Shown here one piece after another: positions 1-32,508 of a stretch of DNA of 32,508 nucleotides. The position numbers and the translations under genes were made by a program. The stretch's first letter is position 1. Each line of letters begins with the position of its first letter. The stretch is from a virus, in IMG/VR virus record IMGVR_UViG_3300008952_000177, positions 1-32,508 of that record. One strand, given 5' to 3'. The notes beneath the pieces were generated by a model that saw nothing but the letters and a program-made list of their open reading frames with translations, searched no databases and had not been told where the DNA came from.

Positions 1-1
1 T

Positions 2-1102
2 TTATATCTAAAATCTGGAGCTGATAGCGTTGACGATTATTTGGGAATGGCATTTGAAATTGGAGTAGGTGGAAATGGCCCACACGGAGCTGTTCGTGTT
101 TATGGTGGCCCTTCAGGAAATGACTCATATATGTCACTTCTTACCACTACAGATGGGGGTACAAACCTTGAACAACAATTTACAATAGACCATGTTGGAA
201 GCATACATATGCCCAATGGAGTTACACAGGTGGGACAAAAATTCAATACTCGTCATACTGATTTCTCAGGTAATGCTTATAGTACAACCAATGATGGGAT
301 ATTAACTATTGGTAGCGAAACAGGAGATCATCAAGCTGTGCTTATGCTTGGCAATCAAAATATAGGCGATGGTTCAGAAATAGGTTCTGTGACTTTTGGA
401 AGTCAAACCTCAAAACAAGCATCTATAACCGCAACATATAATTCTGGTGGTAATGGACATCTTCATTTTGGAGGCAATAGTGGAAATACTTTTAGTAATA
501 GAATGACTTTACACGGTCCACGAACTTCAGGAAGTCAACCAGCAGGTGGTGGTGAAACTGGCCGAGGCCTGTTTCTTCCAAGATTGGGTGTTGCTTTTGA
601 TAGATGTTGGTCAGGTTATCCAGGTATTTCGGTACTAAGAGATTCTTCTTATCAATCAAATAATTCATATCAATTAGAATTTAGAGTACATGGTACAAAT
701 GCTACTTATACTTCATATCCTGCATCTTCCGGTTCAGATTTTAGTGTAAACTTTAGAATTGATGGTTCAACCTATAGTTCCTCTGATAAAAGAAAGAAAA
801 AGAATATTACAACTATTGATAATGCTACTAGTATAGTAAAACAACTAACTGGTAAGAAATTTCAAATTATTAATTCAACAGGAGAAACTCAAGACCATAT
901 ATCAAAAAGTGGATATAAATTTGGACTAATTGCACAAGAGGTAGAAGATATTATACCTGAAGCAGTAAATCACTATGCTGATGAAGATGACGGTACTGAA
1001 GGATTTAACAATGCATATGCAATTGATTATCCATCACTTACTGCATTATTAATCAATACAGTTAAAGAATTAGAAGCTAGAATAGCTACTTTAGAAGGAT
1101 AA
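2..1102 (+). CDS. Tail fibre-like protein with C-terminal S74 intramolecular chaperone (5' end cut)
   Basis: The frame is open from base 2, so the true start lies upstream and the TTG at 41 and ATG at 47 are internal. The body is rich in Gly, Ser, Thr and Asn, as in trimeric beta-structured fibres. From the codon at about 782 the protein carries the peptidase S74 signature SDKRKKKN, followed by KFGLIAQEVEDIIPEAV and a short terminal helix (LINTVKELEARIATLEG). In this family the C-terminal domain trimerises the fibre and then cuts itself off at the Ser of the SD dipeptide. The product is probably a host-binding or tail-fibre protein. Its position directly before gp14 is unusual, since gp13 stands there in T4. 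The identity of the chaperone is firm; the fibre type is unknown. Confidence 0.85.
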   Translation, partial: LYLKSGADSVDDYLGMAFEIGVGGNGPHGAVRVYGGPSGNDSYMSLLTTTDGGTNLEQQFTIDHVGSIHMPNGVTQVGQKFNTRHTDFSGNAYSTTNDGILTIGSETGDHQAVLMLGNQNIGDGSEIGSVTFGSQTSKQASITATYNSGGNGHLHFGGNSGNTFSNRMTLHGPRTSGSQPAGGGETGRGLFLPRLGVAFDRCWSGYPGISVLRDSSYQSNNSYQLEFRVHGTNATYTSYPASSGSDFSVNFRIDGSTYSSSDKRKKKNITTIDNATSIVKQLTGKKFQIINSTGETQDHISKSGYKFGLIAQEVEDIIPEAVNHYADEDDGTEGFNNAYAIDYPSLTALLINTVKELEARIATLEG

Positions 1103-1103
1103 T

Positions 1104-2240
1104 ATGCCAACAAACGTATTTTTTAATCAAGCAGTAAAATCAGAACAAAATCTTGTGGAAGATTTAGTTGTTGAATCTTTACGCATGTATGGTCATAATT
1201 GTTATTATTTGCCAAGAAAGATTATAAATGAAGACACAATTCTTGGAGATGCTGCTAACTCTAGTTTTGAAGATGCCTACGAAGTTGAAATGTATATTGA
1301 AGGAACTGATGGGTTTGAAGGAGAAGGTGATTTGTATTCTAAGTTTGGTGTAGAAGTAAGAGATCAAGCTACTTTTGTTATATCAAGAAGAACTTGGGAA
1401 CGATTTGTTTCATTAGATGCTAATCTTGTAACAGGATTAAGACCTAATGAAGGTGATCTAGTATACTTTCCTTTGTCAAAAAGTTTATTTGAAGTTAAAT
1501 TTGTAGAACATGAGAACCCATTTTATCAAATAGACAAGTTATATGTCTTTAAGATGACTTGTGACTTATTTGAATATTCTGGAGAGAAATTTGATACTGA
1601 AATTGATGTTCTTGATACAAGTATCGAATTAGCACAAGCAGCTTCTGTAGAATTAACATTAGCAGATACACCAACTTTAAGAGATTTTGTACAAGGAGAA
1701 AGTGTTTCTCAAATGGTATATCCTGGTATAGTTGTATCAGGTGTTGTATCATCTTGGAGTGAAGATACAAATAAATTAACAGTATCTTCTCTTAAAACGA
1801 CAGACACAGGAGATCCCGCTACATATAATACTTTCTTAACAACAGATACTACTTCAGGATATATAGAAATGGAAGCTACTTCTGAAGGCGATAATATTAT
1901 AATGGCTGGTGCTGGACAAGAAGGATATTTCATTGATTTTGAAGATGGTACATCAACAATAGTAATTCCGTCTTTTATAACAGATGGAACTTCTGGTACC
2001 GATAACATAATAGATGATGATAGTAACTCATTCTTACTTGAATCAGGAACACTTACAGACTCATCAGCACATGATTATATAATTGTGGAAGATAGTCTAG
2101 CATCAAGAAGGGATATTACATCAATTGCTAGTGATTTGACAATATCTACTGATCCTGGTGCATTTAACTTAGATATAGAAACAACAGCTGATGGTATTAT
2201 AGACTTTTCTGAAGGTAATCCATTTGGAGAGAGTACATAA
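1104..2240 (+). CDS. 14: Neck protein gp14
   Basis: This 378-residue protein matches T4 gp14 in its N-terminal half: a long helix (LVVESLRMYGHNCYYLPR), then EDTILGDA, EGDLYSKFGVEVRDQ and PNEGDLVYFPLSKSLFEV, followed by NPFYQIDKLY. Gp14 forms part of the neck that closes the filled head and joins it to the tail. T4 gp14 is about 256 residues; the extra length here is a Ser/Thr/Asp-rich C-terminal region from about residue 180, probably an added beta domain exposed on the neck. The gene starts 2 bases after the previous stop and its TAA overlaps the next ATG (TAATG), so translation is likely coupled. Confidence 0.9.
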   Translation: MPTNVFFNQAVKSEQNLVEDLVVESLRMYGHNCYYLPRKIINEDTILGDAANSSFEDAYEVEMYIEGTDGFEGEGDLYSKFGVEVRDQATFVISRRTWERFVSLDANLVTGLRPNEGDLVYFPLSKSLFEVKFVEHENPFYQIDKLYVFKMTCDLFEYSGEKFDTEIDVLDTSIELAQAASVELTLADTPTLRDFVQGESVSQMVYPGIVVSGVVSSWSEDTNKLTVSSLKTTDTGDPATYNTFLTTDTTSGYIEMEATSEGDNIIMAGAGQEGYFIDFEDGTSTIVIPSFITDGTSGTDNIIDDDSNSFLLESGTLTDSSAHDYIIVEDSLASRRDITSIASDLTISTDPGAFNLDIETTADGIIDFSEGNPFGEST

Positions 2241-2326
2241 TGGATTGGTATATGTTAATGAACTTTGCAGTAGTAATACTAATTGCATATTGGATAGGCC
2301 GTTGGGACGGTAAGAGGAAGTCATAA
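2240..2326 (+). CDS. 28-residue single-pass membrane microprotein
   Basis: This short frame runs from an ATG overlapping the gp14 stop to a TAA overlapping the gp15 start, filling the gap exactly. It encodes a hydrophobic helix (NFAVVILIAYWIG) followed by a basic tail (GRWDGKRKS), so it would sit in the membrane with its positive C-terminus in the cytoplasm. TAATG overlaps at both ends support real, coupled translation. There is no known homologue I can name. It is odd to find a membrane peptide in the neck/tail operon; a role in lysis timing or membrane association is only a guess. Confidence 0.6.
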   Translation: MDWYMLMNFAVVILIAYWIGRWDGKRKS

Positions 2327-3147
2327 TGTTTGGAGCTCATTTTTATCACGAAACTATTAAACGAAGTGTATCAGTTTTTGGTACATTGTTTAATAATATT
2401 AGTATTAAGAGAGCTGATGGAACTACAATGAAAGTTCCTTTAGCTTATGGACCAAGAGCAAAATGGATTGCAAGATTACAACAATCAACTGAATTAGGTC
2501 TTGGTGGAACTCCAAGAACAGCTCTTTCATTACCAAGAATGGGGTTTGAAATGACCTCTTTAGAATATGATGCAACTAGAAAATTATCTAAAAAAACTCA
2601 ATATAAGAAAGCTAAATCTTCTGATCCAACAAGAATGCAATATCAATACGCTCCCGCTCCATATAATATTGGTTTTAGTTTAAGTGCATTAGTAAAAAAT
2701 ACTGATGATGGATTACAAATTATAGAACAAATTATGCCATATTTCACACCAGATTATACAGTTACAATTCATACTGTTCCTGATATGAATGAGACAAGAG
2801 ATATTCCTGTTATTTTACAAAGTGTAACTCAAGCAGATGAATATGAAGGTGATTTTATCACTAGACGAGTTTTACGATATGATTTAGAATTTGTTATGAA
2901 AAACTATATCTACGGACCTGTTAGAGATTCAGAAATTATTAGAACGGTTAAAGCTAGAACTTATATGGAATCTGGTTCAGGAGATATCACAAATACGGCT
3001 GCAGCTGGTAGAGTTGTTGAACAAGTTGTAACTCCTAATCCACCTGATGCCGATCCAGATGATACATTTACATATAATGAAACGACAGATTTCTTTGATC
3101 AACCTACGGTAACATATTCAGACGATAAATCTAGCGATCCTAAATAG
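2326..3147 (+). CDS. 15: Tail sheath stabiliser/completion protein gp15
   Basis: This 273-residue protein begins MFGAHFYHETIKR and has NNISIKRADG, QYAPAPYNIGFSL and QIIEQIMPYFTPDY, which correspond to T4 gp15 (272 residues; QIVEQILPYFQPH in T4). Gp15 is a hexameric ring at the head-proximal end of the tail that caps the tube and sheath and joins the neck. The C-terminus is acidic and Pro/Thr-rich, as in T4. The start overlaps the stop of the preceding microprotein. The order gp14-gp15-gp16-gp17-gp18 is the same as in T4, supporting the call. Confidence 0.92.
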   Translation: MFGAHFYHETIKRSVSVFGTLFNNISIKRADGTTMKVPLAYGPRAKWIARLQQSTELGLGGTPRTALSLPRMGFEMTSLEYDATRKLSKKTQYKKAKSSDPTRMQYQYAPAPYNIGFSLSALVKNTDDGLQIIEQIMPYFTPDYTVTIHTVPDMNETRDIPVILQSVTQADEYEGDFITRRVLRYDLEFVMKNYIYGPVRDSEIIRTVKARTYMESGSGDITNTAAAGRVVEQVVTPNPPDADPDDTFTYNETTDFFDQPTVTYSDDKSSDPK

Positions 3148-3148
3148 T

Positions 3149-3156
3149 TATAAATA
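3149..3156 (+). promoter_or_regulatory. Late promoter (gp55-type) before gp16, leaderless spacing
   Basis: An exact TATAAATA box lies between the gp15 stop and the gp16 ATG, with six bases (3157-3162) between box and ATG. In T4 this box spans about -13 to -6, so transcription would start around 3162 and the message would begin at the start codon. There is no Shine-Dalgarno sequence. The gp55 gene in this window supplies the expected sigma factor. Confidence 0.65.
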
Positions 3157-3162
3157 GTTATT

Positions 3163-3573
3163 ATGACTAGTAAAGTTGATGAAAAATTAGACCAACTTCT
3201 TGATATTCAAGGAGAAATTGTAGAAGTCGAAAAGAATCTACCAACCATAATACAGAATAATGATAAAAGTCAAGAACAAGATTCAGACTATAAGTATAGT
3301 CGCGAAGTGTTTTATGGACTTGTAGAGCGAGGACAAGACGCTATAGAGGGGATTCTAGACATTGCTAAAGAATCAGAACACCCAAGAGTATATGAAGTTG
3401 CAGGCCAGTTAATTAAAACTGTTAGTGAAACTACAGAAAAATTAATGGATTTACAAGCCAAAATGAAAGAATTAGATAAAGACAATACTATGCCGAATAA
3501 GGTTCAAAATAATCTTTTTGTCGGCTCATCAACAGAATTACAAAGACTATTAAAGAATCATGCACAAAAATGA
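3163..3573 (+). CDS. 16: Terminase small subunit gp16
   Basis: This 136-residue protein fits gp16 by size, position and pattern. It has an acidic N-terminal segment, then YSREVFYGLVERGQDAIEG and a long helical region (SEHPRVYEVAGQLIKTVSE, TTEKLMDLQAKMKELDKD) like the central coiled coil of T4 gp16 (164 residues). The small terminase recognises concatemeric DNA and stimulates the large-subunit ATPase for packaging. The last 14 bases overlap the start of gp17, as in T4. The ATG follows a late promoter box by only six bases and has no Shine-Dalgarno, so translation may begin on a leaderless transcript. Confidence 0.88.
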   Translation: MTSKVDEKLDQLLDIQGEIVEVEKNLPTIIQNNDKSQEQDSDYKYSREVFYGLVERGQDAIEGILDIAKESEHPRVYEVAGQLIKTVSETTEKLMDLQAKMKELDKDNTMPNKVQNNLFVGSSTELQRLLKNHAQK

Positions 3574-5149
3574 AGGTTATCTCGGAAACATTAATGTCAA
3601 AAGAGCTGGCGTTGAATCTGAATGGACTGAAGAACAAGTATTAGAATATAAAAAATGTATGGAAAATCCCATATATTTTATAGAAACTTATATTAAAATT
3701 ATATCTCTTGATGAGGGGTTAGTTTCTTTTAAACTTTATGATTATCAACGAGAACTTATAGATCATTTTGACGAAAATAGATTTAGTGTTATATTAGCAT
3801 GTAGACAATCTGGTAAATCAATTACAACTTGTGCTTTTCTTATTTGGTATTTACTCTTTCAACCTGAACAAACAATAGCTATTCTTGCTAACAAAGGTTC
3901 TATAGCAAGAGAGATGTTAGCAAGAATAACTACTATGTTGGAGCATGTTCCCTTTTTCTTACAACCAGGTACAAAAGTATTGAATAGAGGTTCAATAGAA
4001 TTTGAAAATGAAAGTAGAATTATTGCTTCTGCGACAGGAGCTAATTCAATTCGTGGTTTATCTGTAAATTTACTATATCTTGATGAGTTTGCATTCGTAG
4101 AAAACGCAGAACAGTTTTATACATCAACATATCCAGTTATTACATCAGGTGGAAAATCTAAAGTTATTATAACATCTACAGCTAACGGTATAGGTAATAT
4201 GTATCATAAACTCTATGAAGGAGCTGTACAAGAAAAAAATGAATATAAAGATTTTAGAGTTAATTGGTATGATGTTCCTGGTAGAGATGAAGATTGGAAG
4301 GCAACAACTATTGCAAACACTTCTGAACTACAATTTGAACAAGAATTCGGTAATTCATTCTTAGGAACAGGCAATACTTTGATTAATGCTAATACATTAT
4401 TAGGATTACAAGGACATGACCCAATTTGGACAAAAGAGCATGTATATTTGTATGAAGAACCTAAAAAAGATCATATCTATATTATGACTGTAGACACAGC
4501 TAAGGGCAGAGGCCAAGATTTTTCAACATTTTCTATATTTGATATAACAGAGAAACCATTTAAACAAGTAGGAATATATAGAGATAATATGATATCTCCC
4601 TTGTTATTTCCTGATATTATACATCAATTTGCTGAAATGTACAACAAAGCTTTAGTTATCATAGAGAATAATGATTCAGGACAAATTGTATGTAATCAAC
4701 TATTTTATGATATAGAATACGAAAATGTATTTACACAATCATCTGTTAAATCGTCTGGAATTGGTGTTACAATGACGAAGAAAACTAAACAGATAGGTTG
4801 TTCGACACTTAAAGAAGTTATGGAAGAAAAAAAACTACAAGTAATAGACAAATTTACAATTAATGAATTAGTAACCTTTGTATCAAAGGGACAATCATGG
4901 GCTGCAGACGGTGGTAATCATGATGATTTAGTAATGAATTTAGTATTATTTTCTTGGTTCATAACAACACCTTTCTTTCAAAGTTTAACAGATTTAGAAT
5001 TAAAGAAATTATTATATGATGAACAGCAAAAAATGATTGAAGATGACATGGTACCTGCTGGAATTTTCTCAAAACCTACTGATGAGCCTGACGTTTATGT
5101 AGAAGGTGGAGATGTTTGGACCGTTGTTAAGGATGCTAAGATATACTAA
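3560..5149 (+). CDS. 17: Terminase large subunit gp17 (packaging ATPase and nuclease)
   Basis: The 529-residue product has both domains of the headful packaging motor. The ATPase domain shows Walker A CRQSGKS (81-87), Walker B LLYLDEFAF (171-179) with the catalytic Glu at 176, and motif III TSTANG (about 205-210). The RNase H-fold nuclease shows VDTAKGRGQDFS with Asp312, a Glu near 369 in VIIENNDSG, and NHDD at 453-456, matching the acidic triad of T4 gp17. It works with gp16 at the portal gp20 to translocate and cut DNA. It is somewhat shorter than T4 gp17 (610). The start overlaps gp16 by 14 bases. Confidence 0.97.
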   Translation: MHKNEGYLGNINVKRAGVESEWTEEQVLEYKKCMENPIYFIETYIKIISLDEGLVSFKLYDYQRELIDHFDENRFSVILACRQSGKSITTCAFLIWYLLFQPEQTIAILANKGSIAREMLARITTMLEHVPFFLQPGTKVLNRGSIEFENESRIIASATGANSIRGLSVNLLYLDEFAFVENAEQFYTSTYPVITSGGKSKVIITSTANGIGNMYHKLYEGAVQEKNEYKDFRVNWYDVPGRDEDWKATTIANTSELQFEQEFGNSFLGTGNTLINANTLLGLQGHDPIWTKEHVYLYEEPKKDHIYIMTVDTAKGRGQDFSTFSIFDITEKPFKQVGIYRDNMISPLLFPDIIHQFAEMYNKALVIIENNDSGQIVCNQLFYDIEYENVFTQSSVKSSGIGVTMTKKTKQIGCSTLKEVMEEKKLQVIDKFTINELVTFVSKGQSWAADGGNHDDLVMNLVLFSWFITTPFFQSLTDLELKKLLYDEQQKMIEDDMVPAGIFSKPTDEPDVYVEGGDVWTVVKDAKIY

Positions 5150-5151
5150 AT

Positions 5152-5159
5152 TATAAATA
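5152..5159 (+). promoter_or_regulatory. Late promoter before gp18
   Basis: TATAAATA is followed by CTGTTT, closely matching the extended T4 late consensus. It lies just past the gp17 stop, giving a leader of about 73 bases to the gp18 ATG. Unlike the leaderless late promoters here, this leader ends in a strong Shine-Dalgarno (AAGGAG, 5224-5229). Confidence 0.75.
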
Positions 5160-5167
5160 CTGTTTAA

Positions 5168-5187
5168 TGATAAGAATAATCTTATCA
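5168..5187 (+). other. Perfect 8-bp hairpin in the gp18 leader
   Basis: TGATAAGA (5168-5175) pairs perfectly with TCTTATCA (5180-5187) around a four-base loop. It lies immediately after the predicted late transcription start, so it would cap the 5' end of the gp18 message. No uninterrupted T-run follows, so it is a weak terminator candidate for gp17 read-through; a 5' stability hairpin fits better. Confidence 0.5.
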
Positions 5188-5196
5188 TATAAATTT

Positions 5197-5218
5197 ATTT
5201 TTATTTCGAAATAAAAAT
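5197..5218 (+). other. 22-base perfect palindrome in the gp18 leader
   Basis: The 11 bases on each side of the CG at 5207-5208 are exact reverse complements, nearly all A/T. In RNA it forms a nine-pair stem with a UCGA loop. It ends a few bases before the Shine-Dalgarno of the sheath gene, so the leader carries two hairpins in tandem. It could protect the message or tune ribosome access; it could also be a terminator for the upstream operon, but the promoter lies before it. Confidence 0.45.
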
Positions 5219-5237
5219 TTAAAAAGGAGATAAAATT

Positions 5238-7292
5238 ATGGCATTTCAAGTTTCGCCAGGAGTACTGGTTCAAGAAATAGATGCTACTAATGTTATTCCT
5301 GCGGTATCAAGTTCTACTGGAGCTTATGTTGGGCACTTCCCTTGGGGACCTGCCGAACAAGTTCAAACAGTAAGTTCCGGAAAAGACCTTGTTGACCAAT
5401 TCGGGGAACCAGCGTCTACAGATGTCGCAGCAGAGTATTTTTACCCTGCAGCTATGTTTTTAGATTATGGTATTGACTTAAAGGTAGTTCGTGTAGCAAC
5501 AACTAGTATGGTAAATGCTACTACAACATCTGGACAAAGTTTATTAATTAAAAACTTAACTCATTATCGTGCAAACTATAATGATGGTTCTGCAAACGTC
5601 GGTGAATACGGCGCAAGATATGCAGGTGTTTTAGGTAATAGTTTAAAGATTAGTTCTTGTGGTGGTGCTGATGCATATGCAAAAGCTGCAACTACTACAA
5701 CTAATTCAACTGCATCCATAGGAGGAAGTACAATTCCTGTTACTTTAGGAGAGAAATTTGTTGTTGGTGATATAATCACAGCGATTGGTTCTGATACTAC
5801 AAGATACAAAGTCACAGCGATTGCTTTTGACTCTGGATCAACTGGTGCAGGTGATCTTACTATTGAACAAGAAGATGATTCTACTCAAAAATTAGCAGCA
5901 GATGTTACTAGTGGTGCTAGTATATCTAGAGAGTGGGAATATGCTCAACAGTTCAACGGAGCACCTGGAACATCAACCTTTACGGCTGGTCGTTCTTCAG
6001 CTGGTGCAACTGATGAATTACATATTGTAGTTATTGATGAAGATGGTTTAATATCTGGGGTTGTGGGAACAATTTTAGAAAAATATGAATCTGTCTCAAA
6101 AGCTGCTGATGCAAAAGACGAATTTGGCGCAACAAATTACTATGTGACTGTTATTGAAAACACTAGTAAATATATCTATTGGTTAGATCATAGTTCTACA
6201 TGGAGTAATGCTGGGTCAAATGCATCTGGTACTACTTTTGGAACAGGTACAGTACCTGAATTCCGTTCATTTACGAATGGAGCTGATGGTAATCAACCAA
6301 CTACTGGTCAAAAGATAACAGCGTGGGATACATATTTTGGTAGTGCTGACAATCAAGACGTTTCGTTAATGATTGCAGGTACAACTCAAGCCGATAATGG
6401 ATCGGGAACGGCAGTTGCAACGAGAGCCGAAGCAACTAGCTATTATAATCAATTAATGAATATCGCTCAAGACAGAAAAGATTGTGTCGTGCTCTTTTCT
6501 CCCATAAAAGCAGATGTTGTGGATTCCGGAACTTCCGGAGCTCAAAACATTGTTAATTGGGTAGACGGTTATTCAGCTGCTAATGACGGGACTCCCGACA
6601 TAGCAACATTAAATTCTAGTTCATATGCTATCATGGATAGCAATTGGCTATATATTTACGACAGGTACAATGACAGATATGCATATGTACCAGCAAACGG
6701 AGCCACAGCAGGATTGTGTGCTAGAACTGATTATTCACATGACAGTTGGTATTCTCCAGCTGGATATAATCGGGGTCAAATATTTGGTGTAACTAAGTTG
6801 GCTTTCAATCCAACTAAGGCTAACAGAGACCTTCTTTATAGGTCTAAAATTAATCCTATTGTTACATTTCCAGGACAAGGAACATTGTTGTTTGGTGATA
6901 AAACACTAGCAGCTGCTGACGGTAGTGCATTCAGTAGAATCAATGTTCGTAGATTGTTCATTACTTTAGAGAAAGCAATATCTACTGCAGCTAAATTTCA
7001 GTTGTTTGAATTTAACGATTCATTTACAAGAGCGAATTTTAGAGCAGCGATTGAACCTTTCTTGAGACAAGTACAAGGTCGTAAAGGAATTTACGATTTT
7101 AAAGTTATTTGTGACGAAACAAATAATGACTCAGCTGTTGTTGATGCAAATCAATTCGTAGCAAGTATCTTTGTGAAACCTGCTCGAAGTATCAACTTCA
7201 TAACATTAACTTTTGTAGCCTCTAGATCAGGCGTAGACTTTGAAGAAGTTTACGGTGGAACTGGAATTTCAGCTCAAGAATCAAGCGTATAA
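5238..7292 (+). CDS. 18: Tail sheath protein gp18
   Basis: This 684-residue protein begins MAFQVSPGVLVQEIDATNVIPAVSS, the typical start of T4-type sheath proteins, and ends with the conserved C-terminal domain (FLRQVQGRKGIYDFKVICDE, VFVKPARSINFITLTF near the end). Gp18 subunits form the contractile outer sheath around the tube. The length is close to T4 gp18 (659). The central part, rich in Ser, Thr, Gly and Asp, is the variable surface domain. It has a strong Shine-Dalgarno eight bases before ATG, its own late promoter and a structured leader, as expected for a protein needed in high copy. gp19 follows after 11 bases. Confidence 0.97.
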   Translation: MAFQVSPGVLVQEIDATNVIPAVSSSTGAYVGHFPWGPAEQVQTVSSGKDLVDQFGEPASTDVAAEYFYPAAMFLDYGIDLKVVRVATTSMVNATTTSGQSLLIKNLTHYRANYNDGSANVGEYGARYAGVLGNSLKISSCGGADAYAKAATTTTNSTASIGGSTIPVTLGEKFVVGDIITAIGSDTTRYKVTAIAFDSGSTGAGDLTIEQEDDSTQKLAADVTSGASISREWEYAQQFNGAPGTSTFTAGRSSAGATDELHIVVIDEDGLISGVVGTILEKYESVSKAADAKDEFGATNYYVTVIENTSKYIYWLDHSSTWSNAGSNASGTTFGTGTVPEFRSFTNGADGNQPTTGQKITAWDTYFGSADNQDVSLMIAGTTQADNGSGTAVATRAEATSYYNQLMNIAQDRKDCVVLFSPIKADVVDSGTSGAQNIVNWVDGYSAANDGTPDIATLNSSSYAIMDSNWLYIYDRYNDRYAYVPANGATAGLCARTDYSHDSWYSPAGYNRGQIFGVTKLAFNPTKANRDLLYRSKINPIVTFPGQGTLLFGDKTLAAADGSAFSRINVRRLFITLEKAISTAAKFQLFEFNDSFTRANFRAAIEPFLRQVQGRKGIYDFKVICDETNNDSAVVDANQFVASIFVKPARSINFITLTFVASRSGVDFEEVYGGTGISAQESSV

Positions 7293-7303
7293 GGAGGTAA
7301 AAA

Positions 7304-7801
7304 ATGGCAACAATTAATCAATTTAAAGCTAACCTCGTTGGCGCTGGACCAAGGAATAATAGATTTGAAGTCTTTATCCCTAGAGCTGGTAATAAAATTC
7401 AGTTTCTTTGTAAAACTGCCAGTTTACCTGGTCAAGCTATTGAAGCACAAGATATCAAGTATAAAGGAATGACAATTAAGTTAGCCGGAGACAGAACCTT
7501 TGAAAACTGGACAGTTGGTGTTTATAATGACACAGATTTTTCAGTTAGAAATGGTATTGAAGAATGGATGGCAGATATTGTTCCTGTTGATATGAGTACA
7601 GGTCCTATAGGATTTGAATATATGATTGATAGGGCTACTGTTTCTCAATTAGGTAGGGACGATTCAGTAATAGCTACATATGAATTTTTCAATATGTGGC
7701 CTGTTAGTGTAGGAGCTATCGAATTAGATTCAGAAGCGGGAAGTGAACTTGAAGTCTTTGATTGCGAGTTTGCATATTCACACTTTGAAAGAAGTCTATA
7801 A
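7304..7801 (+). CDS. 19: Tail tube protein gp19
   Basis: This 165-residue protein matches T4 gp19 (163) with NRFEVFIPRAGNKIQFLCK, TASLPGQAIE, the signature AGDRTFENWTVGVYND and a C-terminal VGAIELDSEAGSELEVFDCEF. Gp19 hexamers stack to make the inner tail tube through which DNA passes. The start is set by a perfect AAGGAGG at 7291-7297 with a six-base gap. It probably shares the gp18 late transcript. A distant relative of the same fold is encoded at 14416. Confidence 0.96.
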   Translation: MATINQFKANLVGAGPRNNRFEVFIPRAGNKIQFLCKTASLPGQAIEAQDIKYKGMTIKLAGDRTFENWTVGVYNDTDFSVRNGIEEWMADIVPVDMSTGPIGFEYMIDRATVSQLGRDDSVIATYEFFNMWPVSVGAIELDSEAGSELEVFDCEFAYSHFERSL

Positions 7802-7818
7802 ACTCCTTTTAAAACGAG

Positions 7819-7826
7819 TATAAATA
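7819..7826 (+). promoter_or_regulatory. Late promoter before gp20, leaderless spacing
   Basis: TATAAATA is followed by exactly six bases (7827-7832) and then the gp20 ATG, the same geometry as before gp16. By T4 rules transcription would start at about 7832, leaving essentially no 5' leader. No Shine-Dalgarno is seen. Confidence 0.65.
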
Positions 7827-7832
7827 TATAAT

Positions 7833-9350
7833 ATGGAACTATTTGGATACGAGATCAAGCGGAAGCGGAACGAAACGAAAGCACAAAGTTTTGTTCCTCC
7901 TTCCAATGATGGTGCAGTCATTGAGATTGCTAAAGATGGTGGTATGGGTGGCTTTGCAGCCACTGGTGGAGTCATTGGTCAATTTATTGACATGGAAGGT
8001 GGAGTTAAAACTGAAGCCGACCTAGTTGCTAGATACAGAACAATGGCTTTGGTACCAGAGTGTGACAGTGCAATTGAAGATATTGTAAATGAATCATTAT
8101 CTTCAAATGATTTAGATTCTCCGGTAGCTATTAACTTAGATAGAGTTGATAATATACCAGACGGAACTAAAGAGAAGATGCGAGTCGAGTTTGATGAGGT
8201 TTTAAACTTATTGGGATTTAGGGAATTATCCCATGACATATACAGAAAATGGTATGTTGATGGAAGATTATATTATCATAAGATGGTTGATAAGAAATTT
8301 CCAAAGAAAGGAATTCAAGGCTTACGAGCCATTGACCCACAGAAGATCAGAAAGATCAGAGAGGTCGAGAAAGAACAGGATGAAAAAACTAGAGTTGAAT
8401 TAGTTAAAGGGATTGAAGAATATTATCTCTTTAATGATGAAGGATTTGATAAAACTGGTAACAATACAGGTCAAACAATTAGAATTCATCCAGATGCTGT
8501 ATGTCATGTAACAAGTGGATTACTTGACTACAACAAGACAATGGTAGTTGGTTATTTACATAAAGCCATGAAGGCTACAAACCAACTAAGAATGTTAGAA
8601 GATGCTATGGTTATCTATAGGATATCCAGAGCACCTGAAAGAAGAATCTTCTACATTGATGTAGGTAACTTACCTAAAGCGAGAGCTGAACAGTACTTGA
8701 AAGAAGTACAAACAAGTTATCGTAATAAGTTAGTGTATAACGCTGACACAGGTGAGATAAAAGATGACAGAAAGCATATGAATATGCTTGAAGATTTCTG
8801 GTTACCTAGACGAGAAGGTGGAAGAGGAACAGAGATTAGTACTCTACCTGGTGGACAAAATCTTGGTGAGATTGAAGATATTTTATATTTTCAAAAGAAA
8901 TTGTATAGAGCATTAAATGTTCCAATTTCTAGACTAGAACAAGAAACAGCGTTCGCTATAGGAAGAGCTACTGAAATCTCTAGAGATGAAGTTAAGTTTT
9001 CACGATTTGTTGATAGACTTAGACTTAAATTCTCTAGATTATTTGATGATGTTTTGAAGACTCAACTTCTGTTGAAAAATTTGATAACAGAAGATGATTG
9101 GGATAAAATGAAAGAGTATATCTCTTATGACTTTCAAAAAGACAGTCATTTTGTAGAACTCAAAGAGGCGGAGATATTGAGAGAAAGAATCAATACTCTA
9201 GAACAAATGGACCAATTCGTTGGAAAATATTATTCTGAAGCTTGGATCAGAAAGAATGTTCTTAGACAATCTGAAATAGAAATACGTCAGATTGATAAAG
9301 AAAAAGAATCTGAAGGTGGAGGAGATGATGAAGACGATATGGATTTTTAA
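7833..9350 (+). CDS. 20: Portal vertex protein gp20
   Basis: The 505-residue protein matches T4-type portals (T4 gp20, 524). Conserved stretches include LVARYRTMALVPECDSAIEDI, YRKWYVDGRLYYH, GLRAIDPQKIRKIREV, YRISRAPERRIFYIDVGNLP and LPGGQNLGEIEDI, then YFQKKLYRALNVPISRLE. The dodecameric portal starts head assembly, docks the terminase and later the neck. The C-terminus is acidic and ends in DDEDDMDF, as in relatives. Its ATG lies six bases after a late box without a Shine-Dalgarno, so its message may be leaderless, unusual for a protein made in exactly 12 copies per head. Confidence 0.97.
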   Translation: MELFGYEIKRKRNETKAQSFVPPSNDGAVIEIAKDGGMGGFAATGGVIGQFIDMEGGVKTEADLVARYRTMALVPECDSAIEDIVNESLSSNDLDSPVAINLDRVDNIPDGTKEKMRVEFDEVLNLLGFRELSHDIYRKWYVDGRLYYHKMVDKKFPKKGIQGLRAIDPQKIRKIREVEKEQDEKTRVELVKGIEEYYLFNDEGFDKTGNNTGQTIRIHPDAVCHVTSGLLDYNKTMVVGYLHKAMKATNQLRMLEDAMVIYRISRAPERRIFYIDVGNLPKARAEQYLKEVQTSYRNKLVYNADTGEIKDDRKHMNMLEDFWLPRREGGRGTEISTLPGGQNLGEIEDILYFQKKLYRALNVPISRLEQETAFAIGRATEISRDEVKFSRFVDRLRLKFSRLFDDVLKTQLLLKNLITEDDWDKMKEYISYDFQKDSHFVELKEAEILRERINTLEQMDQFVGKYYSEAWIRKNVLRQSEIEIRQIDKEKESEGGGDDEDDMDF

Positions 9351-9363
9351 GTAGGAATGTAAT

Positions 9364-9534
9364 ATGAGTAAGACAAGAGAATTTGTTGATCAAGTAGTAT
9401 CAGATGAAAATGTAGCAGCTGGTGAAACTTTTAAAAAAATTATGCAAGACAAACAACTTGACGCTATTGATTTGAAAAGAGTTGAAACACAACTTGATTG
9501 GTTAAATACACAAGAAAAACAAACAGAGGAGTAG
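9364..9534 (+). CDS. Small prohead core protein, gp67-like
   Basis: A 56-residue, charged, helical protein lies directly after the portal gene, where T4 has gp67 (internal prohead core protein). It contains AGETFKKIMQDKQLDAIDLKR, similar in pattern to the segment F-x-x-I-M-x-x-K-x-x-D-x-I found in gp67-like proteins. In T4 gp67 is a scaffold component cut to peptides by gp21. The assignment rests mainly on position, size and this motif, so it is tentative. The ATG is 13 bases past the gp20 stop; its stop is 2 bases before the next start. Confidence 0.6.
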   Translation: MSKTREFVDQVVSDENVAAGETFKKIMQDKQLDAIDLKRVETQLDWLNTQEKQTEE

Positions 9535-9536
9535 TA

Positions 9537-9824
9537 ATGGACTATTCAAAGAGCTGGACAGCACCTGGACAGGGTTTCATTAAAGAAGCTAAAGGTAATA
9601 TAGTGTTGATGGACTTATCTCCAAAACATTATAAAGCATTGATGAAAGAATTACCTAAATTAGAGAAAAAATTAGGCAGAAACGCTAAAGTTATGGAAGA
9701 TGGTGTTGACTCAATTTTTATCGGGGATGTGGATAATACAAATAATGCCAAGAAAGAAATGGAAAAGGTATTTAAAAAGATTGGTATTCGGGTTCCAAAT
9801 GATGTTGATATGAGAGTACAATAA
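9537..9824 (+). CDS. 95-residue protein in the prohead core block
   Basis: The ATG at 9537 is chosen because AGAGGAG stands about six bases upstream; a further in-frame start at 9498 lies inside the preceding gene and is less likely. The protein is lysine-rich and mixed alpha/beta (LMDLSPKHYKALMKELPKL, VEDGV-like DGVDSIFIGDVDN, EMEKVFKKIGIRVPND). I do not recognise a family. It stands between gp67-like and gp21 genes, where T4 has gp68, so a prohead core or internal head role is inferred from context only. Its stop overlaps the next start (TAATG). Confidence 0.6.
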   Translation: MDYSKSWTAPGQGFIKEAKGNIVLMDLSPKHYKALMKELPKLEKKLGRNAKVMEDGVDSIFIGDVDNTNNAKKEMEKVFKKIGIRVPNDVDMRVQ

Positions 9825-10429
9825 TGCAAACTTTTGTAGAACTTAGAACACAGTTAGATGAAATTAATTTTAAAGCTGATGCTAAAAAATTAGAATTATC
9901 TAGAGCTAAGATTAGTAAAACTGATGTTTTTTATCATGCTGAAAAGAAAGGTTCTAAGAAAGTTAGAGTATGGGTTAAACCTAAATCAGCTAAAGAACCA
10001 GAAGAACTTGGTGTCTTTAAGGATATGAATACTGCTAAAAAATCAGCTGAACAATTTGTAAAACTTATGGGTGAAGATATGAGTGAAGGAATAGATTTTC
10101 TTCAAAAAATTGTTAGTTGGGAAACAACAGATGATATGCTTAAAGAAATCAATTGGTTAGGTGAAGCTAAAGAAATGGGGAAACGTGATATAGCCAAGAT
10201 AGATCGTTATACTGACATGAATCAACATAATGATTCAGTTAAACATCTAGCTACTGTAATTGGTTCTAAAAATGAAGTAAAAATTATGGATAATATAATA
10301 CAAATTCATAAACTTGAAAGGAGTATGTCTCCAAATCTTATAGCATATAGAACAGAAATAATGAATAGGCTGTTAAAAGTGGCTGACAGAATGTATAGCA
10401 ACGCTAGTGATATTCATAAAGCGTTTTAA
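9824..10429 (+). CDS. Putative internal head/prohead core protein with capsid-targeting N-terminus (gp68 position)
   Basis: This 201-residue lysine-rich helical protein begins MQTFVELRTQLDE. That looks like the capsid-targeting sequence of T4 internal proteins (a short M-K-T/S-F/Y-x-E-F segment ending in an I/L-x-E site cut by gp21); the possible cut is after LDE at residue 13. The next region has VRVWVKPKSAKEPEELGVF and then mainly helices, including ISWETTD-like VSWETTDDMLKEINWLGEAKEMG. It sits directly before the gp21 protease gene, at the T4 gp68 position. It could be gp68 or a DNA-packaged internal protein; no clear homologue is recalled. Confidence 0.6.
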   Translation: MQTFVELRTQLDEINFKADAKKLELSRAKISKTDVFYHAEKKGSKKVRVWVKPKSAKEPEELGVFKDMNTAKKSAEQFVKLMGEDMSEGIDFLQKIVSWETTDDMLKEINWLGEAKEMGKRDIAKIDRYTDMNQHNDSVKHLATVIGSKNEVKIMDNIIQIHKLERSMSPNLIAYRTEIMNRLLKVADRMYSNASDIHKAF

Positions 10430-10441
10430 CGAGGAAAACAA

Positions 10442-11104
10442 ATGAAACTAATATCAGAACAATGGGATGACAATATAGACTATATTGTAGAAGAGGATCC
10501 AAAATCAGGTAAAAAGAATGTCTTCATTGAAGGTATTATGTTACAAACTGAGATAAAAAACAAAAATGGTCGCATATATCCAAAAGAAGTATTACAAAAA
10601 GAAGTTAAAAGATACACAAAAGAATTTATTAATCAAAAGAGAGCCTATGGAGAATTAGGACACCCGGAAGGACCAACGATTAATTTAGAAAGAACATCTC
10701 ATTTAATTACAGAATTAAAAGAGGACGGCAATAATTTTGTCGGTAGAGCAAAGATTTTATCTACTCCTATGGGAGAAATAGTCAAAGGCCTTCTATCAGA
10801 TGGTGCAAGACTAGGAGTATCCAGTAGAGGTATGGGTTCACTAAAAGCAAGCAACACTAAAAATGGCGTGCAGATGGTGCAATCAGATTTTCAGTTAGCA
10901 ACAGCTGCTGATATCGTAGCAGATCCTTCTGCTCCTGACGCGTTCGTAAACGGCGTAATGGAAGGAGTTGAGTGGATTTGGGATAATGGTGTCATAAAAG
11001 CTCGGAGAATAGAAGAATGGAAACATGATGTTCTAAGAGCTAAGACGCAAAAACTTCAAGAAACGAAATTAAAGGTATTTAAATCATTTCTTGAAAATTT
11101 ATAA
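10442..11104 (+). CDS. 21: Prohead core protein and maturation protease gp21
   Basis: The 220-residue protein has the gp21/U9 protease motifs: FIEGIMLQTEIKNKNGRIYP, AYGELGHPEGP with His74, and GARLGVSSRGMGSL with Ser127/128, the probable catalytic His and Ser, then ADIVADPSAPDAFVNG with conserved Asp residues. In T4 gp21 (212 residues) these are the active-site regions. The protease cuts scaffold and the N-terminus of gp23 after I/L-x-E during head maturation. GAGG at 10431-10434 serves as Shine-Dalgarno. The late promoter for gp22 begins just after its stop. Confidence 0.95.
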   Translation: MKLISEQWDDNIDYIVEEDPKSGKKNVFIEGIMLQTEIKNKNGRIYPKEVLQKEVKRYTKEFINQKRAYGELGHPEGPTINLERTSHLITELKEDGNNFVGRAKILSTPMGEIVKGLLSDGARLGVSSRGMGSLKASNTKNGVQMVQSDFQLATAADIVADPSAPDAFVNGVMEGVEWIWDNGVIKARRIEEWKHDVLRAKTQKLQETKLKVFKSFLENL

Positions 11105-11106
11105 TA

Positions 11107-11114
11107 TATAAATA
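11107..11114 (+). promoter_or_regulatory. Late promoter before gp22
   Basis: TATAAATA lies 2 bases after the gp21 stop, giving a leader of about 48 bases to gp22. The leader holds a 14-base A/T palindrome at 11127-11140 (AATTAATATTAATT) and an AGAGGA Shine-Dalgarno at 11155-11160. This parallels the gp18 leader: late box, A/T palindrome, then strong ribosome site. The promoter probably also serves gp23. Confidence 0.65.
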
Positions 11115-11167
11115 ATATATCAATAGAATTAATATTAATTTTATAATTTATGTAAGAGGATAATCTA

Positions 11168-12574
11168 ATGTCAAAGTTAGAAGATACAATAGAAGAAGTA
11201 ATTAGTGAAGGATCAGGAACGAAAGCTCCTGTACCTACAGCTAAAGGCGCTTCTAGTCCAGACAAAGATGAACCAGTAAAATCAACAGATTCAGCTGATA
11301 AAGCTGGCGACGCCACTAGTAAAGCGAAAGCTCCTGGTGGGGAACCCAACAAAGAAGCAGGTGATGAAATTGAAGATTTAGAAAAGCAAAAAGATAAATC
11401 AACTGAAAAAGGTAAAGCTCAGAATCAGGAAGAAACTGAAACTGATGCTCCTTCTTTAGAAGAAATGTCTAAAGCTGATCTATTAAAATCTGCTGTTGCA
11501 TCTATGAAAGAGATGGACTTGAAATCACTTAAAGCAGCATCTGCTAGCTTGAGTGAAGAAGATGACGAGGATGGTGAAGACGAACAAAAATCAGAATCAC
11601 TAAGTCGAAATGCCTTAATTCGTAAGGTAGTTGAGTCTCTTAAAGATAAATCTATTAAAGAAGTCCAATCATTCGTTAAAGGCCTTTCTGAAGAAGACGA
11701 AAAAGAAGAAGATGAAGAAGATGAAGAGCAATCTGAGTCTAAAAAAGAATCTAAATCTGATAAATCTGAAGAAGGTGAGGAAGAAGACGAAGATGAAGAT
11801 GAAATGGAAGCAAAGAAGGAGTCTTATGAAATCGACATGACTGATGACATTGAAGCTTTAGTTGCTGATGAAGATTTATCCGAAGAATTCAAAACAAAAG
11901 CTAAAACAATTTTTGAAGCAGCAGTCGCATCAAAAGTTAAAGATGAAGCTTCTAAAATAGAAGAACAGTATCAAACTGATGCTGAAGAAACTATTGAAGA
12001 ACTTAAAAAAGATTTAACTGAAAAAGTTGATTCTTATCTTAACTATGTTGCAGAAAGCTGGGTTTCAGAAAATGAACTAGCAATCGAGAGAGGTCTAAAG
12101 ACCGAACTCACAGAAGATTTCATAAACGGTTTGAAAAAACTGTTTGAGGAACATTACGTTGAAGTTCCAGAAGACAAGTTTGATGTAGTTGAAGAACTAG
12201 CAGGCAGACTTGACGAGACTGAAGATAAATTGAATGAAGAAGTAGCACAAAATATTTCTTTATCTCAAAGTATCGAAGAATTACAGCGTGAAAAAATTAT
12301 CAGAGAGGCCTCACAAGACCTAGCTGATAGTGAGCAAGAGAAGTTAAAAGAACTTACAGAAGATGTAGACTTTGAAAATGAAGAAAAATTCGTAGAGAAG
12401 GTTTCAACATTAAAAGAAGCATACTTCAAGAGTGAGAAGCTTGAAGCTGTCTCTGACGATACAAACGTGGCCTCCAGTGATACAGAAGCGTTGAGTACTG
12501 ATGAAGTACAAAACGATCCTAGTATGGCTGGTTATACTGCCGCAATAAGTAAATTTGCTAAATTAGATGATTAA
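11168..12574 (+). CDS. 22: Prohead scaffold protein gp22, enlarged and very acidic
   Basis: The 468-residue product sits between gp21 and gp23 like T4 gp22 (269). The C-terminal half is a Glu/Lys-rich helical scaffold (EIDMTDDIEALVADEDLSEE, FKTKAKTIFEAAVASKV, long coiled coil to about 410), the conserved part of gp22. The N-terminal 220 residues are low-complexity and acidic, with two copies of a helical module (about 98-138 and 143-185), each ending LSEED and an acidic run. LSEE or LSEED at 128, 173 and 237 fit the gp21 cut rule (I/L-x-E). The scaffold fills the prohead and is chopped up before packaging. The extra acidic repeats are the unusual point. Confidence 0.9.
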   Translation: MSKLEDTIEEVISEGSGTKAPVPTAKGASSPDKDEPVKSTDSADKAGDATSKAKAPGGEPNKEAGDEIEDLEKQKDKSTEKGKAQNQEETETDAPSLEEMSKADLLKSAVASMKEMDLKSLKAASASLSEEDDEDGEDEQKSESLSRNALIRKVVESLKDKSIKEVQSFVKGLSEEDEKEEDEEDEEQSESKKESKSDKSEEGEEEDEDEDEMEAKKESYEIDMTDDIEALVADEDLSEEFKTKAKTIFEAAVASKVKDEASKIEEQYQTDAEETIEELKKDLTEKVDSYLNYVAESWVSENELAIERGLKTELTEDFINGLKKLFEEHYVEVPEDKFDVVEELAGRLDETEDKLNEEVAQNISLSQSIEELQREKIIREASQDLADSEQEKLKELTEDVDFENEEKFVEKVSTLKEAYFKSEKLEAVSDDTNVASSDTEALSTDEVQNDPSMAGYTAAISKFAKLDD

Positions 12575-12601
12575 TTTAGCTTAATGAGGGGGATATAAAC
12601 A

Positions 12602-13951
12602 ATGTTTATGTCAGAATCACTTCAAGAAAAGTGGCAACCAGTTTTAGAGCATCCCGAACTTCCAAAGATCGAAGATAGCTACAAAAGAGCTGTAACGTCA
12701 GTTATTCTTGAAAACCAAGAACGTGCAATGAAAGAAGAGCAGGGTGCAATCACAGAAGCACTTGGTGCTGGTACTGGTACTGTAGTAGGTACTGGAGCAA
12801 CAGCAACAGCAGCTAACTGGGATCCAATCTTAATTTCACTAGTTCGTAGAGCAATGCCTAACTTGGTAGCATATGATATATGTGGTGTACAACCTATGAC
12901 TGGTCCAACAGGTCTTATTTTCGCAATGAAAGCAAGATATGTTGATACTACGTCCGCAACAGCCAGAACAGAAGCGTTATTTAACGAAGCTGATACTGAC
13001 TATTCTGCGTCAGGTACACATGCAGGAACAGACCCATTTGCGTCTGGATCAGCAAACACTGCAATTCAAACAGGCTACACTACAGGTGCAGGTGATACTA
13101 CGGCAGCAGCTGAAATTGATGCGTCTATCGCAGAAATGTCATTCACAATCGAAAAGGCTACAGTTACCGCGAAAAGCAGAGCGCTAAAAGCTGAGTACAC
13201 TATAGAACTCGCGCAAGACCTTAAAGCTATTCATGGCCTTGATGCAGAAACTGAACTAGCAAACATTCTTTCTGGTGAAATCCTAGCGGAAATCAACAGA
13301 GAAGTTGTTAGACAAGTTAATGATCAAGCCAAGATTGAAGGTGTTGCATCAGAAAGTAACCTAACAGGTACTTCTGTCAATGGTCAATTTAACCTAGATG
13401 TTGATTCATCAGGTAGATGGTCAGTTGAAAAATTCAAAGGTCTTATGTACCACATTGAAAGAAATGCTAATGTTATAGCACGACAAACAAGAAGAGGTAA
13501 AGGTAACTTTATCCTATGTTCTAGTGACGTAGCATCTGCACTTGCAATGGCTGGTGTATTAGACTATGCTCCAGCATTGTCAACTAATTTATCAGTTGAT
13601 GACACTGGAAACACTTTTGCTGGTGTCCTTAATGGATCCATGAAAGTGTATATCGACCCATATTACGCAAGTGCGTCCACAAGACCTACTGGTGTAACTG
13701 CAGGTGAAGGTTATGTAACAGTTGGATATAGAGGATCAAATCCGTTTGATGCTGGACTATTCTATTGCCCATACGTTCCATTGCAAATGGTTCGAGCAGT
13801 TGGTGAGAACACATTCCAACCTAAGATTGGATTTAAAACTCGTTACGGAATCGTAAGTAACCCATTTGTAGGAGCAACTCCAGCTAACGGCTTGGCAGCT
13901 ACTTCAACTAATAGTTACTACAGAAGTTTCGAAGTTCTTAACTTACTGTAA
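12602..13951 (+). CDS. 23: Major capsid protein gp23
   Basis: This 449-residue protein is clear gp23: SLQEKWQPVLEHPELPKIED, NQERAMKEE, LVRRAMPNLVAYDICGVQPMTGPTG in short pieces, and CPYVPLQMVRAVGENTFQPK, GFKTRYGIVSNPF near the end. T4 gp23 is 521 residues. A gp21 site is visible as AITE|ALGAG, giving cleavage after Glu52. The GAGGGGG before ATG 12602 supports that start. An alternative start is ATG 12608, which stands six bases after TATAAACA (12594-12601), one base off the late consensus. A strong terminator follows the gene. Confidence 0.98.
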   Translation: MFMSESLQEKWQPVLEHPELPKIEDSYKRAVTSVILENQERAMKEEQGAITEALGAGTGTVVGTGATATAANWDPILISLVRRAMPNLVAYDICGVQPMTGPTGLIFAMKARYVDTTSATARTEALFNEADTDYSASGTHAGTDPFASGSANTAIQTGYTTGAGDTTAAAEIDASIAEMSFTIEKATVTAKSRALKAEYTIELAQDLKAIHGLDAETELANILSGEILAEINREVVRQVNDQAKIEGVASESNLTGTSVNGQFNLDVDSSGRWSVEKFKGLMYHIERNANVIARQTRRGKGNFILCSSDVASALAMAGVLDYAPALSTNLSVDDTGNTFAGVLNGSMKVYIDPYYASASTRPTGVTAGEGYVTVGYRGSNPFDAGLFYCPYVPLQMVRAVGENTFQPKIGFKTRYGIVSNPFVGATPANGLAATSTNSYYRSFEVLNLL

Positions 13952-13972
13952 GACTAAATCATTACTGATTTC

Positions 13973-14000
13973 AAAGAGCCCTTCGGGGCTCTTTTTTTTT
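13973..14000 (+). terminator. Strong rho-independent terminator after gp23
   Basis: AAAGAGCCC (13973-13981) and GGGCTCTTT (13986-13994) form a nine-pair stem capped by a TTCG tetraloop, followed by T's to 14000. The stable cUUCGg cap and G+C-rich stem stand out in this A+T-rich genome. It closes the gp22-gp23 late operon. Confidence 0.93.
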
Positions 14001-14014
14001 GTCTTTCAAATTGT

Positions 14015-14022
14015 TATAAATA
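14015..14022 (+). promoter_or_regulatory. Late promoter after the gp23 terminator
   Basis: TATAAATA lies 15 bases beyond the terminator and would restart transcription into the 72-residue gene at 14123, giving a leader of about 95 bases. Five bases after the box is an ATG (14028) opening a six-codon frame that stops at 14048 (Met-Lys-Gly-Cys-His-Cys). The leader also has a six-pair stem (GGTGTC/GATACC, with one G-U pair, about 14036-14057) and a GGCGCC site, so it may be structured. Confidence 0.6.
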
Positions 14023-14122
14023 TAAGTATGAAGGGGTGTCATTGCTAAAGATACCACAATCGTTCCGAGTATAAACAGGGCGCCTTCTGTTTTATTAACA
14101 CACATACACACAGGAGGATATC

Positions 14123-14341
14123 ATGGCAAATTATGGTACTAAATCTGGGTTCGAAATCAGAGCCGATTTACTTTCACAAGCACAAGGACTACTTGAACAG
14201 AATGCACAACGTAAAGTTGATGCACATTATTTCAATGTAGATAATAAACTTGATTCAAGTGAATTACCAGTAGTAGAAATTACTGCTGAACAAATTATTG
14301 AAACTGCAAGTCAGTTAAATGAATTTGTAAATCAAAAATAA
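14123..14341 (+). CDS. 72-residue conserved-type protein after gp23
   Basis: The start is fixed by AGGAGG at 14112-14117. The protein is helical at both ends (SGFEIRADLLSQAQGLLEQN and ITAEQIIETASQLNEFVNQK) with a polar centre. Short proteins with an E-I-R-x-x-L-L-x-x-A-Q pattern recur beside head and tail genes of marine T4-like phages, but I cannot assign a function. It has its own late promoter and terminator, so it is a single-gene transcription unit probably expressed strongly. It could be a small head decoration, chaperone or assembly factor. Confidence 0.75.
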   Translation: MANYGTKSGFEIRADLLSQAQGLLEQNAQRKVDAHYFNVDNKLDSSELPVVEITAEQIIETASQLNEFVNQK

Positions 14342-14348
14342 ACTATAT

Positions 14349-14374
14349 GGGAGAGAGTTTAATACTCTCTCCTT
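14349..14374 (+). terminator. Hairpin terminator fused to the next late promoter
   Basis: GGAGAGAGT (14350-14358) pairs with ACTCTCTCC (14364-14372) around TTAAT, extended by a G-T pair. The T-run after it is the first part of TTTATAAATA, so the terminator tail and the late promoter box overlap. Only about three T's follow the stem, so termination may be partial. Confidence 0.75.
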
Positions 14375-14382
14375 TATAAATA
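14375..14382 (+). promoter_or_regulatory. Late promoter before the tube-like gene
   Basis: TATAAATA at 14375-14382 begins inside the T-run of the preceding hairpin. It gives a leader of about 28 bases to the gene at 14416. An ATG at 14391 opens a four-codon frame ending at 14405, well before the gene start. Confidence 0.65.
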
Positions 14383-14415
14383 CTAATATAATGATAAACT
14401 ATTGAGAATAAAAAT

Positions 14416-14979
14416 ATGGCAGAAGCAAATTGGCAATCAGATCAACCTACAAATTTAAACTATTTGTCTCCGGTTAATTTTGATTTACTTATTAATAAGT
14501 TACCTAAAACTAGATATACTTGTGTAGGTGCAACATTACCTGGTATTAGTTTTACTGAAGCTGTACATACTACACCTTTAGCAATTCAATCTTATTTACC
14601 TGGTGACAGAATTGAATTTGATCCATTAGTTGTTAGATTTATTGTAGATGAAGATATGAAAAATTATCAAGAGATATTTAATTGGATTATGCAACTTGGA
14701 CCAGGTAGCGATACAGATGATTTTCAAACTTTAGTTGGATCAACAAAAACAACTACAGGTTTTGATAATAGATCAGGAGACATGAAAGAAATGTATTCTG
14801 ATTCTACACTTGTAATAAACACTTCATCTAATAATCCAAATATGTATTTTTCTTTTGAAGATTGTTTTCCAACAAGTTTAGGTGCTATAGAGTTTGCTAC
14901 TGATGCATCAGAAGTTGAATATTCTGTATGTGATTTGACATTAAGATATACATTATTTAAAGTAAGAACAACATCTTAG
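14416..14979 (+). CDS. Tail tube-like structural protein (gp19-related fold)
   Basis: The 187-residue protein has the layout of phage tube proteins: an N-terminal VNFDLLINKLPKTRYTCVGA, then TLPGISFTEA parallel to TASLPGQAIE in gp19, then GDRIEFDPLVVRFIVDEDMK parallel to AGDRTFENWTVGVYND, and a C-terminal SLGAIEFATD followed by EVEYSVCDLTLRYTLF parallel to the gp19 end. It is probably a tube paralogue, a tube initiator or baseplate tube-junction protein. It is transcribed from its own late promoter and lacks a strong Shine-Dalgarno (GAG eight to ten bases upstream). The exact T4 counterpart is uncertain. Confidence 0.75.
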   Translation: MAEANWQSDQPTNLNYLSPVNFDLLINKLPKTRYTCVGATLPGISFTEAVHTTPLAIQSYLPGDRIEFDPLVVRFIVDEDMKNYQEIFNWIMQLGPGSDTDDFQTLVGSTKTTTGFDNRSGDMKEMYSDSTLVINTSSNNPNMYFSFEDCFPTSLGAIEFATDASEVEYSVCDLTLRYTLFKVRTTS

Positions 14980-14981
14980 CA

Positions 14982-15009
14982 TTGACTTTTCACGATTTTC
15001 TGTTATAAT
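14982..15009 (+). promoter_or_regulatory. Sigma70-like promoter of uvsY, leaderless spacing
   Basis: TTGACT (14982-14987), a 16-base spacer and TGTTATAAT (extended -10; core 15004-15009) stand seven bases before the uvsY ATG. Transcription from such a promoter normally starts about seven bases after the -10, that is at the A of ATG. It starts two bases after the stop of the late gene. The segment TTTTCTGTTATAATA is shared with the promoter at 29547. Confidence 0.85.
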
Positions 15010-15016
15010 ATATAGT

Positions 15017-15469
15017 ATGAATAATAAAACTTTGACTGAAATCCAAGAAATGTGGAAGAAAGATTGTCAAATTGATGACATAGAATTAGACGCTTCTTCT
15101 CTCAATGTTCCCATACTTCACGCAAAATATAGTGAGTTATTATCTGCTAAAAAACTCATTCAAATCAAATACGAACACGCATTAAAAGATTTACAAAAAG
15201 ACAAATGGCTTTGGTATACAGGTAAGTTAAGTCAAGAAGAAATACAAGAAAAGAATTGGGATTATGACCCATTCAATGGTCTTACAATACTAAAATCTGA
15301 TTACGATAAATTCTTTGGAGCTGACAGAGATATACAAACAGCATTAGAAAAATTAGAAATCTGTAAAGTTACAGTTAATTATTTACAAGATATAGTCTCT
15401 CAACTAACTTGGAGACATCAAACAATTAAGAATATTATAGAATGGCGACGATTCATGGCAGGCTCGTAA
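15017..15469 (+). CDS. uvsY: Recombination mediator UvsY
   Basis: This 150-residue helical protein matches UvsY (T4, 137): an N-terminal LTEIQEMWKKDCQIDD, a central IKYEHALKDLQKDKWLWYTGKL, KSDYDKFFGADRDIQ and the C-terminal helix IKNIIEWRRFMAGS that parallels IKHIQDMRAFEAGK of T4. UvsY loads the UvsX recombinase onto single-stranded DNA coated by gp32. The gene has no Shine-Dalgarno and its ATG coincides with the predicted transcription start. Its last 28 bases overlap uvsW. Confidence 0.92.
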   Translation: MNNKTLTEIQEMWKKDCQIDDIELDASSLNVPILHAKYSELLSAKKLIQIKYEHALKDLQKDKWLWYTGKLSQEEIQEKNWDYDPFNGLTILKSDYDKFFGADRDIQTALEKLEICKVTVNYLQDIVSQLTWRHQTIKNIIEWRRFMAGS

Positions 15470-16920
15470 TTGAGAAGAAAAACGAAGTTTATCTAACAAT
15501 TTCCACAGAAGATTCAATCAGAAAAGAACTTTCAGAATTCTTTAAGTTCAAAGTTCCTGGAGCAAGTTTCATTCCTGCAGTTAGGAAGAAATTTTGGGAT
15601 GGATACATTCGTTTATTTCATCTTCAAACAAATCAATTATATTTAGGTTTATACACATATCTCAAAGAATTTTGTGAAGAACGGGATTATGAGTTAGAAG
15701 GATATGAACCTGAAACAGATATATTTACAATAGAACGATATGAAGAAATAGTTAAAGACATACCTTTAACACTTAGAGATTATCAGAAAGAAGCTGTAGC
15801 GTACGCTGCCCATAATCAAAAATGTATATTAGTATCTCCGACAGCTTCGGGGAAGTCATTAATGATATACAGTCTTATACGATATAACTTTCTTAAAAAG
15901 AACGGAAGAGCTCTTATTATTGTACCTACAACATCATTAGTAGAACAAATGGCTAAAGACTTTAAAGATTATGGTTTCAACGGTCCTATTCAGAAATTAT
16001 ATGGTGGTAATAAAAATTATCAAGGAGCAGCAATAGTTGTAACAACATGGCAAACAATGAGTCGTATGCATAAAGGTTTTGGTAATGAATTTGGTATGGT
16101 AATAGGTGATGAAGCTCATTTATTTCAAGCAAAATCTCTCACAAAAATTATGGAGTCATTAACAGAAGTGAAATATAAAATAGGAACTACAGGAACATTA
16201 CAAGATACACAAACACATAAACTTCAACTAGAAGGCTTATTCGGTCCTGCATATTTTGTTACAACATCTAAAGATTTAATGGATGAAGGAACATTAGCAA
16301 ATTTAAACATACAATGTTTGGTATTATCATATTGTGATAAAGAAAGAAAAATAGTTAGTAAAATGACATATCAAGAAGAAATGGATTGGATTGTTAGAAA
16401 TGAAAAACGAAATGGTTTCATAAGAAACCTAGTTAATGGATTAAAAGGTAATACCTTAGTATTATTTCAATATGTAGAAAAACATGGTAGACCATTACAC
16501 AACTTATTATCAGAAGTATCAGCTAATGATACAACGGATAGAAAATGTTTCTTTGTCTTTGGTGGAACCGATGCATTAGATAGAGAAAAAGTAAGAGAAA
16601 TAGTTGAAAAAGAAGATAATGCCATGATAGTAGCAAGCTTTGGTACTTTTTCTACTGGCATTAATATAAAGAGATTACATAACATTGTATTCGCATCTCC
16701 TAGTAAGAGTCGAATACGAAATTTACAATCAATAGGTAGAGGTTTAAGAATAGGAGAAGGTAAAGAAAATGTTATATTATACGATATAGCAGATGATTTA
16801 TCATGGAAAAAAAATTTAAATTATACCCTTAATCACTTTTCTGAAAGAATAAATACATATAGTAAAGAGAATTTTAATTACGAAATTCATTCAGTAAGGA
16901 TACCCGAATGCCATATATAG
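15442..16920 (+). CDS. uvsW: ATP-dependent helicase UvsW
   Basis: The 492-residue protein is a superfamily 2 helicase. It shows an N-terminal DNA-binding domain like UvsW (PAVRKKFWDGYIRLF), LRDYQKEAV (about 111-119), Walker A SPTASGKS (132-139), VPTTSLVEQM, DEAH (223-226), TGTL (about 253) and a C-terminal motif VI QSIGRGLRIGEGK. UvsW unwinds R-loops, branched DNA and Holliday junctions, helping the switch from origin- to recombination-driven replication. The length is close to T4 UvsW (about 500). It follows uvsY with a 28-base overlap and overlaps the next gene by 13. Confidence 0.96.
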   Translation: MATIHGRLVIEKKNEVYLTISTEDSIRKELSEFFKFKVPGASFIPAVRKKFWDGYIRLFHLQTNQLYLGLYTYLKEFCEERDYELEGYEPETDIFTIERYEEIVKDIPLTLRDYQKEAVAYAAHNQKCILVSPTASGKSLMIYSLIRYNFLKKNGRALIIVPTTSLVEQMAKDFKDYGFNGPIQKLYGGNKNYQGAAIVVTTWQTMSRMHKGFGNEFGMVIGDEAHLFQAKSLTKIMESLTEVKYKIGTTGTLQDTQTHKLQLEGLFGPAYFVTTSKDLMDEGTLANLNIQCLVLSYCDKERKIVSKMTYQEEMDWIVRNEKRNGFIRNLVNGLKGNTLVLFQYVEKHGRPLHNLLSEVSANDTTDRKCFFVFGGTDALDREKVREIVEKEDNAMIVASFGTFSTGINIKRLHNIVFASPSKSRIRNLQSIGRGLRIGEGKENVILYDIADDLSWKKNLNYTLNHFSERINTYSKENFNYEIHSVRIPECHI

Positions 16921-17414
16921 ACGATAGTACAGAATATCAATTTGTTAAATTCAAAGACGGAAAGGAAGTATTTGCTATGGTGAGAGAAGTTTTTACTAAT
17001 CAGCAATTAGAACTTCATTTTCCTATGAATATACAATTACAACCAGCTATGACTGGTGGTGTATTAGTACATCTAGGACCTTATATTCCATTTACTACAG
17101 AAGACAGTATTACAGTAGATTCAAATTCTGTTCTTTTTAGAACAAGTATTAGTAAAAAATTCATAAGTTTTTATGACGAAGCATGTAGTGCATGGCTCAA
17201 CATAAGAGATAATGATAAGATTGATATCAAGTCAAGTAGACAAGTTTGGGAAGAACAAAAACAAGTAATGGAAGGATTAGTTAAAAAGAGATTTGCAAAA
17301 GGTGATCTAGATTTTCATGATGAAATAGACCATTTGTTAGATGAAATTGAAGAAGAACAACAAAGTATGTTAGGAAATACAGATGGTCCAAATAAAGATG
17401 ATACGATACACTAA
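16908..17414 (+). CDS. Protein with Sm-like N-terminal domain, upstream of gp55
   Basis: This 168-residue protein has an N-terminal beta-rich part (YQFVKFKDGKEVFAMVREV, LELHFPMNIQLQPA, GGVLVHLGPYIPFT) resembling phage Sm-like proteins: a first strand of the form V-K-F-x-D-G-K-E and a second N-P/F-P-M-x-I. The C-terminal part is a charged helix (EIDHLLDEIEEEQQSM). Sm folds usually bind RNA in rings. Genes of this kind are common between uvsW and gp55 in marine T4-like phages, but function is unknown. A second, shorter Sm-like protein is at 19356. It overlaps the uvsW end by 13 bases. Confidence 0.65.
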   Translation: MPYIDDSTEYQFVKFKDGKEVFAMVREVFTNQQLELHFPMNIQLQPAMTGGVLVHLGPYIPFTTEDSITVDSNSVLFRTSISKKFISFYDEACSAWLNIRDNDKIDIKSSRQVWEEQKQVMEGLVKKRFAKGDLDFHDEIDHLLDEIEEEQQSMLGNTDGPNKDDTIH

Positions 17415-17474
17415 TATAATATATTATCCTTTCCCAATATTACATATTTATTTTAACACAGAATCTTCAATCGG

Positions 17475-17520
17475 TCAAGCGAAAAATGAAAAAAGATGAT
17501 AAATGGGAGATTTTGCTTGA
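17475..17520 (+). promoter_or_regulatory. Inverted repeat overlapping the -35 of the gp55 promoter
   Basis: TCAAGC (17475-17480) and AAAA (17482-17485) pair with TTTT and GCTTGA (17511-17520), ten pairs with a one-base bulge. The right arm covers the first four bases of the -35 hexamer TTGACA (17517-17522). It may be an operator, or a terminator for the preceding genes. The 136-base gap holds no gene. Confidence 0.4.
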
Positions 17521-17544
17521 CAAATCCTAATTTTATGAGATAAT
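17517..17544 (+). promoter_or_regulatory. Sigma70-like promoter of gp55, leaderless spacing
   Basis: TTGACA (17517-17522), a 16-base spacer and GATAAT (17539-17544) stand six bases before the gp55 ATG, with no Shine-Dalgarno. The consensus -35 and the same spacer as the promoters at 14982 and 29547 support it. Confidence 0.8.
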
Positions 17545-17550
17545 ATATAC

Positions 17551-18078
17551 ATGGCTAGAGAAAAAAGACAAACTAAAGCTTCAGTTCATTATGTAAACAA
17601 TAAAGAGTTTACTGCAGCAATTATTGCACACAATGAAGCGTGTAAAATTGCAGTAGATAATGGTGAAGATAAACCGAGAGTATCGGAATACATTGGTGAA
17701 TGTATTTATAAGATAGCCACAAGATTATCAACAAAACCTAATTTCATTAATTATTCATATAGAGATGAAATGATTTGTGATGGAATTGAAAACACTTTAC
17801 AATACATTAATAATTTTAATGGTGAAAAATCACAGAACGCATTCGCGTATGTGACACAAATAATTTACTTTGCTTTTTTGAGAAGAATTCATAAAGAAAA
17901 GAAGCAAGCAGCAATTAAACAACGAAGTATAGAACAAGCAGGTTATTTGTTTGACACATTTGATACAATAGATGGTCAACCAGCTGAACCGGGTATGAGT
18001 AATCAATACATTGATTTTTTACAAGAGAATATGAACCCTATCAATTATAAACCCCGCGGAAGTAAATCTAAGAAGTAA
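17551..18078 (+). CDS. 55: Late transcription sigma factor gp55
   Basis: The 175-residue protein matches T4 gp55 (185): HYVNNKEFTAAIIAHNE parallels YNYVNNKELLQAI, RDEMICDGIENTLQYINNFN parallels the sigma region 2-like core, and AFAYVTQIIYFAFLRRIHKE parallels AYITQACFNAFVQRIKKE. Gp55 replaces host sigma70 and directs RNA polymerase to TATAAATA promoters, stimulated by the gp45 clamp. T4 gp55 binds the clamp through a C-terminal LDFLYE; here a similar IDFLQEN (154-160) lies 15 residues from the end, before a basic tail (KPRGSKSKK). Its own promoter is sigma70-like, fitting early or middle expression. Confidence 0.95.
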   Translation: MAREKRQTKASVHYVNNKEFTAAIIAHNEACKIAVDNGEDKPRVSEYIGECIYKIATRLSTKPNFINYSYRDEMICDGIENTLQYINNFNGEKSQNAFAYVTQIIYFAFLRRIHKEKKQAAIKQRSIEQAGYLFDTFDTIDGQPAEPGMSNQYIDFLQENMNPINYKPRGSKSKK

Positions 18079-18082
18079 GTGT

Positions 18083-18090
18083 TATAAATA
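18083..18090 (+). promoter_or_regulatory. Late promoter after gp55
   Basis: TATAAATA stands four bases after the gp55 stop. It would drive the small membrane protein at 18144 and possibly gp47. Just downstream is a stem-loop (18096-18117). Confidence 0.55.
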
Positions 18091-18095
18091 AGTCG

Positions 18096-18117
18096 GTGTA
18101 TTACATGAGTAACACAC
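18096..18117 (+). terminator. Stem-loop after gp55, possible weak terminator
   Basis: GTGTATTAC (18096-18104) pairs with GTAACACAC (18109-18117) with one A/C mismatch around ATGA. TTTTT follows at 18122-18126 after a four-base gap. It may end gp55 transcripts, or act as a 5' hairpin of the late transcript starting upstream. Confidence 0.45.
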
Positions 18118-18143
18118 TAACTTTTTATAATAGGATATAGATA

Positions 18144-18281
18144 ATGAATGTTAAACAGTCTTGGGAGAGACACAATAAAGAAGTAATAATAAAATCTAGA
18201 ATAACTTTAGAGTTAGTCTGGTATATTTTTATTATACTTTCTCCTTTTATTTTGATGCATTTACAGTTTGCAAGTTTATAG
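18144..18281 (+). CDS. 45-residue single-pass membrane protein
   Basis: The frame has a charged N-terminal segment (MNVKQSWERHNKEVIIKSR) followed by one hydrophobic helix (LVWYIFIILSPFILMHLQF). TAGGATA about ten bases before the ATG could act as a weak ribosome site. It follows a late promoter box and ends 16 bases before gp47. I do not recognise it. The topology is probably N-terminus inside. A role in lysis or superinfection control would be speculation. Confidence 0.55.
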   Translation: MNVKQSWERHNKEVIIKSRITLELVWYIFIILSPFILMHLQFASL

Positions 18282-18283
18282 AG

Positions 18284-18291
18284 AATAAATA
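18284..18291 (+). promoter_or_regulatory. Near-consensus late box before gp47
   Basis: AATAAATA (one mismatch to TATAAATA) is followed by exactly six bases and the gp47 ATG, the same spacing as before gp16 and gp20. No Shine-Dalgarno is present. With one mismatch it is less certain; in this A+T-rich sequence such boxes can occur by chance. Confidence 0.4.
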
Positions 18292-18297
18292 TATATT

Positions 18298-19359
18298 ATG
18301 AAAATAGCGTTACTGAACGACACGCATTGTGGTGTTAGAAATAACAACCAAATGTTCGCAGAGTACCAAGGAAGATTTTATTCACAAATCTTTTTTCCCT
18401 ACATAGACAAACACAATATCAAGACAATAATACATCTTGGCGATTATTTTGATCGCAGGAGAGATGTAAACTTCTATTCGCTTCATAAAAACTATGAGCA
18501 TTTTGTCAAGCCTATGATTGATAGAAACTTAACAATGGATTTAATTGTAGGAAATCATGATATCTATTTTAAATCAACAAACGAATTAAACAGTCCAGAT
18601 TATTTACTTGATTTTGAGAATATCAATGTATATAAAGATCCAATAGTCAAAAATTATGATGGTTTAGATATTTGTTTAGTCCCATGGATTAATTCAGAGA
18701 ATTATGATGATGTTGAAGAATTTTTAGGGATATGTAAAGCAGATATAGCTATGATACATGGTGAGATAAATGGGGCGATGCAACAACCTGGTCATTTTCA
18801 GGGTGGTGGAACTTCTCCTATTATGTTTAAGAGATTTGAACAAGTTTATTCAGGTCATTATCATCATAAATCAGAATTAGGTAATATCAGATTTTTAGGA
18901 TCACAAATGGAATTTACATGGAATGATTTTGGAGATGCAAAACATTTTCATATATTAGATACGGAAACGCGAGAAATAGAGCCAGTACTTAATCCTTTAA
19001 AGATGTATCATAAAGTATTTTATGATAATACGAATGAAACTCTTATGAAGATTAAGAAGAAAGAATTTAGTGAATTATCTAATGCATTTGTTAAAGTAAT
19101 AGTTACTAATAAAAATGAACCATATTGGTTTGATGTTTTTATTGAACAAATTATTAAATCTGGTCCAGCTGACTTAAAGGTTGTTGAAGATCATAGTAAT
19201 TTAGATGTATTAGATGAAGATGATTTTGCAACAGAAGCAGAAGACACTTTAACAATTTTAACAAAACATATAGATAGTTTAAATATTGAAGGAGATAAAA
19301 AGAAACTTGATGTATTAATGAGATCATTATATACAGAGAGTTTAGATATTTTAATATGA
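18298..19359 (+). CDS. 47: Recombination nuclease subunit gp47 (Mre11/SbcD-like)
   Basis: The 353-residue protein has the calcineurin-like metallophosphatase motifs of Mre11: NDTHCG (Asp8, His10), HLGDYFDRR (Asp49), VGNHD (84-88), MIHGE and YSGHYHHK. With gp46 it resects DNA ends, supplying single strands for UvsX. It is similar in length to T4 gp47 (339). The gp46 partner is encoded 490 bases downstream with two small genes between, as commonly seen in this group. The TGA overlaps the next ATG (ATGA). Confidence 0.97.
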   Translation: MKIALLNDTHCGVRNNNQMFAEYQGRFYSQIFFPYIDKHNIKTIIHLGDYFDRRRDVNFYSLHKNYEHFVKPMIDRNLTMDLIVGNHDIYFKSTNELNSPDYLLDFENINVYKDPIVKNYDGLDICLVPWINSENYDDVEEFLGICKADIAMIHGEINGAMQQPGHFQGGGTSPIMFKRFEQVYSGHYHHKSELGNIRFLGSQMEFTWNDFGDAKHFHILDTETREIEPVLNPLKMYHKVFYDNTNETLMKIKKKEFSELSNAFVKVIVTNKNEPYWFDVFIEQIIKSGPADLKVVEDHSNLDVLDEDDFATEAEDTLTILTKHIDSLNIEGDKKKLDVLMRSLYTESLDILI

Positions 19360-19640
19360 TAAAGATAATACAATTAGCAACAGGTGAACAATTAATAACT
19401 GAATATGATGAAGTGAGTCATGAAATGACAAATCCATTATTCATTCATGTTGTTCCAAAAGAGAAAGGTCCTGAAATTAGTTTGCACCCCTATGATGTGA
19501 TTATAGATGGTAACATAATGATTAATCCTGATCAAATAATCTGGTCTGGAATTCCTGAACAAAAACTTCTTAATCAATATCAAGAAGTATTCAGTAAAAT
19601 AATTACACCACCAACCAATAAAGTAACCCCAATAAAGTGA
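19356..19640 (+). CDS. Small Sm-like protein between gp47 and gp46
   Basis: The 94-residue protein starts MIKIIQLATGEQLITEYDEV and continues MTNPLFIHVVPKEKGPEISL and DVIIDGNIMINPDQIIW. The order (strand with L-x-T-G-E-x-L-I, then N-P-L, then a late strand with D-x-I) is the pattern of the phage Sm-like proteins. Such folds bind RNA as rings; whether this one does is unknown. It is coupled to gp47 by an ATGA overlap. It is a second copy of the fold seen at 16908, at low sequence similarity. Confidence 0.65.
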   Translation: MIKIIQLATGEQLITEYDEVSHEMTNPLFIHVVPKEKGPEISLHPYDVIIDGNIMINPDQIIWSGIPEQKLLNQYQEVFSKIITPPTNKVTPIK

Positions 19641-19651
19641 GAAAAAGACTA

Positions 19652-19867
19652 ATGCATTCAAACAAAAACGGTATAGTTTATAATGGGTCTTATATGAATG
19701 AAGGACATGAAGTTACATTTATTATATTAACAGATAATAGAGCTAAAATAATTGAATGTTTCCGTTCAGGAGCTTCAGCATCTACAAACGAAAAGTACCA
19801 AAGTTTAGATCAAGCTATAGAATATCAGGATAAATTAATAAAACTCGGATATGATAAAGTTTCATAA
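19652..19867 (+). CDS. 71-residue protein between gp47 and gp46
   Basis: I cannot name this protein. It is mixed alpha/beta: GIVYNGSYMNEGHEVTFIIL, NRAKIIECFRSG, then a helix SLDQAIEYQDKLIKLGY. The ATG at 19652 is used here. A GTG at 19637, overlapping the previous stop as GTGA and adding five residues (MRKRL), is an equally good start because such overlaps are frequent in this genome. The last 17 bases overlap gp46. The position inside the gp47-gp46 unit suggests a recombination-linked role, without direct proof. Confidence 0.65.
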   Translation: MHSNKNGIVYNGSYMNEGHEVTFIILTDNRAKIIECFRSGASASTNEKYQSLDQAIEYQDKLIKLGYDKVS

Positions 19868-21560
19868 GGTAAGATATAAAAATTTTCTATCTACCGGTGA
19901 CTCTTTTACAGAAATAGACCTAAATAGAAAACCCACAACTCTTGTTATAGGAGCTAATGGTTCTGGTAAATCAACTGTGCTTGATGCATTGACATTTAGT
20001 TTGTTTGGAAAAGCTTTTAGAAAAGTCAATAAGATGGCTTTGATAAATTCTATTAATAAGAGAGGAGCTGTAGTAGAAGTTGAATTTTCTATTGGTAGAA
20101 AACAATATAAAGTCATGCGTGCTATCAAACCTAATAAGTTTGAAATATATCTTAATGGTAGTTTGATCCATCAAGATTCTAATGTAAGAGATTATCAAGC
20201 TCTTTTAGAACAACAAATACTTAAACTCAATTACAAGTCATTTACACAAGTTGTAGTGTTAGGTAGTTCTTCATTTACTCCATTTATGCAGTTGAATACG
20301 ATTGAGAGAAGAGGTATTATTGAAGATATACTTGATATACAAATCTTTTCGGTAATGAATGAAGTTCTTAAACGAAGGTATACATCTTTACGACATGAAT
20401 TGAATGAAATAAAAATGAATCTTAGAATTGGTGAAGGAAAGATCAAAAGTCAAGAAGAAACAATGAAACGATTAGAAGAAAATCGTGATGAACAGATAGT
20501 AAAGTTAAAATCTAATATTCAGAAATCTGATGAACAAGAATCAATTTATATGGGTAGTATTGATGTTTTTAGTAGAATGTTAGAAAAACAGAACAATCTT
20601 AAAGAAGATGAAGATGATGTTAGAAAAAAATTACAGTCTGTTTTACTGGAAGAAAAGAAATTTGAATCAGATAGAAGAAAGCTATTGAAGGAAGAAAAGT
20701 TTTATGAAGCTAATGATGAATGTCCTACTTGTAAACAAGATATAGAAGAAGGACACAAATCACATATCTGCGAAGAAATTGATAAAACTGTTGGAGAACT
20801 TAACAATAAGTTAGAAGAAAGAAGCCAATCTATTGTACAAATCAATACAAGATTAGAAGAAATCTGGGATATAAATCAAGAAATAACTAGAATACAATCA
20901 GATATTCAGAAAGAACAAAGTCATATTACTGCAGGTCAGAAGTATAGATCAAAGTTAGAAAAGGAATTAAAAGATTTAGAAACTCAAGAACATACAGAAA
21001 AGGATATTAATAAATTAGAGAAGTATAGAAAAGCATATAAACAATTAGAAGGTATGCAAGAGAAATTAGTTGATAATAGACATTATTACGATTTAGCAGA
21101 GATACTTTTGAGAGATAGTGGAATAAAAACAAAAATAATTAGACAATATTTACCAATCATGAATAAGCTTATTAATAAATACTTAGCGAGTATGGAATTT
21201 TTTGTTCAGTTCGAACTTGATGAAGAATTTAATGAACAAATTAAATCTAGATATAGAGATACATTTACTTATTCATCTTTTAGTGAAGGTGAGAAAATGA
21301 GAATTGATTTGGCATTACTCTTTACATGGAGAGCAATTGCTAAGTTGAAGAATTCAGTAAATACAAATCTTTTAATATTAGATGAAGTGTTTGATAGCTC
21401 TCTTGATGAGGGTGGAACTGATGAGTTTTTAAAAATTCTAAATACTCTAGGAAATGATACTAACACCTTTATCATTAGTCATAAAGGCGATAGTATGAAC
21501 GAGAAATTTAACAACGTAATTGAATTCGAAAAGGCACAAAACTTCTCAAGAGTGGTGTGA
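19851..21560 (+). CDS. 46: Recombination nuclease ATPase subunit gp46 (Rad50/SbcC-like)
   Basis: The 569-residue protein has the full Rad50 layout: Walker A GANGSGKST (34-42), a coiled coil, a zinc hook CPTC (Cys291, Cys294), a returning coiled coil, the ABC signature FSEGEKMRI (about 477-485) and Walker B LLILDEVFD (about 506-514), with a D-loop SLDEGG. It works with gp47 in end resection. The length is close to T4 gp46 (560). The TGA overlaps a GTG start of a small frame (GTGA). Confidence 0.97.
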   Translation: MIKFHKVRYKNFLSTGDSFTEIDLNRKPTTLVIGANGSGKSTVLDALTFSLFGKAFRKVNKMALINSINKRGAVVEVEFSIGRKQYKVMRAIKPNKFEIYLNGSLIHQDSNVRDYQALLEQQILKLNYKSFTQVVVLGSSSFTPFMQLNTIERRGIIEDILDIQIFSVMNEVLKRRYTSLRHELNEIKMNLRIGEGKIKSQEETMKRLEENRDEQIVKLKSNIQKSDEQESIYMGSIDVFSRMLEKQNNLKEDEDDVRKKLQSVLLEEKKFESDRRKLLKEEKFYEANDECPTCKQDIEEGHKSHICEEIDKTVGELNNKLEERSQSIVQINTRLEEIWDINQEITRIQSDIQKEQSHITAGQKYRSKLEKELKDLETQEHTEKDINKLEKYRKAYKQLEGMQEKLVDNRHYYDLAEILLRDSGIKTKIIRQYLPIMNKLINKYLASMEFFVQFELDEEFNEQIKSRYRDTFTYSSFSEGEKMRIDLALLFTWRAIAKLKNSVNTNLLILDEVFDSSLDEGGTDEFLKILNTLGNDTNTFIISHKGDSMNEKFNNVIEFEKAQNFSRVV

Positions 21561-21703
21561 AATGCAAAGTGAACGAAAAAGTAGAGCGAAGAATTCATGT
21601 TAGGGTTGATGAATGGAATAAGTTCGATTTTTATAAAAAAGGTTTCTATATTTGTTTTGCCTATTTGTTATGGGATTTGTTTAGGTCGTTTGGTTGGTTA
21701 TAA
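21557..21703 (+). CDS. 48-residue small protein with aromatic hydrophobic end
   Basis: The frame opens with a GTG overlapping the gp46 stop (GTGA), or a second GTG at 21569. It has a basic N-terminal half (KCKVNEKVERRIHVRVDEW) and a hydrophobic, aromatic C-terminal half (FYICFAYLLWDLFRSFGWL). It could be a membrane-associated peptide. The GTGA overlap, also seen at 19637, supports translation. The TAA lies within the possible -10 of the next gene. No function is known. Confidence 0.45.
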   Translation: MKCKVNEKVERRIHVRVDEWNKFDFYKKGFYICFAYLLWDLFRSFGWL

Positions 21704-21727
21704 TAAATTATGAGTTTTAGATTATGA
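21699..21727 (+). promoter_or_regulatory. Possible promoter and five-codon cistron coupled to def
   Basis: TATAAT (21699-21704) is followed by five bases and an ATG (21710) that opens a five-codon frame (Met-Ser-Phe-Arg-Leu). Its TGA (21725-21727) overlaps the def ATG at 21724. The -35 is poor (TTGTTT at 21677-21682, 16-base spacer), so the promoter is uncertain. The layout repeats that at 25851-25916. Confidence 0.4.
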
Positions 21728-22266
21728 TTATAAAAAATGAAAAGCAGTTACGAGAAAAAGTAACAGCAACTTGGTCATTTGATTCCCCAGCATTGGATAC
21801 AAAAGAGTTTGCGAAAGAACTCGTGGATTCTATGTGGAAAAATTCTGGTCTTGGCATATCAGCTAATCAAATAGGTTACCCATATAGAGTATTCGCTATG
21901 AGAGGTGAAACTAAAAAAGAAAGTATGGTATGTTTCAATCCCAAGATAAAAGACTTTTCTCCTGAAATGAATACAATGGAAGAAGGTTGTTTATCATTAC
22001 CAGATGTCTATGGTAAAGTTGTAAGACCAGCTCATGTTGCTATTTCATATCAGAATGAAGATGGTAAAGAAGAAGGACAATTAGCAAGTGGTTTAACCGC
22101 AAGAGTTTTTCAACATGAATTAGATCATTTAGATGGAATTCTATTTACAGATAGAATGGGTGAATTAACAAGAACTAGAGCTCTGCTACAAGCAGATAAA
22201 ATAAGGAAAGCAAGAAGTCGTGGAAAAGATTGGTATGTTCAGAAAAAAACTAAAGTCGCTTTATAA
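21724..22266 (+). CDS. def: Peptide deformylase
   Basis: The 180-residue protein carries all three deformylase motifs: GLGISANQIG (42-51), EGCLSLPD with the metal ligand Cys89, and QHELDHLDG with His131, Glu132 and His135. It removes the formyl group from nascent proteins. In marine phages deformylase is thought to act on phage or host photosynthetic or other short-lived proteins, but the target here is unknown. The motif set is intact, so it should be active. The start overlaps a five-codon cistron (ATGA), and no Shine-Dalgarno is visible. The C-terminal basic helix (ADKIRKARSRGKDWYVQ) is longer than in minimal viral forms. Confidence 0.95.
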   Translation: MIIKNEKQLREKVTATWSFDSPALDTKEFAKELVDSMWKNSGLGISANQIGYPYRVFAMRGETKKESMVCFNPKIKDFSPEMNTMEEGCLSLPDVYGKVVRPAHVAISYQNEDGKEEGQLASGLTARVFQHELDHLDGILFTDRMGELTRTRALLQADKIRKARSRGKDWYVQKKTKVAL

Positions 22267-22357
22267 TAAAGATAAAGACTTTATTGCATTTCTATTAGTT
22301 TTTATTATAATGATTTTAGCTGTTGCAGCGGGAGCTACAGTCGGGAAATTAATTTGA
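22235..22357 (+). CDS. 40-residue membrane microprotein overlapping def
   Basis: This frame starts within the end of def in another frame, has a basic N-terminus (FRKKLKSLYNKDKD) and one strong membrane helix (FIAFLLVFIIMILAVAAGA), and ends in a TGA overlapping the TTG start of the oxygenase gene (TTGA). The 31-base overlap with def and the exact join to the next gene suggest it is real and bridges the two. Function unknown. Confidence 0.55.
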   Translation: MFRKKLKSLYNKDKDFIAFLLVFIIMILAVAAGATVGKLI

Positions 22358-22965
22358 AATTACATTATGAATTGAAACGTGATAATGATGAGCGTTTATC
22401 ATCTTGTATAAGATCATATCCTGATATTGTCCCTAAAGCTTATTGTGCAAAATTAATAGAATTTTTTGAAGAAAGTATAACTTTCAAAATTGATGATAGC
22501 AGAAAACAGTCTAGAGAAATGCAACTCATTGGTGATCCAAGGCCTCAAGCTATAGCTTATAAAGATTTATTACTTGATTTAATATATCCATTAGGTGAAA
22601 GGTATGAAAGAGAATTACATGCTATTTGTCGTACAGATTATATGCCAACAGATGAACCTATGACAATAATGTATCCAACAAGCTTTCGCTCTTTACAGAT
22701 ACAAAAATATGCACCAGAAGATAAAGGATATCCTGCAGTTCATATAGAAGCAGGTCCAAACCATGTAAAAAAATATCTTGCATTAATAATATATCTAAAT
22801 GATATAGAAGATGGAGGTGAAACTGTTTTTCCAATGGGTGGTACTGCGATTGAACCTGAAGCAGGTAAAGTGTCAATCTGGCCAACAGGTTTACCTTTTT
22901 ATCATTGTGGAAATAAGGCTAAAATAGATAAGTACATTATTACTTCATGGTTTGAATTTCAATAA
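22354..22965 (+). CDS. 2-oxoglutarate/Fe(II) oxygenase, prolyl-4-hydroxylase-like
   Basis: The only usable start is a TTG at 22354, which overlaps the previous TGA; no in-frame ATG lies upstream before a stop. The 203-residue protein has the C-terminal catalytic core of P4H-like enzymes: IQKYAPEDKGYPAVHIE with His130, YLALIIYLNDIEDGGETVFP, His184 in FYHCGN, and Lys193 in KYIITSWF, which would bind 2-oxoglutarate. The usual H-x-D iron motif is H-x-E here (His130, Glu132). Such enzymes hydroxylate proline in proteins; the target in a phage is unknown. The promoter cassette for the next gene begins within its stop codon. Confidence 0.85.
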   Translation: MKLHYELKRDNDERLSSCIRSYPDIVPKAYCAKLIEFFEESITFKIDDSRKQSREMQLIGDPRPQAIAYKDLLLDLIYPLGERYERELHAICRTDYMPTDEPMTIMYPTSFRSLQIQKYAPEDKGYPAVHIEAGPNHVKKYLALIIYLNDIEDGGETVFPMGGTAIEPEAGKVSIWPTGLPFYHCGNKAKIDKYIITSWFEFQ

Positions 22966-23012
22966 AAACTTGAAACCGCCGGTACACTTTTGTTATACTA
23001 TATACATAATGA
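22961..23012 (+). repeat. Promoter cassette, copy 1 (49/52 identical to 25842-25893)
   Basis: Fifty-two bases starting in the stop region of the oxygenase gene recur at 25842-25893 with three differences (22963, 22980, 22998). The cassette holds TTGAAA (22970-22975), an 18-base spacer, the extended -10 TGTTATACT (core 22994-22999) and an ATG (23009) nine bases later. Confidence 0.92.
22970..22999 (+). promoter_or_regulatory. Sigma70-like promoter of the 168-residue gene
   Basis: TTGAAA, an 18-base spacer and TGTTATACT stand nine bases before ATG 23009. The leader would be at most about two or three bases. The -10 differs from copy 2 by C for A, so this copy may be weaker. Confidence 0.75.
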
Positions 23013-23515
23013 CAAAAGATTCGAAAATTATCAAGAAATTAACCAAAAAAGTCGGAGGTTCGTTGCCTCTCCCTCTTGGAAGTGGAACAAAAAGATCAGT
23101 AACCCTGATTGATGCAGACAAAGTTGGTTTGATAACAGTTCTAGACTGGACACCTGCGAGATGGTCACTCGGTCTAGGATTGAATTTCCCAGTTTTAGAT
23201 TTAGTAGGACTAGCCGGGACCTTGAAAAAGACTATCCCAGCCCCTACTATACCATACGCAGATTGTTTTGATGTTATGAAGATAACAGCCAAAAGAGTTA
23301 TCAACAACAAAGACAGTAGGTTTCATGGAATGATTCTTCCATACGGAAAAGTCGATCCTGATCCAGTGGGTGGATGGTTACAGTATGGATTGCCAAACTT
23401 GAAGAAGTATTTTAAAAATAAACCCAAAGATTGTAAATGGGACATAGATTGGAAACCAAGTGGTCACAATCTAACTGGTAAGAAAAAAAGAATGAAACAT
23501 TTGAGAGTATGTTAA
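23009..23515 (+). CDS. Unknown 168-residue protein, first gene of the protease-VWA unit
   Basis: ATG 23009 is chosen because it lies inside the promoter cassette; an upstream TTG/ATG frame would begin before the promoter. I do not recognise the protein. It begins basic (SKIIKKLTKKVGG), then has SLPLPLGSG and beta-rich parts (RSVTLIDADKVGLITVLDW, PARWSLGLGLNFPVLDLVG), PAPTIPYADCFDVMKI, and a basic, Trp-rich end (CKWDIDWKPSGHNLTGKKKR). Base composition is visibly richer in G+C than its neighbours, hinting at a different origin or strong protein constraint. Its last seven bases overlap the protease-VWA gene, so the two are coupled. Confidence 0.75.
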   Translation: MTKDSKIIKKLTKKVGGSLPLPLGSGTKRSVTLIDADKVGLITVLDWTPARWSLGLGLNFPVLDLVGLAGTLKKTIPAPTIPYADCFDVMKITAKRVINNKDSRFHGMILPYGKVDPDPVGGWLQYGLPNLKKYFKNKPKDCKWDIDWKPSGHNLTGKKKRMKHLRVC

Positions 23516-25842
23516 ATATAGGTAATTCAAATAAAGATGTTTTAGCAAAACTCATGGCTACAGAGAACATTACAGTTCTTCACAAAAAAGTTCCCACAGC
23601 ATATTTTGATGTCAAAAACAGGACATTAGTTTGTCCTATGTTGAAAGATGATATGTCAAGTGAGATGTATGATCTATTCATGGGTCATGAAGTGGGACAC
23701 GCATTAAATACTCCAATGGAAGGATGGCACGATTCAGTAAGTGAATTGGGTATGATCTTTAAAGGATATTTAAATGTAATAGAAGATGTTAGAATTGAGA
23801 AAGAAATTAAAGTCAAATATCCGGGACTAAGAAGGTCTTTTTATCAAGGATATAAAGAATTAAATGAAGATGATTTCTTTGGTCTTAGTGATAAAGACAT
23901 TAACGAATTAAATTTAATAGACAAAATAAACATTCATTACAAAGTCGGCTCTTTTGCAAGAGTCAATTTTACTGATGAAGAAAAGGTCTATCTTAAAAGA
24001 TGTGATAACTTAACAACTTTTGAAGAAGTTATGGCATTAGCTAAAGAACTTTTTGAAAAACAAAAAGAAGAATCAAAAGACAAAGTGGAGTCAATGACTC
24101 AAGATCAACTTAATGAGTTGATGGACGAATTGGGAATTGAACCAGAAGAAGGTGGAAATACAGAAATTCAAGTTTCTAGTGAAGAAGGAGAAGAAGAACA
24201 AAGAGAAGGCTCTTCTACTGCAGAAGGAGATAAATTTATTGAAGATTTAGCAAAGAAACTCAAAGGAGACAATGAAGAAGAAGAAAATGACGAAGCAGAT
24301 GAAGAATCTGATTCTGGCGATGGAGAGAATGAGAACAATGAACAGTCAAATAAAGGCGGTAAATCTCCAGAAGAACAATTAGAAGATGAATTAAATAAAT
24401 CTAAAACTGATGAAGAATTTAGAGCAAATGAAGGTGACTTACATGCTCAAGATTACAGAGCTAAAGAACCTACTTATTATGAATTAAAAAAGAAAATCAA
24501 ATACAATGACTTCTTAATTCCTTGGAAAGAGATTGATGAACTTATTGAAGATAGAGGTTTAGATAGAACCAACATTCATAAGTATACTAAAAACTTTATT
24601 GACAGTAATAAAAAAATTATTAGTTATATGGTTAAAGAATTTGAAATGAAGAAAGCTGCAGCTGATTACAAAAGAAGTAGATCAGCCAAAACAGGTGAAT
24701 TAGATATGAAAAAACTTCATCTTTATCAATTAAAAGATGATATTTTCAATAGAATACAAGTTGTTCCAGATGGAAAAAATCATGGTGTTGTAATGATCAT
24801 TGATTGGTCTGGATCCATGACTGGTTCAGTAAAATCAACAGTAGAACAAGCAGCATTACTTTCAATGTTTTGCAGAAGATTACAAATTCCTTTTAGACTT
24901 TATGCTTTTTCTGATGGGTACCATAAAAAACTTTCAGGTGATGCTTACGATACTTATGTAGAAAAAAGAGAAAAAGCTAAAACTAAAAAAGCGAAACGAG
25001 CAGCTAGAGAAGAATATGACAATAGGTTTATTAAGAGAACTTGGGGTGAAAATCCTTTTAATGAAGATGAACAACAATGGGATTTAGGAAATTTAAATCT
25101 TCTTGAAATATTTAATGAAAAAATGAGTAATTCAGACTTTGTAAGAAGTATGGAGAATTGGTTTGAACTAGGATTTCATAGTGACCATTATGATTATTAT
25201 TACAACACTTATACCGATAAATTTGATAAAGAATTCTTAGTACCAGGTGATTTATGTTTAGGTGGAACCCCATTAGATCATTCAATAATTTTAATGAGAG
25301 ATTACTTAAAAGATTTTCAAAGAGATTACGGATTAGACATTACTACTTTTATAGCATTGACTGATGGAGAAAGTCATGGTTGTATTGGACATTATGATTC
25401 AAGTTTAGTTGATAGAAAATATAACAAAGTTCATGAAATGAACGGTTATCGTGGGACAACAAGAGGTCTTTTAAAATGGTTAAAAGATACAACAGGTGTT
25501 AGAACAATAGGGTTCTATTTAACAAAACCTTCTGGTCAAAGATTTTTCCGTGAAGTTGAAAGATTTGCAGGAGTTGAATGTTACTCTTTTGATGATACTG
25601 CGATTGGATGGAGAAAAGAATTTAATAAATTAGCAGTAAGTATTGAACATAAAAAAGGTACTTACGATTTAGCAATACTCATTAATCAAAATAAAATTGA
25701 TATTGACTATAATGAAGATGAACTTCAAGTTGAAGTGGGAGCTAAAAAAGGAGCACTAAAGAGAGCTTTAGTGAAAGCAGGAAATAACAAAATGCAACAA
25801 AGAGTGATACTTAATAAGTTCGTTCAACAAATGGCGGTATGA
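23509..25842 (+). CDS. Zinc-metalloprotease/VWA protein, CobT-like
   Basis: The 777-residue protein joins three parts. Near the N-terminus is a zinc protease motif HEVGH (60-64) followed by YLNVIEDVRIEK (88-99), which supplies the Glu/Asp expected of gluzincin-like sites. About residues 195-310 are a Glu/Asp/Asn-rich linker. From about 425 is a von Willebrand A domain with MIDAS DWSGSM (Asp432, Ser434, Ser436), FIALTDGES and a further C-terminal part. The arrangement, including the x-E-x-V-R-x-E helix, is that of CobT-like proteins, which in bacteria pair with CobS and CobN in cobalt insertion. With the AAA+ gene downstream it forms a MoxR/VWA-type pair. Whether it chelates metal, cuts protein or remodels a complex is unresolved. 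Confidence 0.85.
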   Translation: MLNIGNSNKDVLAKLMATENITVLHKKVPTAYFDVKNRTLVCPMLKDDMSSEMYDLFMGHEVGHALNTPMEGWHDSVSELGMIFKGYLNVIEDVRIEKEIKVKYPGLRRSFYQGYKELNEDDFFGLSDKDINELNLIDKINIHYKVGSFARVNFTDEEKVYLKRCDNLTTFEEVMALAKELFEKQKEESKDKVESMTQDQLNELMDELGIEPEEGGNTEIQVSSEEGEEEQREGSSTAEGDKFIEDLAKKLKGDNEEEENDEADEESDSGDGENENNEQSNKGGKSPEEQLEDELNKSKTDEEFRANEGDLHAQDYRAKEPTYYELKKKIKYNDFLIPWKEIDELIEDRGLDRTNIHKYTKNFIDSNKKIISYMVKEFEMKKAAADYKRSRSAKTGELDMKKLHLYQLKDDIFNRIQVVPDGKNHGVVMIIDWSGSMTGSVKSTVEQAALLSMFCRRLQIPFRLYAFSDGYHKKLSGDAYDTYVEKREKAKTKKAKRAAREEYDNRFIKRTWGENPFNEDEQQWDLGNLNLLEIFNEKMSNSDFVRSMENWFELGFHSDHYDYYYNTYTDKFDKEFLVPGDLCLGGTPLDHSIILMRDYLKDFQRDYGLDITTFIALTDGESHGCIGHYDSSLVDRKYNKVHEMNGYRGTTRGLLKWLKDTTGVRTIGFYLTKPSGQRFFREVERFAGVECYSFDDTAIGWRKEFNKLAVSIEHKKGTYDLAILINQNKIDIDYNEDELQVEVGAKKGALKRALVKAGNNKMQQRVILNKFVQQMAV

Positions 25843-25893
25843 AGAAAAACTTGAAACCGCAGGTACACTTTTGTTATAATATATACATAATGA
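25842..25893 (+). repeat. Promoter cassette, copy 2
   Basis: This is the second copy of the 52-base cassette at 22961-23012 (49/52 identical). It starts at the last base of the protease-VWA stop codon and ends in the ATG of an eight-codon cistron. Three substitutions include a change to a perfect TATAAT. Confidence 0.92.
25851..25880 (+). promoter_or_regulatory. Sigma70-like promoter of the CobS-like gene
   Basis: TTGAAA (25851-25856), an 18-base spacer and TGTTATAAT (core 25875-25880) give a strong extended -10 promoter. ATG 25890 stands nine bases after the -10. Confidence 0.82.
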
Positions 25894-25916
25894 AAAAACG
25901 CGAGAAAAAAATATGA
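25890..25916 (+). CDS. Eight-codon cistron coupled to the CobS-like gene
   Basis: The ATG supplied by the promoter cassette opens Met-Lys-Lys-Arg-Glu-Lys-Lys-Ile and stops with a TGA that overlaps the next ATG (ATGA). Transcription should start two or three bases upstream. It may be a translation-priming cistron that lets ribosomes restart on the ATPase gene, which has no other ribosome site. The peptide itself may have no function. Confidence 0.5.
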   Translation: MKKREKKI

Positions 25917-27115
25917 TAAAAATAACGGCACAACACGAAAAATTCATAGACGCTGCATCAGGATTATATCCTGGACAGGCTGAATTTTCAAAATCACAAA
26001 TAAAAAAGATTTGTTCAGAAACAGGATGTCCAAATCCTTCATGGTTACAAAAACCAGCTTATAGAGTAGGACATGGTACTTACTCATTAGAACTAGCGGG
26101 AGTCGCTGTTCAAAATAATGTAGTAGAATTGCCAGTTGGACCAACATCAGCAGGAGCAGTAAATGTTCTAATGAATGATATAACAGTTATTCCAGAAGCA
26201 GTTAAAGAATATGTTCCATTCGGACATTTCAAAGATTTAAAATCAATCTTGAGATCAGGATTGTTCTTCCCAGTTTTTATAACAGGTCTATCAGGAAATG
26301 GTAAAACCATGATGGTAGAACAAGTCTGTGCAAAACTCAAAAAAGAGTGTTACAGAGTCAATGTTACTATTGAAACTGATGAAGATGATTTAATAGGATC
26401 CAACACTTTAATTGATGGTAACATACAGTTTAGAGAAGGTCCAGTTCTCAAAGCAATGAGAAAGGGAGCAGTTCTTTTAATTGATGAAATTGATTTAGCA
26501 TCAAATAAAATTATGTGTCTTCAATCAATTCTTGAAGGAAAAGGATACTTAAATAAAAAAACAGGTGAGTATGTATCACCAACACCAGGATTTACAATAG
26601 TCGCAACAGCGAATACTAAAGGAAAGGGTTCAGATGATGGAAGATTCATCGGAACTAATGTATTGAATGAAGCTTTCTTAGAAAGGTTCTCAATTACAAT
26701 GGAGCAAGAGTATCCATCAAACGCAATTGAGAAAAAAATTCTTATCAAAGAATTTGAAAGATTAGAAGTTACTGATCAAGTTGAATTTGTAGTCAACTTA
26801 GTAAATTGGGCTGATGTAATCAGAAAATCTTTTTACGAAGGAGCAATTGATGAATTAATCTCAACTAGAAGGTTGGTCCACATTGCACAAGCATTCACAA
26901 TGTTCAAAGACAAAATGAAAGCGATTGAAATGTGTGTATCAAGGTTTGATACTGAAACAAAAGCAACTTTCCTAGACCTCTACACTAAAGTAGATGCAGA
27001 AGCAGTTGAAGTTCCAGAAGATGATATTCCAACTCCAACTGATGCAGATGAATTTCTGGGTGATGTAGAAATTAAAGATTTTACTGATCCCTCAACTGAG
27101 GAAGAAACATTTTAG
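25913..27115 (+). CDS. cobS: CobS/MoxR-like AAA+ ATPase
   Basis: The 400-residue protein has an N-terminal region with IKKICSETGCPNPSWL and VGHGTYSLEL (about 1-60, possibly for substrate recognition), then an AAA+ core with Walker A GLSGNGKT (125-132), DLIGSNTLIDG, Walker B LLIDEIDLA (188-196), a sensor segment TIVATANTKG, and ALSRRLV-like ISTRRLVHIAQAF. It ends with an acidic tail. It is like the cobS of marine T4-like phages. Bacterial CobS with CobT drives cobalt insertion into the corrin ring; here the partner is the zinc-protease/VWA protein, so a different remodelling job is possible. A strong terminator follows. Confidence 0.88.
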   Translation: MIKITAQHEKFIDAASGLYPGQAEFSKSQIKKICSETGCPNPSWLQKPAYRVGHGTYSLELAGVAVQNNVVELPVGPTSAGAVNVLMNDITVIPEAVKEYVPFGHFKDLKSILRSGLFFPVFITGLSGNGKTMMVEQVCAKLKKECYRVNVTIETDEDDLIGSNTLIDGNIQFREGPVLKAMRKGAVLLIDEIDLASNKIMCLQSILEGKGYLNKKTGEYVSPTPGFTIVATANTKGKGSDDGRFIGTNVLNEAFLERFSITMEQEYPSNAIEKKILIKEFERLEVTDQVEFVVNLVNWADVIRKSFYEGAIDELISTRRLVHIAQAFTMFKDKMKAIEMCVSRFDTETKATFLDLYTKVDAEAVEVPEDDIPTPTDADEFLGDVEIKDFTDPSTEEETF

Positions 27116-27128
27116 AGAATACCTCGCG

Positions 27129-27175
27129 TTTCCCTCTCTTGGGTCTATTCTTGACAAAAGAGAGGGAAATTTTTT
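27129..27175 (+). terminator. Rho-independent terminator after the CobS-like gene
   Basis: TTTCCCTCTCTT (27129-27140) and AAGAGAGGGAAA (27158-27169) form a perfect 12-pair stem with a 17-base loop, followed by six T's. The Shine-Dalgarno AAGGAG of the next gene comes directly after the T-run. It closes the promoter-cassette unit. Confidence 0.88.
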
Positions 27176-27186
27176 AAGGAGAAATT

Positions 27187-27435
27187 ATGACAGAAAAACA
27201 ACAATTTATTAAGGATATAGCAAGTATCTATAATCAATACGGGAAAATGAAAAATTTCCCAGCTATGGAGCTTCTCAACAAAGAGTTTCCAAAATACGAT
27301 ACTATGGAGTGGGGATATAGATTTCGTACCGCTCAACAGATGGCAAAAAAGAAAGGTTTAATCATAAACAATGGGACTAAACGATTAGTTGTAGAACATA
27401 CGCGTTCTTCTCCAGGTGAGTGGGGAGAATTATGA
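27187..27435 (+). CDS. Unknown 82-residue protein
   Basis: AAGGAG six bases before the ATG fixes the start. The protein is basic and aromatic (QQFIKDIASIYNQYGKMKNF, WGYRFRTAQQMAKKKGLII). The alternating helical pattern with a C-terminal strand VVEH could be a small winged or helix-turn-helix fold, but I recognise no family. It is the first gene of a run of small unknown genes; its TGA overlaps the next ATG by four bases (ATGA). No promoter is visible between the terminator and this gene, so read-through may supply its transcript. Confidence 0.7.
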   Translation: MTEKQQFIKDIASIYNQYGKMKNFPAMELLNKEFPKYDTMEWGYRFRTAQQMAKKKGLIINNGTKRLVVEHTRSSPGEWGEL

Positions 27436-27506
27436 ATAATTATCAATTATTTTTTTACACATTTGTTATCTTGTTTATAGGATTTACAATGGGGTATTAC
27501 GCATGA
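27432..27506 (+). CDS. 24-residue membrane microprotein
   Basis: The frame is joined to both neighbours by ATGA overlaps and encodes one hydrophobic helix (LFFYTFVILFIGFTMGYY). A gap-filling frame with overlaps at both ends is good evidence for translation. It resembles the microprotein at 2240. Function unknown. Confidence 0.55.
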   Translation: MNNYQLFFYTFVILFIGFTMGYYA

Positions 27507-27745
27507 CAGAATATACGGATAAAGTAGAAGAACAACGTCAATTACAACAAGCAGAAAAATGGGGTAAGGGTGTAAAATACATTCATGCAAACAATGGAAT
27601 TATTGAAACAAAATTTAACAATGGAGACATTCAATATAATCGCGATGGAAGAATTAGTTGGCACAGAGAAAAGCCTACAAGGGAAACATTAGTTAGTAAG
27701 TTTAATAGAGCTGTAGCTGATATGAGAACAAATTATTGGAAATAA
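27503..27745 (+). CDS. Unknown 80-residue protein
   Basis: The protein begins with a charged helix (MTEYTDKVEEQRQLQQAEKW), then short strands (GVKYIHANNGIIETKFNNGD, IQYNRDGRISWHRE) of a small beta hairpin repeat type with N-N-G turns, and a C-terminal helix. I do not recognise it. The start overlaps the previous stop (ATGA) and the next gene begins one base after its stop. Confidence 0.65.
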   Translation: MTEYTDKVEEQRQLQQAEKWGKGVKYIHANNGIIETKFNNGDIQYNRDGRISWHREKPTRETLVSKFNRAVADMRTNYWK

Positions 27746-27746
27746 T

Positions 27747-28019
27747 ATGTATTTTTACGCAAAAGCAAAAGATGAAAAAGGTAAGGCACATTACCTTGTG
27801 GCAGACTCAGAAGAAGCAATAGAACGTCATTGTGAAGGTGGTGTACTTGGTTATGAGTGGGCAATAGAGAATTGGGCAACTAATGTTGATCCAATTATGG
27901 TATCATTTCATTTTAAATGGGTAGGCAAAAGAAATAATCCTTTTGTTATAGCAAAACCAATTTATAAATATGAAAATGGTAAGTATGTGGGCAAAAGAGA
28001 TTTTAAAGAGAAATGGTAG
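27747..28019 (+). CDS. Unknown 90-residue protein
   Basis: The protein starts MYFYAKAKDEKGKAHYLVAD, followed by EEAIERHCEGGVLGYEWAIE and a beta-rich C-terminus with VSFHFKWVGKRNNPFVIA and KPIYKYENGKYVGKR. It looks like a small folded domain, but no family is recognised. The last seven bases overlap the next gene. An in-frame-independent TATAAATA occurs inside the gene at 27963-27970, probably by chance. Confidence 0.65.
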   Translation: MYFYAKAKDEKGKAHYLVADSEEAIERHCEGGVLGYEWAIENWATNVDPIMVSFHFKWVGKRNNPFVIAKPIYKYENGKYVGKRDFKEKW

Positions 28020-28126
28020 AAATATTTTTATTACCAGTTATTATATTAAAATATGTAATAGCTACAGGATTTTGGATTTTAGTCGGATATTTAATATACG
28101 AATTTATTCAAAATAGATTTTTATAA
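28013..28126 (+). CDS. 37-residue membrane protein
   Basis: This frame overlaps the end of the preceding gene by seven bases. It is almost wholly hydrophobic (VEIFLLPVIILKYVIATGF, WILVGYLIYEFIQ) and probably spans the membrane once or as a hairpin. It is followed by a structured non-coding segment. No homologue is recognised. Confidence 0.5.
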   Translation: MVEIFLLPVIILKYVIATGFWILVGYLIYEFIQNRFL

Positions 28127-28133
28127 TAGGGGG

Positions 28134-28224
28134 TTAATTACCTCGGGCAGGGGACAGGAATTAAACATACGAAGAGCTCACTTTATTTATACTCTTTATG
28201 GATAGACTGAATTCCATCCCCGCC
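28134..28224 (+). ncRNA. Structured intergenic RNA with two alternative pairings
   Basis: This gap of about 110 bases has no gene but is richer in G+C and well structured. Pairing A: GGC (28146-28148), GGGGA (28150-28154) and GGAATT (28157-28162) with AATTCC (28210-28215), TCCCC (28217-28221) and GCC (28222-28224), 14 pairs with small bulges; inside, AAGAG (28172-28176) pairs with CTCTT (28192-28196). Pairing B: TTAATT and CC (28134-28142) with GGAATTAA (28157-28164). Both need 28157-28162, so they exclude each other. It ends 11 bases before the gene at 28236, which has no Shine-Dalgarno. It may be a leader switch or a small RNA. Confidence 0.5.
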
Positions 28225-28235
28225 AGATTTATATT

Positions 28236-28454
28236 ATGAAAGAAAGAACAAAAACAGCAATTAGAGAAACACTTGTAACAGTTTTTACAGGTCTAATAAT
28301 TAATTGGCCAATAAGTTTAGGATTTTTATATCTATGTATTGATATATTGGACCTTTCAACATTAAGTACTTCTATTGTTATAACAATAGGAATGACCGTA
28401 GTGGCTTTATTAAGAGTGTTTACAATAAGAATGCATTATTCTAAAGATGATTGA
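28236..28454 (+). CDS. 72-residue two-helix membrane protein
   Basis: The protein has a basic N-terminus (MKERTKTAIRETLVTVFTG), two membrane helices (about 13-35 and 42-62) and a basic C-terminus. The opening R-E-T-L-V-x-x-x-x-G-x-x-I-N-W-P resembles a family of small phage membrane proteins of unknown function. It follows the structured RNA and overlaps the next gene by eight bases. There is no Shine-Dalgarno, so start selection may depend on the RNA structure upstream. Confidence 0.7.
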   Translation: MKERTKTAIRETLVTVFTGLIINWPISLGFLYLCIDILDLSTLSTSIVITIGMTVVALLRVFTIRMHYSKDD

Positions 28455-28641
28455 AAAAACAGAATTAGTCTGGACAACTGATTATACAAACGTATTAATC
28501 GCAGATATAAGTATCATTGTTTTCTTGATTTTACTATCATGGGTTTGGGAGAAGCAAAGACTAGGGTTGTTTGTAGCATCTATGATTTATTTGTTCTTTA
28601 CTTATATGTGGCATTATCCACCAGGATTATTGAGTTATTGA
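28447..28641 (+). CDS. 64-residue two-helix membrane protein
   Basis: The protein has two hydrophobic segments (VLIADISIIVFLILLSWVW and LGLFVASMIYLFFTYMW) joined by a short basic loop (EKQR). It is translated in overlap with the previous membrane protein, so the two may work together. No family is recognised; candidates would be lysis accessory or envelope-modifying proteins, without direct evidence. Confidence 0.65.
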   Translation: MIEKTELVWTTDYTNVLIADISIIVFLILLSWVWEKQRLGLFVASMIYLFFTYMWHYPPGLLSY

Positions 28642-28642
28642 T

Positions 28643-28828
28643 ATGGAGTTTAAAGAAAAATTTGGACCAGGAAAATGTTGGAAATGTAGTATTAAATTAT
28701 CATCAATAGATTTGGTGTATGAAGCACAAGATATGATTGGTAGACCATCATTTACTAAAGAAACTTATGGTGTTTATCCAGCTTTACCACAATTTTGTAA
28801 AAAATGTCATGATAATATTAATAAATAA
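28643..28828 (+). CDS. 61-residue zinc-ribbon-like protein
   Basis: Two C-x-x-C knuckles, CWKC (12-15) and CKKC followed by His (52-56), bracket a 36-residue middle part, as in small zinc ribbons. The start is one base after the previous stop. A similar layout is seen in phage zinc-finger proteins that bind nucleic acid or RNA polymerase, but the function here is unknown. A tRNA gene begins two bases after its stop. Confidence 0.7.
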   Translation: MEFKEKFGPGKCWKCSIKLSSIDLVYEAQDMIGRPSFTKETYGVYPALPQFCKKCHDNINK

Positions 28829-28830
28829 AA

Positions 28831-28906
28831 GGGGCTGTAGCTCAGTTGGGAGAGCGATTGGTTTGCATCCAGTAGGTCGGAGGTTCGAGCCCTCTCAGCT
28901 CCACCA
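28831..28906 (+). tRNA. tRNA-Ala (anticodon TGC)
   Basis: All stems fold: acceptor GGGGCTG/CAGCTCC with the G3-U70 pair that marks alanine tRNAs, D arm GCTC/GAGC, anticodon stem ATTGG/CCAGT (one G-U) with loop TTTGCAT and anticodon TGC at 28864-28866, T arm GGAGG/CCTCT with TTCGAGC. CCA is encoded (28904-28906). It reads GCA and other GCN codons. It may support codon use late in infection. It is 76 bases long and looks functional. Confidence 0.97.
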
Positions 28907-28922
28907 GTTTTAGAGAAAAAAT

Positions 28923-29342
28923 ATGAAAGTTGAAATTAAATATAAAGATGCATTAGGTACTTCTAAAGGTCTGTTTGCAACAGAAGATATGCATAAAGGT
29001 AATTTAATACTTATGTTAAAAGGTAATCATTTTTCGGAACCTACTAGAACATCAATACGAGTTCGAGATAAAAATATTGAACATTATGAGGGAGCCTTTT
29101 TAAATCATCATTGTAATCCTAATGCAGAGATTTGGGAAATTACTGATGTTGAAGAAGGCCTTGTAGTTGCGAAATGTGATATCTCTAAAGGAGAAGAAAT
29201 TACTTTTGATTATGAAACAACAGAACCAATATTAGCTGCTCCGTTTAAGTGTGATTGTCATGGTAAATGGATCAGAGGAAAAGATTATGAATCTAGTTTA
29301 ATGATGGATTATAGCGGAGCTTTTGAAAGTGATGTCAAATAA
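28923..29342 (+). CDS. SET-domain protein (putative lysine methyltransferase)
   Basis: The 139-residue protein shows SET motifs in order: GTSKGLFATEDMHKGNLI (12-29), FLNHHCNPNAE (59-69; canonical form is N-H-S-C-x-P-N), GEEITFDYE (90-98) and a post-SET-like CDCHG (110-114). These make the S-adenosylmethionine pocket, the pseudoknot and the catalytic Tyr (Tyr97). SET enzymes methylate protein lysines, mainly in eukaryotes, with scattered bacterial and viral cases. The protein is compact, close to viral minimal SETs. The target is unknown. Its end overlaps the next gene by 11 bases. Confidence 0.88.
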   Translation: MKVEIKYKDALGTSKGLFATEDMHKGNLILMLKGNHFSEPTRTSIRVRDKNIEHYEGAFLNHHCNPNAEIWEITDVEEGLVVAKCDISKGEEITFDYETTEPILAAPFKCDCHGKWIRGKDYESSLMMDYSGAFESDVK

Positions 29343-29550
29343 AATTAGAAACCCAGTAAAAAAGAATATGGATAAATTTCATAAGCCGCGTACACATAAA
29401 GATAAGACAAAGTACGATAGAAAATCTGAATCAGAAAAATTGCAAGACGAATTAGAACCAATTTGGCATCCGACACAATATGATGAATCAGATGATTTAG
29501 AAGATGCCAAAGTAATTGAAGATGAATATAGGAAATTAAAAACTACTTGA
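29332..29550 (+). CDS. 72-residue charged protein
   Basis: ATG 29332 lies within the end of the SET gene; a TTG nine bases upstream is a less likely start. The N-terminal half is basic (NKIRNPVKKNMDKFHKPRTH, KDKTKYDRKS) and the C-terminal half acidic (ESDDLEDAKVIEDEYRKL). It is probably disordered and could be a partner or substrate of the SET enzyme, given many lysines and coupled translation, but this is only an inference. The promoter of the next gene begins in its last codons. Confidence 0.6.
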   Translation: MSNKIRNPVKKNMDKFHKPRTHKDKTKYDRKSESEKLQDELEPIWHPTQYDESDDLEDAKVIEDEYRKLKTT

Positions 29551-29574
29551 CAGGACAGCGTTTTCTGTTATAAT
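29547..29574 (+). promoter_or_regulatory. Sigma70-like promoter of the clamp operon, leaderless spacing
   Basis: TTGACA (29547-29552, overlapping the previous stop), a 16-base spacer and TGTTATAAT (core 29569-29574) are followed by six bases and ATG 29581. No Shine-Dalgarno is present. The region TTTTCTGTTATAATA is the same as in the uvsY promoter. It should drive the DUF3310-like gene, gp45, gp44 and queDE. Confidence 0.88.
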
Positions 29575-29580
29575 AATAGT

Positions 29581-29874
29581 ATGAGTTTGAATTATAAGTT
29601 TAGTGAAGGTGATCTTCTAAAAGAATTAAAGTCGTATATTGATAATACATATACTCAACACTACAACAAAAACAAATTTCAAGCAACAGAATTTATCGTA
29701 GATTCTGGACATGGGATGGGATTTTCTCTAGGGAACATTCTAAAATATGCACAGAGGTACGGGAAAAAAAATGGTCATGATAAAAACGATTTATTAAAAG
29801 TTTTACATTATGGCATAATTGCACTTCACGTGCACAATTTAAATAATGAGGAAAGTGAAACCAATGAATATTAG
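29581..29874 (+). CDS. DUF3310-like protein
   Basis: The 97-residue protein has a polar first half and GFSLGNILKYAQRYGKKNGH, then DLLKVLHYGIIALHVHN. The pattern F-x-x-G-N-x-x-K-Y-x-x-R-x-x-K...D-L-x-K is the hallmark of DUF3310 (SaV-like) phage proteins, whose role is not settled (a nucleotide-related role is often assumed). It stands directly before the clamp gene with an 11-base overlap, which fits a replication-linked job. It begins at the predicted transcription start. Confidence 0.7.
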   Translation: MSLNYKFSEGDLLKELKSYIDNTYTQHYNKNKFQATEFIVDSGHGMGFSLGNILKYAQRYGKKNGHDKNDLLKVLHYGIIALHVHNLNNEESETNEY

Positions 29875-30529
29875 TAATGAAACTCTTGATGTACTAAGAA
29901 ATTTTTCATCAATCAATTCAGGGTTGACTGTTAAGGAAGGAAACGAACTTAGAACAGTATCAGCCATGAAAAATATTTTTGCAAAAGCAATAGTTTCTGA
30001 AAATTTTGATAAAGAACATTCAATTTATGATTTATCAGAATATCTAGGAGCTGTATCTTTATTTGATACTCCAACTTTTGAGTTCAATGCAGAGAAAGTA
30101 ATCGTGTCGGAGGGCGATAATAGTGTAACATATTATTATGCTGATCCACAGATGGTTATATCTCCACAGAAAGATATTAACATGCCCGAACCAGAAATTA
30201 GTTTTGATATTGATGAAGGTGTTTTAGACTCATTACTCAAAGCTTCTTCTGTTTTATCATTACCGGACATGATGTTGTCTAGTGATGGAACTACAGTAAC
30301 ATTAACTGTTAAAGATAAAAAGAATTCAACTTCTAATGTTTTTAGCAAAACAGTAGCTCAAGGTAATGGTTCTACATACGAAATGTTTCTTAGAATGGAA
30401 AACATTAAACTAATTCCTGGAGATTATACAGTCTTTGTATCTTCTAAGGGTATAGCACATTTTACAAATAGGAAGCAAGCTATAGAATACTTCATCGCTT
30501 TAGAACCTGATTCTAACTACAATGAGTAG
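29864..30529 (+). CDS. 45: Sliding clamp gp45
   Basis: ATG 29864 is chosen because MNISNETLDVLRNFSSINSG aligns with the T4 start MKLSKDTTALLKNFATINSG; an ATG 18 bases upstream would add six residues. The 221-residue protein (T4 228) continues with SIYDLSEYLGAVSLF, DPQMVISPQKDINMP and ends FIALEPDSNYNE, like YVVALEADSTHDF. The trimeric clamp tethers the polymerase and, with gp55, activates late promoters. GAGG at 29848-29851 may serve as ribosome site. gp44 follows after five bases. Confidence 0.95.
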   Translation: MNISNETLDVLRNFSSINSGLTVKEGNELRTVSAMKNIFAKAIVSENFDKEHSIYDLSEYLGAVSLFDTPTFEFNAEKVIVSEGDNSVTYYYADPQMVISPQKDINMPEPEISFDIDEGVLDSLLKASSVLSLPDMMLSSDGTTVTLTVKDKKNSTSNVFSKTVAQGNGSTYEMFLRMENIKLIPGDYTVFVSSKGIAHFTNRKQAIEYFIALEPDSNYNE

Positions 30530-30534
30530 AAAGC

Positions 30535-31479
30535 ATGAAAGAAGAATTTTTATGGGTTGAGAAATACAGACCTAGAAATATCAGTAATTGTGTTCTGCCA
30601 ACAGAAACAAAAAAGATATTTATAGATTTTGTAAACAATAACGAAATACCAAACTTACTATTATGTGGCACTGCAGGTGTTGGTAAAACAACTGTTGCAA
30701 GAGCCTTATGTAATGAGTTGGGAGCCGATTGGATACTTATCAATGGTTCAGAAGAACGAAACATTGATACACTTAGAGTTAAGATAAAACAATTTGCTTC
30801 CACAGTATCATTGACAGTAGATGGTGGACCGAAAATTGTTATTTTAGATGAAGCGGATTATCTTAATCCCCAATCAACACAACCAGCACTTAGAGGATTT
30901 ATAGAAGAATTCTCAAAGAACTGCAGGTTTATTTTCACTTGTAATTACAAGAATAGAATTATACAACCATTACATTCCAGATGTAGTGTAGTTGATTTTA
31001 CAGTTGAAGCGAATCAAAAACCTCAGATCGCGAATCAAATTTTTCAGAGGATACTACAAATACTTACTGATGAAAATGTTGAATATAATGATAAAGTAGT
31101 TGTAGAAGTAGTTAATAAATTCTTTCCTGATTTTCGTAGAATGCTCAACGAAATTCAAAAGTACTCAGCTTCGGGAAAGATTGATAGTGGTATCCTCGCC
31201 AATTTAGATGATGAAAGTTTAAACGAATTGTTAAACTTTATCAAAGAAAAAGAATTTTCTAAAATGAGAAAATGGGTTGCAATGAATATTCATAATGATC
31301 CACAATCAATTTATAGAAAAATATATGATAGCTTTTTTACAAAATTTGAGAACAATAGTGTTCCACAAGCTATTATTATTTTAAGTGATTATACATATAA
31401 GTCTGCGTTTGTTGCAGATCAAGAAGTAAACATGGTAGCATGTTTAACCGAGTTAATGATGGAGTGTAAAATTAAATGA
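30535..31479 (+). CDS. 44: Clamp loader ATPase subunit gp44
   Basis: The 314-residue protein (T4 319) is an AAA+ loader: WVEKYRPRNISNCVLP (7-22), Walker A GTAGVGKTT (45-53), Walker B VILDEAD (102-108), a sensor near FTCNYKN (134-140) and the arginine finger SRC (148-150). It loads gp45 with gp62. The next frame, overlapping by ATGA, is not gp62 but a QueD-like protein, so the small loader subunit must be elsewhere or absent. Confidence 0.97.
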   Translation: MKEEFLWVEKYRPRNISNCVLPTETKKIFIDFVNNNEIPNLLLCGTAGVGKTTVARALCNELGADWILINGSEERNIDTLRVKIKQFASTVSLTVDGGPKIVILDEADYLNPQSTQPALRGFIEEFSKNCRFIFTCNYKNRIIQPLHSRCSVVDFTVEANQKPQIANQIFQRILQILTDENVEYNDKVVVEVVNKFFPDFRRMLNEIQKYSASGKIDSGILANLDDESLNELLNFIKEKEFSKMRKWVAMNIHNDPQSIYRKIYDSFFTKFENNSVPQAIIILSDYTYKSAFVADQEVNMVACLTELMMECKIK

Positions 31480-31991
31480 TATATAAATCAACAAAATATT
31501 TTAAAGAGATAGGACCATGTGCTTATCGTAATCATAAATCTGATACAGATTGTTATCTATTACATGGATATTGTAGATCATTTAAATTTGTATTTGGGTG
31601 TAAGAATTTAGACAGACAAGGTTTTGTAGTTGACTTTGGTGGACTGAAAGATGTTAAAAGACAACTTCAAGAATGGTTTGACCATACAATAATTCTTCAA
31701 TCTGATGATCCTTTAGTTCCAAATTTCATGGAGCTGACTAAAGAAGGTCATTGTAAATTACAAACATTTCCTTTAATTAGTAGTGAAGGCTTAGCTGAAT
31801 TTACTGGAGAATATGTTGATGAAGTTTTAAAAGAAAAATATGGTGGTAGATGTTGGGTTATCAGTAGTGAACATATAGAAGCAGAAAAGAATAGTGCTAT
31901 ATATTATCCACAAGAAAATCCAGATAGACTTGATTTTGAAACATTAGTTGAACTTAACAAAGAGATTTTATCAGGAGCTTTACCACTATAA
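31476..31991 (+). CDS. queD: QueD-like 6-carboxytetrahydropterin synthase with altered zinc site
   Basis: The 171-residue protein matches the PTPS/QueD family: DCYLLHGYCRSFKFVFG (25-41), GFVVDFGGLKDVKRQLQEWF (49-68), DHTIIL (69-74) and a C-terminal CWVISSEHIEAEKNSAIYY. The catalytic Cys in C-x-x-L-H-G is kept (Cys26), as are Asp69-His70. Zinc ligands differ: the first His aligns with Cys15, His30 is kept, and the second His of HGH is Tyr32, with Cys33 next to it. QueD makes carboxytetrahydropterin, the QueE substrate, towards 7-deazaguanines. It is coupled to gp44 (ATGA) and to queE (TAATG). Confidence 0.85.
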   Translation: MIYKSTKYFKEIGPCAYRNHKSDTDCYLLHGYCRSFKFVFGCKNLDRQGFVVDFGGLKDVKRQLQEWFDHTIILQSDDPLVPNFMELTKEGHCKLQTFPLISSEGLAEFTGEYVDEVLKEKYGGRCWVISSEHIEAEKNSAIYYPQENPDRLDFETLVELNKEILSGALPL

Positions 31992-32508
31992 TGTTATATT
32001 CAGAGATATTTAGAAGTATACAAGGGGAAGGTATTTACACAGGAGTACCAACAGTCTGGTTAAGATTGTTTGGTTGTAATCTTGAGTGTAATGGGTTTGG
32101 TCAGAAAGATCCAACTGATCCTGATTCTTATATATTACCTTATAAAGATATTGATTTGATTGATGTAAAACAAGTTGAAGATTTGCCTGTATTTCCTTAT
32201 GGGTGTGATTCATCTTATTCTTGGTCAAAGAAGTTTTCTAAACTTCAAAAAAGAGGTACACCAGAAGAAGTAGCGAGTGAATTATATAAGTTGATGTATA
32301 ATAATAAAACTCATGTTGCATTTACAGGAGGTGAACCTTTAATGAAAGCAGGGCAAAAGAATATTGCAAAAATTTTAAACGAATTAGATGAACTTGATGA
32401 CCCTATAACAAATGTAACTTTTGAAACAAATGGTACAAGAGCTATGGGAGAAGAATTAAGACAAGAAATTTTAGCAAGACAACATACAACAGAATTTTTC
32501 TTTTCAGT
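31991..32508 (+). CDS. queE: QueE-like radical SAM enzyme (3' end cut)
   Basis: The visible 172 residues start MLYSEIFRSIQGEGIYTGVP and TVWLRLFGCNLEC, typical of QueE (7-carboxy-7-deazaguanine synthase), and reach FTGGEPLMKAG (111-121) and VTFETNGTRA. The cluster motif is unusual: Cys29 and Cys33 are followed by Asn-Gly-Phe, and the third Cys appears at 72 in GCDSSYSW, the place of the normal CDTxYxW, after an insert of about 38 residues. The enzyme converts carboxytetrahydropterin to CDG, for DNA or tRNA 7-deazaguanine modification. The gene runs off the window. Confidence 0.88.
   Translation, partial: MLYSEIFRSIQGEGIYTGVPTVWLRLFGCNLECNGFGQKDPTDPDSYILPYKDIDLIDVKQVEDLPVFPYGCDSSYSWSKKFSKLQKRGTPEEVASELYKLMYNNKTHVAFTGGEPLMKAGQKNIAKILNELDELDDPITNVTFETNGTRAMGEELRQEILARQHTTEFFFS

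Follow-up and report, generated by a model that had tools for sequence, protein, structure and literature searches.

Matched promoters of a peptidase/VWA and MoxR-type ATPase gene pair in marine T4-like phages, with a movable structured element in the preceding reading frame

In this work we analysed a 32,508-nt stretch of viral DNA (the window) in which the genes for a peptidase/VWA protein and for a MoxR-type AAA+ ATPase ('CobS') stand behind two copies of one promoter, and we found that matched promoters of these two genes recur in divergent T4-like phages. The pair itself is not new: marine T4-like phages are known to have it among their core genes, between gp46 and gp45; the peptidase and CobS genes were already described as the viral CobST gene cluster (PMC8651126), and cobS belongs to the cyanophage core genes (PMC3037559). 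What is new here is that the promoters of the two genes match each other and that they do so again with entirely different promoter sequences. The explanation that we favour, with a probability of about 0.7, is a core MoxR/VWA phage machine placed under matched promoters, together with a hot spot for promoter-linked cargo before the peptidase gene. The unit was initially annotated with a third gene, which is a misreading: its 168-residue frame consists largely of an RNA element, structured and movable, that is called element A below. The features of this region are listed in Table 1.

Table 1. Features of the gene pair and its surroundings (positions in the window)
Feature	Position	Strand	Remarks
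gp46 homologue	19851..21560	+	upstream anchor of the conserved block; matches annotated gp46 of S-PM2, Syn1 and P-SSM2, there 5' of the peptidase
Promoter cassette, copy 1	22961..23017	+	-35 TTGAAA 22970-22975; -10 TATACT 22994-22999; ATG 23009
'168-residue unknown protein' frame	23009..23515	+	element A plus ORFan tail; overlaps peptidase start
Element A	23009..23189	+	5' part (~61 codons) of the 168-codon frame; covariance model matches
Element A, domain 1	23028..23135	+	multi-way junction carrying three hairpins, closed by the helices UUAUCA/UGAUAA, AACCAA/UUGGUU and GUC/GAC
Element A, domain 2	23136..23182	+	12-bp hairpin CAGUUCUAGACU...GGUCUAGGAUUG; extensive compensatory change
Element B hairpin	23202..23249	+	AGUAGG...CCUACU; two copies only; weak z-score -1.85
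Phage 'peptidase'/VWA protein	23509..25842	+	777 residues; phrog_459, E 5e-173
Promoter cassette, copy 2	25842..25898	+	-35 25851-25856; -10 TATAAT 25875-25880; ATG 25890
Short leader frame MKKREKKI	25890..25916	+	8 codons, opened by the copy 2 ATG; stop overlaps the real ATPase start, 25913
MoxR-type AAA+ ATPase ('CobS')	25913..27115	+	phrog_249, E 2e-115; AAA_5, E 4e-19; CbbQ_C
Intrinsic terminator	27128..27175	+	closes the unit; -25 kcal/mol, z = -5.8
gp45 sliding clamp and gp44 clamp loader	29846..31479	+	downstream anchors; PHROG matches

The gene pair and its genomic setting

The ATPase is over the cut-off for AAA_5, AAA_3 and CbbQ_C in a Pfam-type domain search, which makes it a MoxR-type (CbbQ/NorQ) protein. 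Its relatives among PDB structures are midasin (top match), CobS, NorQ and CbbQ, and the annotation of phrog_249 is 'porphyrin biosynthesis' (CobS). The peptidase is composed of an N-terminal HEVGH metal-site domain (HExxH at 23686-23700), an acidic linker and a C-terminal VWA domain with a complete MIDAS (DxSxS-T-D: DWSGS at 24802-24816, T587 and D619). The same parts, with the linker (215-283) disordered, are seen in its AlphaFold2 model (mean pLDDT 78), for which Foldseek ranks VWA folds including NorD chains best, the NorD matches being weak (best E 1.3e-3); a PDB profile search with this protein returned low-complexity or chance matches only, and no Pfam peptidase family matches it. Nevertheless, H60, E61, H64, E92, D93 and the core residues of the MIDAS do not vary among 49 peptidase sequences. 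The HExxH with its catalytic Glu is thus kept in them, E92-D93 are candidates for the third ligand, and the label 'peptidase' appears not clearly wrong. In S-SCSM1 (MK867354.2, 64426-66537) the same protein is annotated 'midasin'.

By tblastn, relatives of the peptidase are present in 463 phage records and those of the ATPase in 795, and both proteins give 365 Synechococcus, 61 other cyanophage and 24 Prochlorococcus records. The peptidase gene adjoins cobS, upstream of gp45-gp44, in HTVC008M, S-PM2 and Syn1, and three small genes separate the two in P-SSM2. A bacterial origin of the pair was considered and rejected, since the bacterial-assembly matches with enough flank mostly carry gp46-peptidase-CobS-gp45, i.e. 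are phage contigs. Between gp46 and the pair, the window encodes a peptide deformylase and a 2OG-Fe(II) oxygenase (21724-22965), the former recurring nearby in several relatives and in bacterial-assembly phage contigs; a SET-domain protein (28923-29342, Pfam E 2e-12) adjoins a tRNA-Ala gene (28831-28906).

Matched promoters and the regulon that they mark

The initial annotation described a duplicated 52-base cassette before the 168-residue gene and the ATPase gene. The copies are indeed 49/52 identical, and the direct repeat covers 57 nt at 93%. Both have the sigma-70-type form TTGAAA-18-TATAMT with a TG preceding the -10, and the conserved spacer, noted on copy 1, is CCGCNGGTACACTTTTG; the core pattern, with up to 3 mismatches allowed, matches the window at these two sites only, and 100 dinucleotide shuffles gave no match. 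Copy 1 starts 2 nt before the stop codon of the upstream gene (TAA, 22963-22965) and copy 2 at the last base of a stop codon (TGA, 25840-25842). Both cassettes were also said to end with an ATG; the two ATGs are present, but the second one belongs to a short leader frame and is not the ATPase start. The terminator thought to close the unit is there as well, as a 13-bp stem (12 Watson-Crick pairs and one G-U, 27128-27170) followed by T5-6, and no terminator-like stem-loop was found beside either cassette promoter in the window.

That the peptidase/VWA and ATPase genes have matched promoters, as proposed from the window, holds for divergent T4-like loci in which the promoter sequences are others. 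In 65 loci, the best 30-nt match between the regions upstream of the two genes was 21.5 within genomes versus 18.0 between genomes, a within-genome level attained in 0 of 10,000 permutations (P<1e-4), with a 90% redundancy filter as the only correction for phylogeny. A strict match (25/30) was found within genomes in 14 of the 65 loci, compared with 0.9% between genomes, and 20 other gene pairs tested as controls gave no upstream match. The upstream regions of locus L064, for example, match as TTGACAATGCCCCTCACTTTTTTGTATACT and TTGACAATGCCCCTCACTTTTTAGTATACT; other instances are L071, L049, L061, L056 and G044. The last of these, a contig of 129.6 kb, carries its lineage's own promoter five times (at most 3 mismatches), before the peptidase gene, the ATPase gene, element A and two small genes, and these two belong to families c3 and c11, which in the other clade follow the window-type promoter. 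All five G044 units thus overlap the window-type regulon despite a different promoter sequence. This observation suggests that the regulon is conserved and that the promoters of its members change together between lineages, for which a new sigma preference or recombination between copies may be responsible; such a concerted change across a regulon offers a tractable case of regulon evolution.

The window-type promoter was surveyed with two IMG/VR pattern scans and a weight matrix, whose scores are bimodal, with real sites above 24 bits and mostly above 30, and shuffles at ~15 at most. The survey gave ~170 sites at 96 loci, and the genes behind them fall into about 25 clusters, the commonest partners being a 5'-nucleotidase-like family (37), the peptidase (27 sites), the ATPase (18) and many small ORFs. 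The initial annotation had taken the cassette as the mark of a dedicated system, an idea that would fail if it preceded many unrelated genes; because ~25 gene families follow it in related contigs, it marks a regulon and not a dedicated system. Among genes homologous to the window's own, the motif precedes the peptidase in 22 of 23 loci, the window being the sole exception because of the insert between promoter and peptidase, and the ATPase in 16 of 16; it precedes none of the other conserved block genes, including gp46 (15 loci), the deformylase (21) and the 2OG oxygenase (21). Both promoters are kept in all 12 clade contigs that have both sites, contigs that were mostly retrieved through the motif itself, L042 alone having come independently, via the peptidase, and carrying both copies. 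In the window clade, copies from one genome resemble each other more than copies from different genomes do in the sequence just 3' of the promoter core (P 0.0006), and not in the core itself. The motif is clade-specific, being absent from the distant peptidase loci L044-L121 (weight matrix) and, in a search that allowed 2 mismatches, from HTVC008M, S-PM2 and P-SSM2. The nucleotidase-like partner, for which a 5'(3')-nucleotidase-like HAD protein of ~166 aa is a candidate name from a look at the sequence, is found at 37 loci including L005, L017, L027 and L126. Small-ORF families starting with MSH(F/L/P) recur behind regulon promoters in different lineages (L015, L171, L031, L183 and L331).

The 168-codon frame and element A

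A role of the 168-residue product as third part of the machine had been put forward, with co-occurrence of the three genes in related phages as a check. The two-gene pair recurs and the 168-residue frame does not: it is found in the window and one near-identical contig (L035) only, and its product matches nothing in Pfam, PHROG, NCBIfam or the phage records. The other relatives of the pair have different inserts at this place or none. The promoter leads straight into the peptidase gene in the close relatives L022, L024 and L025; a small ORF lies between them in L012 and L042, a small ORF and a second promoter in L015, L019 and L171, and tandem promoters precede the peptidase in L004, L006, L014 and others. 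In codon usage the frame scores lower than the 5th percentile of gene pieces from the window, and a single-sequence AlphaFold2 model of its product is disordered (pLDDT 30, which is weak evidence). Downstream of element A, the remaining 108 codons form an ORFan tail that includes the element B hairpin; in L182 element B occurs separately downstream of element A, as AGCAGG...CCUGCU.

The 5' 180 nt of the frame are homologous to an element that lies behind promoters elsewhere, and covariance models detect element A in 16 contigs, 12 of them distinct, with E from 1e-25 to 1e-45. Across the 12 sequences 94% of cells are paired and both sides have changed in 20 of 41 pairs, in an alignment fitted to a structure that was itself derived from three of the 12. 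Double-change cells number 60 against 23 in shuffles (0 of 500 shuffles as high), paired cells fall to 27-44% in slid controls, and an ungapped alignment of nine sequences gave the same result for the second hairpin (7/12 pairs). The peptide is not conserved, because changes are equal at the three codon positions (61/61/60) and the ratio of synonymous to nonsynonymous changes (339/848, versus 311/876 expected) is near neutral; with no third-position excess, a purely coding explanation was rejected. A purely non-coding one was rejected too, the frame being open more than expected: none of the 12 members has an in-frame stop, versus 7.8 stop-making changes expected (P 3e-4). Translation of element A is therefore likely, with moderate support from the open frame, because one reverse frame is also open in 9 of the 12, so that openness could be partly compositional.

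Members of element A differ in their promoters (at least 4 types) and in the genes downstream (at least 6). In G042 (the contig of L250, 8127-12939) the element lies between the peptidase and ATPase genes, and in G044 it is 30 kb away from the pair. No Rfam family fits it, and the search in isolate phages gave short chance matches only. A group I intron, suggested by the helix order, was rejected, because Rfam gave no match to it at E<10 for either the window or L155. Palindromic elements of Rickettsia are structured, occur inside many genes and keep the reading frame open without conserving the peptide. Element A resembles them in its structure, open frame and lack of peptide conservation, but differs in lying at the 5' end, behind a promoter, at about one copy per contig. 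It would be a new RNA family, mistaken by gene callers for orphan proteins.

Proposed action of the pair and rival explanations

In the model that we favour, a MoxR-type AAA+ ring would partner the VWA protein with its N-terminal HExxH metal-site domain. Each gene of the pair would be read from a separate copy of the stereotyped, sigma-70-like promoter for the host polymerase that the lineage uses and, because the two copies are of the same promoter, both would be switched on together with a small set of other units, probably early, judging from the promoter consensus and the neighbours that share the promoter. The ring would most likely be NorQ/NorD-like, with the VWA domain docked on it; ATP hydrolysis would twist or pull the VWA protein, and the N-terminal metal domain would remodel or cleave a target. 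The site directly 5' of the peptidase gene would be a hot spot for promoter-linked cargo, here element A fused to the ORFan tail, and recombination between cassettes the putative means of spread. NorQ acts on NorD by means of a VWA finger placed in the pore of the ring and of a linker that is remodelled (PMC9976466, PMC13036017). By analogy, a MoxR/VWA remodelling activity of NorQ/NorD type may be proposed for the phage pair, which likewise joins a CbbQ/NorQ-type AAA+ protein to a partner with an N-terminal domain, a disordered linker and a C-terminal VWA domain with MIDAS and a weak VWA fold match; it differs from NorQ/NorD by the HExxH in the N-terminal domain of the partner and by the absence of a NO reductase. 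The matching of promoters across lineages with different sequences is independent evidence for joint action of the pair, and the pair shares its set with small promoter-linked genes of takeover type, which argues for testing it as a remodelling machine. A broader proposal, which we make tentatively and at somewhat less than even odds, is a small takeover regulon conserved among marine T4-like phages, comprising the VWA-metalloprotease, the MoxR ATPase, element A and several small proteins, with promoters that switch in concert between lineages, element A being a new class of mobile, translated but peptide-neutral structured RNA.

The pair, core in hundreds of marine phage genomes, is usually counted as a cobalamin auxiliary gene. 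It could be a viral cobaltochelatase helper (CobST), borrowing host CobN for the insertion of cobalt and so raising cobalamin supply, and the two families are indeed those of the viral cobST cluster (PMC8651126) and of cyanophage T4-GC 146 ('peptidase') and T4-GC 150 (cobS), in the same gp46-gp45 location. We consider this function unlikely. The comparison with CobS and CobT made initially stands in that CobS is among the nearest solved structures of the ATPase, and the CobT model matches 3 of 8 peptidase relatives weakly (best E 8e-4), but neither curated cut-off is reached: the ATPase scores 90.9 bits for CobS (TIGR01650), against 558.55, and the window peptidase has no match to CobT (TIGR01651, cut-off 759.05 bits). 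In addition, a pure chelatase role leaves the HExxH and ED motif, invariant in 49 sequences, unexplained, and a promoter common to small ORFs suggests a takeover role. As noted initially, no other cobalamin gene is seen in the window, which is a genome fragment.

The other rivals concern the promoters and the third frame. It is very improbable that the machine has a real third protein, encoded by the 168-residue frame: this frame is open for all its codons, stop-free over element A in every member, shares the promoter and overlaps the peptidase start, but every other relative of the pair examined has nothing or unrelated small ORFs there, element A occurs apart from the pair and is free of amino-acid constraint, and codon usage and the disordered model speak against a protein. 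Equally hard to sustain, and if anything less probable, is a single recent duplication in the window lineage, devoid of regulatory meaning; this would account for the 93% identity of the copies and for the within-genome likeness just after the core, but not for matching with different promoter sequences in divergent phages or for the retention of both promoters throughout the clade. A possible, though doubtful, alternative is that the cassette serves chiefly as a PeSL-type recombination module, with matched expression as a by-product. In the PeSL (promoter-stem-loop) cassettes of T4-type phages, a promoter of early type reportedly recurs and is tied to small genes that are shuffled (in part PMC4503421). 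The window cassette resembles them as a strong sigma-70-like promoter, repeated and tied to shuffled small genes. Such a module also agrees with the varied inserts and the tandem copies found ahead of the peptidase, with the occurrence of the same promoter before many small ORFs and with the within-genome similarity beside the core. However, no stem-loop adjoins the window promoters, and two copies are fixed before a core gene pair, their positions being stably conserved while the inserts change.

Other promoter-like sites are present in the window. The T4 late-promoter-like TATAAATA precedes genes of the left part, on the + strand, at 3149, 5152, 7819, 11107, 14015, 14375 and 18083; the window holds 11 matches in total versus 5.9 expected, so that some occur by chance. 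A second promoter type, TTGACW-16-TGNKATAAT, has three sites (14982, 17517 and 29547), and the first and last of these share TTTTCTGTTATAAT and precede, respectively, the gene at 15017 and a small gene at 29581 that lies ahead of gp45.
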